Source: an uncultured Chromatiaceae bacterium
Lineage (GTDB): Bacteria; Pseudomonadota; Gammaproteobacteria; Tenderiales; Tenderiaceae
NCBI GenBank assembly: GCA_947259785.1
Contig: CAMYNQ010000004.1
Span: forward strand, 1 to 59,061
Direction: 5' to 3'
Length of the DNA stretch: 59,061 nucleotides
Part shown: in pieces, positions 1 through 59,061 of the stretch
How the letters are laid out: each line of letters starts with the position of its first letter
Numbering within the stretch: position 1 is the stretch's first letter
Program-made: the position numbers and the translations under genes
Notes under the pieces: model-generated
Database searches by the model: none
Told to the model about the DNA's origin: nothing
Seen by the model: the letters and a program-made list of their open reading frames with translations, nothing else

Positions 1-2
1 TA

Positions 3-47
3 CTGACTGAACTGCCAAAAGCTAGCACGGTTGAAGATATTGAATAA
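3..47 (+). CDS. possible C-terminal tail of a CDS entering from outside the window (..LTELPKASTVEDIE*)
   Basis: Open frame from the window edge to a TAA at 45-47; too short to identify. Confidence 0.3.
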   Translation: MTELPKASTVEDIE

Positions 48-182
48 CTATTGCCCGGTGGATTTGCTGCCTTACCAAACTCACAGACTTAATGTGAGTA
101 TGGTGTTCGTCAGGCGCTTACCGGATTCCGGCATTCTCCGTAATGACGAAAGGCGGTGCTTGAAGGGGGGATGATGAAAGGC

Positions 183-210
183 TTGACACCCGCTCAAACC
201 AATCTATAAT
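183..210 (+). promoter_or_regulatory. sigma70-type promoter of arsR (TTGACA - 16 bp - TATAAT)
   Basis: Perfect consensus -35 (183-188) and -10 (205-210) hexamers, 16-bp spacer, directly upstream of arsR. Confidence 0.85.
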
Positions 211-229
211 TCGAAATATGTCGAATTAT
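206..229. promoter_or_regulatory. probable ArsR operator: ATAATTCGA-AATATG-TCGAATTAT
   Basis: Perfect 9-bp inverted repeat with 6-nt spacer overlapping the -10 box and the ATG of arsR. Confidence 0.7.
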
Positions 230-529
230 CAAATAAACAACACTCCCCTTGATGAAATGTTCAAGGCCCTCAGCAACCGACATCGCCTGGCGTTGTTCTA
301 TCGCCTGATGAATTGCTGCGCACCAGGCACCAAGTGTGGCGTTGAGGCAGAACGGTTTTGTGTTGGTGAGTTGGGCGAGGGCATGGATATCGCGCCGTCG
401 ACCCTATCGCACCATTTGAAAGAATTGAATCGCGCCGGGCTGATCCAGATGGAGCGGCGTGGCAAAAATGTGGAGTGCTGGTTGGAGCCTAGCGTTTTGA
501 CCGAGTTGAGTACCTTTTTTAAAATTTAA
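218..529 (+). CDS. arsR: ArsR-family metalloregulatory transcriptional repressor
   Basis: winged-HTH motif APSTLSHHLKELNRAGLIQMERRGKNV; adjacent to arsM; Cys-containing N-terminal region. Confidence 0.85.
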   Translation: MSNYQINNTPLDEMFKALSNRHRLALFYRLMNCCAPGTKCGVEAERFCVGELGEGMDIAPSTLSHHLKELNRAGLIQMERRGKNVECWLEPSVLTELSTFFKI

Positions 530-552
530 TTGTTACCCGTAAGGAGTTAATC

Positions 553-1419
553 ATGAGTTCATGTTGCCCCCCAAAAACAGAAAAGCCGAATCACGCTGAT
601 CACGATAGCCATAGGCAGGATGTGCGTGGTGCCTATGCCAAGGTGGCCAATGCTGAGAACAACAATGAGAGTTGCGGTATTGAGAGCAGTTGTTGTGGTG
701 TTTCGGATGATTCAGCTATCAATACCCTGATCTCGACCCGCCTGGGGTATAGCGAGGATGATTTGGCCAAGGCACCTAGCGGTGCTGACATGGGCCTGGG
801 TTGTGGCAACCCGCGTGCCATTGCTTCGCTCAAGCCAGGTGAGGTGGTGGTTGATCTCGGTGCTGGTGGTGGTTTTGACTGTTTTCTTGCCTCCCATGAA
901 GTGGGTGAAACAGGGCGTGTGATCGGTGTCGATATGACGCCAGACATGCTGAGCAAGGCGCGTAGTAACGCGGTTAATGGGCAGTACAAAAATGTTGAGT
1001 TTCGCCTCGGTGAGATCGAGCATCTGCCGATTGAGAATGAAACGGCGGATGTGATTATCTCTAATTGCGTGATCAATCTGTCACCTAATAAACAGCAGGT
1101 GTTCAAGGACGCTTTTCGTGTCTTGCAGCAAGGCGGACGTCTGGCGATCTCTGATGTGGTGGCCACCGTTGAATTGCCAGAAGAGATGCGTAACGATCCA
1201 GCCCTGATTGCAGGCTGCATGGGCAATGCCTCACTGGTTGATGATTTGGAAGTGATGATTAAGGCGGCTGGGTTTGTTGATGTGCGTATCGAGCCTAAGG
1301 ATGAATCAAAAGCGTTTATTCGTGATTGGGCGCCTGATCACAATGTCACTGATTACGTGGTGTCGGCCTCGATTGAGGCGGTTAAACCGGGCTGTAAGCC
1401 GGGTTCTGGTTGTTGTTAG
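553..1419 (+). CDS. arsM: arsenite S-adenosylmethionine methyltransferase
   Basis: SAM motif VVVDLGAGGGFDCFLAS, ISNCVINLSPNKQQVF, Cys-rich N and C termini (MSSCCPP, GSGCC); follows arsR with RBS (aaggagtt). Confidence 0.9.
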   Translation: MSSCCPPKTEKPNHADHDSHRQDVRGAYAKVANAENNNESCGIESSCCGVSDDSAINTLISTRLGYSEDDLAKAPSGADMGLGCGNPRAIASLKPGEVVVDLGAGGGFDCFLASHEVGETGRVIGVDMTPDMLSKARSNAVNGQYKNVEFRLGEIEHLPIENETADVIISNCVINLSPNKQQVFKDAFRVLQQGGRLAISDVVATVELPEEMRNDPALIAGCMGNASLVDDLEVMIKAAGFVDVRIEPKDESKAFIRDWAPDHNVTDYVVSASIEAVKPGCKPGSGCC

Positions 1420-1440
1420 CGCTTTTTCTGGAACAATAAA

Positions 1441-1477
1441 AAGGGCAGCCTATCAAGCTAGGTCTGCCCTTTTTTTA
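1441..1477 (+). terminator. Rho-independent terminator after arsM
   Basis: aagggcagcct..agg-t-ctgcccttttttt stem-loop with T-tract. Confidence 0.85.
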
Positions 1478-1493
1478 AGTCTGCTGGTTGGTT

Positions 1494-1775
1494 TTAGCTG
1501 CCAAGTCTTTCCAACAGGGCGTCTTTTTCTTGGGTTTCTGTTATGGCAGTGCGGATTTTGTTGAATGCCTCGGCTGCTGCATCGGGATGTTTGGCGTAAC
1601 CGATAATGGGGTCGTATTTATAGCCAGCCATTTTTAAGGCCTGGTTCTTGAAATCTGTACCTCCTGTGCCGCCACCGCCGATATTGGTGAGTAGTTGCTC
1701 GAGCTTGACACGTGTTGCGACGACGCCGGGTTTGAAGCTGGTGAAGTCGTCGGCGGCTACTGGGTCGAATTCCAT
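1494..1775 (-). CDS. hypothetical protein (93 aa)
   Basis: ORF in a gap not covered by other genes; convergent to arsM. Confidence 0.5.
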   Translation of the reverse strand: MEFDPVAADDFTSFKPGVVATRVKLEQLLTNIGGGGTGGTDFKNQALKMAGYKYDPIIGYAKHPDAAAEAFNKIRTAITETQEKDALLERLGS

Positions 1776-1980
1776 TGATATCCCCTGTGGTTACTTGTTT
1801 GCGAATTTGATTTACTGAATAGTGTTTCGTCAGTTGGGATGTGGATCTTGAGGGTTTTTGTTACAGGGCTGTCGATGGGCGGGAAAACAACGCTTTAGCC
1901 ATGCCTGTTGTGGCCGTTACCGGTGACAATAGAGAGAATTTGTTGCATGTTGGCGTTTTTGGTTCAGGCTTTGTGAGGTT

Positions 1981-2490
1981 GTGGTCTTGCTTAAGAAAGT
2001 TTTTTTGATGTTGTCGATAATCTCGATTTTGGCTGGGCCAATGTTGTATCTGTCTATTGTCGATACGATGGGTAGCGGGGCAGGCCTGTCATTCAAGATG
2101 CCTAGCCTGGGGCTGCCGGATTGGTTGAAATCAGGCGGCGAGCAGATTGTTGGCACGGCTGCCGAGGTAGTTGGCGACAGTGGTTCGGCAATCTATAAGT
2201 GGAAAGATGCGGCTGGTGTATGGCAGTTTACCAATGAACTTCCTGTCGGAGTGACGGATGTTGAAACGGTGCTGATTAGCTCGAACACCAGTCTTCAAGC
2301 CTTTAAATCGCAAGCGGAGCCTGAGCAGGCAAAAGCTGAAAGTCCCGTCGAGGCCAAGCAGGACGAGTCATTGGAGCTTGACCTCATGCCAACGCCGGGA
2401 CGTGTAAAAAAACTCATTGAAGACGCCCAAAATGTCCAGAACATTCTTGATGAGCGGGTCAAACAGATGGATTCTCAGTCCTCCGAGTAG
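1981..2490 (+). CDS. DUF4124-like domain protein, membrane-anchored
   Basis: N-terminal hydrophobic segment, then AIYKWKDAAGVWQFTNELP typical of DUF4124. Start uncertain (GTG 1981 or downstream ATG). Confidence 0.6.
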   Translation: MVLLKKVFLMLSIISILAGPMLYLSIVDTMGSGAGLSFKMPSLGLPDWLKSGGEQIVGTAAEVVGDSGSAIYKWKDAAGVWQFTNELPVGVTDVETVLISSNTSLQAFKSQAEPEQAKAESPVEAKQDESLELDLMPTPGRVKKLIEDAQNVQNILDERVKQMDSQSSE

Positions 2491-2711
2491 TGCTTTCTCT
2501 ATGGCTGTGGTTAAGTATAATGCTGGGCGTTGGAGGGTATTGGCATACGTAACATGTTAGGCAGAGTCGCCACCTATGATCATGATGATTTATTTTCCGA
2601 ACAAGCGGTCGTTGGCCACGGTTTTTAAGCTGAAACTGTTGATGCCAGCGCTACCCTGTCCGGTATCGAAATCAAGGTAGCGAAGCCGGAAGCGTTTAAA
2701 GGCTTGTTTAT

Positions 2712-3320
2712 ATGACAACAGTATCAGCAGTGTTATTGGCGGCAGGTGAGTCACGTCGCATGGGTGAGATCAACAAGTTGGAATTACTGGTTGATGGTAT
2801 TCCCCTGTTGCGTCGAACGGCAGAGGTTCTGTTGGCCTCCAATTTGTTAGAGATCGTTGTGGTGTTAGGCCATCAAGCCGACACGGCCGGGGCTATACTC
2901 GAAGGTCTGCCGTTGAATTTCGTCTATAACGAAAACTATCTCGATGGTCAGATGACTTCGGTTTATCAAGGATTGTTATCTCTTTCGCAGCCTTGTGACG
3001 GGGTGATGATCTGCCTGTCAGACCAACCCTTATTGCAGGCGGATGATGTGAACGCACTGATTGATGCCTTTGGTAAACGCAGTCATGGGTCGGTGTTGGT
3101 GCCTACCTATCAGGGTAAGCGCGGTAACCCAGTTGTTATTGACTATCAGCAGCGCCAGGAAGTTTTAAATGGTGAGCGCAATCTGGCTTGTAAAAAGTTG
3201 ATTGAAGACAATCCTGAGTTGGTTAGTGGTTTTGAAATGAGCAACAATCATGTAGTGGTTGATCTCGATACACCAGAAGAGTATGTCGCCCTGACGGGCA
3301 GCGAGGCCGTTGTCTCATAA
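2712..3320 (+). CDS. MobA/MocA-like nucleotidyltransferase
   Basis: N-terminal VLLAAGESRRMGEINKLELLVDGIPLLRRT nucleotidyltransferase signature; CLSDQPLL motif; DLDTPEEY C-terminus. Confidence 0.8.
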   Translation: MTTVSAVLLAAGESRRMGEINKLELLVDGIPLLRRTAEVLLASNLLEIVVVLGHQADTAGAILEGLPLNFVYNENYLDGQMTSVYQGLLSLSQPCDGVMICLSDQPLLQADDVNALIDAFGKRSHGSVLVPTYQGKRGNPVVIDYQQRQEVLNGERNLACKKLIEDNPELVSGFEMSNNHVVVDLDTPEEYVALTGSEAVVS

Positions 3321-3414
3321 TCCAAAATATCCCGATTGGCATGAGCGCCCAGGTTGATGATGACTGCGGTGGTGAGTGAGGTTGGGTGTTTAAGTCTGCA
3401 GCGGATGTAACACA

Positions 3415-3441
3415 GGGGCGGCGCAAAATATGCGCCGCCCC
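3415..3441. repeat. perfect inverted repeat ggggcggcgca-aaata-tgcgccgcccc
   Basis: 11-bp perfect stem between convergent genes; no strong T-tract. Confidence 0.8.
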
Positions 3442-3448
3442 GCTGCTA

Positions 3449-4171
3449 TTAATTTTGTTTGCGTAGTTGCGTCGCTATGTGTGAGGCGATGCTATGGATA
3501 GCATCTTGCAAGCCCGCTAGCACCACCTTATCCCCGGCTTCAAAAATAGCCTCTTTTTTATCGAATTTGTATTCTTCCGCTGCTTCCAGGTCGGTGCCGC
3601 TCATGATGGGGTTGTGATAACCGTGCATTAGGGTTTCCTGGTAGATTACATCGCTGCTGCTGGTGGCATGCATGGAGACCATGGCGCGCGCCTCCGGCCG
3701 CCACTCGGGTGAAAACATAAAGTGCTCAGTGACATAGCCGGCGTTGCTGACAATAATATCAATTAGGGCGTCGGCGCCCTCGGTGTTGATGCCGCTATAA
3801 TCTTCAAACAGTTCATTTTCGGCTCGTTCAACATTGACGATGTTGACTTTGAAGCCTGACTTTTCCAATTGGGCAGCAATTTCGGTGGTGAGCTGATTGC
3901 CGAAAACAAAGTTGTTTTCTGTGGTCACGCCCTCAATGCTTTTCACAGCCTCCTTGCCATTGATTGCGATTGTGACTGCGCCAAGGGCGCCTAGGCCTCC
4001 GGCCGGGCTACCCAGGTTCATCATTCGGTAAGGTGGCTCGGGAATACTCAGCAGCGCAACGCTTTTAACTTGATTGACGGCTTCGGGTTTGAGCACCATC
4101 TTGACACCGCCACAGCCGCCTAATGCGGCCAGGATAAGGATCATGGGGATAGTTAGTATTTTTCTGAGCAT
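3449..4171 (-). CDS. putative lipoprotein, unknown function
   Basis: Signal peptide with lipobox-like LAALGGCGG; 240 aa. Confidence 0.6.
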   Translation of the reverse strand: MLRKILTIPMILILAALGGCGGVKMVLKPEAVNQVKSVALLSIPEPPYRMMNLGSPAGGLGALGAVTIAINGKEAVKSIEGVTTENNFVFGNQLTTEIAAQLEKSGFKVNIVNVERAENELFEDYSGINTEGADALIDIIVSNAGYVTEHFMFSPEWRPEARAMVSMHATSSSDVIYQETLMHGYHNPIMSGTDLEAAEEYKFDKKEAIFEAGDKVVLAGLQDAIHSIASHIATQLRKQN

Positions 4172-4328
4172 CGGTTTCTCCAGGGATTCTTGTTATTGAT
4201 TTCACAGGCTTGATCGGCTGGCTGCTAGCGATCTTTAGATCGTGGTCTGCGGCTTAATCTTTGCCCCCCAGAAATGCTAGACTCTGCCTACTTCCGGGTA
4301 GAATAGATTCAGTGACAACGAGGAAACA

Positions 4329-5075
4329 ATGGCAGGACATAGTAAGTGGGCCAACATCCGCCACCGCAAAGGGGCGCAGGACGCCAAGCGGGGCAAGATT
4401 TTCAGTAAACTGATCCGTGAAATCACTGTTGCGGCCAAGATGGGTGGTGGCGATCCTGCCGCCAATCCGCGGTTGCGCACGGCAATCGATAAGGCCCTGG
4501 GGCAGAACATGACCCGCGATACCGTTGAACGTGCAGTGAAGCGTGGTTCTGGTGATACTGAAGGTGAAAATTACGAAGAGCTGCGTTACGAGGGTTATGG
4601 TGCTGCTGGTGTGGCGATGATGGTGGATTGCCTCACCGATAACAAAAACCGTACCGTCAGCGAGGTGCGTCATGCCTTTAGCAAACGTGGCGGTAATCTG
4701 GGGACTGATGGTTCGGTCTCTTATCTGTTCACCAAGCAGGGCATTATCAGCTATGCCGCCGGTGCCGATGAGGAGCAGATCATGGAAACGGCACTTGAGG
4801 CGGGTGCCGAGGATGTGGTCAATAATGATGATCGTTCCATCGATGTCATCACCACACCTGAGGCCTTCGTTGATGTCAAAGAGGCGATGGTCGTTGCTGG
4901 TCTGGAGCCGGAAAATGCGGACATTACTATGACGGCCAGCACTTCAGTCGAGTTGGGCCTGGACGATGCGCAGAAGGTGATGGGGCTGATTGATATGTTG
5001 GAAGACCTGGATGATGTGCAAAACGTTTACACCAATGCCGATTTCTCTGACGAGGTAATGGAACAGCTTGGTTAA
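4329..5075 (+). CDS. yebC: YebC/PmpR family transcriptional regulator / translation factor
   Basis: [40 protein letters not shown] signature. Confidence 0.97.
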
Positions 5076-5093
5076 CATCGGCGAGCAGCATTA

Positions 5094-5606
5094 ATGGCCC
5101 AGCGTATTCTTGGTATCGATCCCGGTTCTCGTATTACCGGTTTTGGTGTGATCGAGATCGTGCAAGGGCAAGTCGTTTATGTTACCAGTGGTTGCATTCG
5201 TGTGCAGGGTAAGGCCTTGCCTGAACGGCTTAAGTCCATTTTTGATAGCGTTAGCGAGATCGTCGCTGATTATTGTCCAGACCAGATGGCGATAGAGCAG
5301 GTGTTTGTCAAAAACAATATCGATTCGGCACTTAAGCTGGGTCAGGCCCGCGGTGCTGCCATTTGTGCCGGAATGACCCGTGATCTGGACGTGTTTGAGT
5401 ACACCCCGACCCAGATCAAAAAGGCGGTGGTGGGTAAGGGTCATGCCGACAAGGCGCAGATGCAGTTTATGGTGCGGGCTGTATTGAAGTTGCCTGGTCT
5501 GCCGCAGGAAGATGCCGCTGATGCCCTGGCCTGCGCTTTGTGTCATCACCACACTCATGAAACTTTAGGTCAATATAGTCAACAGTTGAAAGAGGTAAGC
5601 CCATGA
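5094..5606 (+). CDS. ruvC: Holliday junction endodeoxyribonuclease RuvC
   Basis: [42 protein letters not shown]. Confidence 0.97.
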
Positions 5607-6202
5607 TTGGTCGCCTGCGCGGTAAGTTAATTGTCAAACGTGCACCGCAGTTGCTGGTGGATGTGAATGGTGTTGGTTATGAGGTTGAGGCGCCGATGAG
5701 TACCTTTTATAACCTGCCTGAGCTTGGTGACGAGGTATTGCTGCACACTCACATGGTGGTGCGTGAAGATGCCCAGCTGCTCTATGGTTTTGGCTCTGAG
5801 GCTGAACGCAGTTTCTTTCGTAATTTGATTAAGATCAATGGTGTTGGTGCCAAGATGGGGCTGGCGATCCTGTCCGGCATGTCGGCTGAGGCCTTTGCCC
5901 ATTGTGTGGCTGAAAACGATGTCGCCAGCCTGGTACGTTTGCCCGGTGTTGGTAAAAAGACTGCCGAGCGTCTGATCGTCGAGATGAAGGATAAACTCGA
6001 TAAAGTGACGGGCACAGCCTTGCCGCAGGACTTGGCGACTGCCGTTACCGCGGTTAATGATCCCGTTAGCGATGCGGTGAGTGCTTTGGTGTCGCTGGGA
6101 TATAAAGCAAACGAGGCTAGCCGCATGGTGCGGGCAGTGAAGGGTGACGACCTGGCTAGTGAAGAGATCATTCGTCAGGCCTTAAAAGGCACGGCGGCTT
6201 AA
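5603..6202 (+). CDS. ruvA: Holliday junction DNA helicase subunit RuvA
   Basis: [30 protein letters not shown]; overlaps ruvC stop. Confidence 0.97.
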
Positions 6203-6226
6203 GCCTGTGGATAGTTGGGTAGAACG

Positions 6227-7279
6227 ATGATTGAAACTGATCGACTGATTAGTGCCGCCATCCCCTCAAAAGCTGAGGAGGCCATTGACCGTGCCATCAG
6301 GCCGAAAAAACTGGCCGACTATGTTGGTCAACCTGCTGTCTGTGAACAGATGGAGGTCTTTATCGAGGCGGCCAAGAAACGTGGCGAGGCACTTGATCAC
6401 ACTCTGATCTTTGGGCCGCCGGGCCTGGGCAAAACTACCCTGGCCAATATCATTGCCAACGAGATGGGGGTGGCGATGAAACATACCTCTGGTCCGGTGC
6501 TGGAGCGCCCCGGTGACCTGGCTGCGCTGCTAACCAATCTAGAGCCGCACGATGTATTGTTTGTTGATGAAATACATCGGCTCAGCCCAGTGGTGGAGGA
6601 GGTGCTCTATCCGGCCATGGAGGATTATCAGCTCGACATCATGATTGGCGAAGGTCCGGCAGCACGCTCGATCAAGTTGGATTTACCGCCCTTTACCCTG
6701 GTGGGGGCAACCACCCGCGCCGGCTCGTTGACCTCGCCCTTGCGTGATCGCTTTGGCATTGTTCAACGGTTGGAGTTTTATAATACCGCCGATCTGACCT
6801 CAATCGTCAAACGTTCCTGCCAGATTCTGAATGTTGGAATTGAAGCTGACGGCGCCAAGGAGATTGCCCGTCGTTCGCGTGGTACACCGCGTATAGCCAA
6901 CCGCCTGTTGCGGCGAGTGCGCGATTTTGCCGAGGTTAAAGCTGATGGCCGAATTACTGTGGCAGTGGCAGCCGGGGCGCTGGATTTGCTAGATGTCGAT
7001 GGTCATGGTTTTGATGTCATGGATAGAAAACTGTTGCTGGCGATTTTGGAGAAGTTTGACGGTGGTCCGGTGGGTGTTGATAGCTTGGCGGCGGCGATAG
7101 GTGAGGAGCGCGGCACCATCGAAGATGTGCTTGAACCTTATCTGATTCAACAGGGTTTTATGATGCGTACCCTGCGTGGCCGGGTAGTGACGCGAAAGGC
7201 CTATGAGCATTTTGGCTTGACGCCACCAGTGGTTGCCGATCAGGATCATCAGGATGTAATGGATCAGTTGGACGAATAA
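6227..7279 (+). CDS. ruvB: Holliday junction branch migration ATPase RuvB
   Basis: [47 protein letters not shown] at 6227 preferred over TTG at 6215. Confidence 0.97.
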
Positions 7280-7376
7280 TTTCAAAAAAAGACGTTTGCT
7301 TGTATTACAATGGCGGCAACTTTTTGGGGCTAAACGCTGTCTCTTAGATCGAGCTGCAATGTAATTGAAATAGAGT

Positions 7377-7796
7377 ATGGATACGTTTCACTGGCCCGTC
7401 AGGGTTTATTACGAAGATACGGATAGCGGCGGGGTGGTCTATTACGCCAATTACCTGCGTTTTATGGAGCGTGCCCGTACCGAGTGGTTACGTAGTCTGG
7501 GTGTGGAGCAGGATAAGCTGATTGAGCAAGAGGGTGTGCTGTTCGCTGTCCGTCATGTGGATGTGGATTATCTCAAACCAGCCCGATTTAATGATTTGCT
7601 TGAGGCCACCTCGAGGGTGGTTGAGTTTGGCCGAGCCAGTTTGACTTTTGAACAAGCAATAACGCGAATGGATGCTGAAACGAAGACTGGGTTGTGTCGT
7701 GGCCAGGTGAAAATCGCTTGCCTTGGTGTCGAATCATTTCGGCCTCGTCCGCTGCCAGAATTTTTAAAAATGATTTTGAAGAATGGAGAAAGCTAG
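7377..7796 (+). CDS. ybgC: tol-pal associated acyl-CoA thioesterase YbgC
   Basis: VRVYYEDTDSGGVVYYANYLRFMERARTEWLR hotdog thioesterase motif; position before tolQ. Confidence 0.95.
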   Translation: MDTFHWPVRVYYEDTDSGGVVYYANYLRFMERARTEWLRSLGVEQDKLIEQEGVLFAVRHVDVDYLKPARFNDLLEATSRVVEFGRASLTFEQAITRMDAETKTGLCRGQVKIACLGVESFRPRPLPEFLKMILKNGES

Positions 7797-8485
7797 TGGC
7801 TACTGATATGTCGATCGTGAGCCTGATCACCAATGCCAGTGTGTTGGTGCAGCTTGTTATGGTGCTGTTGTTGGTGGTGTCGGTGATGGCCTGGACCATT
7901 ATTTTTAGTAAGTCAAAAGCGTTGAAACAGGCGCGCGAGGAAATGACGTCATTTGAAGATCGTTTTTGGTCCGGTGGTGACCTGAATCGCTTGTATGAAC
8001 AGAGCAATGTACATTCCGAGTCACGCGGTCTGGAGCGTATCTTCAAAGCGGGTTTTAAAGAATTCATCAAGTTGCGTAAGCAGGGCGAGCCTGATCCAAT
8101 GGCTGTGGTTGAAGGGGCGCAACGCATTATGCGTGTCAAACTCAATCGTGAGGCGGATAGCCTGGAAATTAGCCTTGGTTTTCTGGCGACGGTGGGTTCT
8201 ACCAGTCCATATGTTGGTCTGTTCGGTACGGTATGGGGCATCATGAATTCCTTTCGTGCCCTGGGTAATGTCCAGCAGGCAACGTTGGCAATGGTTGCGC
8301 CCGGTATTGCCGAGGCGCTGATTGCTACGGCCATGGGTCTATTTGCGGCGATTCCGGCCGTCATCGCCTATAACCGTTTTCGTACCGATGTTGAACGTCT
8401 GATCAGTCACTACGACAGTTTTGTTGATGAGTTTACCTCCATCCTGCAGCGTCAGGCCCACACCCCAGTCACTGAGAAGGGCTAG
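7796..8485 (+). CDS. tolQ: Tol-Pal system protein TolQ
   Basis: VGLFGTVWGIMNSFRALG; MVAPGIAEALIATAMGLFAAIPAVIAYN. Start GTG 7796 or ATG 7808 (the 7694 start in the ORF track lies inside ybgC). Confidence 0.95.
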   Translation: MATDMSIVSLITNASVLVQLVMVLLLVVSVMAWTIIFSKSKALKQAREEMTSFEDRFWSGGDLNRLYEQSNVHSESRGLERIFKAGFKEFIKLRKQGEPDPMAVVEGAQRIMRVKLNREADSLEISLGFLATVGSTSPYVGLFGTVWGIMNSFRALGNVQQATLAMVAPGIAEALIATAMGLFAAIPAVIAYNRFRTDVERLISHYDSFVDEFTSILQRQAHTPVTEKG

Positions 8486-8487
8486 TT

Positions 8488-8928
8488 ATGGCGCAGCAAC
8501 ATCAACGTCAACGCCGTGCCCCCATGGCCGAGATCAATGTCGTTCCTTATATCGATGTGATGCTGGTGTTGTTGGTGATTTTTATGATTACCGCACCGCT
8601 GCTGTCGCAAGGGGTAAAGGTTGACTTGCCAGAGGCCAGTGCCAAACCGCTGGATAAGGATAGCAAGGAGCCGATTGTGCTGACTGTGGACACCCAGGGC
8701 AATTATTATCTCAATGTCGGTGGCGATGAGAAAAAGGCCGTCGAGGCTGATGAGATTATCCGCCGCGTGGCAATTGTGTTGGATCGTATGCCTGACACGC
8801 CGGTGGTGGTGGGCGCAGATAGGAATGTGAACTATGGTGCTGTGGTGCAGGCGATGGTGCTGTTACAGCAAGCGGGTGCGCCGAGTGTGGGTCTGAAAAC
8901 TGATCCATCAGAGCTTGAGCGTAAGTAG
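8488..8928 (+). CDS. tolR: Tol-Pal system protein TolR
   Basis: MAEINVVPYIDVMLVLLVIFMITAPLL ExbD/TolR signature. Confidence 0.95.
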   Translation: MAQQHQRQRRAPMAEINVVPYIDVMLVLLVIFMITAPLLSQGVKVDLPEASAKPLDKDSKEPIVLTVDTQGNYYLNVGGDEKKAVEADEIIRRVAIVLDRMPDTPVVVGADRNVNYGAVVQAMVLLQQAGAPSVGLKTDPSELERK

Positions 8929-8952
8929 GCGGTTGTTGTCGCTGATTCGAGC

Positions 8953-9855
8953 ATGCTGAATATTCTGCGCAATAATCCCCGGGCCTTTGCCTTTGCGGTG
9001 GTGGTTCATCTGCTGATGATTGCCGCGTTGTCGTTTAATGTTGACTGGAATTCAAAGCATAATTTGTCTGCGCCTCAAGTGAATGTGATCCAGGCGGTGA
9101 TGATTGATGAGTCAAAGATCAAGGCCGAAGAACGCAAGCGTAAATTGGAACAGGAAAAGAGGCGTAAGGCTGAACAAGACAAGAAGCGCAAGCAAGCCGA
9201 GGCTGAGAAAAAGCAGAAACAGGCGGAGCTGAAAAAGAAAAAAGAGGCAGACAAGAAGCGCAAGGCTGAGCAGGACAAGAAACGTAAGGCAGAGGACAAG
9301 CGAAAAAAAGCCGAGGCCGATAAAAAACGTAAACAGGCTGAGTTGAAAAAGAAACAGGAAGCTGAGAAGAAGCGTAAAGAGGCTGAACTGAAAAAGAAAC
9401 AGGAGGCCGAGAAGAAACGCCTGGCCGAATTGGATGAGAAACGTAAGGCTGAGGAAAAGCGCAAAGCCGATGAGCAGCGCCGGGCGGAAGAGGAATTGAT
9501 TCGTCAGCAACAGATGGCTGAAGAAGAGGCGGCCATGAATGCGGTTAGGCAACGTGCCCTGATGGATGAAAGGGCAAGAGTCATAGGTAGAATTCAACAG
9601 CGTGTTTCAAGTAAATGGGCCCGGCCCTCTGGTTGGCGTGCGGGGACAGCCTGCACTGTGACAGTGCGGTTGGTGCCTGGTGCCGGTTCGGCGCAGGTGA
9701 TTGATGCTCGTATGGTTAAGAGTTGCGGTAACCCATTATTTGATCGCTCGGTTGAGAACGCGGTATTTAGTGCATCTCCTCTTCCTTTCCCTACATCGCC
9801 GGAATTGATGAATGAGTTCCGCGAGATAACCTTCGATTTTAGACCTGAGGATTAG
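8953..9855 (+). CDS. tolA: Tol-Pal system protein TolA
   Basis: N-terminal TM, long KKR/AE/K-rich helical domain, C-terminal TolA domain; between tolR and tolB. Confidence 0.93.
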
Positions 9856-9857
9856 TC

Positions 9858-11174
9858 TTGAAGTTATTGGTTCAACTATTTCGAATTTTATGCGTCAGCA
9901 TGCTGCTTAGTGGCATGGCGCGAGCCGGCCTGACGATTGATATCACTCAGGGTGTTGATGGTGCCCTGCCGATTGCTGTAGTGCCATTCGGTTGGCAGGG
10001 TCCGGCCATGAATCCACCTCAGGATATTGCTGAGATCATTAGTGGCGATCTACGCCGCAGTGGTCTGTTTGCGCCATTATCAAGAAAAGATATGTTGTCG
10101 CGGCCACAGGACGGTACTCAGATCAACTATCGTGACTGGCGTCTGTTGGGCACATCCAGTCTGGTGATTGGGCGAATGACGGCAGTGGCTGATCAGTACA
10201 AAATTCAGTTTCAGTTGTTCGATGTCAATCGTGAAACGCAGTTGGTCGGTTATAGTTTTTCAGTGTCGGAAAAAGAGTTGCGTCGCATTGCCCATCAGAT
10301 CAGTGACATTATTTATGAAACCTTGACGGGCGATAAGGGGGCTTTTAATACTCGTATGGCCTACATCACCTCTAAGGTGTGGCGCAGCAATAACGTGCGT
10401 TATTATGCCCTTCATGTCGCTGACGTCGATGGCCATAATCCGCAGTTGGTGATTCGTTCACGCCATCCGATCATGTCGCCATCATGGTCACCGGACGGTC
10501 GCAAACTTGCTTATGTCTCATTTGAGAATCGTCGCTCCATGATTTTTATTCAGGATGTCTTTACTGCCGAGCGGCGTAAGGTGGCTGGGTTTAAGGGAAT
10601 AAATGGTGCGCCTGCGTGGTCGCCGGATGGCACCCGTTTGGCGATGTCTTTATCAAAAGATGGTAATTCCGAGTTGTATGTGATGCATGTGGCTAGTGGT
10701 AAGTTGCAGCGTTTGACCAATCATCGCGCCATTGATACTGAGCCTAGCTGGTCGCCGAACGGCCAAAATATAGCCTTTACTTCAGACCGTGGCGGTAAGC
10801 CACAGATTTATCAGGTTTCGTCACATGGTGGTAAACCCAAGCGTTTAACTTTTGAAGGCCGCTATAACGCCAAACCAACCTATTCACCGGATGGCAAACG
10901 GATTGCCATGGTAAACGGTGAAAATGGTCATTTTCGCATCGCTGTACTTGAATTAGAGAGCGGTTTCGTGCAAATTCTAACCAAAAGTCGCCTGGATGAG
11001 TCGCCTAGCTTTGCGCCCAATGGTAGTATGATCATCTACGCGACAGAGTATTTAAACAGAGGGGTGCTGGCGGCGGTTTCGGTGGATGGCCGTGTACAGC
11101 AACGCATCGCCCTAGATGAAGATGGCGATGCGCGTGAACCCGTTTGGGGTCCTTTTTTAACTATAAATAAATAA
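9858..11174 (+). CDS. tolB: Tol-Pal system beta-propeller protein TolB
   Basis: Repeated WSPDGxxLAY / [10 protein letters not shown] propeller blades; TTG start. Confidence 0.96.
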
Positions 11175-11190
11175 TGTGAGGAGTAAGCGA

Positions 11191-11760
11191 ATGAACGCTT
11201 TGACGAGAACCTTGGCTGTATTGTTGCCCGTAGCGATGTTGTGGGGTTGTTCAACCACACCAAGCACTATGGACGCTGATGCAACAGCTGGTGGTGATGC
11301 TGCCATGACAACTACCGGTGGAATGGCGGATTCCGGCATGGGGGGTTCCGACATGGGCAGTGGTGTTGAGGTAGGTGGTGTTGAGGGCGATGGCGCATTT
11401 GTTGGAGACCCGTTGACTGACCCTAACAGCATGCTAGCCAAGCGTACCGTTTACTTCGATTTTGATAAGAGTGAAATCAAATTGGAAGCACGCGACATCA
11501 TTGAGGCGCATGCCCGTTACCTGAGTGCTAATCCTTCTGTGCGCATCGTTGTTGAGGGCCACTGTGACGAGCGAGGTACCCGTGAATATAATCTGAGTTT
11601 GGGTGAGCGTCGCGCTAAGGCCGTTCAGCAGGTGATGTCTTTGCTGGGTGTGTCAAGTTCACAGCTTGAATTGGTTAGCTATGGTGAAGAGCGTCCTGCT
11701 GTCATGGGACATGATGAAGATGCATGGGCCATGAATCGCCGTGTTGAGTTCCTCTACTAG
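11191..11760 (+). CDS. pal: peptidoglycan-associated lipoprotein Pal
   Basis: Lipobox LLPVAMLWGCS; OmpA-C motif VYFDFDKSEI..VEGHCDERGTREYNLSLGERRA; ATG at 11191 with RBS gtgaggagt. Confidence 0.96.
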   Translation: MNALTRTLAVLLPVAMLWGCSTTPSTMDADATAGGDAAMTTTGGMADSGMGGSDMGSGVEVGGVEGDGAFVGDPLTDPNSMLAKRTVYFDFDKSEIKLEARDIIEAHARYLSANPSVRIVVEGHCDERGTREYNLSLGERRAKAVQQVMSLLGVSSSQLELVSYGEERPAVMGHDEDAWAMNRRVEFLY

Positions 11761-11780
11761 GAATTAATTGGGATTAATTG

Positions 11781-12698
11781 ATGTTAAAGCGTTCCAGATG
11801 GACCTGGATGGGGGTGGTAGTTGTCGGTTTGGCAACTGCCGCCCCTTTAGCCATTCAGGCACAAGAATATTTACCGCCGGTGATTGATCGTTCTAGTGGT
11901 GTACTGCAGTCGCGTCCCACAGCACAACAGCCTGCGGCTGCTCCCAGGGCTGTGGTTTCTCTTGAAGAACGCGTTAAACGCCTAGAGCGGTTGTTGGATA
12001 ACGAGGCGCTGGTGGATATGTTGATGCGCATGGATAGCATGCAGACGGAAGGTCAGGAGAGGCAGGGTGAGGTAGAAAGCCTGGGTCATGCCATCGAAAG
12101 TATTAAGCAGCGTCAACGGGATCTTTATCTGGATATGGATAGGCGTCTGCGCCAGTTGGAATTGTCTGCCAGTAAACCTGCAGCGACTACCTCACCAGCA
12201 AACAGTATTGTCCCTGTTCCAGGGGTAACGGGTATTTCCGGGGCAGCGGCTGTCGTATCTACGATGACACCTAGCGCCGCTTCTGCAGCAGTGCCTGTCG
12301 CTGCTGATCCAGCCGCAGAGCGTGATACTTATCAAGCGGCCTTTAATCTGCTGAAGGCCGGTCAATATGAAAAAGCGATTGGCGCATTTCAGTCATTTCT
12401 GGCCAGCTACCCCAGTGGTAATTTCACTGATAATGCCCAGTATTGGTTGGGTGAGGCTAATTATGTCACGCGTCGGTTTGAAGTGGCGGAGCGGGAATTT
12501 CGCAAGGTACTGGAGCGGCACCCGGATAGCAGTAAGTCAGCCGATGCAATGCTGAAACTGGGTTACACCTATTATGAGTTGAGCAACTGGGAGTCGGCGC
12601 GTAAAACGCTTGAAAATGTGATTACCCGCTTTCCAAATACCACGGTCGGACGTTTGGCGGAAAACCGCTTGCAGAAGATGCGTCTAGAAGGCCGATAG
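11781..12698 (+). CDS. cpoB: cell division coordinator CpoB / YbgF
   Basis: Coiled-coil N-terminus and TPR C-terminus YQAAFNLLKAGQYEKAIGAFQSFLASYP; position after pal. Confidence 0.93.
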   Translation: MLKRSRWTWMGVVVVGLATAAPLAIQAQEYLPPVIDRSSGVLQSRPTAQQPAAAPRAVVSLEERVKRLERLLDNEALVDMLMRMDSMQTEGQERQGEVESLGHAIESIKQRQRDLYLDMDRRLRQLELSASKPAATTSPANSIVPVPGVTGISGAAAVVSTMTPSAASAAVPVAADPAAERDTYQAAFNLLKAGQYEKAIGAFQSFLASYPSGNFTDNAQYWLGEANYVTRRFEVAEREFRKVLERHPDSSKSADAMLKLGYTYYELSNWESARKTLENVITRFPNTTVGRLAENRLQKMRLEGR

Positions 12699-12713
12699 CC
12701 CTAGGTTCAAGTA

Positions 12714-13385
12714 GTGACTGAATTAGAAAATGCCTCGCCGCAGCAGGCCAAGCTGCGAATTACAGAAATCTTTTTTTCTCTCCAGGGTGAAGCGCGGACA
12801 GTTGGTTTTCCGACGGTGTTTGTGCGCCTGACCGGTTGTCCGTTGCGTTGTAGTTATTGCGATACAACCTATGCCTATCAAGGCGGTGAGTGGCAGACAA
12901 TCGATGAGGTTATTGAGCAGGTGGGGCAGTACGAAACCCGCTATGTTTGTGTGACAGGTGGCGAGCCATTGGCCCAAGCCGATTGTTTGCCTCTGTTAAG
13001 ACGCTTGTGTGATGAGGGCTATAAGGTTTCGCTGGAGACTAGCGGTGCGCTTGATGTCAGTCAGGTCGATGCCCGGGTTTCCAAGGTGGTAGACCTGAAG
13101 ACACCTGCCTCTGGTGAGCAGGGTCGCAATCTGTTGCAGAACCTGGAATACATGGGTGCGAATGATCAACTCAAGTTTGTTATTTGTGATCGCAATGATT
13201 ATATGTGGGCGCAGGAGATGATTATCCGCTCCGAGCTGGCTGAGCGCTGTGAGATTCTGATGTCACCTTCTTATGGCCAGCAGGATGCCAAGCAACTGGC
13301 TGACTGGATAGTGGAAGACCGCTTGCCAGTGAGATATCAGTTGCAGCTTCACAAGGTTCTCTGGGGCGATGAGCCAGGCCGCTAA
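12714..13385 (+). CDS. queE: 7-carboxy-7-deazaguanine synthase QueE
   Basis: Radical SAM motif [15 protein letters not shown] (CxxxCxxC); [12 protein letters not shown] start. Confidence 0.95.
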
Positions 13386-14064
13386 ACAACGCAGGGCCAT
13401 CATCCTGGTATCAGGTGGGCTGGACTCAGCAACTTGTTTGGCGATTGCCAAAAGCCAGGGTTATGATTGCTACGCACTTAGCTTTGATTATGGTCAACGT
13501 CATCAGGCCGAGTTAGAGGCTGCCGAAAAAATTTCAAGGGTGCTTGGTGCTAAGGCGCATAAAGTCATCAAGTTGGGCCTGGGTGATATTGGTGGTTCTG
13601 CCCTGACCGATGCTGCTATTGATGTACCTACTTCTCCGACTGAAGGTATTCCTGTTACCTACGTGCCTGCTCGCAATACTGTGTTTCTTTCCTTGGCGTT
13701 GGGCTGGGCAGAGGTATTAGAGGCCTACGACATCTTTATTGGTGTTAACGCCGTCGACTATTCCGGGTATCCCGATTGTCGACCCGAGTTTATTCAGGCC
13801 TTTGAGAGCATGGCTAATCTGGCCACCAAGGCTGGAGTAGAGGGTAAGCATTTTTCGATTCATACCCCGTTGATTGATTTGAGCAAGGCCGACATCATCC
13901 AGCAAGGGGTGGCACTAGGCGTCGATTATAGTCAGACGGTCTCCTGTTATTCTGCCGATGACGATGGTCGTGCTTGCGGTGTGTGTGATTCCTGTCGCCT
14001 GCGTGCGGCTGGTTTTGACGCGGCTGCTATTCCTGATCCAACCCTCTACGTTGACCAAGGCTGA
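13369..14064 (+). CDS. queC: 7-cyano-7-deazaguanine synthase QueC
   Basis: [19 protein letters not shown]-loop; [15 protein letters not shown]-terminal CxxC zinc motif. Confidence 0.96.
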
Positions 14065-14187
14065 TTTGGTCTTAAGCTAAATCTCTGATTTGTCATGGTG
14101 ACAGATAAATTTCATCAAAGTGATTGAAAAACATCGTATTTGGGGCTGGTATTGGTCAAATCTTTAGGCTAGAATACGCCCTCTTTC

Positions 14188-14263
14188 GGGCCGTTAGCTC
14201 AGTTGGTAGAGCAGTGGACTTTTAATCCATTGGTCCCGCGTTCGAGTCGCGGACGGCCCACCA
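14188..14263 (+). tRNA. tRNA-Lys(TTT)
   Basis: 76-nt cloverleaf with acceptor GGGCCGT/ACGGCCC, anticodon loop CTTTTAA, T-loop TTCGAGT, encoded CCA. Confidence 0.96.
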
Positions 14264-14270
14264 TATATAG

Positions 14271-14307
14271 AAAAGCCGGGTAGCTGTTTAGCTCCCGGCT
14301 TTTTTTA
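14271..14307 (+). terminator. Rho-independent terminator after tRNA-Lys
   Basis: aaaagccggg-tagctgtttagct-cccggcttttttt. Confidence 0.85.
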
Positions 14308-14320
14308 TAATCTGGAATTT

Positions 14321-14788
14321 TTAATGCTGGTGCCCGCCACCATGCTCCATTTTTTCTTCGCCGTCCTTTACTTCTGCCATTAGCGATAGTTTGTCACCAT
14401 TGTCGAAATCGAAGTTCAAGTGAACGCTATCGCCCACTGCAATGGCATGAATTGGCTTGATCAACATTAGGTGATAGCTGCCAGGTTTCAGTGTCAGTTG
14501 TTGGTGGCTTTCCAGGCTTAAAGGTTCAATCTTCTTCATGTGCATCATGCCATCATGCATAACAGTGCGGTGTACTTCCACTTTGTTGAATTGTGGGCTG
14601 TTGACGCTGTTGAGAGTGATGGTTTTCTGACTATGGTTGGTCAGTGTCATGTAACCAGCCATGACCTTGGCCGAAGGTGGAGCACTACGTACCCAGGGAT
14701 CGCTAATTTCAATGGTCGTCTCTGCATAGGCAACAGAAAGTGTAACCAAGCAAAGGCCTAAAGCGGTGTGAACAAGTTTACTAAGCAT
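14321..14788 (-). CDS. copper chaperone PCu(A)C
   Basis: DPWVRSAPPSAKVMAGYMTLTNHS; H/M copper motif; C-terminal HGGGHQH; adjacent to SCO1-like gene. Confidence 0.9.
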   Translation of the reverse strand: MLSKLVHTALGLCLVTLSVAYAETTIEISDPWVRSAPPSAKVMAGYMTLTNHSQKTITLNSVNSPQFNKVEVHRTVMHDGMMHMKKIEPLSLESHQQLTLKPGSYHLMLIKPIHAIAVGDSVHLNFDFDNGDKLSLMAEVKDGEEKMEHGGGHQH

Positions 14789-14790
14789 AA

Positions 14791-15417
14791 TTAGTTTCCG
14801 TAGTGATTACTGAGTTTGATGATGGCGTCTGCGACCTTGTCGACACTATGCGGCGGTAGGATGTGGGCGCGAAGCCGTGCCTGTGGATCAATCACAAGAA
14901 TGGCGGCGTAATGATTAACGAGATAGTCGTCGCCAGAAGTGTCACCGTCGAAGTCATAAATTACCCCCGTTGCTTGACTGAGCTTGTCGATCTCATTTTT
15001 ATCACCGTTTAGGGCGATAAACTCGGGGTTATAAAAATCCATGTAGTCTTTTAGCTTTTCGCTGGTGTCGCGTTTTGGGTCGAGTGAGACGAAGAGATAG
15101 CGAATATCCTGCTGTGGTAGGCGTTTTGCTACCTGTTTCATAGTCATTAGTGTTGTCGGGCAAATATCTGGGCAATTGGTAAAACCAAAAAACATTAGGT
15201 TCCAACTTCCTTTTAACTTGCTCATTGGGAAGGCTTGTTTATGTTGGTCTACAAGGGTAACTGCAGGCAGAGGAATGGCCGGTGACATTACCGGAATACC
15301 TTTGCTGCTTTCGAATTCAAACGGTGCCGGTTCAGTTTGCTGCAGCAAGAATGTAGTCAAAATTGCAACAAATAGTAGTGTTATAGAGATTAGTGGTGTT
15401 TTAAATTTTTTAATCAT
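14791..15417 (-). CDS. SCO1/SenC family copper chaperone
   Basis: FFGFTNCPDICPTTLMTMKQV (CxxxC); LFVSLDPKRDTSEKLKDYM; distal His VNHYAAILVIDP. Confidence 0.93.
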   Translation of the reverse strand: MIKKFKTPLISITLLFVAILTTFLLQQTEPAPFEFESSKGIPVMSPAIPLPAVTLVDQHKQAFPMSKLKGSWNLMFFGFTNCPDICPTTLMTMKQVAKRLPQQDIRYLFVSLDPKRDTSEKLKDYMDFYNPEFIALNGDKNEIDKLSQATGVIYDFDGDTSGDDYLVNHYAAILVIDPQARLRAHILPPHSVDKVADAIIKLSNHYGN

Positions 15418-15676
15418 GCGGCGAGTGTATCACGCAGTAATTTAGCGCCCAATATTCATATGACTACTGATTTGTGGGATTTATGAAGAAAAAGTTTTAT
15501 TTTTTTGCTTTGGTGCCGTAATACTAGTGATTTTTTTAAAAATGAGTGGTAAAAGAGTATTTGCGGATTGGGTTTGTTTAGTGGGGCTGTGTTTTTGGCG
15601 CAAATCCTTTTGATTATGGAAAATCAGACTTATAAAATGCTTAACCTTCGACAACCTTAAGGGGCGAAACGGAATC

Positions 15677-16180
15677 ATGAAAAAAACGGTAAAAAAGAAA
15701 GCAGTGGCCAAGAAAAAAGTAGCGACTAAAAAGGCAGTTGCCAAAAAGAAAGTAACAACTAAAAAGGCAGTTGCCAAAAAGAAGGTAACAGCTAAAAAAG
15801 CAGTTACTAAAAAGAAAGTTGTAAAGAAAAAAGCAGCCGCTGCTGCTCCAGCAGTCAAACCGCTGGTAAAAGCCAAAAAGGCCTACACTAAGACAGAACT
15901 GCTAACCACTATTGCTGATCGTTCTGGTGTTGCCAAAAAAGACGTAGGTGCTGTGCTCGATAGTCTGGGTGATGTTATTGAAGCGCACGTCAAGAAAGGT
16001 GCGGTTGGTTCATTTAATCTGCCAGGTCTGCTGAAAGTTAAAACCATTCGTAAGCCTGCTACCAAGGCGCGTAAAGGCATTAATCCGTTTAGTGGTGAAG
16101 AGACTGTATTTAAGGCCAAACCAGCTCGTACAGTGGTTAAGGTGCTGCCATTGAAGAAGCTAAAAGACATGGTTGTGTAA
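15677..16180 (+). CDS. HU-family DNA-binding protein with histone H1-like Lys/Ala-rich N-terminal tail
   Basis: About 60-aa KKAVAKKKV-type tail followed by HU/IHF-like domain (YTKTELLTTIADRSGVAKKDVGAVLDSLGDVIEAHVKKGAVGSFNLPGLLKVKTIRKPATKARKGINPFSGE). Confidence 0.85.
   Translation: MKKTVKKKAVAKKKVATKKAVAKKKVTTKKAVAKKKVTAKKAVTKKKVVKKKAAAAAPAVKPLVKAKKAYTKTELLTTIADRSGVAKKDVGAVLDSLGDVIEAHVKKGAVGSFNLPGLLKVKTIRKPATKARKGINPFSGEETVFKAKPARTVVKVLPLKKLKDMVV
15701..15832 (+). repeat. four 33-bp (11-aa) repeats AV(A/T)KKKVxxKK in the tail of the HU-like protein
   Basis: AVAKKKVATKK / AVAKKKVTTKK / AVAKKKVTAKK / AVTKKKVVKKK. Confidence 0.9.
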
Positions 16181-16204
16181 AACACTAACTCATTGAGTTT
16201 TATT

Positions 16205-16232
16205 AAAAGCCCGGCTATATGCCGGGCTTTTT
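16205..16232 (+). terminator. Rho-independent terminator
   Basis: aaaagcccggc-tatat-gccgggcttttt. Confidence 0.85.
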
Positions 16233-16318
16233 GTCGTCAGTAACTAGGGTTTCAGGCGCGGCTGAATAACGGGCATGCGTTGCTTAAGTGTTGTTGCAGG
16301 GCGTTGCAGGCGTTCATC

Positions 16319-18211
16319 TTAGATGGCGCTGAATGCCAGTACCTGTTTTAGATAATTTCTGGTTTCCTTAAATGGGATATTTTCAATCCAGCGGTCAGCT
16401 GATATATGCTCGTCTTTCGGCTGCCAGCTTTTTACCCGTTGACTACCAGCATTGTATGCAGCTGTTGCCAGCACAGTGTTGTCGTCAAAACGATTCATGA
16501 CTTTTCGCAGATAGCTGATGCCGAAGCGGATGTTGGTATCGACATCAAGTAGTTGCAGTTTGCTTTTTAGGCGGGTGTTGAGGTCGCGTGCAATCAGGCG
16601 GCCAGTGCTGGGCATAATCTGCATTAACCCCATTGCCCCGACGGGCGAGCGGGCATCAGAGGCAAAGGCACTCTCCTGTCTGACTACGGCATAGGCCCAG
16701 GATGGATCGATCTTTTGTTTGCTGGCGTTGCTGTTGATCTGTTTGAGGTGAGCAGTGGGGAAGCGTATTTCGAGGTCGTCCAGGTAACGGGCTTGACCAA
16801 GGCTGTGAATGGCTCGGGCATGCCAGCCCCAGTCATGGACGATCTTAGCAACTTTCTGACGCTGGCTAGCATCCATGTCTTTGATGCTGGCATACCATTC
16901 ACGGTTGGCATTGAGAGAGTCATCTAGCAGAAAGAATTCACGGGCTCGGATCATGCCGGGCAGGTTTTCAATTTCGGCGAGTTCTTCGTTATTGAACTGT
17001 AATGGCCGGTTTTCAAAACTATATTCAGCTTCAATTCGATCCGCGGCCATAAAACCATAATAGTCGCGTGACTTGGCCAGCTCGGCATAGATTAATTGGG
17101 CTCTGCCGGGTTTGCCGGTTTGTTCGAGGGCGCGCGCTAGCCAGTAGCGCCAGCGTAATGACTGTTGTTCTTCCTGCGGCAGCTGATAAAACCAGAAAAT
17201 AGCATCGTCCCAGTTATTCTGGTTGATGGCGCTGAGTATGCGCCATTCACGCACCTTTTTATCATCACCATCAACATTGTTGAGCCATTGAACAGCATCA
17301 GGTATTTGCTTGCGGGCCAAGCTTATGGCGATGTGGTTTTCGGTCTTGTTGAAGAGGGTTTCGGAGAAGCTAAAGTCCATTACCAATTTGTCCCACATCC
17401 GAGCCGCCTTAGATGGGTTTTTTCTCGCCATACGGCGTACACCGTGGGCGAGTATAGTTTGGACAACAGCAATGTCTTGTTCCAGGCGTGGGTGATTGAG
17501 GAGCTTTTCTGGATGGCGGTGGATGTCTCGCCAAACTTCGGACCACTGCTGCTGCTGTTTGTTAAGAAAGCGCTCCAGAAAACGTGCCAAATAAACCTGG
17601 CCATTGCTCAGGGCTAGCACAGTACGCTGCCAGGCCAGTTCAGATGTTAAGTGCCCAGCATCCTGCCAAGCCTTGAACAATGGGTCACAAGCCTTGGGTT
17701 GTGATTTACCAACCAGCCAGAGTTTTTCCAGACCCTCGAAGGCCGCTGTCTTGTTGCTGTTTTTATATAAGCCGCGGCGATAATAGCACTCCAGTTCGGT
17801 GTTTGAAGTGGGGCTGAAGTTGTCCACCAATAGCGGCCACTTGCCCTGTTTGGCAAGCTGTTTTAACCAGTTGGTTTTTAATCGCGCACTTGGGGCTAAA
17901 TCGCTGTTGCGCTGTAAGAAATCGGTAATTCTTTCAGCACTGACGGTCTTCAGGTTGCGATTGAGATTCCAATATTCAAGGTATGGATAGAGCGGGTAGT
18001 CTGTCAGTCCTTTGGACAGTTTTTTGAGCTGTCTGACGTTGCCTTGTCGTAAGGCATTGCGAGCCGCAAGGAAGTCAGCTCTCTGGCTGATAAGTTGTGT
18101 TGATGAGGGTTGGCTTGCTAAGGTGATTGCCGTGCTCGTATTGGCATAGGCTGATGGCATTAACAGCAGTAGGCAGCAGAGTAGTGTTGCTGGTTTTAGA
18201 GATACCTTCAT
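16319..18211 (-). CDS. slt: soluble lytic murein transglycosylase
   Basis: Signal peptide; C-terminal SLT motif RQESAFASDARSPVGAMGLMQIMPSTG; AYNAGSQRV. Confidence 0.93.
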   Translation of the reverse strand: MKVSLKPATLLCCLLLLMPSAYANTSTAITLASQPSSTQLISQRADFLAARNALRQGNVRQLKKLSKGLTDYPLYPYLEYWNLNRNLKTVSAERITDFLQRNSDLAPSARLKTNWLKQLAKQGKWPLLVDNFSPTSNTELECYYRRGLYKNSNKTAAFEGLEKLWLVGKSQPKACDPLFKAWQDAGHLTSELAWQRTVLALSNGQVYLARFLERFLNKQQQQWSEVWRDIHRHPEKLLNHPRLEQDIAVVQTILAHGVRRMARKNPSKAARMWDKLVMDFSFSETLFNKTENHIAISLARKQIPDAVQWLNNVDGDDKKVREWRILSAINQNNWDDAIFWFYQLPQEEQQSLRWRYWLARALEQTGKPGRAQLIYAELAKSRDYYGFMAADRIEAEYSFENRPLQFNNEELAEIENLPGMIRAREFFLLDDSLNANREWYASIKDMDASQRQKVAKIVHDWGWHARAIHSLGQARYLDDLEIRFPTAHLKQINSNASKQKIDPSWAYAVVRQESAFASDARSPVGAMGLMQIMPSTGRLIARDLNTRLKSKLQLLDVDTNIRFGISYLRKVMNRFDDNTVLATAAYNAGSQRVKSWQPKDEHISADRWIENIPFKETRNYLKQVLAFSAI

Positions 18212-18247
18212 ATCGTCCGTTCTGACTTTTCCTGTGTGTGTTTTATT

Positions 18248-19237
18248 ATGAACATTTTAATCAATAGCAAGCAGTCTCAACAACAAAGCAGGCAGTTTAG
18301 AGTCGCCGTCAGCGCCTGCCTACTTGGCCAGCGGGTGCGCTATGACGGTAATCAAAAACAGCATGCCTTTGTTTGTAGGCAATTGCAAAAATGGATTGAC
18401 CTGGAAGCGATTTGTCCAGAGGTCGAGATTGGTATGGGCGTACCCCGGCCGCCCATTCAACTGCGGCAAATGGCAGGGCATATTAAGGCCGTTGATGTTG
18501 AGCAAGCCGGCCTGGATGTTACGCAACAACTAAATCGTTTTGGGCGCATGACAGCACAGCAACTGTCTGCAATTGATGGTTATATTTTCAAGGCGCGTTC
18601 ACCGAGCTGTGGTGTAACAAGCACGCCAGTCAAACTCAGCGACGGCAGTAATAAAAAAGGAGCGGGTCTGTTTGCTGCGCAAATTATCAAGCAACTGCCG
18701 TTGTTGCCTGTGGTGGAGGAGAGCAAACTGGAAAGCTTTTCTCAGCAGATCAATTTTTTACAAAGGATTAGTGCTTACCAGGGGTGGCGCAGCTTTGCTA
18801 ATCAAGGCCCGAGCTGGTCCGACTTGAGGCAGTTTCATCAAAGCAATAGATTTAATTTGATGGCTCATGGCATTGAGGGCTTGCGTTGCTTAAATTCATG
18901 GCTGGTTGAACATGGCAAGAACGGGCGTATTTCCAAGTCACATCTGCAAACCTATGGTCAACAGTACATGGCCCAATTTGTTAGGCAGGCAAGCAGGCGC
19001 CGACATCAGCAGGTGTTGCGTCGTGTTGCCCAGCTGTTACGTCCCGCTATTAGCGATAAGCAATATGACAGCTTGGTTAAGGCTATTGATCAGTTTCAAC
19101 ATGCTGAGTTGTCTTTATATGGTGTTATTTCAATGCTGAACAAGCGCCAGGCCAGTGCCTGTTTAGCTGAGCTTGAAGCGCAAACCTATCTTGATCTGGA
19201 CGCCGAGATGTGGCGCTGGGCCTATAAAAAACAATAA
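18248..19237 (+). CDS. DUF523 and DUF1722 domain protein (TudS/YbgA-like)
   Basis: DUF523 Cys motifs SACLLGQRVRYDG, CPEVEIGMGVPRPPIQL, FKARSPSCGV; C-terminal DUF1722 region. Confidence 0.85.
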   Translation: MNILINSKQSQQQSRQFRVAVSACLLGQRVRYDGNQKQHAFVCRQLQKWIDLEAICPEVEIGMGVPRPPIQLRQMAGHIKAVDVEQAGLDVTQQLNRFGRMTAQQLSAIDGYIFKARSPSCGVTSTPVKLSDGSNKKGAGLFAAQIIKQLPLLPVVEESKLESFSQQINFLQRISAYQGWRSFANQGPSWSDLRQFHQSNRFNLMAHGIEGLRCLNSWLVEHGKNGRISKSHLQTYGQQYMAQFVRQASRRRHQQVLRRVAQLLRPAISDKQYDSLVKAIDQFQHAELSLYGVISMLNKRQASACLAELEAQTYLDLDAEMWRWAYKKQ

Positions 19238-19387
19238 TTTTGCATTTTCAGAGACGAAACTGTCGCTATTTCAGAATAGTAGTTGTTTCTGATATTATAT
19301 GGGGCGGTAGCTAGGGTAATGGATGACCCAGGCCGGCATAAGCCGGTGTGTTCATAACAATCGTAATCATGAGCATAGGGTCGATAA

Positions 19388-19864
19388 GTGCACGAAATAA
19401 ATTATGGCAAGCCATGCCTGAATGGCACAGAGCGGCGTAGAGATAGCGAGCGGCGCACTCACTCCTTTATTACCCTATTATACGCCTTGCATGGTCGGCG
19501 CAGTCTCGGGCGCCGTGATGATGACCAGGGCAAGCGCTTTTTTGATCGCCATGAGCCGAAGTTTTTATTCGTTAGCCTGGGTATTTTTGTGCTCTGTGGC
19601 GTTGACGCCCTGTTTACCCTTAGCCTGATCGATGCCGGGATTGCGACCGAAGCCAATCCGGTTATGCGCTGGCTGATGGAAGAGGGTATTCACCTCTTTT
19701 GGTTCTGCAAGCTGACCATGACCACGTTGTCATTATTTATTTTATTGGCGCTAAAGAATTTTTATTTCATGCGCCGTGTCAAGGTCAGCCATTTACTCTA
19801 TGGCACCTTGGTTATGTATGCAGTATTGATCAAGTATGAACTATGGCTGTTTGGCCTTGCCTAG
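19388..19864 (+). CDS. DUF5658-like membrane protein
   Basis: Arg-rich N-terminus (TERRRDSERRTHS), then three TM-like segments with DALFTLSLIDAGIATEANPVMRWLME. Confidence 0.65.
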   Translation: MHEINYGKPCLNGTERRRDSERRTHSFITLLYALHGRRSLGRRDDDQGKRFFDRHEPKFLFVSLGIFVLCGVDALFTLSLIDAGIATEANPVMRWLMEEGIHLFWFCKLTMTTLSLFILLALKNFYFMRRVKVSHLLYGTLVMYAVLIKYELWLFGLA

Positions 19865-19872
19865 ACCAGTAT

Positions 19873-20275
19873 TTAGATTACATCGGCATTGACCCAAAAA
19901 TGCCCCCAGATGTTGGCGGCATAACCCAACCCTATCGCCCAGCTACATTTCAGGTGACCGAAGAAGGTATACATGCTTCGGGTCTGGCCCATCAGCGCCA
20001 CACATGCTTCTGAACCAATCGATAGCAGCGAACCACCCGCACCCGCCGTCAGCGCCACCAGCAGCCACTGGCCATGGGACATGTCGGGGTCCATGGTCAG
20101 CATTGCAATCATCACCGGGATGTTGTCGACGATGGCGAATAAAATACCCACCAGAATATTGGCCCAGGTGGGGCTGAGGCCTATATACATGCTGTCAGAA
20201 AGCATGCCTAGGCAGCCAACACAGAGAATCACACAGTAGAAGAACATCAGGGTGTGTTCTGGTAAATGTACGTAA
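19873..20275 (-). pseudogene. C-terminal remnant of an NhaD-type sodium:proton antiporter
   Basis: VHLPEHTLMFFYCVILCVGCLGMLSD..NILVGILFAIVDNIPVMIAMLTMDPDMSHGQWLLVALTAGAGGSLLSIGSEACVALMGQ..YTFFGHLKCSWAIGLGYAANIWGH resembles the NhaD C-terminus; a TAA lies in frame just upstream of YIYVHLPEH-like homology, and the N-terminal two thirds are absent. Confidence 0.75.
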
Positions 20276-20421
20276 ATTTAGTGCATAATCGAACCCAGTC
20301 AGGTGGGGTCAGTTTCTGAGGAAGGACCTTGATCAACACTTAATGCTAATCAACAAGATGACATTTATATGAAAGTTAATCGGGCAGCAATGATGTTAAT
20401 TAGAGGCGCGCTCTTTTCAAG

Positions 20422-20898
20422 ATGAAAACCTACAGCTTTGCCTTGTTACTGTTTGTGTTTTGGGTTTGTTTATCGGGATACTTTGAACCCCTGTTGCTTG
20501 GGCTTGGGTTAGCATCCGTCGCATTAACGGTTTTTCTATCGAAGCGGATGAATGTCATCGATCATGAGAGTTATCCTCTACACTTATCATCCAAACTCCC
20601 TGCTTTTTTTACATATCTATTTAAAGAGATCATAAAAGCAAATATTGATGTTATTAAACGAATTTTAAAATTGAGAGGCAAATCAATCAGCCCACATCTG
20701 GTAGAAATGCCTGTGCTGCAAAAGTCTGACCTGGGACGTGTTGTTTATGCCAACGCGATTACATTAACACCGGGAACGGTAACTGTTGAGCTGTCTCAAA
20801 ATACAATAACAGTTCATACACTAGCAAAGGACGCTGCCGAAGAGCTTGCGGAAGGAATTATGGCCAAAGAAATTTCTAAGCGGGTCTTCGAGGAATAA
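20422..20898 (+). CDS. mrpE: Na+/H+ antiporter subunit MnhE/MrpE
   Basis: MnhE-like; FKEIIKANIDVIKRIL and NAITLTPGTVTVEL motifs; first gene of Mrp cluster. Confidence 0.9.
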   Translation: MKTYSFALLLFVFWVCLSGYFEPLLLGLGLASVALTVFLSKRMNVIDHESYPLHLSSKLPAFFTYLFKEIIKANIDVIKRILKLRGKSISPHLVEMPVLQKSDLGRVVYANAITLTPGTVTVELSQNTITVHTLAKDAAEELAEGIMAKEISKRVFEE

Positions 20899-21197
20899 TG
20901 TTTATTGCAGTCTCAGTGGCGATTCTTATTACGATGGGCTTGGCGCTTGCACGTGCCCTTATGGGGCCTACCACGTATGATCGCATTGCGGCGGTTAATA
21001 TGTTTGGCACCAAGACCGTGTTGCTCATTGCTGTTTTGGCATTTTTATCGGGCAGTACAGATTTGCTGGATATTGCGTTGGTCTACGCGCTGATTAATTT
21101 TATGGGTGTTGTAGCGGCGCTGAAGCTGGTCTCTCAGGGTGATTTTCACTCCTCCAAAGAAGATAAAGCCAAAACCGAAAAGGTGGGGGCAGAGTGA
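20898..21197 (+). CDS. mrpF: Na+/H+ antiporter subunit MnhF/MrpF
   Basis: ARALMGPTTYDRIAAVNMFGTKTVLLIAV. Confidence 0.9.
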   Translation: MFIAVSVAILITMGLALARALMGPTTYDRIAAVNMFGTKTVLLIAVLAFLSGSTDLLDIALVYALINFMGVVAALKLVSQGDFHSSKEDKAKTEKVGAE

Positions 21198-21514
21198 TCA
21201 TTGACACACTTAGCTGGATTTGCCTATTCGCTGGTGGGGTGCTGGGGATTATTGGTGGTATAGGCATTCACCGCTTTCCCGATTTTTATAGCCGCCTGCA
21301 TGCTGCCGGAATAACCGATACCCTGTGTGCCATGTTGATTTTACTCGGCCTGGGATTGCAGGCCGGTTTGAGTCTCGCTGCTTTTAAGTTGGCACTGATT
21401 TTCTTTTTTCTCTTCTTTACCAGCCCAACCGCCTCGCACGCATTGGCAAATGCGGCCCTACATAGCGGTCTTAAGCCGAAACTGGACATGGGTAACAATA
21501 AGACTAAATCATGA
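21194..21514 (+). CDS. mrpG: Na+/H+ antiporter subunit MnhG/MrpG
   Basis: GGVLGIIGGIGIHRFPDFYSRLHAAGITDTL; TSPTASHALANAA. Confidence 0.92.
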   Translation: MIIDTLSWICLFAGGVLGIIGGIGIHRFPDFYSRLHAAGITDTLCAMLILLGLGLQAGLSLAAFKLALIFFFLFFTSPTASHALANAALHSGLKPKLDMGNNKTKS

Positions 21515-22104
21515 TTGATATCGTTATCGGCATTACCTTGTTAGCCTTTTTGGCTATTACCGCGGTGGCGATTGTGCGCATGACAAACCTTTTTGCCATT
21601 GTCATGCTGTTTGGGATTTTTAGTCTGTTATCGGCGGGCCTGTTTGTGGTGATGGATGCCCCTGACGTGGCATTTACCGAGGCAGCCGTTGGCGCGGGTA
21701 TTTCTACGGTATTAATGTTGGCGACACTGGCATTAATAAAAAATCATGGAAAAACCCCTTATAACGAGGCCACACCGCGAGCCCATCGCCCGTGGTTGCC
21801 ATTGGCTGTGGTGGGAATAACCGGCGCTGCACTGATTTATGGCACCTGGGATATTCCCGGGTTTGGTGATCCTAATGCCCCGGCGCAAACACATGTTGCA
21901 CGCTATTACATCGAAAATGCAGTCCCCGAAACCGGCGTGCCAAATATAGTTACCGCCGTTCTAGCGAGTTATCGCGGATTTGATACCTTGGGCGAAGTCG
22001 CTGTTGTCTTTACCGCAGGTGTCGCCGTATTGCTGTTAATAGGTGGAAGACGTCCGAAATCCACCGTGAAGCTGAAGGATGAAAAGGGGCAAGATGATGC
22101 CTAA
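21511..22104 (+). CDS. DUF4040/MrpB-like protein (equivalent of the MrpA C-terminal region)
   Basis: MDAPDVAFTEAAVGAGISTVLMLATLALIKN (DUF4040-type); NIVTAVLASYRGFDTLGEVAVVFTAGVAVLLLI. Confidence 0.85.
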   Translation: MIDIVIGITLLAFLAITAVAIVRMTNLFAIVMLFGIFSLLSAGLFVVMDAPDVAFTEAAVGAGISTVLMLATLALIKNHGKTPYNEATPRAHRPWLPLAVVGITGAALIYGTWDIPGFGDPNAPAQTHVARYYIENAVPETGVPNIVTAVLASYRGFDTLGEVAVVFTAGVAVLLLIGGRRPKSTVKLKDEKGQDDA

Positions 22105-22513
22105 CCTGATCCTGCATGTTGTTTCCAAATTTCTCATTCCGCTGATTATAATTTTTGCTCTATATGTTCAGTTCCATGGTGATTTCGGGCCCGGTGGCGG
22201 CTTTCAGGCTGGGGTGATTTTCAGTGCGGCCATCATACTTTATGCCATGGTGTTTGGCCTTGATGCGGCAGAAAAGATTATTCCCCCGTATATGTTACGC
22301 ATCCTGGCCAGCCTTGGCGTGGTGATCTATGCCGGAGTGGGGGTGGTTTCTCTACTATTGGGCGGCAATTATCTTGATTACAGTGTATTGGCAAGCACGC
22401 AGGTTGCCGGGCAGCATCTGGGCATATTGTTGGTGGAGTTGGGAGTAGGCATTACAGTTTCTGCGGTCATGCTGATTATCTATTTTGCCTTTGCAGGCAG
22501 GGGCAGAGAATAG
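22094..22513 (+). CDS. mrpB: Na+/H+ antiporter subunit MnhB/MrpB
   Basis: YVQFHGDFGPGGGFQAGVIFSAAIILYAM. ATG at 22094/22097 preferred over 22079. Confidence 0.9.
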   Translation: MMPNLILHVVSKFLIPLIIIFALYVQFHGDFGPGGGFQAGVIFSAAIILYAMVFGLDAAEKIIPPYMLRILASLGVVIYAGVGVVSLLLGGNYLDYSVLASTQVAGQHLGILLVELGVGITVSAVMLIIYFAFAGRGRE

Positions 22514-22869
22514 TGGATTTTTTTATTGGCCATTATAACTACTGGGTAGTGATCTTTTTAATGATGGTCGGGCTGTATACGGTTATCAGCAGGGGCAACC
22601 TAGTAAAAAAAATTATCGGACTGAATATCTTTCAGGTGTCTGTTTTTTTACTTTATATCAACATGAGTACGCTGGAAGATGGGGCGATGCCGATTATTAC
22701 TGAAGGTGTTGAACTCTACTCTAACCCATTGCCACATGTGTTGATCCTGACCGCAATCGTAGTGGGTGTTGCAACGACCGCCTTGGCTCTGGCATTAGTG
22801 GTGCGAATAAAAGAGGCCTACGGCACTATTGAAGAAGATGAAATTCATCAGCAGGATCATTCACTATAA
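22513..22869 (+). CDS. mrpC: Na+/H+ antiporter subunit MnhC/MrpC (NuoK-like)
   Basis: NuoK-like: GLYTVISRGNLVKKIIGLNIFQVSVFLLYINM; LTAIVVGVATTALALALVVRI. Confidence 0.9.
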   Translation: MDFFIGHYNYWVVIFLMMVGLYTVISRGNLVKKIIGLNIFQVSVFLLYINMSTLEDGAMPIITEGVELYSNPLPHVLILTAIVVGVATTALALALVVRIKEAYGTIEEDEIHQQDHSL

Positions 22870-24344
22870 TGGAAAGCCACATTAGCCTGCTGCTGGTTGT
22901 TATACCGCTTATTGCGGCCCCTATTGTCGCTGTTTTACCGCGTGGGCGACTGCCATGGGCGGTCGCATTGGTGGTTACCTTGCTGTGTGCCGTGCTTGCT
23001 GGCATGCAGCTATGGGCTGTACTTCATGATGGTGTGATCAGTTATGATCTGGGAGGATGGGCGCCCCCCTGGGGGATTGAATATCGTATTGATGCAGTCA
23101 ATGCCTTTGTTGCACTGATTGTTGCAAGCATTGCTGCGATTACATTGCCCTATGCGCTACTCAGTGTAGAGAAAGAGATTCCTGAACATCAGATTCCGTT
23201 GTTCTATAGCGCTATTTTGCTTTGTCTGGCGGGCTTGCTGGGGATCACCCAAACAGGTGACATTTTTAATGTCTTTGTCTTTTTGGAAATATCATCACTC
23301 TCTTCATATGCACTGATTAGCCTTGGAAAAAATCGACAAGCGCTGACTTCTGCCTATCAATATCTGGTCATGGGTACCATTGGTGCTACCTTCTACTTGA
23401 TTGGTGTCGGTCTGATTTATTCACAAACCGGCACCTTGAATATGCAGGATCTGGCAACTCTTCTGCCCGAGGTGTTTCACCTTAAAACGGTCAGCACCGG
23501 CTTTGCCTTCATCATCATTGGCATCGCGCTAAAGTTGGCGCTGTTTCCTTTGCATCTTTGGTTGCCCAATGCATATACCTATGCACCCTCGGTAGTCACG
23601 GTTTTCCTTGCCGCAACGGCCACCAAGGTCGCCCTTTATGTGATGCTTCGGATCTTATTTATCGTTTTTCCGGGTAGCTTTTCATTTGCAGCACCCACTG
23701 AAGAGCTATTTATAATCGCCGGTATTACCAGCATTATCATTGCGTCAATTTATGCCATTTATCAGGAGGATGTTAAACGATTATTGGCTTATTCCAGTGT
23801 TGCACAGATTGGCTACATGGCGCTGGGGATTGGCTTTTCGTCGGCAATGGGGGTCACCGCGACACTGATTCATCTTTTCAATCATGCACTCATGAAAGGC
23901 GCACTGTTTATGGCCGTCGGTGCCATTATTTATCGTATCGGTATATGTCGCATGGGAGATATTCATGGTCTGGGAAAGCAGATGCCCTGGACCTTTGCTG
24001 CCATAATCATTGGTGGTCTGAGCCTCATCGGCGTACCCGGCACGGCTGGGTTTATCAGTAAATGGTATCTTGTGTCAGCAGCACTGGACAAAGAGGCGTG
24101 GATCTCTATTGCCGTTATTCTAGTCGGTTCTCTGTTCGCAGTAATCTATGTGGGCAAAATAATTGAAGCGCTCTATTTTAAACCCGTCACAGACTCCGGA
24201 AAATTAGTGAAAGAGGTGCCGTTACTTTTGTTGCTGCCTACCTGGGTTTTAGTGTTGGCTAATATTTACTTTGGTTTAAATACTGAATTAACGGTCGGTG
24301 TTGCAGAAAGAGCTGTAGCGATTTTGAGGATAATGAGTATATGA
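22869..24344 (+). CDS. mrpD: antiporter subunit MrpD-like (proton-translocating NuoL/M/N family), copy 1
   Basis: GDIFNVFVFLEISSLSSYALI; LPNAYTYAPSVVTVFLAATATKVALY; YQEDVKRLLAYSSVAQIGYMALGIG; HLFNHALMKGALF. Confidence 0.9.
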   Translation: MESHISLLLVVIPLIAAPIVAVLPRGRLPWAVALVVTLLCAVLAGMQLWAVLHDGVISYDLGGWAPPWGIEYRIDAVNAFVALIVASIAAITLPYALLSVEKEIPEHQIPLFYSAILLCLAGLLGITQTGDIFNVFVFLEISSLSSYALISLGKNRQALTSAYQYLVMGTIGATFYLIGVGLIYSQTGTLNMQDLATLLPEVFHLKTVSTGFAFIIIGIALKLALFPLHLWLPNAYTYAPSVVTVFLAATATKVALYVMLRILFIVFPGSFSFAAPTEELFIIAGITSIIIASIYAIYQEDVKRLLAYSSVAQIGYMALGIGFSSAMGVTATLIHLFNHALMKGALFMAVGAIIYRIGICRMGDIHGLGKQMPWTFAAIIIGGLSLIGVPGTAGFISKWYLVSAALDKEAWISIAVILVGSLFAVIYVGKIIEALYFKPVTDSGKLVKEVPLLLLLPTWVLVLANIYFGLNTELTVGVAERAVAILRIMSI

Positions 24345-25807
24345 GCAGTGAAATGCTGCTGCTAGCAACGCTGCTTCTGCCCTTGATTGGGGCTGCTGGC
24401 ATAGTTGCTACCGGGCGCAACCCTAATCTTAGGGAAGGGGTAACACTGGTAACGGCATCACTCATTGCGATTCTAGTGGTGGTGATAGCCAGTCGATTCA
24501 TGAATGGGGAGCAGTTTGCGCTAACCGTGACTGAACCGCTTCCTGGCATCGCCATTGCCTTTAAGATTGAAGCATTGGGGATGCTGTTTGCGTTGGTTGC
24601 AGGCTTGTTATGGCTTGTCACTTCTGTCTACGCCATCGGTTATATGCGGGGCCATCACGAAAAAAATCAAACACGATTTTTCGCTGCCTTTGCCATCGCC
24701 ATCTCCTGCACATTGGCTATCGCGTTTTCCGATAACCTGTTTACGCTCTTTCTGTTTTATGAGCTATTGACGCTTTCCACTTATCCGCTTGTTGCCCACG
24801 CAGGTACGCCAGAGGCAAAACGTGGCGGACGTGTCTATCTCGGTATCTTGTTGGGAACATCTATTGGCTTTTTCCTGCTGGCCATTCTGGTGACATGGTT
24901 TGTTTCAGGCAGTGTTGATTTCCAGCAAGGTGGGATTTTAGCAGGTAAACTTGATCCGGCATGGGCGGGTTTGCTCTATGCGCTATTTCTATTTGGTATC
25001 GGTAAAGCAGCACTGATGCCTTTTCATCGCTGGTTACCTGCGGCGATGGTGGCACCCACCCCGGTCAGCGCTCTACTGCATGCGGTAGCGGTCGTTAAGG
25101 CGGGTGTATTTACGCTGCTTAAAGTGACGATCTATATTTTTGGTAGTGATTTTATTCTATCCAATAATGTTACCGGTGGTTTAATCTGGATTGCGGCCGC
25201 CACTATATTATTCGCATCCATGATTGCGATGACCAAGGATAATCTCAAGGCGCGTTTGGCTTACTCTACAGTCAGCCAGTTAAGTTACATTGCTCTGGGC
25301 GCAATGCTGGCAAGTAAATCTGGGCTGGTTGGTGCTTCAATGCATATTGTCATGCATGCGTTTGCAAAAATCACCCTCTTTTTCGCCGCCGGTGCCATCT
25401 TTGTTGCCACCCATAAAAAGCTGGTCAGTGAGCTGAATGGCCTGGGCCGTGCGATGCCGATCACCTTTGCGGCATTTTTGATTGGCGCCTTAAGCATTAT
25501 TGGCTTACCACCTTTTGGCGGTATGTGGAGCAAGTGGTATCTTGGTTTAGGCGCGGCTGAGACGGCGCAGCTATTATTGCTTGCAGTGTTAATGATTAGC
25601 TCGCTGTTAAATATTGTCTACCTGTTACCTATTCCTATTCGGGCCTTTTTCAGCAAACCTGCTAGTGGTGAACACTACACGAAGATCGCTGAGGCACCAA
25701 AAACAATCTTGTTAGCCATGATTGTTACCTCAACGGCATGTGTCATCTTATTTTTTTATCCCGACCCAATTTATCAGCTGGCAAATTTAGCTGCTGGAGG
25801 CGCTTGA
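24341..25807 (+). CDS. antiporter subunit MrpD/MrpA-like (NuoL/M/N family), copy 2
   Basis: FLFYELLTLSTYPLVAHAGTPEAKRGGRVYLGI; LPAAMVAPTPVSALLHAVAVVKAGVF; DNLKARLAYSTVSQLSYIALG; HAFAKITLFFAAGAI. Confidence 0.88.
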   Translation: MSSEMLLLATLLLPLIGAAGIVATGRNPNLREGVTLVTASLIAILVVVIASRFMNGEQFALTVTEPLPGIAIAFKIEALGMLFALVAGLLWLVTSVYAIGYMRGHHEKNQTRFFAAFAIAISCTLAIAFSDNLFTLFLFYELLTLSTYPLVAHAGTPEAKRGGRVYLGILLGTSIGFFLLAILVTWFVSGSVDFQQGGILAGKLDPAWAGLLYALFLFGIGKAALMPFHRWLPAAMVAPTPVSALLHAVAVVKAGVFTLLKVTIYIFGSDFILSNNVTGGLIWIAAATILFASMIAMTKDNLKARLAYSTVSQLSYIALGAMLASKSGLVGASMHIVMHAFAKITLFFAAGAIFVATHKKLVSELNGLGRAMPITFAAFLIGALSIIGLPPFGGMWSKWYLGLGAAETAQLLLLAVLMISSLLNIVYLLPIPIRAFFSKPASGEHYTKIAEAPKTILLAMIVTSTACVILFFYPDPIYQLANLAAGGA

Positions 25808-25808
25808 G

Positions 25809-26063
25809 ATGCCTGATGAAAAGCAGAAAGACTATCTTTTCGATAAGCCCAAAAATGTCAGTCGACTGCTCAACGGGTTTTATGTGATTTGTGTTCTATT
25901 GGTAATCGCTGACTTTATCGTCCATCGTCACGTTGGTTTTGCCTGGGAGGAGATACCCGCTTTTTATGCCCTTTATGGTTTCGCTGCCTGTGTAGTGCTG
26001 GTTGTCATCGCAAAAAAGATGCGCAATATTGTGATGCGCAAGGAAGATTATTACGATGAGTGA
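25809..26063 (+). CDS. small two-TM membrane protein in Mrp-like operon (84 aa)
   Basis: Tightly packed between mrpD-like genes; two hydrophobic segments; stop overlaps the next start. Confidence 0.75.
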   Translation: MPDEKQKDYLFDKPKNVSRLLNGFYVICVLLVIADFIVHRHVGFAWEEIPAFYALYGFAACVVLVVIAKKMRNIVMRKEDYYDE

Positions 26064-27750
26064 GCTGGCTCCTTTTGTTCTATTTTTTATTGCCGCGCTA
26101 CTAGCAGCCGTGACGCAAGGCACTCTGCGCCAGCTTATTTTACTGGCCACGCCGATCATCACTGGATTACACATTTGGTTAAACATTGATGTTGGCTTAT
26201 TAGTCACTCATTCTATTATGAGTTATGAGTTAACCGTTATGCGCACGGACAAACTCAGCATACTCTTTGCGTATCTATTCTGTATTGCCAGCTTTATCGC
26301 GGTCATTTTTTCTCTGCATGTAAAAGACACAAAACAGCATGTCGCCGGATTAATGTATGCAGGCAGTGCGCTGGGCGCCGTGTTTGCGGGCGATTTTATT
26401 ACTCTGTTTATTTTTTGGGAGCTGCTGGCAATAAGCTCGGTGTTTCTTATCTGGGCACGCGGCACTGAACGTGCAATCAAGGCAGGCATGCGCTACCTGG
26501 TTTTTCAGGTTATGTCAGGGGTATTGTTATTAGCCGGGGCCTTGGTGTATTACCATGACACCGGTTCATTGGCCTTTAATCATATTGGCCTGGAGGGCAT
26601 TGCAGGTTGGCTGATTTTTATCGCCTTTGGCATTAAAAGCGCATTTCCTTTTCTACATAGCTGGCTTACCGATGGGTATCCCGAGGCGACCGTTACCGGC
26701 ACGGTATTCCTTTCAGCCTTTACAACCAAGGTTGCGGTGTATGCCTTGGCGCGTGGTTTTGCCGGTGAAGAGATCCTGGTTTATATCGGCGTGACCATGG
26801 CCTGCTTTCCAATTTTCTACGCTGTTATCGAAAATGATCTGCGAAAAGTACTCGCCTATAGCTTGATTAACCAGGTGGGGTTTATGGTGACGGGCATTGG
26901 CATTGGAACTGCTTTGGCATTAAATGGTGCCGTTGCTCACGCCTTTAGTGATGTGATTTTTAAAGGGCTGCTGTTCATGTCCATGGGCGCCGTGTTATAC
27001 CGCGTTGGCAATATCAATGGCTCTGATTTGGGTGGGCTTTATAAGTCCATGCCCAAAACCACGGTGCTCTGTATTGTCGGTGCGTTATCGATCTCCGCAT
27101 TCCCGCTTTTTAGTGGCTTTATTAGTAAGTCCATGGTGATGACCGCGCTGATGTATGAAGACTATGGTTACTTGTGGCTATTGATGTTGTTTGCTTCAGC
27201 CGGTGTATTCCATCATGCGGGAATCAAGATTCCCTACTTTGCATTCTTTGCCCATGACTCTGGCATTCGCACCCAGGAAGCACCAACAAACATGTTAATC
27301 GCCATGACGATTGCCGCTGGGTTGTGCATTTTTATTGGCACACAACCTCAATACCTATATGCGCTGTTACCTTGGCAAGTAGACTACTGGCCATACGATA
27401 CAACACACGTGCTGGCGCAATTACAGCTGTTGTTTTTCTCAGCGTTGGCGTTTGTCTGGTTAAACAAAAAAGGACTATATCCACCAGAGTTGCGTTCGAT
27501 TAACTTGGACGCGGAATGGTTTTATCGCAAATTGTTACCCGCAGGGGCTCAACGAGGTGTCGCGTTTCTTAGTCATGCAAAAGAGTACGCAATGGCGATT
27601 ATAATTGCACCTGCACAGGGTGTTAGAGTGATGTTCTCTAAATCTCCAGCGGCCAAATACCATCTCTCAGAAAGCTGGCCTACCGGGAGCATGGTGTTCT
27701 GGATTGCAACTATTCTTGCCGCTTATCTGTTGCTGGATATCTTTGGCTAG
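26056..27750 (+). CDS. antiporter subunit MrpD-like (NuoL/M/N family), copy 3
   Basis: FWELLAISSVFLIWARGTERAIKAGMRYLVFQ; LTDGYPEATVTGTVFLSAFTTKVAVYAL; ENDLRKVLAYSLINQVGFMVTGIGIG; HAFSDVIFKGLLFMSMG. Confidence 0.88.
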   Translation: MSELAPFVLFFIAALLAAVTQGTLRQLILLATPIITGLHIWLNIDVGLLVTHSIMSYELTVMRTDKLSILFAYLFCIASFIAVIFSLHVKDTKQHVAGLMYAGSALGAVFAGDFITLFIFWELLAISSVFLIWARGTERAIKAGMRYLVFQVMSGVLLLAGALVYYHDTGSLAFNHIGLEGIAGWLIFIAFGIKSAFPFLHSWLTDGYPEATVTGTVFLSAFTTKVAVYALARGFAGEEILVYIGVTMACFPIFYAVIENDLRKVLAYSLINQVGFMVTGIGIGTALALNGAVAHAFSDVIFKGLLFMSMGAVLYRVGNINGSDLGGLYKSMPKTTVLCIVGALSISAFPLFSGFISKSMVMTALMYEDYGYLWLLMLFASAGVFHHAGIKIPYFAFFAHDSGIRTQEAPTNMLIAMTIAAGLCIFIGTQPQYLYALLPWQVDYWPYDTTHVLAQLQLLFFSALAFVWLNKKGLYPPELRSINLDAEWFYRKLLPAGAQRGVAFLSHAKEYAMAIIIAPAQGVRVMFSKSPAAKYHLSESWPTGSMVFWIATILAAYLLLDIFG

Positions 27751-28004
27751 GTGCTTTATGGAAGCGGGCGGTACGCCGTCAAAGCCAGTTGGATCAATCT
27801 GATTTAAGAGAGGCTTCAGCTCATCTGTTGGGTTTGTAAATTATTACGACAATACACTGCCTTTCATATGGCTAGTGTTTCCAGCTTAGTTCGTTCCCGT
27901 CGATCCAGTATTTTCTGACATCTTAACGGGGTAAGTGTGCACAACCGTGGCTGTGTTCATGATTGAGATTTTTCCCACGTTAGGCAAACAGTTTCCAGTA
28001 AACT

Positions 28005-30710
28005 GTGGAATTGGAATTGTTACGCCCTGAGATGGAGCATAGCTTGTCAGAATTGTTGGAAAAGATTGCCGCCGGCTGTACCGTTCTGACGGTCAACAGC
28101 CGCCTTGCATTGCATTTGCACAAGGACTACGAGGTTTGGCAACGGCAGCAGGGCAATAGCAGCTGGGCCACGCCAGAGGTCATTCCCTGGGGCGCTTGGT
28201 TACAGCAGCTATGGCAAGAGGCCGAGTTTCTGCAGGGCGGCAACTTGCCAATCATGCTGGCCACTGAGCAATCGCAGGCTGTTTGGGAGGCTGTGATCCA
28301 GTCATCCGGCGAGACGCTGTTGAATATTCCGGCCACCGCACGCTCGGCCATGCAGGCATGGCGGTTATTGCAGCAGTGGAACCTTGCTCCTGAAATTCTG
28401 GCCTCCGAAGACAGTCTTGATAGCGCCGCCTTTTACCGCTGGGCCAAAGAATTCTGTCGCCGTTGCCAAAAGCACAACTGGTTGGATGAGGTCTCATTGC
28501 CGGCTTGGCTTTGTGAAACCTTGCGGGCGGGAGAGCTACAGTCGCCGGCCCATGTGCTGTTGTTTGGTTTTGATGAGCTGACACCACAGCATCAGTCCGT
28601 TATTGATGTACTGCAAACGCAGGGAACAATAGTTGAGTTGGTTGAAGCGAGATCATCTGAAACAACCGTCGTCTCCTTGCAGCCCTGCGCCGATAGTCAG
28701 ACTGAAATCAGGCAGGTGGCCTTGTGGTTGCGATATTTGTTAGAACAAGGCGTTGAGGCGCCAATAGGCGTGGTTGTACCTGATCTGTCTGGTCTGCGTG
28801 GCGACATCGAACGCATCTTTGATGAGGTGATGTTGCCGGCTGCGGTGTTGAACCTGAATCAAAAACCGCAACGCCCCTACAATATATCGCTAGGCCAGCC
28901 GATGGCGCAGTTGCCTGTTATTCATGCGGCTTTAAGCCTGTTGGATGTGCTGCGTGGGCCAACAGCCCTGGCCAACTGGAGTCGTCTGTTGTTGTCGCCG
29001 TTTATTGGCGCTGCTGATCTGGAATTGAGTCAGCGGGCGCTAGTCGATGCAGCCTTACGTCGTCATGGCGAGGCGACGCTGAGTCTGAAACAGGTGTTGT
29101 ATCACGCCGATAAAAACGACTGTGAACTGTTAACAGCCTTATTACAACGGCTACAGCAGAACGTAGATAATTTTCCCAGACGGCAGTCCCCCGATGCCTG
29201 GGTCAACAGTTTTCAATTGCTGTTGCAACAGGCTGGCTGGCCCGGTGACCGTAGCCTCGACAGCTCGACCTTTCAGGCCATACAGGCCTGGAAAAAGATG
29301 TTGTCACGGTTTGCCAGCCTGAGTCAGGTGAGCGCTAATCTGACTTTTAGCCAAGCCCTGAAACAATTGCGTCAGCTGGCCAAAAACACCTTGTTTCAGG
29401 CCCAGAGTAAAAATGAACCGGTGCAGGTGCTGGGAGTGTTGGAGGCGGCTGGGGTGCAGTTCAGTCATTGCTGGCTGATGGGCCTGCACGATGGTGTCTG
29501 GCCGCCGGCAACATCGCCCAATCCATTTTTGCCCATAGACCTGCAACGGCGTTATAACATGCCACATGCCTCGGCCGAGCGTGAGTTGGCTTACGCCGAG
29601 CAGGTCAGTTTACGTCTATTTGCTGCAGCGCCTGAGGTGATTGTTAGTTACCCGCAACGAGAAGGTGACAGTGATCTGCGCCCCAGTCCTTTGATTGCCG
29701 AAAAGCCGTTGTTACAAAAGACAGCGTGGTTGGATGAAGTACAGCCGCGTTTTCGTGATCAGATATTTCACTCCAGCCAGTTGGAGGGTTATGCCGACTG
29801 GCAGGCACCTGAATTGACTAAGGGTACTTCGGTGCGTGGTGGCACCAGCATCTTCAAAGATCAGGCCGCTTGTCCTTTTCGCGCCTTTGGCCGGCATCGC
29901 CTTAGAGCTGAAGGTTTGGACGAACCGGAGTTGGGCCTGAATGCGGCCGAGCGTGGCAACTTGGTGCATGCTTTGATGGAACGGTTGTGGTCTGAGCTGC
30001 ATGACCTGCATACACTTAATCAACTTGATGACAGCAGTTTGCAGCAGCTTGTAGAGAAAGTGGTGACGGAGTTGATTGCTGCCGAGGCGTGCCGCTATCC
30101 GCAGGTCTTTACTGAACGTTTCGCAGCGCTGGAGCAGGCTCGCCTGATCAAGTTGGCTTTAGCTTGGTTGGAGCTGGAACGGCAACGGGCACCCTTTGAG
30201 GTGACTGCGGTAGAACAACAGCGGCAGGTGTCGCTGGCTGGATTGGAGATGCAGGTTAAAGCCGATCGCATCGACCGACTTGAATCGGGCGGTGAGATGA
30301 TCATCGATTACAAGACTGGTAAGGCCAGCGTTAATGATTGGTTTGGTGCACGGCCCAATGAACCGCAATTACCTTTATATGCAGTCACTAGCGATCAGGA
30401 CGTCACCGCGCTGGCCTTTGCCACCTTGCGCACCGGTGACGTGGCCTTGAAAGGTGTTAGCCGAGATAAAGGTATTGCCAAAGGCATCAAACCCGGTGAG
30501 GTGGACTGGTATGTGCAACAGCGGCTGTGGTCTGACGAGCTGAATCGCCTCGGTGAGAATTTTCGTCAGGGTCAGGCCGAGGTCGATCCCAAGGATGCCT
30601 TTAGCCAGAGCAGCAAGGCCTGTATGTATTGTGATCTGGGGCCGCTGTGTCGCATCAATGAATTGAATGGCAGCAGTCTGGATGACTTGGGAGGGGATGG
30701 CAATGAGTAA
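28005..30710 (+). CDS. AddB-like PD-(D/E)XK nuclease-family DNA repair protein
   Basis: C-terminal nuclease motif GGEMIIDYKTGKAS; Fe-S-type cysteines AACPFRAFGRHRL and KACMYCDLGPLCRINE; upstream of UvrD/AddA-like helicase with 8-nt overlap. Start TTG 28005 or ATG 28032. Confidence 0.8.
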   Translation: MELELLRPEMEHSLSELLEKIAAGCTVLTVNSRLALHLHKDYEVWQRQQGNSSWATPEVIPWGAWLQQLWQEAEFLQGGNLPIMLATEQSQAVWEAVIQSSGETLLNIPATARSAMQAWRLLQQWNLAPEILASEDSLDSAAFYRWAKEFCRRCQKHNWLDEVSLPAWLCETLRAGELQSPAHVLLFGFDELTPQHQSVIDVLQTQGTIVELVEARSSETTVVSLQPCADSQTEIRQVALWLRYLLEQGVEAPIGVVVPDLSGLRGDIERIFDEVMLPAAVLNLNQKPQRPYNISLGQPMAQLPVIHAALSLLDVLRGPTALANWSRLLLSPFIGAADLELSQRALVDAALRRHGEATLSLKQVLYHADKNDCELLTALLQRLQQNVDNFPRRQSPDAWVNSFQLLLQQAGWPGDRSLDSSTFQAIQAWKKMLSRFASLSQVSANLTFSQALKQLRQLAKNTLFQAQSKNEPVQVLGVLEAAGVQFSHCWLMGLHDGVWPPATSPNPFLPIDLQRRYNMPHASAERELAYAEQVSLRLFAAAPEVIVSYPQREGDSDLRPSPLIAEKPLLQKTAWLDEVQPRFRDQIFHSSQLEGYADWQAPELTKGTSVRGGTSIFKDQAACPFRAFGRHRLRAEGLDEPELGLNAAERGNLVHALMERLWSELHDLHTLNQLDDSSLQQLVEKVVTELIAAEACRYPQVFTERFAALEQARLIKLALAWLELERQRAPFEVTAVEQQRQVSLAGLEMQVKADRIDRLESGGEMIIDYKTGKASVNDWFGARPNEPQLPLYAVTSDQDVTALAFATLRTGDVALKGVSRDKGIAKGIKPGEVDWYVQQRLWSDELNRLGENFRQGQAEVDPKDAFSQSSKACMYCDLGPLCRINELNGSSLDDLGGDGNE

Positions 30711-33700
30711 AACAGTCGTCGATCTCGACCAACGCCAGCAGGCGCTTGACCCAGGTCAGTCGTTTATTGTTCAAGCGCCGGCCGGGTCCGGTAAGACCGG
30801 CCTGATCACACAGCGCTTTCTGGTATTGCTGGCAGGGGTGGAACTGCCAGAAGAGATTGTTGCCATCACCTTTACCCGTAAAGCTGCCGCCGAGATGCGC
30901 GAACGTCTGATCGAGGCCTTGAACCTGGCTACTAGACCGTTGCTGGATGATGCTGATGATTACCTGCGCCAGACCTGGAACCTGGCCCGAGCGGCATTAA
31001 AGCGTGACAGCGATAAGGGCTGGCAGTTGTTACAGAACCCGGCTCGTCTGCGCATTCAAACCATCGACTCACTCTGTGCCTCACTGACGCGACAGCTGCC
31101 GATTATGTCAAAGTTTGGTGCTCAGCCCGCCATCGCCGATGATGCCAATGCCCTATATATAGAGGCAGCTCGTACTACCTTGGCAGATCTTGAAAAGGGT
31201 GAGGCCTGGTCGTCAGCCATCGAAGCCTTGCTGGGTCATCTGGATAACAACCTAGCAGTGGCGGAGCGCATGCTGGTCAGCATGTTAGCGCGGCGCGAGC
31301 AGTGGTTGCGTCACCTGGTCAATATTCGTCATGAGGATGAATGGCGTGGCGCGCTGGAGGCGGCGTTGCAAAATACTATCGAAGACGCATTACAAAATGT
31401 GTATCAGACATTTCCGCCGATGCAGATTTCTGAGTTGATTGATGTGCTCGACTTTGCCGCTAATAACGTTGCCGATGATCATGCCCTGGCGGCTTGCCGT
31501 GGCCTGACTGAGTTGCCCGATTGCAGCGCCGATGCCTTGCCGCAGTGGCTGGGCATAGTTGAACTATTGTTAAAGAACGATGGCGACTGGCGCAGCAATC
31601 CACGTGGCATCACTGCCAAACAGGGTTTTCCTGCGCCATCCAGCGCCAAGACTGACAAGGCCTTAAAAGAAAAGCTGACAGCCAAAAAAGAAGCGGTCGT
31701 TGAATTGGTTGGACTATTGAGTGAGCAGCCTGGCTTGCAGCAAAGCTTGTTGGATATCCGCAGCCTGCCAGCGCCGTTATACAGTGAAAGCCAATGGCAG
31801 GTTGTCGCTGCCCTGCGCGAATTGCTTATCACTGCCGCTATGCATCTGAAAGTTGTGTTTGGTGCTAGTGGGCAAGTGGATTTCAGTGAGATGTCACAAT
31901 CAGCTCTAGCTGCCCTGGGTGATGAAGATGCCCCAAGCGACCTGGCTCTGGTGTTGGATTATCGCATTCAACACCTGCTAGTGGATGAGTTTCAAGACAC
32001 CTCGTTTGGCCAGTTTGAATTGCTGAAACGCCTCACCGCAGGTTGGCAACCAGACGATGGTCGCACCCTGTTTCTGGTGGGTGATCCAATGCAGTCCATC
32101 TACCGTTTTCGCGAGGCCGAGGTCGGTCTGTATCTGCGTGCCCGCCGCGAAGGCATTGCTGATGTGCCACTGACACCGTTGACGCTGAGTGTGAACTTCC
32201 GCTCCCAGGCCGGTATTGTCGACTGGGTTAATCAAAGTTTTGCCGAGGTCTTTCCTGGCACAGAGGATGTCACTGTGGGTGCCGTCTCATATTCTGAATC
32301 GGTGGCCTTTCATGGTTTTAATGGCGAGGCGGTGCAGGTGCATCCCGCCCTTGAACAAAACACGGCGGTGGAGGCTGCTCAAGTTATAGAACTGATATGT
32401 CAGGCGCAACAGGAAAACCCGCAAGGCACGATTGCCGTGTTGGTGCGCGCCCGTAGTCATCTGGTCGACATTATCGCCGCTTTGAAGGATGCCGCACTGC
32501 CGTATCGTGCCATCGAAATCGAACAGCTCGGTCATCGACCCGTGGTGCAGGATCTGTATGTACTAACCCGTGCCTTATTGCATCCTGGTGACAGGCTGGC
32601 CTGGCTGGCGGTACTGCGCGCACCGTGGTGTGGGCTGGAGCTGGCCGATCTAAATAAACTCGCCGAGCAGGATTCAAAGGCAGTGATCTGGCAGCAGTTG
32701 CAGGATGTCGAACTGATTGGCCAATTGTCAGACCAAGGTCAGCAGCGTTTGGCGCGGTTGATATTAGTTTTCACGCAAGCCATGGCAGCACGTTTTCAGT
32801 ATGGCCTGCGGCATTGGTTGGAATCAACCTGGTTGCAACTGGGTGGTCCGGCCTGTGTTGAGAATGCCACTGACCTGGAAGATGCCGAGGTATTCCTCAG
32901 TCTGCTGCAACAACTCGATAGTGCCGGTGGTCTGGACGAGATGAAACTGTTGGATGAACGCCTGGCCAAGTTGTTTGCTCTGCCTGATATCGCTGCCGAT
33001 GACCGACTGCAACTGATGACCATACACAAGTCCAAGGGGCTGGAGTTTGATACGGTCATCCTGCCCAATCTAGGCCGCCAGGCCGCCGCCGATGATAGTC
33101 CGTTGTTGATGTGGCTGGAACGTTGGTCGGCCGGTGAGCATGGTGAACTGTTGTTGGCACCGCTGCGCGCTACTGGTGATAAACATGATGCCATTTATAG
33201 TTATTTGAAGAGCATTGACAAGCGCAAGGCCGAATTTGAAACCGGCCGGGTATTGTATGTGGCGGCGACACGGGCACGGCAACAGCTGCACCTGTTGGGC
33301 CATACCACGACAAAAGATGATGAGCTGAAGCCGCCGCGTTCCAGTTCGTTATTGTCACTGTTGTGGTCGAGACTGGAACCTGACTTTGCCGAGCTACTAC
33401 AGAGCCACTCAGATATTGATGTTGAAATCAGTGATGCTGGAAATGCTCTGGAGTCTGAAAACAGACTCAAGCGCCTCAACTTGCAATGGCAGTCACCCAC
33501 ACCGCTTGCCTCGATAGAGTTAAACGCCGATAGCAAAACGCAGTTTGAAGACGAGACCAATCTGGAGTTTATCTGGGCCAGCGAAACTGCGCGCCATGTC
33601 GGCACGGTGGTGCATGCCTTGTTACAACGCATTGCCCAACAGGGTTTGCAGCACTGGGATGAACAACGGATTAGCAGTTTGCGGCCTTATTATCGAGCCA

Positions 33701-34113
33701 GTCTGTTGCGCCATGGAGTGATGCAAGAAGAGCTTGATGGCGCGGTTGAGCGTGTTGAAAAAAGTCTGTTGCTGACCCTGCAAGACCAACAGGGTCGCTG
33801 GATTATGGACGGGCAACATCAGGATAGTCAGTGTGAATATGCCATGACGGGTGTTTTGCGTGACCGAGCCATGCGGGTGGTGATCGACAGAACCTTTGTC
33901 GATGCCGATGGCAGCCGCTGGATTATCGACTACAAAACAGGCAGCCATGAAGGTGGTGGTGTCGAGGCCTATCTTGATGAGGAACAGGATCGCTATCGAA
34001 ATCAATTACAGCGCTATGCGGCCTTGATGCGTTTGCAGGATGATCGGCCAATTCAGCTGGGTCTGTACTTTCCTATGATGCAGGCCTGGCGAACGTGGAA
34101 GTATGAATTATAG
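30703..34113 (+). CDS. UvrD/AddA-like helicase-nuclease
   Basis: Walker A QAPAGSGKTGLITQRFL; VDEFQDTSFGQFELLKRL; GDPMQSIYRFREAEV; TIHKSKGLEFDTVILPNLG; C-terminal nuclease RWIIDYKTGSHEGG. Confidence 0.93.
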   Translation: MSKTVVDLDQRQQALDPGQSFIVQAPAGSGKTGLITQRFLVLLAGVELPEEIVAITFTRKAAAEMRERLIEALNLATRPLLDDADDYLRQTWNLARAALKRDSDKGWQLLQNPARLRIQTIDSLCASLTRQLPIMSKFGAQPAIADDANALYIEAARTTLADLEKGEAWSSAIEALLGHLDNNLAVAERMLVSMLARREQWLRHLVNIRHEDEWRGALEAALQNTIEDALQNVYQTFPPMQISELIDVLDFAANNVADDHALAACRGLTELPDCSADALPQWLGIVELLLKNDGDWRSNPRGITAKQGFPAPSSAKTDKALKEKLTAKKEAVVELVGLLSEQPGLQQSLLDIRSLPAPLYSESQWQVVAALRELLITAAMHLKVVFGASGQVDFSEMSQSALAALGDEDAPSDLALVLDYRIQHLLVDEFQDTSFGQFELLKRLTAGWQPDDGRTLFLVGDPMQSIYRFREAEVGLYLRARREGIADVPLTPLTLSVNFRSQAGIVDWVNQSFAEVFPGTEDVTVGAVSYSESVAFHGFNGEAVQVHPALEQNTAVEAAQVIELICQAQQENPQGTIAVLVRARSHLVDIIAALKDAALPYRAIEIEQLGHRPVVQDLYVLTRALLHPGDRLAWLAVLRAPWCGLELADLNKLAEQDSKAVIWQQLQDVELIGQLSDQGQQRLARLILVFTQAMAARFQYGLRHWLESTWLQLGGPACVENATDLEDAEVFLSLLQQLDSAGGLDEMKLLDERLAKLFALPDIAADDRLQLMTIHKSKGLEFDTVILPNLGRQAAADDSPLLMWLERWSAGEHGELLLAPLRATGDKHDAIYSYLKSIDKRKAEFETGRVLYVAATRARQQLHLLGHTTTKDDELKPPRSSSLLSLLWSRLEPDFAELLQSHSDIDVEISDAGNALESENRLKRLNLQWQSPTPLASIELNADSKTQFEDETNLEFIWASETARHVGTVVHALLQRIAQQGLQHWDEQRISSLRPYYRASLLRHGVMQEELDGAVERVEKSLLLTLQDQQGRWIMDGQHQDSQCEYAMTGVLRDRAMRVVIDRTFVDADGSRWIIDYKTGSHEGGGVEAYLDEEQDRYRNQLQRYAALMRLQDDRPIQLGLYFPMMQAWRTWKYEL

Positions 34114-34125
34114 AGGAAATATTTT

Positions 34126-34500
34126 ATGGAGCTGGTAAAAACGATTCACGTCGGCTGCGCACTGTTGTCTATCATTGGCTTCACTGTTCGTGGCATCTTG
34201 ATGATGCGTGATTCAGTCATTTTGCAAATGCGTTTTACCAAAATTGCACCGCATATCATTGACACATTGCTGCTAGGTAGTGCGATTTGGCTAGCCGTGC
34301 AATATGGCCTCGGCCCTGGTGATAACCCATGGCTGATGGCCAAAATTATTGCCTTGCTGGTGTACATCGGTTTGGGAACTGTGGCCTTGAAAAGAGGTAA
34401 GACCAAACAGGTACGCGTTTTCGCCTGGTTGGCTGCCTTGCTGGTGTTTGCCTATATTGTGGCAGTAGCGGTGACCAAGATGCCACTGCTGGGCGTTTGA
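34126..34500 (+). CDS. SirB2-family membrane protein
   Basis: KTIHVGCALLSIIGFTVRGILMM; PHIIDTLLLGSAIWLA; four TM segments. Confidence 0.85.
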   Translation: MELVKTIHVGCALLSIIGFTVRGILMMRDSVILQMRFTKIAPHIIDTLLLGSAIWLAVQYGLGPGDNPWLMAKIIALLVYIGLGTVALKRGKTKQVRVFAWLAALLVFAYIVAVAVTKMPLLGV

Positions 34501-34730
34501 ATCTGGGTTGGCTGCTATTGCTGGGCGGGTAAATGTTGGTGCCATGTTTGTCGAAAGAATTACCTCATCGCTGTAGGCGTGTAGGGCTAATTTCCTCTTA
34601 ATTAATAAATCTATTGACTGCTGGACTTACGCCGATATCACTTAAACATAGATTATGTTTTATAAATGATAAAAGTGGGGTTTTTGTGGTGCCGTACAGA
34701 TCTTGCAATGCTTTCTCCTGGAAAGCGGCT

Positions 34731-35804
34731 ATGAAACTCAACGTGTTAAAAGCTCGTGGTGCTCCAGATTCAAGAGTTAATGATTTTTTGTATTTATACG
34801 ATGAGCAACCTGGCTCGCGATCATTGATAGCGACCAATGTGGCTGTTTTGAAACTGGCAACATGCATGTTGCTTGGCGCTGCGCTGTTGTTTCATAACGT
34901 CGCCTTTGCCGATAAATGCCTGTATGTGTCTTCCTATCATAACGGTTATGAATGGAATGATGGTATAGAACGGGGTATTGAAACTGCGCTTAGTGGTAAA
35001 TGTGAGCTGGATAAATATTACATGGATACCAAGCGCAATAAGGGTGAGGCGTTTTATAAAAAATCCGCGCTGGCAACAAAAGAATATATTGAAGCAAACA
35101 AGCCGGATATCGTTATTGCCTGTGATGACAATGCCTCAAAGTATTTAATTAAGCCGTATTTCAAAGACGGATCACTGCCATTTGTGTTTTGTGGCATCAA
35201 CTGGACGTCAGAACCCTATGGCTACCCGTATAAAAATGTTACCGGGATAATTGAGGTGGCGCCAATTCGTCCGCTGCTCAAGGAAATTAATGGGGTCGTA
35301 GAGCCGGTAAAGAAGGGTGTTTATCTGTCGGCAGATGTGCTGACCGAACATAAGGATTATCAGCGTTACCGCGATATCTATATAAAGGAAGGTGTTGAAC
35401 TGCGCGGAGTTTTTGTCAAGACCATGGCCGACTGGAAAAAAGAGTTCATTGCTGCTCAGAGTGATGGCGTGGACTTTATTGTTCTCAATAATAATAGCGG
35501 TATAAATGACTGGAACGATGAAGAAGGCAAGCAGACCGTATTAGAGCATTCCCAAGTCTTTTCGGTTACTAATTATGACTGGATGATGCCTTATTCCATG
35601 TTCGCAATGACCAAGTTACCCGAGGAACAAGGTGAGTGGGCAGCACAAGTTGCGCTAACGATTTTAGACGGCAAGCAACCCAGCAATATTCCGATTGTGG
35701 TGAATAGGCGCTGGAATATTTTTGTCAATCCGGCCTTGCTTGAAAAGTCAGGCATCAAACTTCCGTCTCATATTATGCACAAGGCAATTAAGACAGGGCC
35801 ATAG
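34731..35804 (+). CDS. ABC-type periplasmic substrate-binding-like protein
   Basis: KCLYVSSYHNGYEWNDGIERGIETAL; DIVIACDDNASKYLIKPYFKDGSLPFVFCGIN; hydrophobic secretion segment near LLGAALLFHNVAFA. Start uncertain (34614 TTG to 34866 ATG). Confidence 0.75.
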   Translation: MKLNVLKARGAPDSRVNDFLYLYDEQPGSRSLIATNVAVLKLATCMLLGAALLFHNVAFADKCLYVSSYHNGYEWNDGIERGIETALSGKCELDKYYMDTKRNKGEAFYKKSALATKEYIEANKPDIVIACDDNASKYLIKPYFKDGSLPFVFCGINWTSEPYGYPYKNVTGIIEVAPIRPLLKEINGVVEPVKKGVYLSADVLTEHKDYQRYRDIYIKEGVELRGVFVKTMADWKKEFIAAQSDGVDFIVLNNNSGINDWNDEEGKQTVLEHSQVFSVTNYDWMMPYSMFAMTKLPEEQGEWAAQVALTILDGKQPSNIPIVVNRRWNIFVNPALLEKSGIKLPSHIMHKAIKTGP

Positions 35805-35806
35805 CT

Positions 35807-37792
35807 GTGAATGGTCTGTTGTCGCGGATTAATATTCCACTGCTGCCCATATCAATACTTTTTGGCATAGGCATTATAATTTCTTTGCTGACTATTGCAG
35901 TCAGTAATATGTTTGATCAGCAGAAGAATGTCTATAACAGCCAGATTGCGTTGATAAACGATGTCATATTGCAAAAGCTTAATTCCACTGAAGAGGCCAC
36001 GCATGGTATCCGCGCGCTGTTTAATGCGTCTACCAATGTAGATGCAGATGAATTTAGAATAGTGGCGGGGGATGTTTTGTCGCGGCATGTCTTCATCAGT
36101 GACATAATTTATATGCCGTTGGTGTTGGAAAAAGATAGGCATGATTTTGAAGAGGGATCACGTGATCAGGGTTTTGTGACCTTCGCAATAAATCAGCGGC
36201 AGGGTGATAGTCTGTCACCGGCGCCGCAAAATACGCGTTATTTTCCGATTATATATTCCGAGCCGTTTACACCGTCTAGTGCGCGTAATATTGGTCTTGA
36301 CCTATTGTCGGACCCGGCACTAAAGCCATTTATGTTGCGGGCCATCGATACTGCCGGTACCAGTGTCAGTCTGCCTCAGCAAAACGGCCAAACCAAACAA
36401 TATATGGTGTTCCAAGCCCTGTATGCCGGTAAAGCGGTGCCTTCTGTGTTAAACGAACGCCAACAGACGGTCAACGGTATAGTTGCTTTAGTCGTGAATG
36501 CTGAAAAATTGCTGGATGATGTGCCGCGCCAGGAACATCTTGATTATTCTTTGCAAATACGTTCAGTGCTTGATGATGAGGGTATGGTTGAAGTTGCCAG
36601 AAGTGAAAAGGAACGGCATCTAGAAAAATATGGCGCTGTATTAAAGTCATTCAATAGTAAGCATGATGTTCAGGTCGGTAGTCAGCATTACAATATTATT
36701 TTCAGTAAATCCTTGCATTGGCAGGACGTCATTGATGCGCCAATCATAATTTCATTTGTTACTGGTCTGGCGCTGACTGCGTTGTTGATGGGGCTAAGTG
36801 TAATGGCCACCCGGCGCACCAAAGACTTGCAGAACCGCAATGATGAGGTCAGGCAGCTTGTTGAGATTAGAACAAGGGAGCTTGCCTCAGCCAATCAGCG
36901 CCTTGAGCATACCGCTGAAGAGCTCAGTTGGGAAAAGGAAGAGCAGCAGAAGCTGATTGATAAACTCCAGGAAACCCAGACCCAACTTTTACAATCGGAA
37001 AAGATGGCCTCCATTGGCCAGTTGGCCGCTGGCGTGGCGCATGAAATCAATAACCCTGTCGGTTATGTAAATTCCAACCTTGGCAGCCTGAGGCAATATA
37101 TCAAGGAGTTATTTCAGTTGTTGGATGCTTATGAAAATGTCTGTACAAAAATGGAACACTGTCCTGATGTCGCGGATAGAGCCAAGCCATTGCTCGCCCT
37201 GAAACAGGAGCTGGATTTGGCTTATATGAAGGAAGACCTGGTTGATCTAGTGGGTGAGTCTCAGGAGGGCTTGGATCGGGTCAAGAAGATCGTGCAGGAT
37301 CTTAAGGAGTTTTCACATGTGGATGAGTCCGAATGGCAGCAGGTGGATATACATCAAGGTATAGACAGCACCCTGAATATTGTTAATAACGAACTTAAAT
37401 ACAAGGCTGATATCGTTAAGGAATATGCTGACCTGCCGCTGGTGGAATGCATGCCTTCGCAAATCAATCAGGTGCTTATGAATCTGTTTGTCAATGCCGG
37501 TCATGCCATGGAAGAGCGGGGCACCGTAACAATTCGTACCGGTAGCCAGGAAGAGTGGGTATGGATAGAGATTTCCGATACCGGCAAAGGTATTGAGCCG
37601 GCTGTAATGAAACGAATATTTGAGCCTTTTTATACGACTAAAGCGATAGGCGAAGGCACCGGTCTGGGGTTATCTGTGTCTTTTGGAATTATCGAAAAAC
37701 ATGGTGGCCGCATTGAAGTTGAAAGTGAAGTGGACAAAGGAACCCAATTTCGCATCTGGCTACCTGTGCAAAGAAGAAAAGAGGTGGCTTGA
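35807..37792 (+). CDS. CHASE-domain sensor histidine kinase
   Basis: N-terminal TM, CHASE-like extracellular region, second TM, H-box MASIGQLAAGVAHEINNPVGYVNSNL, N-box LMNLFVNAGHAM, G-boxes DTGKGIEP and GEGTGLGLSVSFGIIEKHGG. Confidence 0.9.
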   Translation: MNGLLSRINIPLLPISILFGIGIIISLLTIAVSNMFDQQKNVYNSQIALINDVILQKLNSTEEATHGIRALFNASTNVDADEFRIVAGDVLSRHVFISDIIYMPLVLEKDRHDFEEGSRDQGFVTFAINQRQGDSLSPAPQNTRYFPIIYSEPFTPSSARNIGLDLLSDPALKPFMLRAIDTAGTSVSLPQQNGQTKQYMVFQALYAGKAVPSVLNERQQTVNGIVALVVNAEKLLDDVPRQEHLDYSLQIRSVLDDEGMVEVARSEKERHLEKYGAVLKSFNSKHDVQVGSQHYNIIFSKSLHWQDVIDAPIIISFVTGLALTALLMGLSVMATRRTKDLQNRNDEVRQLVEIRTRELASANQRLEHTAEELSWEKEEQQKLIDKLQETQTQLLQSEKMASIGQLAAGVAHEINNPVGYVNSNLGSLRQYIKELFQLLDAYENVCTKMEHCPDVADRAKPLLALKQELDLAYMKEDLVDLVGESQEGLDRVKKIVQDLKEFSHVDESEWQQVDIHQGIDSTLNIVNNELKYKADIVKEYADLPLVECMPSQINQVLMNLFVNAGHAMEERGTVTIRTGSQEEWVWIEISDTGKGIEPAVMKRIFEPFYTTKAIGEGTGLGLSVSFGIIEKHGGRIEVESEVDKGTQFRIWLPVQRRKEVA

Positions 37793-37827
37793 TTCAAGCA
37801 TTCAAACGGCTATGATTGTCGGCTTGT

Positions 37828-38085
37828 TTAGACAAGCGGGAGTAACACTACTACTGTCGTACCTTGCCCGATTTCACTCTGAATTTGTAATTGCCCGTCG
37901 TGGGCTTCGACAATCACCTTGCATAAGTAGAGCCCTAAACCATAGCCGCCGGTCTCACGAAGTCGTGCAGCGATATTTGGGGTCAGAGTAAAAACCATCT
38001 CTTCCAATAAGACTGAGGTAGTATTGACACACATCCATTTAGACCAAGGGCGATCTAATGACAAGGCTACCCAGAATCTGCCCAC
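37828..38085 (-). pseudogene. C-terminal remnant of a histidine kinase (HATPase G-box region)
   Basis: ARLRETGGYGLGLYLCKVIVEAHDGQLQIQSEIGQGTTVVVLLPL without H-box or N-box. Confidence 0.7.
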
Positions 38086-38170
38086 CAGACGTTCCGCAAC
38101 ACATTAAATACAACACCGAGGAAACGACCAGCAGAATGCGTAACCATATACTGACGTCGATTTCGGTCAT
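38039..38170 (-). pseudogene. possible 5' stub of the gene originally downstream of nhaR (43 aa: MTEIDVSIWLRILLVVSSVLYLM..)
   Basis: ATGA overlap with the nhaR stop codon; one TM-like segment; runs into the histidine-kinase remnant. Confidence 0.4.
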
Positions 38171-39114
38171 GCTTTCTTCCTACTTTTTTTCCGTTTACGC
38201 GTCTGTGACGCATCCTGAAACAACCACTCCCGCGCCGTCTCGGTAATCGCGGCCACTGCCGGATGAGATATCTTGCGCTCCACGGAAATGGCGTAGAAGT
38301 GGTCGCGCACTTCATCCGTTTGCCCAATGGCATGCACGTCATACTGTTTTTCCACTTCCGCCGCAATGGGCGTAGGTGCGATGAATACACCAACGCCGGC
38401 CCGCCCAAAGGTCTTCATCAGGGCGCTGTCGTCGAACTCACCCACGATTCGAGGATGAATATGTAGCCTGTCAAACCATTTCAGCAGTTGCCCCTGGACC
38501 ACCGTCGCTTCGCCCGGTAGCAACATGGGTTCATCACTGAGGCACTCGGGAAAATCTTTGTTCTTCTTTTTCAACTTGCGTGCCAGCTGGGAAGCTGCAA
38601 AAAATGTAATGCCGCATTCACCCAGCGAGTGATTAAAGCCGCTCACGTTGACACCTGACGGAATAGGGCTGTCAGCGATCACAAGGTCGACGCGGTGTAT
38701 GGCCAGTTGGGCCAGCAGAAAGTCGATGGTGCCCTCACGGCAGACAATACGTACCGACTCCGGCAACTGTAGCGCCGGGGCCAACAAGCGAAAGGCAATC
38801 GACTTCGGCACCACGTCCGCTACGCCCACCTTAAATACCATTGGTCTGCTGTCGGGGAGATTGCGCACCATTTGTTCCAATTCACCCCCCAATGAAAAAA
38901 TCTCGTCGGCATAACTCAAGACCAGTCGACCGGTCTCGGTCAGTTCAAGATTTCGCCCGACCCGAATAAACAGGGCTTCGCCTAGCTGCTCTTCCAGTAG
39001 GCTGAGTTGTCCGCTGACGGTCTGGGGCGTCAGGTGCAGGCGTCCGCAGGCGCGCGCGATGCTACCTTCCTTTGCCACCATCCAGAAATAATGCAGGTGT
39101 TTATAGTTAATCAT
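38167..39114 (-). CDS. nhaR: LysR-family transcriptional activator, NhaR-like
   Basis: MINYKHLHYFWMVAKEGSIARACGRLHLTPQTVSGQLSLLEEQLGEALFIRVGRNLELTETGRLVLSYADEIFSLGGEL. Start at 39114 rather than the 39186 of the ORF track. Confidence 0.9.
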   Translation of the reverse strand: MINYKHLHYFWMVAKEGSIARACGRLHLTPQTVSGQLSLLEEQLGEALFIRVGRNLELTETGRLVLSYADEIFSLGGELEQMVRNLPDSRPMVFKVGVADVVPKSIAFRLLAPALQLPESVRIVCREGTIDFLLAQLAIHRVDLVIADSPIPSGVNVSGFNHSLGECGITFFAASQLARKLKKKNKDFPECLSDEPMLLPGEATVVQGQLLKWFDRLHIHPRIVGEFDDSALMKTFGRAGVGVFIAPTPIAAEVEKQYDVHAIGQTDEVRDHFYAISVERKISHPAVAAITETAREWLFQDASQTRKRKKSRKKA

Positions 39115-39212
39115 TGCTGTGCACTCACTTCGTATAATACGAATAGTGTAGACAGAATATTCGACTTTTACATAACTTAAAATCACTTTATCCTAGTCTG
39201 CGATCGTCACCA
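38993..39212. repeat. direct repeat copy A: 5' end of nhaR plus upstream control region
   Basis: Aligned by eye to 40083..40302 (e.g. atgctaccttcctttgccaccatccagaaataatgcag, cacttcgtataatacgaata, attcgactttt, aaatcacttta.cctagtctg). Confidence 0.85.
39129..39143. promoter_or_regulatory. palindrome TTCGTAT-A-ATACGAA, candidate NhaR/LysR-type binding site (copy A)
   Basis: Perfect 7-bp inverted repeat containing a T-N11-A core, between divergent nhaR and the 39324 gene; same sequence at 40221. Confidence 0.6.
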
Positions 39213-39323
39213 GAAACGAAGCACCAAAGGCAACAGCGCTGCTGAGACTGGCTCAGTTTTTTGTTTGGGGGAAATCGTCTGCACAGCGCCCCTAACGATA
39301 GTATTTACCGCGAGACAACAGAT

Positions 39324-39866
39324 ATGCATGACCAAAAGAACCCCAGTGAACTCACAGCGCAGGACTTTGGGCTTGTAAAATTTCTGCTGGCATCAGCGAC
39401 CTTCTTCTTTATCGGCACAGTCCATGGCGTGCTGCAAATACAACCACCAATACGTGCCTGGCTAGACAGTATTGGCAGCCCTTATGGCGGTCCGGGGCAC
39501 ATGATTGACCCATTGGCCCATGCCCATATCAATGTCGTGGGAGGGGTGGTGTTGTTGTGTATGGCGGTGACGTATTACTTGCTGCCCAGACTTTCCGGTC
39601 TAGCCCTATTTTCGCAGCGATTGGTCAACCACACATTCTGGTGGACCACCCTGGGCATATGCGGTTTCTATAGTACGTTGATGATATTCGGAGTGATCGA
39701 GGGCAATCTGTTGTTACAAGGCAAGCTCGAGGAAATGACAGAGGTTCACCGTATCTACACTCCGATTATTGCGGTGATCTCTACTGTGATGGGTATAGGG
39801 TTCTGGGTGTATTTCACCAATGTACTTTTCACAGCTAAGGCAATTTATAAAGCCAGGCGGACATGA
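39324..39866 (+). CDS. orphan haem-copper oxidase subunit I-like (cbb3/NorB-like N-terminal) membrane protein
   Basis: GTVHGVLQIQP..DPLAHAHINVVGGVVLLCMAVTYYLLPRLSG; about four TM segments; about 180 aa, far shorter than a complete subunit I. Confidence 0.7.
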   Translation: MHDQKNPSELTAQDFGLVKFLLASATFFFIGTVHGVLQIQPPIRAWLDSIGSPYGGPGHMIDPLAHAHINVVGGVVLLCMAVTYYLLPRLSGLALFSQRLVNHTFWWTTLGICGFYSTLMIFGVIEGNLLLQGKLEEMTEVHRIYTPIIAVISTVMGIGFWVYFTNVLFTAKAIYKARRT

Positions 39867-39977
39867 TGAATGGCCCCCCTCTGTATGTTCCAGCCAATGG
39901 GTATCGACAGTCTTAGCTGTACAGGTGGCACGGATTGCATAGTAAATATCTCTTAACAACGATGAGAGGTGTGCAAA

Positions 39978-40055
39978 ATGGGCGATGACTATTGGTGGCT
40001 TATGATTTTTCTGCTCAGTTTTACCATAGCGATCTCTGTAGGACTGGTGATCTAA
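39978..40055 (+). CDS. putative single-TM microprotein, 25 aa (MGDDYWWLMIFLLSFTIAISVGLVI)
   Basis: RBS-like gagagg 7-8 nt upstream of ATG; hydrophobic segment; not in the ORF track because of length. Confidence 0.5.
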   Translation: MGDDYWWLMIFLLSFTIAISVGLVI

Positions 40056-40059
40056 GCAG

Positions 40060-40212
40060 TAAAGTTGGCTCCGCCAACTGCTTTTCCACTAGGCTGAATT
40101 ATCCGCTGATGCTTTGGAGCATTAGATGCAAACGTTCGTAGCTGCGCACAATGCTACCTTCCTTTGCCACCATCCAGAAATAATGCAGCTATTTATAGTT
40201 CATCACCATTGC
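40060..40212 (-). pseudogene. decayed 5' fragment of a second nhaR
   Basis: Reads MNYK*LHYFWMVAKEGSIVRSYERLHLMLQSISG*FSLVEKQLAE versus INYKHLHYFWMVAKEGSIARACGRLHLTPQTVSGQLSLLEEQLGE; two in-frame stops. Confidence 0.85.
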
Positions 40213-40302
40213 GTGTTCACTTCGTATAATACGAATATTCAAGATGAAACATTCGACTTTTCCAGGGTAAAAAATCACTTTACCCTAGTCTGTGACTGTC
40301 AA
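40083..40302. repeat. direct repeat copy B of nhaR 5' end plus control region
   Basis: See copy A. Confidence 0.85.
40221..40235. promoter_or_regulatory. palindrome TTCGTAT-A-ATACGAA (copy B)
   Basis: Identical to 39129..39143, preserved although the adjacent nhaR copy is degenerate. Confidence 0.6.
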
Positions 40303-40325
40303 CGAGCAAAACATTGGAGGTAACG

Positions 40326-40694
40326 ATGCAGATCGACATTCAAGCGCGCAACTTTCCACTCACAGAGGCATTGCGCCGCCATACTGAACGGCGCCTGGGT
40401 TTTGCCCTGAGCGCCAGAGACGGCAACATCCAGCGTGTGCTGGTGCGGCTGTTCGATATCAATGGCCCACGCGGCGGTGCAGACAAATGCTGCCACATCC
40501 AGGTGACACTTCCCCATCATTCAGACGTGGTAATCAAAGATACTGAGGCTGACCTCTACGCCGCCATCGACCGCGCGACAGATCGCGCGGGTCGTACAGT
40601 CGGGCGCCGCCTGACACGTCAGCGCGATAGAGGCCGCGCATGCGGCCTGCCTGATATGAAAGAATCAATCATCGAATCACATGAACCGGTTTAA
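40326..40694 (+). CDS. HPF/RaiA-like ribosome-associated protein
   Basis: MQIDIQARNFPLTEALRRHTERRLGFAL; DLYAAIDRATDRAGRTVGRRL; RBS ggaggt upstream. Confidence 0.8.
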   Translation: MQIDIQARNFPLTEALRRHTERRLGFALSARDGNIQRVLVRLFDINGPRGGADKCCHIQVTLPHHSDVVIKDTEADLYAAIDRATDRAGRTVGRRLTRQRDRGRACGLPDMKESIIESHEPV

Positions 40695-40719
40695 CTGATC
40701 TGAGCGGAGCCAATTCACA

Positions 40720-41391
40720 ATGAATACACCAATGACGAACACTACGGTCCGCACCCAAACGGACGTTCTAGCCACCAACAAGGTGATCCGTAACACCTAT
40801 ACGCTGCTGTCCATGACTCTGTTGTTCAGCGCGCTGACTGCTGGTGTCTCGATGATGTTCAATTTACCCCATCCGGGGATACTATTCACCCTGGGTGGAT
40901 TTTTCGGCCTGTTGTTCCTGACCACAAAATTTCGCAACAGCACCCTGGGGCTCGGCTTTGTTTTCGCCTTGACTGGCTTCATGGGCTATACCCTCGGTCC
41001 GATCCTCAATGCCTATCTGGCTCTGCCCAATGGCGGGCAGGTAGTGATGACCGCCATGGGTGCCACTGGTGCCATCTTCCTCGGTTTGTCGGGCTACGCG
41101 CTTGTCAGCCGCAAGGACTTCAGTTTCATGGGCGGCTTCCTGATGGTGGGTATCCTGGTGGCCTTTGTCGCCGGACTCGGTGCAGTGTTTTTCGAGATGC
41201 CCGGATTATCCCTGGCAGTGTCTTCCATGTTTGTGTTGCTCATGGCGGGGCTGATCCTGTATCAGACCAGTAGCATCATCCATGGTGGCGAGACTAACTA
41301 CATCATGGCGACGGTGACCCTGTTCGTCTCCATCTTTAACCTCTTCACCAGTCTGTTACATCTGTTGGGGGTCATGAATGGCGAAGACTAG
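40720..41391 (+). CDS. Bax inhibitor-1/YccA family membrane protein
   Basis: KVIRNTYTLLSMTLLFSALTAGVSM; seven TM-like segments; LYQTSSIIHGGETNYIMATVTLFVSIFNLFTSLLHLLG. Confidence 0.93.
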   Translation: MNTPMTNTTVRTQTDVLATNKVIRNTYTLLSMTLLFSALTAGVSMMFNLPHPGILFTLGGFFGLLFLTTKFRNSTLGLGFVFALTGFMGYTLGPILNAYLALPNGGQVVMTAMGATGAIFLGLSGYALVSRKDFSFMGGFLMVGILVAFVAGLGAVFFEMPGLSLAVSSMFVLLMAGLILYQTSSIIHGGETNYIMATVTLFVSIFNLFTSLLHLLGVMNGED

Positions 41392-41539
41392 AGGCATAAC
41401 ACAAACCTATCCTGAATATTCAGAAATATTGAAGAAAGAAATCGTTGAGGCTTGCGGTGATCCAGATTGGAGTTGGGTGGCAGCGGCGCAAGAAGTAGAC
41501 TTTATTGGTGTGGATGTTGAAGAAACTAGCGTTTGGTAA
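41378..41539 (+). CDS. small ORF, 53 aa (MAKTRGITQTYPEYSEILKKEIVEACGDPDWSWVAAAQEVDFIGVDVEETSVW)
   Basis: Open frame overlapping the 3' end of the BI-1 gene; below the ORF-track cut-off; no strong RBS. Confidence 0.35.
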   Translation: MAKTRGITQTYPEYSEILKKEIVEACGDPDWSWVAAAQEVDFIGVDVEETSVW

Positions 41540-41588
41540 ACTGTAAAGACCTTGATTTGGAATGTTGTAGCGCCAAATGAGGAGGCAC

Positions 41589-41604
41589 CAACATAAGTAT
41601 GTTG
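41589..41604. repeat. inverted repeat CAACATA-AG-TATGTTG
   Basis: Perfect 7-bp arms. Confidence 0.8.
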
Positions 41605-41611
41605 AGATCAG

Positions 41612-41699
41612 AAAACGGGGTCACCCATTAGCGGCCTCTTGTAAACAAAAAACATACATATCAGCTTAAGCAAGTGTCATTTTACTTTGACCCCGTTTT
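41612..41699. repeat. 88-bp element bounded by 12-bp perfect inverted repeats AAAACGGGGTCA/TGACCCCGTTTT
   Basis: Arms at 41612-41623 and 41688-41699. Confidence 0.75.
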
Positions 41700-41766
41700 T
41701 GCTTTTTGCTTAAGAGATTTAAATAAATGGCCATCCGTTCGATGGCACATAGAGATATTGACGCTT

Positions 41767-41985
41767 ATGAATAAAGAACAATTCAGCCTGGATGGTCATC
41801 CGTTTATCGAGCTCAATAAGCTGCTCAAGATTTTGGGTTGGTGTGGCAGTGGCGGTGAGGCAAAGACCATGATAGCCGATGGTAAGGTGAAGCTCGACGG
41901 CGAGGTGGAGTCGCGCACGCGTTGCAAGATACGAGCAGGGCAGGTTGTAGAGGTTGAAGGCAGCTCGGTTGAGGTTACCGTGTGA
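41767..41985 (+). CDS. RNA-binding S4-domain protein (YbcJ-like)
   Basis: [56 protein letters not shown] at 41767 preferred. Confidence 0.88.
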
Positions 41986-42656
41986 CAGCAGCATTAATGC
42001 AAGCCGGTTCTGCTTTTCAGTCCAGCGCCCAAACCGTCATCGTGCTCGATTTTGAGACCACCGGTCTCTCCCCGGGGCAGGGTGATCGTGCGATTGAGAT
42101 TGGTGCAGTACGGTTAGAGCGGGGCCTGATTACTGATCGCTTTCAGCGGCTGATGAATCCCGGTCGGCGTATCGATGCTTTTATCGAGCAATACACCGGC
42201 ATCACTAATGCGATGTTGAACAAGGCGGCGCCTTGTGCAGAGGTGATGGATGAATTTGCCGATTTCATTGGTGGTTATGATCTGGTGGCGCATAATGCTT
42301 CATTTGATCAGCGCTTTCTCGATGCTGAGTTGCGGCGTATTCGACGTGATTATTCTGGTGCGTTTGCCTGCTCCATGTTGGCGGCTAGACGTCTCTATCC
42401 AGCGGCACCAAATCATAAACTGGGAACGCTGGTGAAGTATAAAATGCTGCCCAATGATGGCACCTTTCACCGGGCCTTGGCGGACGCGGAGATGACGGCT
42501 CATCTATGGCTGGCCATGCTTGAAGACATTGAGCAGGGCCATGGACTGGCTGATATTGATTTTACACTGATGCAGAAACTGACCAAGGTTTCTAAAGCTT
42601 CGCTGGCAGGATTTTTTGAACGTTGCCAGCGGAGTCAGGGCGGCCACACTATTTAG
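41982..42656 (+). CDS. DnaQ-like 3'-5' exonuclease (DEDDh)
   Basis: [56 protein letters not shown]. Confidence 0.9.
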
Positions 42657-42704
42657 GCTGCCACTGAATCTGCCTGTTTTCCCGGGTTTATTCGGATTGG
42701 TAAA

Positions 42705-44819
42705 TTAAAGCTCGCTGGCAGTCGCGGTGCTTTGATGTGTAAGTAGATTTTGTTGCTGTGGTTGATGGATTAAGTCAACGAGTATGGCCGCGGCCTCTTT
42801 TAGCTTGATTAGTTTTACTTGTTCCGTGAAGTTGTCATTGTCGTCACTGTTGCTCTCTTCATCCTCCTGGGTATCGCTTATCTCTTCTGGCTCCATGCCC
42901 AGAGATAGACGAAAGCGGTTGATGAGTTCCATGCCTTCAGTTTCTTGTTTTTCTCTTTCTGTCTTGCGCTCGGTTTTGAGCAGCGTGACCGATGTTTTAT
43001 CAATAATTTCTTTACGCATGTCAGCTTGAGCGAGCAGGTATTCAAAGCCGCTGTCTGATTGAACACGTTTTTGGTGCTGTGCTGTTATGGTTTCTAGGTT
43101 GGTGTTAGTGCGATTGTATTGGTTAAAGTTGGCTGCCTTAATTTGCGCCCAGGGGAGGGCGTTTTCTAGTGAACTTTCGCCCTGTTTGCTGTTTTCTTCA
43201 GCAGTGGGAAAGATGATGTCAGGGATAACGCCACGGTTTTGAGTGCTGTCACCGTTGACGCGGAAGAACTGGGCCATGGTTAATTTTAGCTGGCCTAGGG
43301 TGGCACTGCTGTTTTTTACATGGCGGTTTAAGTCCATTACCTGTTGTACGGTGCCTTTGCCAAAGGTGGGTTCGCCTAAAACGGTTGCCCGGCCGTAGTC
43401 TTGCATGGCGCCAGCAAAAATTTCCGATGCGGAGGCGCTAAAGCGGTTAACCAATACGGCCAGTGGGCCGTTGTAGATGATGCTGTCATCGGTGTCTTCG
43501 TTGATTTCTAGTTTGTTGTGGCTGTCGCGCACTTGTACTACAGGGCCTGATTTTATAAACAGGCCGGTAAGTGAAATGGCTTCTGAGAGTGAACCGCCAC
43601 CGTTGCCAGCCAAGTCAATGATGATGCCATCAACCTTTTCTGCTTTTAGTTCTACAAGCAACCTGCGGGTATCACGTGTGGTGCTAACATAATCTTTTTC
43701 GCCACGTCTTGCGGCAGCAAAATCCATATAAAAGGTTGGAATGGTGATTACACCGATACGAGAGCTATGCTCACCGTTTGGAATTTCGATGATTGATTTT
43801 TTGGCTCGTTGCTCTTCTAACTTGATTTTGTCGCGGACGATGGTGACGATTTTGCTTGGTCCATCCAGGCCATTTGCTTTAGGTAACACCTGTAAGCGTA
43901 CAACTGAATCTTTGGGGCCGCGAATAAGGGCGACCACATCATCGATACGCCAGCCGACAACATCTTCAATCTCGCCATCGTTGCCCTGACCAACACCGCT
44001 AATGCGGTCTTCAGGGTGAAGCTGATTGCTCATCTCAGCCGGGCCGCCAGGAACAGTGCTTTTAATAACGGTGTAGTCACTAACAGTTTTTAGTACCGCA
44101 CCGATACCTTCCAGGGAAAGGCTCATGTTGATTTTAAAGTTTTCCGAGGTGCGTGGTGAAAAGTAGGCGGTGTGCGGCTCGATGGTCTTTAGATAGGCGT
44201 TAATGAACATTTCGTAAACGTCTTCTGGTTTGAACTGCTCAGAGCGGGTTTTATAACGCTGGTAGCGCTTGCGCAGGGTCTTGTTTATTTCCTCATCAGT
44301 TTTATTGGCTAAAGACAAACTCAGTACGTCGTTTTTAACGCGTTTGCGCCAGATTTCATCCAGTTCCTTTTTATCTTTGGGCCATGCTGCGTCTGTTCGA
44401 TCGAACAGGTACTGTTCTTCCAGCGTGAAGTCGAAGGGTTGCTCCAGGCGTTCAAGGACATAATCGGCGCGTTCGAGACGACGCTGATTGAAGAGGCGAA
44501 AGATGCTAAAGGCCGGTTCAAGATCGCCTCGGCGCAGGGCGTCGTCCAGAATGGTGTTGTAACGTTTAAACGAGGCGATGTCTTCGCTTGTAAAGATGTT
44601 GCGGTTGGAATCCAGGGATTCAATGTATTGATCCAGAATGGCGCTGGACTGAGCGTCGTCCAGGGAGCTTTCTTTGTAGTGAAGCTGTTTGATGAACTTG
44701 GTCAAAAGAACCGTAGAGAAGCTGTGTTCCGGTAACGGGCTTAGCGGAGCATTAGCGGCGGAGGCAGTTAATGCTGAATACATTAGTAGGGTGAATAGGG
44801 CAATTCGTCTTATGATCAT
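42705..44819 (-). CDS. prc: carboxy-terminal (tail-specific) processing protease
   Basis: Signal peptide, PDZ region, S41 motifs GGSLSEAISLTGLFI, NRFSASASEIFAGAMQDYGRATVLGEPTFGKGTVQQ. Confidence 0.95.
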   Translation of the reverse strand: MIIRRIALFTLLMYSALTASAANAPLSPLPEHSFSTVLLTKFIKQLHYKESSLDDAQSSAILDQYIESLDSNRNIFTSEDIASFKRYNTILDDALRRGDLEPAFSIFRLFNQRRLERADYVLERLEQPFDFTLEEQYLFDRTDAAWPKDKKELDEIWRKRVKNDVLSLSLANKTDEEINKTLRKRYQRYKTRSEQFKPEDVYEMFINAYLKTIEPHTAYFSPRTSENFKINMSLSLEGIGAVLKTVSDYTVIKSTVPGGPAEMSNQLHPEDRISGVGQGNDGEIEDVVGWRIDDVVALIRGPKDSVVRLQVLPKANGLDGPSKIVTIVRDKIKLEEQRAKKSIIEIPNGEHSSRIGVITIPTFYMDFAAARRGEKDYVSTTRDTRRLLVELKAEKVDGIIIDLAGNGGGSLSEAISLTGLFIKSGPVVQVRDSHNKLEINEDTDDSIIYNGPLAVLVNRFSASASEIFAGAMQDYGRATVLGEPTFGKGTVQQVMDLNRHVKNSSATLGQLKLTMAQFFRVNGDSTQNRGVIPDIIFPTAEENSKQGESSLENALPWAQIKAANFNQYNRTNTNLETITAQHQKRVQSDSGFEYLLAQADMRKEIIDKTSVTLLKTERKTEREKQETEGMELINRFRLSLGMEPEEISDTQEDEESNSDDNDNFTEQVKLIKLKEAAAILVDLIHQPQQQNLLTHQSTATASEL

Positions 44820-44944
44820 AGTCAGAGTTAATTCAGTGGCTGGTGTGGAGTGTGTGGATAATCATGTATTGGCCTGTTTTACTTGATTTTCAAGTGGGAC
44901 GAGAAAAATACATGCCGCCATATCATTATTTGAATTGAACATTA

Positions 44945-46741
44945 TTAAATGTTCTCGGAGACTCTTGTTACATCCACATATACCACCAGCCGCTGGCCAG
45001 GTTGGATGTATTTTCCCCTGGTGTCGCGGGGATTCCACTTTTTCAGTTTGCTGATGCTGACATTGAAGCGTTGTGAGATGCGTGCCAGTGAGTCGCCATT
45101 GCGAACTTTGTAATTGATCTTGCGGGTCATGGCCTTGGCCATGGGGTTGCCGACGGGAGCGTTGGCAGTGGCGTTCTTGGCTTTGCTCCAGATCACCAGT
45201 TTTTGCCCTGGTCGCAAGGTGTCGCGCGGTGCCATGCCATTCCATGAAGCCAGTGTGCGTACTGATACTTTGTGCGCCTTGGCGATATCCCAGAGGGTGT
45301 CGCCGTTGCTAACGGTGTGTTTGATCTTGTTGCCGTTGCGGTTGATGTTTTGTTTGCTCTGCAGGCGTTGCTCTTCGCTCAGGGCATAGCTGTTAAGGGA
45401 CTGGCTGGCTGCTGGGATGATCAAATAATTGCCGGCACGGATGATATTGCCGCGCAGCTGGTTGGCTGCTTGAATGGTTTTGACCGTGGTTTTGTATTGC
45501 TGTGCGATTTCCCCCAGGGACTGGCCATTCTTGATGCGATGACGTACCCATTTAACCCGTTGCTGTTTTGGCAACTGGGCCAGCTTTTCTTTGAAGCCAT
45601 CGGCTTTTTCAATTGGTAATAACAGATTATGCGGGCCATCTGGCGATGTTGCCCAGCGGTTATAGGCCGGATTGAGGGTATACAGCTGTTCCAGCGATAG
45701 CTCGGCCATGTCGGCAGCGATGGCTAGATCTAGTTGTGAGCCGATGTTGACCTCGGCCAGATGTGGGCTGTTATCGATTGTTTTCAGGCTGACGCCGTGT
45801 TGTTCAGGGTTAGCGACAATGCTGGAGATAGCTAGCAGCTTGGGTACGTAGCCTTGTGTTTCGCGCGGTAGTTTCAGATCCCAGAATGTGGTGCCCTTAC
45901 CACGTTTTTTGTTTTTGCGGATTGCCTTAGAGACTGTGCCTTCACCTGAGTTGTAGGCCGCCAGTGCCAGCAGCCAGTCACCATCAAAGCGTTTGTTGAG
46001 GATTTCAAGGTAATCCAGTGCCGCAGTGGTGGAGGCCTTGATGTCGCGACGACCGTCGTACCACCAGTCAATCTTGAGGCCAAAACGGCGCGCTGTGCCA
46101 GGGATGAATTGCCAGATGCCGGCAGCTCGGCCATGGGAATAGGCAAATGGTTGAAAGGCGCTTTCCACCACCGGCAGCAGGGCCAGCTCCATGGGCATGC
46201 CACGGGCCTCGATCTGTTCGACGATGTGATAGAAGTAGGGGTCAGCACGGCCAAAGGTGCGATCCAGGTATGTTTGGTGTTTGGAATACCAATTCCGGTC
46301 GCTTTTTACGCGGGCGTGATCCATGTCCTGTAGTCGAAAGCCTGAGCGAACCCGCTGCCAGATATCGGTAGGTGCCTGCGGTTCGCTTGCGACGATAGTC
46401 GTCTCTGCTGTGTTTTCAATCTCGCTGTCAGTGACAGTTGTCGTGTCGCTTTCAATTAGGTCGTTTGCGGTGTCGATGTCTGTTAGGTCTTGCTCTGCTG
46501 TGGCTGCGGCAAGGGATTCTTCCAATAGCACCAGTTCGCCGCTCTGATCGATGGCGTTTTCACGTGCAGCGGTGACTGAGCTGAAATCTTCTATGGCTTC
46601 AGCGGTGGCCGCAACCATGCTGTCGTCATCATGGGTGTTAAGCTCGGCGGGCTGCTGGGTCTGGGTAGCGGCGCAGCCGATTAACAGAAGGATCAAAGCG
46701 GAGGGCAGGATCTTGTAGCCGAGGCGCAGTGTGTGGGTCTT
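44945..46741 (-). CDS. mltD: membrane-bound lytic murein transglycosylase D with LysM repeats
   Basis: Lipobox ALILLLIGCAA; LPVVESAFQPFAYSHGRAAGIWQFIPGTARRFGL; three C-terminal LysM-like repeats (NGQSLGEIAQQYKTTVKTIQAANQL, NGDTLWDIAKAHKVSVRTLASWNGM, NGDSLARISQRFNVSISKLKKWNP). Confidence 0.94.
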   Translation of the reverse strand, partial: KTHTLRLGYKILPSALILLLIGCAATQTQQPAELNTHDDDSMVAATAEAIEDFSSVTAARENAIDQSGELVLLEESLAAATAEQDLTDIDTANDLIESDTTTVTDSEIENTAETTIVASEPQAPTDIWQRVRSGFRLQDMDHARVKSDRNWYSKHQTYLDRTFGRADPYFYHIVEQIEARGMPMELALLPVVESAFQPFAYSHGRAAGIWQFIPGTARRFGLKIDWWYDGRRDIKASTTAALDYLEILNKRFDGDWLLALAAYNSGEGTVSKAIRKNKKRGKGTTFWDLKLPRETQGYVPKLLAISSIVANPEQHGVSLKTIDNSPHLAEVNIGSQLDLAIAADMAELSLEQLYTLNPAYNRWATSPDGPHNLLLPIEKADGFKEKLAQLPKQQRVKWVRHRIKNGQSLGEIAQQYKTTVKTIQAANQLRGNIIRAGNYLIIPAASQSLNSYALSEEQRLQSKQNINRNGNKIKHTVSNGDTLWDIAKAHKVSVRTLASWNGMAPRDTLRPGQKLVIWSKAKNATANAPVGNPMAKAMTRKINYKVRNGDSLARISQRFNVSISKLKKWNPRDTRGKYIQPGQRLVVYVDVTRVSENI

Positions 46742-46803
46742 CATTGATTGTACTTCCATGTAACTGCCATTATTTTCACCATAGTATACCGGCCCTATCT
46801 TAA

Positions 46804-47568
46804 TTAAGAAAAACCATCTTTCCAGTAGCGCAGGGTTTTGAATACATGGGCCGGGCTGGTCAGTGTTTTAGCGCTGAATTTTTCTGCGCTGGTTTTTACC
46901 TCGTCAAACTGACAACGCAGGAACGGGTTAGTTGCCAGTTCACGCTGTAGTGTCGAGGGCAGCGTAGGTTGTCCCTGCTGTCGTTTTTCCGTCTCTGTCG
47001 CTATGCGTAGCATAATCTGTGTGTTTCCTGGTTCTACGGCCTGGGCGAATTTTAGATTGCTCAAGGTGTATTCATGGGTACAGTAGATATCTGTATTTAT
47101 CGGCAGCTTGGTGATTTTATCCAGGGAATCATAAAGTTGTTCAGCGCTGCCACCTAGCAGTCGGCCGCAGCCGGCGGCGAACAGGGTGTCGCCACAAAAC
47201 AGGGCCTGGTGGCCATAAAAGGCGATGTGGTCCTGGGTGTGGCCGGGTACTTCCAGTACTTCCAGGTCCAGCTCGTTGATATGGATGCGTTGACCGGATA
47301 CACAGGGGTGGCTGAGGCCGGGTGTCTGTCTAGAAGCTGGGCCATAGACAGGTACTTGAGAGCGCTTTAATAGTGTTTCTATGCCGTTGACGTGGTCCCA
47401 GTGGTTATGGGTAACGAGGATGGCAGCCAGCTGCAGGCCTTGTTGCTGCAGGGCTTTTTGCACTGGTGCGGCATCGCCGGGGTCGATCACTACAGCTTGG
47501 TGGTCGCCAAATTGAATGAGCCAGATATAATTGTCGGAAAAGATGGGGATTGGGCTGATTTTAATCAT
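46804..47568 (-). CDS. gloB: hydroxyacylglutathione hydrolase (glyoxalase II)
   Basis: THNHWDHVNGIETLL; VPGHTQDHIAFYG; FCGDTLFAAGCGRLLGG; start at MIKISPIPIFSDNYIWLIQF. Confidence 0.95.
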   Translation of the reverse strand: MIKISPIPIFSDNYIWLIQFGDHQAVVIDPGDAAPVQKALQQQGLQLAAILVTHNHWDHVNGIETLLKRSQVPVYGPASRQTPGLSHPCVSGQRIHINELDLEVLEVPGHTQDHIAFYGHQALFCGDTLFAAGCGRLLGGSAEQLYDSLDKITKLPINTDIYCTHEYTLSNLKFAQAVEPGNTQIMLRIATETEKRQQGQPTLPSTLQRELATNPFLRCQFDEVKTSAEKFSAKTLTSPAHVFKTLRYWKDGFS

Positions 47569-47628
47569 GGCAGTATGCTGACAAGCATTGTCGTCCAGGT
47601 CAATCCGCTGTAACTCAGGGAATAGAAC

Positions 47629-48399
47629 ATGATAGCCGGGCTGAGACGCTGCCAGATCAATGATATTCGACAAGGCCTGCGGGCTTGGTATAACCGCCCC
47701 GTCGGGCAGTTGTTGTTGGAACAAGAGCGCGAACAGCTGGATAATATTCTGCCAACCCTGTTTGGTTACCATATTCTTCAGGTGGGTTGTTTGCTGGGTA
47801 ATGATTTATTATCCAGCAGCCGAGTATCGAACAAGGTTTTGATTGATCCTGACAGGGGCGGTGAGACTCTGACCCCGGCAGTTTACGGCTATCCCGATGC
47901 TATTCCGATAGCCTCGGACAGTGTTGATGTGGTGGTGTTGCCGCATACGCTTGAATTTGAACGTGATCCACACCAGATACTGCGTGAAGTGGATAGAGTC
48001 CTGATCCCTGAAGGCCATGTTGTGGTGCTGGGGTTTAACCCGTGGAGCCTGTGGGGCTTGTGGCGATTGTTGTTTGGACGTTCCGGCACAGCGCCCTGGT
48101 GTGGTGATTTTCTGTCTTTAACCAGGAACAAGGACTGGATGGCGCTGCTAGGTTTTGATGTGGTGCTGGTGCGACCTTATTTTTTTCGGCCGCCGTTACA
48201 GCACAGTGGAATTATGAGCAAACTTACTTTTATGGAACAGCTGGGTGCAAAATTGTGGCCGCGTCTAGCAGGCGCCTATGTGCTGGTGGCTAAAAAACGG
48301 GTAACCACCATGACACCGATCCGGCCACGCTGGAGAGCCAGAACAAGATTGATGGGCGAATTGCCCAGACCAACAACGCGGAGTGGGCGTAATGTCTGA
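47629..48399 (+). CDS. class I SAM-dependent methyltransferase (YafS-like)
   Basis: [48 protein letters not shown]; position between gloB and rnhA as in E. coli. Confidence 0.85.
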
Positions 48400-48826
48400 A
48401 GTGGTTGAAGTGTTTACTGATGGTGCCTGCCGTGGCAATCCTGGCCCGGGCGGCTGGGGTGCCATTTTGCGCTGTAAGGGCAAGGAAAAAGAGTTGTTTG
48501 GCGGTGAAGCCGAAACCACAAATAATCGCATGGAGATGATGGCGGCGATTATGGCCTTGGAGAGCCTGAGCCGTCCATGCCAGGTGGCACTGACCACCGA
48601 TTCCAAGTATGTGCTGCAGGGCATTACTGAGTGGATTGTCGGTTGGAAAAAACGTGGCTGGAAAAATTCAGCCAAACAGCCGGTCAAAAATGTAGATCTG
48701 TGGCAACGGCTCGATGAAGTTAATGCAAAGCATGAAGTCGAATGGCACTGGGTCAAGGGCCATAGTGGCCATGATGAAAACGAACGTGCCGATGCCCTGG
48801 CCAATCGTGGCATCGATGAGTTGTAA
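48392..48826 (+). CDS. rnhA: ribonuclease HI
   Basis: [60 protein letters not shown]. Confidence 0.96.
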
Positions 48827-48855
48827 ATTGAGTAGGGTTGTAGTGGAGTAAAAAT

Positions 48856-49581
48856 ATGCGGCAAATAATTCTCGATACAGAAACCACCGGCCTGGAACAT
48901 TCTGACGGCCATCGGATTATCGAAATCGGTTGTGTTGAACTGATTAACCGGCGTCTGACCGGTAATCACTACCACCAATATATTCAACCTGAGCGTGTGG
49001 TACCGGATGATGCCATCGAGATCCATGGCATCACCAATGAATTCCTGGTCGATAAACCACTATTTGCACAGATCGCCCAAGAATTTGCTGATTTTATTAA
49101 GGGTGCCGAGCTGGTTATCCATAACGCTCCCTTTGATGTTGGTTTTATCAATTATGAGTTTGCACGGCTGGGGCCGGAGTGGGGCAAGGTTCAGGATCAG
49201 TGCAGCATTCTTGATACGCTGAAGATGGCGCGTGAAATGCACCCGGGGCAGCGCAATACCCTGGACGCGTTATGTAAGCGTTACGATATAGACAACGCCA
49301 GCCGTACCCTGCATGGTGCCTTGCTTGATTCGGAGATTCTAGCTGACGTTTATTTGGCCATGACCGGTGGCCAGACATCGTTGTTTATGGAAGCAGAAAA
49401 AGAGCGGTCGACAGCGGAGCATAGTCAGGAGCGGGCGTTAATCAGTGCTGATCGTCCGCCGCTGCGGGTTATCAGTGCCAGCGCTGAAGAACTCACTGCG
49501 CATGCTGGTTATATGGATGTCGTCGAAAAGTCTGCCGGCGGCATGTCACTTTGGCGTGAGTTGGAATCTGATGTTAACTAG
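48856..49581 (+). CDS. dnaQ: DNA polymerase III subunit epsilon
   Basis: MRQIILDTETTGLEHSDGHRIIEIGCVELINRRLTGNHYHQYI; HNAPFDVGFINYEF; adjacent to rnhA. Confidence 0.96.
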   Translation: MRQIILDTETTGLEHSDGHRIIEIGCVELINRRLTGNHYHQYIQPERVVPDDAIEIHGITNEFLVDKPLFAQIAQEFADFIKGAELVIHNAPFDVGFINYEFARLGPEWGKVQDQCSILDTLKMAREMHPGQRNTLDALCKRYDIDNASRTLHGALLDSEILADVYLAMTGGQTSLFMEAEKERSTAEHSQERALISADRPPLRVISASAEELTAHAGYMDVVEKSAGGMSLWRELESDVN

Positions 49582-49819
49582 TTGGCTGTTCAATCTTGGT
49601 AAAATCTAGCTATACTCGTGCGAATCAGTCAGACATAACAAACAATTAATCGACAAGATTTGTTGCATATTGAAGCTTAGATATGCCTGCTAGATATTGA
49701 TTGCGTTGTGCATTGTTTTAAGAACATGTGGGTGTTGCATGATTGCGAAGCTCCCTCAAGGATGAATCTGTATCACATCAACTACTGCGGTGCTAAGCCG
49801 GGGCCAGTCAGGGGGAAAA

Positions 49820-51724
49820 ATGCAAAAATTTACCAATGGTGTTTTGAAACTAAGTCGCTTGACCTTGTTAACTACTATCACCGTCTCGGGTGTCAGTGGT
49901 TGTGGCGGCAAACAAGTTGCCATCAAACCTGTTGAACGAAATGTGGTTGCCGTGGCGATGGAGCAGCAAGCCGTTGTAGCTGAGTCGGTTGCTGCAGAGT
50001 CTGAGTCTTATCTAGTTGATCCTTCCCCCGAGCGATTGGTTTTGGCGGCCCGGTATGGCCAGTCCAGGGGGGTTAAGTATTTTCTTGAGGGGGGCATGGC
50101 TGTCGATGTCAAGGACGCCTACGGTAATACTGCCCTGATCGCGGCCGCCAGTAACGGTCAAGTTGAGATGGTGGAGCTGTTATTGGCGCGTGGTGCTGAG
50201 ATCAATGCAAGCAATAAAGAAGAGTTTACTGCTCTGATGGGGGCGGCGGTTAAAGGCCATTATGAGCTGGCCCATACTCTGATTGGCTCGGGTGCCGAGG
50301 TCAACGCCATGAATAATGATGCCGAAACGGCATTGTCCATGGCAGTGAAATATGGTCATTACAAAGCGGCGAAGGTTTTGTTGAAGGGGGGTGCCAACCC
50401 TAACCTGTCTAATTCGCTGCCCGCAAATGTCAGCAATAGTGGCTATACGCCATTGATGTATACCGCGACGTCGGGCGTCACCCGGCAGTCGGTCGACTGG
50501 GCCGCCATGGCGCAATTGTTGATTGCCAATGGTGCCAATCCCAATCTCAGTAGTCGTCATGGTGATGCTGCGCTGAATCTTGCCCGTAGCAGAAATAATG
50601 CTGAGGTGGTTGCGGTGCTTAAAAAGGCTGGCGCCAAGGATGACAAAGTTTATGCCGTACTGAACTTGGACGAGACCCTGCTTAAGGCTGCCAGGCTGGG
50701 TGATTACATCAAGGTAAAACAGGTGTTAGCCAATGGTGCCAATCCTGATTTTTCGGACAAGAATGGTGTGACACCACTGTTAGCAGCGGCCCACCGAGGC
50801 AGCTCTGCAACGTTGAGGATGCTGCTGGCAGCTAATGTTGAAGTGAATTTTGTGCCGTCTGGTTTGCGTCAGTATGCCCTATCGAAATCTCACGCGCCGC
50901 TTAATGAACGAGAGTTAATGGAAGCTGCTTCGCGTGGTGAAACGGCTTTGAATGCGGCAGTACGCCAGGGCCATATCGAGGAGGCCTATTTCCTGCTTAG
51001 CAACGGTGCCAACATCGGTCTGGCCAATCGTCATGGTGAAACGCCACTGTTTGTGGCTGTGGCGGCGGGTAATCTGGGTATGGTCAAGATGCTGCTTGAG
51101 CGCGGTGCCAACCCAAATTCTGTTGAGCAGGATAATCGGCGTAACCGCTTGGCTCTGGCAAAACATGCGATGGGTAAAAATAGCGTTCTAATTACGGCTG
51201 TGCAGAAGGGGTATTTGGATGTGAGCAAGTTATTGGTCGAGGCCGGTGCAGATGTCGATTACCGTGGTTTTATGGGTAAGACAGCTGTCTATGTTGCGGT
51301 TGAGAATGGTCGTCGTAAGCAATTGGGTTATTTGCTAGAAAAAAAAGCCAATCTGAATATTAGCAGTCGGGCTGGGATTAGCCCGTTGATGGAGGCGGCT
51401 AAACTTGGTAATCGTCACCTGGTGGCTGACCTGCTTGGCAGTGCGGCCAGCGTAAATGCGATTGAGCGGCCTGAGCTAGGCTATGCCCGTGAAACACAGG
51501 GAGGTAGTAGCAGTGGTATGACGGCCTTGATGTTTGCGGCTCGTGGTGGCCACGATGATGTGGTCGATCAGTTGCTCCAGGCTGGGGCAGAGATCAATAT
51601 TCATAATGTCAATGGTGAAAATGCACGAGCGATTGCCAGTGCGGCTGGTTATGATGAGATTGTTGAAATGTTGTCGTCTGATGCCCGTCAGAATACCGTT
51701 ACCTTGTCTACGATTGATAGATAA
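49820..51724 (+). CDS. ankyrin-repeat lipoprotein
   Basis: MQKFTNGVLKLSRLTLLTTITVSGVSGCGG lipoprotein-like leader, then many ankyrin units (e.g. YGNTALIAAASNGQVEMVELLLARGAEINASNKEEFTALMGAAVKGHYELAHTLIGSGAEVNAMN). Confidence 0.9.
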   Translation: MQKFTNGVLKLSRLTLLTTITVSGVSGCGGKQVAIKPVERNVVAVAMEQQAVVAESVAAESESYLVDPSPERLVLAARYGQSRGVKYFLEGGMAVDVKDAYGNTALIAAASNGQVEMVELLLARGAEINASNKEEFTALMGAAVKGHYELAHTLIGSGAEVNAMNNDAETALSMAVKYGHYKAAKVLLKGGANPNLSNSLPANVSNSGYTPLMYTATSGVTRQSVDWAAMAQLLIANGANPNLSSRHGDAALNLARSRNNAEVVAVLKKAGAKDDKVYAVLNLDETLLKAARLGDYIKVKQVLANGANPDFSDKNGVTPLLAAAHRGSSATLRMLLAANVEVNFVPSGLRQYALSKSHAPLNERELMEAASRGETALNAAVRQGHIEEAYFLLSNGANIGLANRHGETPLFVAVAAGNLGMVKMLLERGANPNSVEQDNRRNRLALAKHAMGKNSVLITAVQKGYLDVSKLLVEAGADVDYRGFMGKTAVYVAVENGRRKQLGYLLEKKANLNISSRAGISPLMEAAKLGNRHLVADLLGSAASVNAIERPELGYARETQGGSSSGMTALMFAARGGHDDVVDQLLQAGAEINIHNVNGENARAIASAAGYDEIVEMLSSDARQNTVTLSTIDR

Positions 51725-51855
51725 TTAAGGTGCCGCTGAGCAATTCCTATACGGCTGCTCTGAGTCCAAAACATCTAATTTCTGTGTTTTTCGCCTTGAA
51801 CTTGAATATTTTGAATCTCACATCAACTCGCCCAGAATTAATCAGAGGCACCTAA

Positions 51856-52311
51856 ATGATAAAAAACCTACAGCGTTTCTTTGACCAGAAAATTCAATCT
51901 ATCAGTGGTGGCCAGACAGCAATTTTGCCTGAACGTGCCTTGCAGCTTGCCACGGCCTCTTTGTTGATAGAGGTTTCTCGTGCCGATTTTCATATTGATG
52001 CAAAAGAGCAGCGGACAATTGCCGATGCAATTCAAGCATTTTTTTCGCTTTCTGCCGCAGAAACTCGAGAGATTATTGAGTTGGCGGAGAGTGAAGTTGA
52101 CGATGTCACCTGTTTGTTCGAGTTTACTCGTCTGGTGAATGAAAACTTTGATTACTCACAAAAACTCAAGATTGTTGAAATGATGTGGGCTGTCTCTTAT
52201 GCCGACCTGGATAAAGATAAATATGAAGAACACTTGATAAGAAAGGTGAGTGATTTGCTGTATGTGTCGCACTCCGATTTTGTCCGTCTGCGCCATTCAA
52301 CTGAGCCTTAA
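51856..52311 (+). CDS. TerB-family protein
   Basis: LATASLLIEVSRADFHIDAKEQRTIADAIQAFF; MMWAVSYADLDKDKYEEHLIRKVSDLL. Confidence 0.85.
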   Translation: MIKNLQRFFDQKIQSISGGQTAILPERALQLATASLLIEVSRADFHIDAKEQRTIADAIQAFFSLSAAETREIIELAESEVDDVTCLFEFTRLVNENFDYSQKLKIVEMMWAVSYADLDKDKYEEHLIRKVSDLLYVSHSDFVRLRHSTEP

Positions 52312-52483
52312 TAGCTGAGTAATTTACTAGGTAATATTTTTTTCTTTCCAGCCGCTAGTTCTGTGACTATCTTAATTCCTGACTATTATTATTGGATATA
52401 AAGTGTATTTACAGTACATTTTTAAGTGGTTAGTATTTGAGCGGGGATAGATTGAGAATTTTTACAGTGACTAGGAGAAAATA

Positions 52484-53680
52484 ATGTTTGGATTTCTAAA
52501 AAGCTTGTTTGGTGGGGCCAAACCAGCGCCTTTGTTTGAGCGTATCGGTGGTGAAGCGGCTGTTAATGCTGCGGTTGATGTTTTTTATCGCAAGGTGCTG
52601 GCGGATGATCGTATCAACCAGTTTTTTGAAGGTGTGGATATGGACAAGCAGTCGGCCAAGCAAAAAGCTTTCTTGACTATGGCCCTGGGTGGTCCAACCA
52701 ACTACACGGGCAAGGACATGCGTCTGGGCCATGCCCACCTGGTTGAGAAAGGGTTGAACGGCTCGCATTTTGATGCTGTCATGGAAAACCTGGCTGCTAC
52801 GTTGACCGAACTGGGCGTGCCCGCTGATCTGATCGGCGAAGCAGCTGCGATTGCCGAAAGCACTCGCGCTGATGTGTTGGCAGGTTATACCGCAGAAGAA
52901 AAGGCGGCCATGGGTGGAGACAAGAGCCTGTATGAGCGTATCGGTGGTGATGCGGCGGTCAACGCTGCCGTAGATGTTTTCTACCGCAAGGTGCTGGCAG
53001 ATGATCGCATTAATATGTTCTTTGAAGGTGTGGACATGGGCAAGCAGTCTGCCAAGCAAAAGGCCTTCCTGACCATGGCCCTGGGTGGCCCAAGCAATTA
53101 TACCGGCAGGGACATGCGCCTGGGCCATGCCCACTTGGTGGAAAAGGGGCTGAATGGCTCGCATTTTGATGCTGTCATGGAAAACCTGGCTGCTACGCTG
53201 ACCGAACTGGGCGTGCCCGCTGATCTGATTGGCGAAGCGGCTGCGATTGCCGAAAGTACTCGCGCCGACGTGCTGGCAGGATATACCGATGAAGAGAAGG
53301 CGACCATCCCAGGTAATCAAAGTCTTTATGAACGTATCGGTGGTGATGCGGCGGTCAATGCGGCGGTTGATGTATTCTATCGCAAGGTGCTGGCGGATGA
53401 TCGCATCAACATGTTCTTTGAAGGTGTGGATATGGACAAGCAGTCGGCCAAGCAAAAGGCCTTCCTGACTATGGCCCTGGGTGGCCCAAGCAACTACAGC
53501 GGCAAAGACATGCGTGAAGGACATGCCCATCTGGTGGCTAAAGGTTTGAACGACTCGCATTTTGACGCGGTGATGGAAAACCTGGGAGCCACGCTGACTG
53601 AGCTGGGTGTGCCTGGAGATCTGATCGCCGAAGCGGCTGCGATTGCTGAAAGCACACGTAACGATGTGCTGGGTAAATAA
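52484..53680 (+). CDS. triple-domain group 1 truncated haemoglobin
   Basis: Three tandem copies of L(F/Y)ERIGGxAAVNAAVDVFYRKVLADDRIN.FFEGVDM.KQSAKQKAFLTMALGGP.NY.G.DMR.GHAHLV.KGLN.SHFDAVMENL.ATLTELGVP.DLI.EAAAIAESTR.DVL. Confidence 0.95.
   Translation: MFGFLKSLFGGAKPAPLFERIGGEAAVNAAVDVFYRKVLADDRINQFFEGVDMDKQSAKQKAFLTMALGGPTNYTGKDMRLGHAHLVEKGLNGSHFDAVMENLAATLTELGVPADLIGEAAAIAESTRADVLAGYTAEEKAAMGGDKSLYERIGGDAAVNAAVDVFYRKVLADDRINMFFEGVDMGKQSAKQKAFLTMALGGPSNYTGRDMRLGHAHLVEKGLNGSHFDAVMENLAATLTELGVPADLIGEAAAIAESTRADVLAGYTDEEKATIPGNQSLYERIGGDAAVNAAVDVFYRKVLADDRINMFFEGVDMDKQSAKQKAFLTMALGGPSNYSGKDMREGHAHLVAKGLNDSHFDAVMENLGATLTELGVPGDLIAEAAAIAESTRNDVLGK
52532..53680 (+). repeat. in-frame tandem repeat, 396-bp period, units starting at 52532, 52928, 53324 (third lacks the linker)
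   Basis: High nucleotide similarity between units, constant 132-aa spacing. Confidence 0.95.
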
Positions 53681-53702
53681 GTCCTAGCGCTAAAAGCAAA
53701 AT

Positions 53703-53737
53703 AAAAGGCGCTGCCTGGTAACGGGTAGCGCCTTTTT
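53703..53737 (+). terminator. Rho-independent terminator after the globin gene
   Basis: aaaaggcgctgcc-tggtaacgg-gtagcgccttttt; A/T tracts on both sides suggest it may act bidirectionally. Confidence 0.8.
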
Positions 53738-53756
53738 CGTTTTTATAGTGCCAGGT

Positions 53757-54053
53757 TTATATTTTGAATTTATGCACCATCGTTGATAGATCATTGGTTA
53801 GCTGATCAAGTTGTTGGCAGGTAATGTTTAGCTTTAGGGTGTCATCCGTGCTGCGTTCACAAACGTTGTAGATGTTGCTGATGTTACAGCTCATCTCTTC
53901 GGCAACTGAGCTTTGTTGTAGTGCGGCAGAGGCAATCCCATCGCTTATTTCATCAATCTGCTGGATCATTTTTGATGCATTCTGGGCGGTGGATCGCAGT
54001 TTTTCTATCATCGCCTGAATTTGTTCAGTAGAGTTTTGGGTTTGCTTGTTCAA
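53757..54053 (-). pseudogene. C-terminal remnant of a methyl-accepting chemotaxis protein
   Basis: MIQQIDEISDGIASAALQQSSVAEEMSCNISNIYNV..LTNDLSTMVHKFKI matches the C-terminal helix of MCPs; signalling hairpin, HAMP and sensor absent; stop codon upstream in frame. Confidence 0.7.
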
Positions 54054-54147
54054 TAGTTGTTTGTCCCCGTAATTTCTATCCGGATTTGCTAGAATGGCGG
54101 GCTTTTCTTATAGAACTATTGTGTTAACAAGGATTTAAGGCACTGAA

Positions 54148-55551
54148 ATGACGGTACGCACCCGCTTTGCCCCCAGCCCGACTGGCTATCTTCACATTGG
54201 CGGCGCCCGCACGGCGCTGTTTTCCTGGCTTTATGCACGCAAGCACGGCGGCCGTTTTGTGCTGCGTATCGAGGACACTGACCTTGAACGTTCCACTGCT
54301 GAGTCGGTGAATGCCATTCTTGAAGGGATGACCTGGTTAGGTTTGGAATACGATGAAGGGCCGTTTTATCAGACCGACCGTTTTGAGCGTTACAAAGAGG
54401 TCATCCAGCAGCTGCTCGATCAGGGTGACGCCTATTATTGCTATTGCTCCAAGGAAGAGCTGGACAGCATGCGCGAACAGCAGATGGCCAATAAGCAGAA
54501 GCCGCGTTACAACAGCAAGTGTCGTGATAGTACTGAGGTACGCGAGGGTGTTGAGCCGGTGATTCGTTTCCGTAATCCCATTGATGGTGAAGTGGTGATT
54601 GATGATCTGATCAAGGGCAGGGTAGTGATCAAAAATAGTGAGCTGGATGACTTGGTCATCGCTCGTCCTGATGGCTCGCCGACCTACAACCTGACTGTTG
54701 TGGTCGACGATGCTGACATGAAGATGGATTACGTTATCCGTGGCGATGATCACCTCAATAATACTCCGCGGCAGATCAACATCCTCAAAGCCCTAAATAT
54801 TGAACCGCCCAAGTACGCCCATGTGCCGATGATCTTGGGAGGTGACGGCAAGCGTCTGTCCAAGCGTCATGGCGCGGTGAGCGTTATGTCGTATCGTGAA
54901 GATGGTTTTCTGCCTGAGGTGGTACTGAATTATCTGGTGCGCCTGGGTTGGTCTCATGGCGACCAGGAAGTGTTTTCGTTGGATGAGATGATCAATCTGT
55001 TCAGTCTGGAGGCTTGCAATAAAGCCGCCTCGACCTTTAACCAGGAAAAGCTGTTGTGGTTGAATCATCAGTACATCATGAATTCTGATCCTGCCCATGT
55101 TGCCCATCACCTTAGTTATCATTTGGGCAATATTGATATTGATCCCACCACTGGCCCAGAGATTCTTGAGGTAATCAAGGCGCAGTGTGAAAAGGCCAAG
55201 ACTCTGGTTGATCTGGCCAAGGTGTGTGAGTTCTATTACCGTGACCCGGCTGAATACAATGCCAAGTCGGCTAAGAAGGCCTTTGCCGGTGGTGCTGCTA
55301 ATGTTTTGTCAGAGTTGCATGATGCGATGGATGGCATGGATGATTGGAGTCGTGAATCAATTCACGCAGTCTTACAACAGGTAGTGGACAAGCTTGAGGT
55401 TGGCTTTGGCAAGGTGGGTATGCCGGCGCGTCTGGCAGTGACTGGTGGCGCGCCGTCGCCAGATCTGGATTTGGTGATCTATCTGGTTGGCAAAGAGGCC
55501 TGTCTGCGTCGTTTTGTTATGGCGATTGAATTCATTAAGGCTGCTGCGTAA
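54148..55551 (+). CDS. gltX: glutamyl-tRNA synthetase
   Basis: [43 protein letters not shown] (KMSKS-like). Confidence 0.97.
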
Positions 55552-55562
55552 GGACTATTGCA

Positions 55563-57251
55563 ATGAGCGAAACCAATACTCCAACTAATTTTATCCGCCA
55601 GATTATTGATGAAGATCTGGCTTCAGGTAAACATAACAATATTGTCACCCGTTTTCCGCCTGAACCGAACGGTTATCTGCACATCGGTCATGCTAAGTCG
55701 ATTGCCCTGAATTTTGGTATTGCTGAAGATTATAAGGGTGGCTGTAATCTGCGTTTTGATGATACCAATCCGCACAAAGAAGACATGGAGTTCGTCGCAT
55801 CCATTCAGGATGATGTTAAATGGTTGGGTTTTCAGTGGGCCGGTCAGCCATATTACGCCTCTAACTATTTCGATAAGTTGTATGAGTTTGCCATTGAGTT
55901 AATTAATACGGGTAAAGCCTATGTTTGTGAACTGAGTGCGGATGAAACACGTGAATATCGTGGCTCGTTGAAACAACCGGGTAAGGATAGTCCATTCCGT
56001 AATCGTTCGGTGGCAGATAATCTCGATCAATTCGAACGCATGAAAAATGGTGAGTTTGAGGATGGTGCCAAGGTGTTGCGGGCCAAGATCGATATGACCT
56101 CAGCGAATATTAACCTGCGTGATCCGATGCTGTATCGCATCCGTCATGGTGTGGTTCACCATCAAACGGGTAAGGCCTGGTGCATCTATCCTATGTATGA
56201 TTTTACTCACCCCATCAGCGATGCCCTGGAGGGGATTACCCACTCTATTTGTACCTTGGAGTTCGAGGATCACCGCCCGCTCTATGATTGGGTGCTGGAT
56301 AATATTTCAATTGATTGCCATCCACAGCAGATTGAGTTTTCGCGTCTGAACCTGGAATATACGGTGCTGAGCAAACGTAAGCTGACCCAGTTGGTGTCAG
56401 AAGGTTTTGTCGAAGGCTGGGATGACCCGCGCATGCCGACTATTGCCGGTGTTCGCCGCCGTGGTTATACCCCGGCAGCACTGCGCGAGTTCTGTCGGCG
56501 CATCGGTGTCACCAAGAGTGAAGGTACAGTGGAGATGGAGTTGTTGGAAAATACGCTTCGCGAAGATCTTAATGTTAATGCGCCTCGACGCATGGGTGTG
56601 CTGGAGCCACTGAAGGTAGTTATTACTAATTACCCTGAAGGGCAGGTGGAAGAGCTGGAGTCACCCAATCATCCGCAGGATGAGCGCTTTGGTGCGCGCA
56701 AGACACCATTCTGCAAGGAGGTCTATATCGAACAGGAGGATTTCCGCGAAGAGGCCAACAAGAAATACAAACGTCTGGTTATGGGTAAAGCGGTGCGGTT
56801 ACGTAATGCCTACATTATTCAGTGTGATGAGGTGATTAAGGACGCTCATGGCGATGTGATCGAGCTGCACTGTAGCTATGTGCCGGACTCTATTGGTCAG
56901 ACGCCCGAGGGTGCGCCTAAGCCGCGTGGTGTGATTCATTGGGTCTCAGCTCGTCACGGCATCAATGCCGAGGTGCGCATGTATGATCGCCTGTTTGCCC
57001 ATCCATCGCCCGATGCCGAAGCGAATAAGGAAGGTAAGGCCTTTACCGAATTCCTCAACCCGGGTTCATTGCGCAGTTTGACTCAGTGCGTGCTTGAGCC
57101 AGCGCTGGCCGAGGCCAAACCGGGTGAGGTGTTTCAGTTTGAACGGCAGGGTTATTTCTGTGCCGATGCCGACCATGCTCACGGCAGGCCCGTGTTTAAT
57201 CGTACTGTCACCCTGCGTGATACCTGGGCCAAAACTGAGAAAAAAGGCTAG
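55563..57251 (+). CDS. glnS: glutaminyl-tRNA synthetase
   Basis: [53 protein letters not shown]. Confidence 0.97.
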
Positions 57252-57296
57252 TTGAGAAAGAATTCTAAAAAAGTGCCAGAAAACTAAGATTCTCTC

Positions 57297-57325
57297 TTGA
57301 CGCAATTGTTTTGCCCTCGTAGAAT
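57297..57325 (+). promoter_or_regulatory. sigma70-type promoter of the tRNA-Ala/tRNA-Glu unit (TTGACG - 17 bp - TAGAAT)
   Basis: Near-consensus hexamers with 17-bp spacing, 13 nt upstream of tRNA-Ala. Confidence 0.8.
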
Positions 57326-57338
57326 ACGCCTCTCTTTC

Positions 57339-57414
57339 GGGGCTATAGCTCAGCTGGGAGAGCGCTACACTGGCAGTGTAGAGGTCGGCGGTTCGATCCC
57401 GCCTAGCTCCACCA
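57339..57414 (+). tRNA. tRNA-Ala(GGC)
   Basis: 76-nt cloverleaf, anticodon loop CTGGCAG, G3:T70 pair in acceptor (GGGGCTA/TAGCTCC), encoded CCA. Confidence 0.96.
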
Positions 57415-57432
57415 GGACACAAGGTTTCGTGT

Positions 57433-57508
57433 GTCCCCATCGTCTAGAGGCCTAGGACACCGCCCTTTCACGGCGGTAACAGGGGTTCGAATCCCCTTGG
57501 GGACGCCA
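57433..57508 (+). tRNA. tRNA-Glu(TTC)
   Basis: 76-nt cloverleaf GTCCCCA/TGGGGAC, anticodon loop CTTTCAC, T-loop TTCGAAT, encoded CCA. Confidence 0.96.
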
Positions 57509-57524
57509 ATTTATTGGTACTAAG

Positions 57525-57556
57525 AAAAAGGGTTTGCAGAGATGCAAGCCCTTTTT
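57525..57556 (+). terminator. Rho-independent terminator after tRNA-Glu
   Basis: aaaaagggtttgca-gaga-tgcaagccctttttcttttt. Confidence 0.8.
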
Positions 57557-57763
57557 CTTTTTTACGTACGGAAATCGTATGGAAAGATGTTTACCTTCTT
57601 CTGAATTATTTTTGTAAGTCCAAGCCAAGCAGTTTCTGTTGGCGTACGACAGTACTCTAAATGAACAAGTGCGTATAAGTAAGACCTGAAACTATTCCAA
57701 GCATAAAATAGTGCCGTCAGATTGAATTCCGAATGTTGCAACTAAGTTATTGCTGTAATCCGG

Positions 57764-58180
57764 TTAACGTTTTTTCTTAGTAGCAGTCGCTTTTACCTTG
57801 GGTTTAGTCTCTAGCTTTTTCTTGGTTGCGACCACCTTCTTGGGTTTTGGTGCCGGTTTTTTGGGTGTTGGCGCTGTTTTCTTTACAGCCTTTTCCTGTT
57901 CAGCCACTCTCTTTTTCATTTCCTTCAGGCCTTTTTCCAGGCGTTGAACAGTGGCCTTACGTTGCTGCACTCTTGTATCCCAGCGTTTGATGGCAAGCTC
58001 TTTTTCTTTTTTGCTAGTTGCCACTTCAACCTTGGCCTGCGCAATAAGCCTCTCTTGCTCTTTGATCGTGGCCGCGACCGAAGCTGCCTTTTGGCTACGC
58101 AATTTGTCTACGTTAGAGACCAGTTTGGCTGATAGCTCTTTTTGCAGTGCCATTGCTTGGCTAAAGTCTTTGATCTCCAT
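57764..58180 (-). CDS. coiled-coil protein with Lys/Pro-rich C-terminal tail
   Basis: Helical N-terminus (MEIKDFSQAMALQKELSAKLVSNVDKLRSQKAASVAATIKEQERLIAQAKVEV) then KKTAPTPKKPAPKPKKVVATKKKLETKPKVKATATKKKR. Confidence 0.6.
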   Translation of the reverse strand: MEIKDFSQAMALQKELSAKLVSNVDKLRSQKAASVAATIKEQERLIAQAKVEVATSKKEKELAIKRWDTRVQQRKATVQRLEKGLKEMKKRVAEQEKAVKKTAPTPKKPAPKPKKVVATKKKLETKPKVKATATKKKR

Positions 58181-58191
58181 TTCAACTCTCC

Positions 58192-59061
58192 TTATGTACG
58201 AATATTAAAATCAGTTAGCGGGGCGGGGGTGGTGGTCCCAACCCGAATAAAATCACCGGTGGTGATATTGCCCATTAGTGCGACGCGGTGACGATTGCCT
58301 AGTGACATGGCTTTGACCCCCAAATCTGCCTTGACGTGGTTGCCCATGGCAATCAGGTTCCTGCCCCATAACCGCACCGTGGCGGCGTCTTCCTGCGGCT
58401 CGGCACTGAGGTGTTCGCAGATATTGTTGTTGAAGGTGACCTTCTCGAAACGGAAGTCAATAAAGTCGTTAATGATCACGGGGAAAAATTCCACTAGATA
58501 ACTGCGCCCCGGACCACGGAAGCGATTATCGGTTACCACTGCGCTGCCAACCATCAATTCGAGGGTGATGTCATTAAAATCATAGTGAAGGGCAAACGGT
58601 CCTATCAGCATCAATGCACGATGTTCACGCTGCGCCTCCAGCACGTTCTGGCTGTAGTTGGTGTGGTTGTGACTAATATTACAGGAGGCGCACAGTCCCC
58701 CGATGCTAATGGCTGCGTTGTCTGTACCGAGGTTGGTCAGCGGGTTGATGCCTGTATCCAACACCTCGTTGCCTTCAATGCGCACCATGGAGTCTGACTC
58801 GAGGAAGATATGCTCAGTAAAGACGCTCAGGCCTAATTGAGCAAAACCACTATAGCCGCAATTGCGGACCCGGTTTTCCAGCACTTTGACAGTGGCAGCC
58901 ACCTCCAGGGTAATGCCGAGCAGTAGACAGCCACTGACGTTGTTGCCGCTGACAACAAGATTATCCTCTGACAGCGAGGTGATGCCCGCACCGCACATGT
59001 CGATGTGATTGTCGCAGACATGATTGCCTTCACCGCCATTGTGATAGGTGGCAAAGAAGAC
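58192..59061 (-). CDS. right-handed parallel beta-helix protein, 5' end outside the window
   Basis: Repeating N-rich turns (NNVSGC, GNEVLDTGIN, ISHNHTNYSQN, VTDNRFRGPG, FNNNICEHL, AMGNHV, LMGNITTGDF); frame stays open to the window edge upstream of the ATG at 58998 (VFFATYHNGGEGNHVCDNHIDMCG). Confidence 0.7.
   Translation of the reverse strand, partial: VFFATYHNGGEGNHVCDNHIDMCGAGITSLSEDNLVVSGNNVSGCLLLGITLEVAATVKVLENRVRNCGYSGFAQLGLSVFTEHIFLESDSMVRIEGNEVLDTGINPLTNLGTDNAAISIGGLCASCNISHNHTNYSQNVLEAQREHRALMLIGPFALHYDFNDITLELMVGSAVVTDNRFRGPGRSYLVEFFPVIINDFIDFRFEKVTFNNNICEHLSAEPQEDAATVRLWGRNLIAMGNHVKADLGVKAMSLGNRHRVALMGNITTGDFIRVGTTTPAPLTDFNIRT

Follow-up and report, generated by a model that had tools for sequence, protein, structure and literature searches.

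Tandem truncated haemoglobins (TrHbs) constitute a described class of proteins (Hade et al., 2017, IUBMB Life 69:479, as cited in PMC7082302), and the citing paper assigns four consecutive 2/2 domains to Chlamydomonas THB5. It also identifies Lys E10 as the residue that completes haem coordination as sixth ligand in THB1, THB2, and THB4; THB10 and THB11 possess this lysine as well, yet in the ferrous state they are pentacoordinate (PMC7082302). For the microaerophilic iron oxidisers Sideroxydans ES-1 and Mariprofundus PV-1, small genomes with several trHbN copies each have been described (three trHbN genes in Mariprofundus ferrooxydans PV-1), and in iron oxidisers trHbN has been proposed to associate with the terminal oxidase, detoxify NO, or store O2 (PMC3770913). 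The main text of the metatranscriptome study of Candidatus Tenderia electrophaga does not mention globins (PMC5371394). Here, we describe a member of the tandem class encoded in a 59,061-nucleotide stretch of DNA (hereafter, the window), which belongs to a draft genome (G000; 3.36 Mb in 296 contigs) from the genus of Candidatus Tenderia, which lives on electricity and iron.

The gene (Table 1) harbours one repeat family with three copies spaced by 396 + 396 nt within a single 398-aa ORF, in line with the three in-frame units of exact 132-aa period proposed by an earlier sequence-only reading. The profile search suggested at that time, with three truncated-globin matches and haem ligands expected, returned PF01152 (Bac_globin) in three separate stretches of the protein (E = 2.7e-56, 189 bits versus a cut-off of 21) with the ligands kept, and the units scored singly reached 65–67 bits each. 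Motifs RIGG, DVFY, FFEG, ALGGP, and MR(L/E)GHAHL, the linker GYT(A/D)EEKA, and the placement of the 16-aa leader before unit 1 alone were found as initially noted, and the stem with its T tail downstream of the gene supports the presence of its own terminator. An antisense ORF of 354 aa (52496–53560), similar to one in L010, was regarded as a side effect of the repeats in the coding strand, and weak Pfam matches to Protoglobin and TrmE_N, as well as the NCBIfam match to MSP1, were taken as chance or superfamily overlap.

Table 1. Features of the tandem globin locus, with positions counted along the window
Feature	Position	Strand	Details
TerB-family gene (PF05099)	51856..52311	+	Pfam; syntenic neighbour in the window's family of genomes only
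Conserved upstream region	52374..52419	+	AATTCCTGACTATTATTATTGGATATAAAGTGTATTTACAGTACAT; eight upstream regions aligned
Three-unit group 1 truncated haemoglobin gene	52484..53680	+	ATG start, 398 aa; ORF list, repeats, Pfam
16-aa leader	52484..52531	+	MFGFLKSLFGGAKPAP; conserved pattern M[FL]xxLxK(L/M)FGG; amphipathic helix, probably in contact with the membrane
Unit 1 (N-type) with linker	52532..52927	+	Tyr35 B10, Gln56 E7, Lys59 E10, Gln60 E11, His83 F8
Unit 2 (N-type, apparent duplicate of unit 1 lineage) with linker	52928..53323	+	Tyr167, Gln188, Lys191, Gln192, His215
Unit 3 (C-type, apparent orthologue of second unit in two-unit relatives)	53324..53677	+	Tyr299, Gln320, Lys323, Gln324, His347
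Intrinsic terminator	53703..53736	+	Strong; 15-pair stem, then T tail TCGTTTTTAT

The best PDB relatives of the window protein all fall in group 1 (Synechocystis cyanoglobin, 1.2e-36; Tetrahymena, 4.9e-35; C. eugametos, 1.6e-29; THB1, 4.8e-29), structures of this group matching at 1e-36 to 1e-20, compared with 7e-9 or weaker for group 2 (e.g. Geobacillus). Alignment and residue tally placed the proximal His F8, Phe CD1, Tyr B10, and the Gly-Gly motifs in each window unit, and no variation at Tyr B10, Gln E7, Lys E10, Gln E11, or His F8 occurred among the 60 units tabulated from multi-unit proteins or the 53 single-unit relatives; these positions were named by PDB alignment and by the published Synechocystis numbering. 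The predicted model (mean pLDDT 75) adopts the 2-on-2 globin fold, and Foldseek gave it target TM values of 0.81–0.87 to the same group 1 proteins for the single best-matching unit; the inter-domain arrangement in the AlphaFold model is unreliable (pTM 0.38) and was not used. As judged by Pfam, PDB matches, and the residue tally, the window protein is a chain of three group 1 (TrHbN-type) units, and both the group 1 identity and every haem-pocket residue predicted beforehand are thereby upheld. The pocket residues point to three O2-binding haems, and the product is probably a three-haem protein. Hexacoordination via Lys E10 is possible in the window units by analogy with the algal proteins; it is not predicted, since THB10 and THB11 carry this residue and yet are pentacoordinate in the ferrous form.

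Within the established class of tandem TrHbs, to which the window protein belongs, it shares with the multidomain representatives of Hade et al. (2017; via PMC7082302) the location of truncated globin units in one polypeptide and differs by being all group 1, by Lys E10, and by an N-N-C order of units behind an amphipathic leader, where N and C denote counterparts of the first and second units of two-unit relatives. With Chlamydomonas THBs, it has in common tandem 2/2 units, Lys E10, and the group 1 fold; these proteins belong to a eukaryotic alga, three of them (THB1, THB2, and THB4) consist of a single domain, and such a leader is not recorded in the excerpted part of PMC7082302. Synechocystis cyanoglobin, M. 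tuberculosis HbN, and the Tetrahymena TrHb are similar in fold, Tyr B10, and His F8, the first also in Gln E7 and Gln E11 by PDB alignment, but single-domain TrHbN/GlbN proteins have one unit, and E10 of the Synechocystis protein is His instead of Lys. Like the ES-1 and PV-1 genomes, that of the window encodes more than one TrHbN; in those iron oxidisers they are described as separate genes, tandem fusion not being mentioned in the excerpted part of PMC3770913. Of the opinion that a three-domain form is unusual, it stands that the N-N-C protein is a fresh member, but the class itself has been described (Hade et al., 2017; THB5), and the bacterial relatives found comprise about 25 proteins with two units and another 4 with three.

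The similarity of units is high at the protein level (95% for units 1/2, 89% for 1/3, and 91% for 2/3 over 117 aa) and lower in DNA (87%, 84%, and 84%, respectively), with synonymous divergence dS of 0.65–0.87 and the lowest value, 0.65, for units 1/2. Their designation as near-identical is accordingly to be corrected to highly similar, the divergence at synonymous sites being large. Changes are overwhelmingly synonymous (dN/dS of ~0.04 for units 1/2 and of ~0.1 and ~0.06 for the other two pairs), indicating that every unit is under purifying selection and kept functional.

Gene order rnhA-dnaQ-ankyrin-TerB-globin-gltX-glnS is conserved in the genus and family, being complete or partial depending on contig ends, and globins L021 and L095 (G002), identical from the first unit onward, tie the genus to a Candidatus Tenderia sp. 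MAG. The syntenic locus encodes two units in G001, G002, G003, G004, G005, and G010 and three units in G000 and G007; the globin of G008 also has three units, in a 3.6-kb contig without flanking genes. Since G005 is near-closed (2 contigs), the two-unit form of its syntenic orthologue can be regarded as well assembled. The protein tree, built from 86 units, places the first two window units with unit 1 of two-unit orthologues at moderate support (SH-aLRT 87–92), unit 3 being nearest to their unit 2. The DNA tree joins the window units with those of the two-unit orthologue L012 (96/95), which points to some homogenisation between units, and at the DNA level a forced grouping of the three window units was not rejected (p-AU 0.42). 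The simplest history suggested by these groupings is an older N-C pair that gained a second N copy in the window lineage to become N-N-C, partial homogenisation included. Its date is uncertain owing to gene conversion, which blocks clean dating, but a very recent duplication is rejected by the dS of 0.65 between units 1 and 2; values between the window and its nearest relatives are 0.8–1.5 for globin units, rnhA, dnaQ, and TerB, that is, above 0.65. The recent internal amplification supposed by the sequence-only reading is thus retained in that the extra N-type unit is lineage-specific, but the N-C form is common at this locus genus-wide, and the extra unit is not a very recent one. Third units of L007, L009, and L010 look like separate gains. 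The window genome also encodes a soluble single-unit TrHbN paralogue (L002; G000:C164:605-979) of 125 aa, which starts with MSDS and has no leader.

What the earlier reading missed is how informative the leader is: all multi-unit relatives with a readable start have one, and nearly all single-unit relatives lack it. As counted from the listed leaders, an amphipathic or transmembrane (TM) leader occurs in 28 of 28 multi-unit proteins with a readable start versus 3 of 56 single-unit relatives, a contrast to be read as a pattern rather than a formal test because the sequences are related by descent. The three exceptions are L037, L040, and L064; other single-unit proteins start with MS.S or similar. 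Short amphipathic leaders of multi-unit proteins are of the types MFGFLKSLFGG, MFSAIARFFSGG, and MFKALFRLFTGG, and a clear TM helix takes their place in L026, L028, L031, and L034. The helical moment of the window leader is 0.43 over 9 residues, weakly above expectation as 13% of shuffles reach it; in several sister clades the moment is reached by ≤0.6% of shuffles. Such a leader would probably anchor the protein at the inner membrane, on its cytoplasmic side. A parallel came from a phylum-wide search in family f208, which belongs to another class, suspected, in view of the three trHbN genes of PV-1, to be Zetaproteobacteria: adjacent TrHbN genes encode one soluble protein and one with an N-terminal TM helix (e.g. 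L135, L136, L138, and L140–L143), and in L135 and L136 it is again the anchored paralogue, beside the soluble single-unit gene, that consists of two fused units. The tandem globins of f208 are apparently a separate set from the window relatives.

The conserved region upstream of the gene, shared by eight related loci, is a probable promoter or operator. Its left part corresponds in the alignment to an IscR type-1-like dyad, the right half of which is lost in the window copy, and its right part is a conserved block ATTTACAGTACAT. Dyad scoring revealed an intact GACT-N5-AGTC dyad resembling the IscR type-1 consensus upstream of the globin in L011, L098, and L101, and comparable sites are found at the iscR promoters in G000, G001, and G005. 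The whole G005 genome contains three strict IscR-type sites, which is about the number expected by chance; one of them is located just upstream of a gene that we take to be mrp/apbC-like. Given this chance-like number and the half-lost dyad of the window, IscR control may be considered a lead for the relatives and is putative at most in the window itself. A perfect IscR-like site at 35888 of the window lies inside a coding ORF and was treated as chance.

Among the neighbours, the ankyrin-repeat protein (49790–51724, 644 aa) has a possible lipoprotein-like start and is syntenic with the tandem globin across the family; it was not found at the globin locus of L012. Operonic function was not deduced from neighbours because the synteny of TerB and ankyrin genes is limited to the family and no common theme exists elsewhere: outside the window's family the context varies, and globin neighbourhoods there did not point to NO or oxidase genes. 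Neighbours in other families, as recognised by N-termini, are presumably thiC, hemE, dtd, or nadB. Certain arrangements at these loci were seen by eye or by profile. In L014 (5088–8810) and L017 (4179–7890), the two-unit globin is followed by a nadB-like gene, a 2Fe-2S ferredoxin-like gene, and a third conserved gene, which are possible reductase partners; in L009 (349–1410), a hemE-like gene of haem biosynthesis directly precedes the three-unit globin; and in L028 (3320–3739, − strand) and L034 (3318–3770, − strand), a second, more distant truncated-globin gene (35–40 bits to the unit model) is divergent beside the TM-anchored tandem TrHbN. Elsewhere in the window, a short (~200 aa) COX1-like protein is encoded at 39261–39866 (+ strand; PF00115 match at 39381–39722) next to a divergent LysR-like ORF (38167–39186, − strand), and short COX1-like matches occur also in contigs C65, C125, and C210 of G000.

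Taken together, the pocket residues and the leader favour O2/NO handling near the membrane, and we lean, slightly beyond even confidence, to the view that the window protein is a membrane-tethered three-haem TrHbN with units multiplied for more haem per anchor along the path from N-C to N-N-C. Each unit would bind one haem b through His F8, the distal network of Tyr B10, Gln E7, and Gln E11 would stabilise bound O2, and Lys E10 may take the sixth coordination site from within the protein as long as no O2 is bound. The amphipathic leader would hold the protein at the cytoplasmic face of the inner membrane, where it may perform NO dioxygenation and/or O2 buffering near the respiratory chain, and more units on one anchor would provide greater haem capacity per membrane site. 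In the ancestor, the leader-bearing paralogue would have become N-C with the soluble single-unit paralogue staying in the genome; a duplication of N specific to the window lineage would have given N-N-C, with partial homogenisation between units. The anchored and fused paralogue of f208 and the IscR-type dyad of relatives speak for this view. Against it count the weak amphipathicity of the window leader, the half-lost dyad of the window, the lack of NO or oxidase genes around the globins of other families, the unreliable domain placement in the model, and the moderate tree support for the N/C grouping, together with the unrejected DNA-level grouping of the three window units.

Other explanations have to be weighed against this one. 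Fragmentation of the G000 assembly (296 contigs) might suggest that the array is an artefact and the real number of units is below three; the longest exact inter-unit matches, however, extend over 42, 41, and 26 nt for the three unit pairs, and three-unit proteins are encoded in four further MAG loci, i.e., in the orthologues L007 (G007) and L008 (G008) and in the relatives L009 and L010, so that collapse or expansion of repeats by assembly was rejected and such an error is barely credible. Multiplication of units could also mean plain dosage or an O2 store in a microaerophile, with no membrane role and an incidental leader, as the nearly identical haem pockets of all units and strong purifying selection would permit. 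A globin at ordinary expression level, however, gives little O2 storage, the leader is kept in every multi-unit protein and takes the form of a TM helix in some, and the soluble single-unit paralogue of the same genome never became multi-unit. O2 storage has already been proposed for trHbN-rich iron oxidisers (PMC3770913), and we consider this explanation unlikely but deserving attention.

The invariance of Lys E10, which ligates iron in THB1, THB2, and THB4 (PMC7082302), and the presence in the genus of an electroautotroph with many haem proteins (PMC5371394) would be compatible with a redox protein, in which the three haems, bis-ligated by His F8 and Lys E10, would serve at the membrane for electron transfer or nitrite reduction instead of binding O2. 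Retention of Tyr B10, Gln E7, and Gln E11, as in O2-binding homologues, together with the occurrence of Lys E10 in the ferrous-pentacoordinate THB10 and THB11, makes this improbable. A cooperative O2 carrier is conceivable as far as three covalently linked globin units are present, but no inter-unit interface is predicted (pTM 0.38), and linker length differs among relatives, unlike what a tight allosteric interface would imply; we assess it as very improbable.

The strict link between a membrane-type leader and the multiplication of units suggests a concrete reason why globins of the tandem truncated kind may exist. That iron-oxidiser-like bacteria gained units more than once on paralogues with a leader may be new and is offered as a hypothesis rather than a result. 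In its widest form, which is tentative and less likely than not, microaerophilic iron-oxidising and electroautotrophic Pseudomonadota would on several occasions have built membrane-tethered rods of poly-haem globin by appending TrHbN units to a paralogue with a leader, guarding or feeding the respiratory chain at the cytoplasmic membrane face, that is, a recurrent unnamed O2/NO device with IscR-type Fe-S control in some lineages. The occurrence of two or three units at one locus in close genomes provides natural orthologues for testing haem load, O2/NO chemistry, and membrane targeting, and the finding in the window connects tandem truncated globins with iron-oxidising and cathode-living bacteria.
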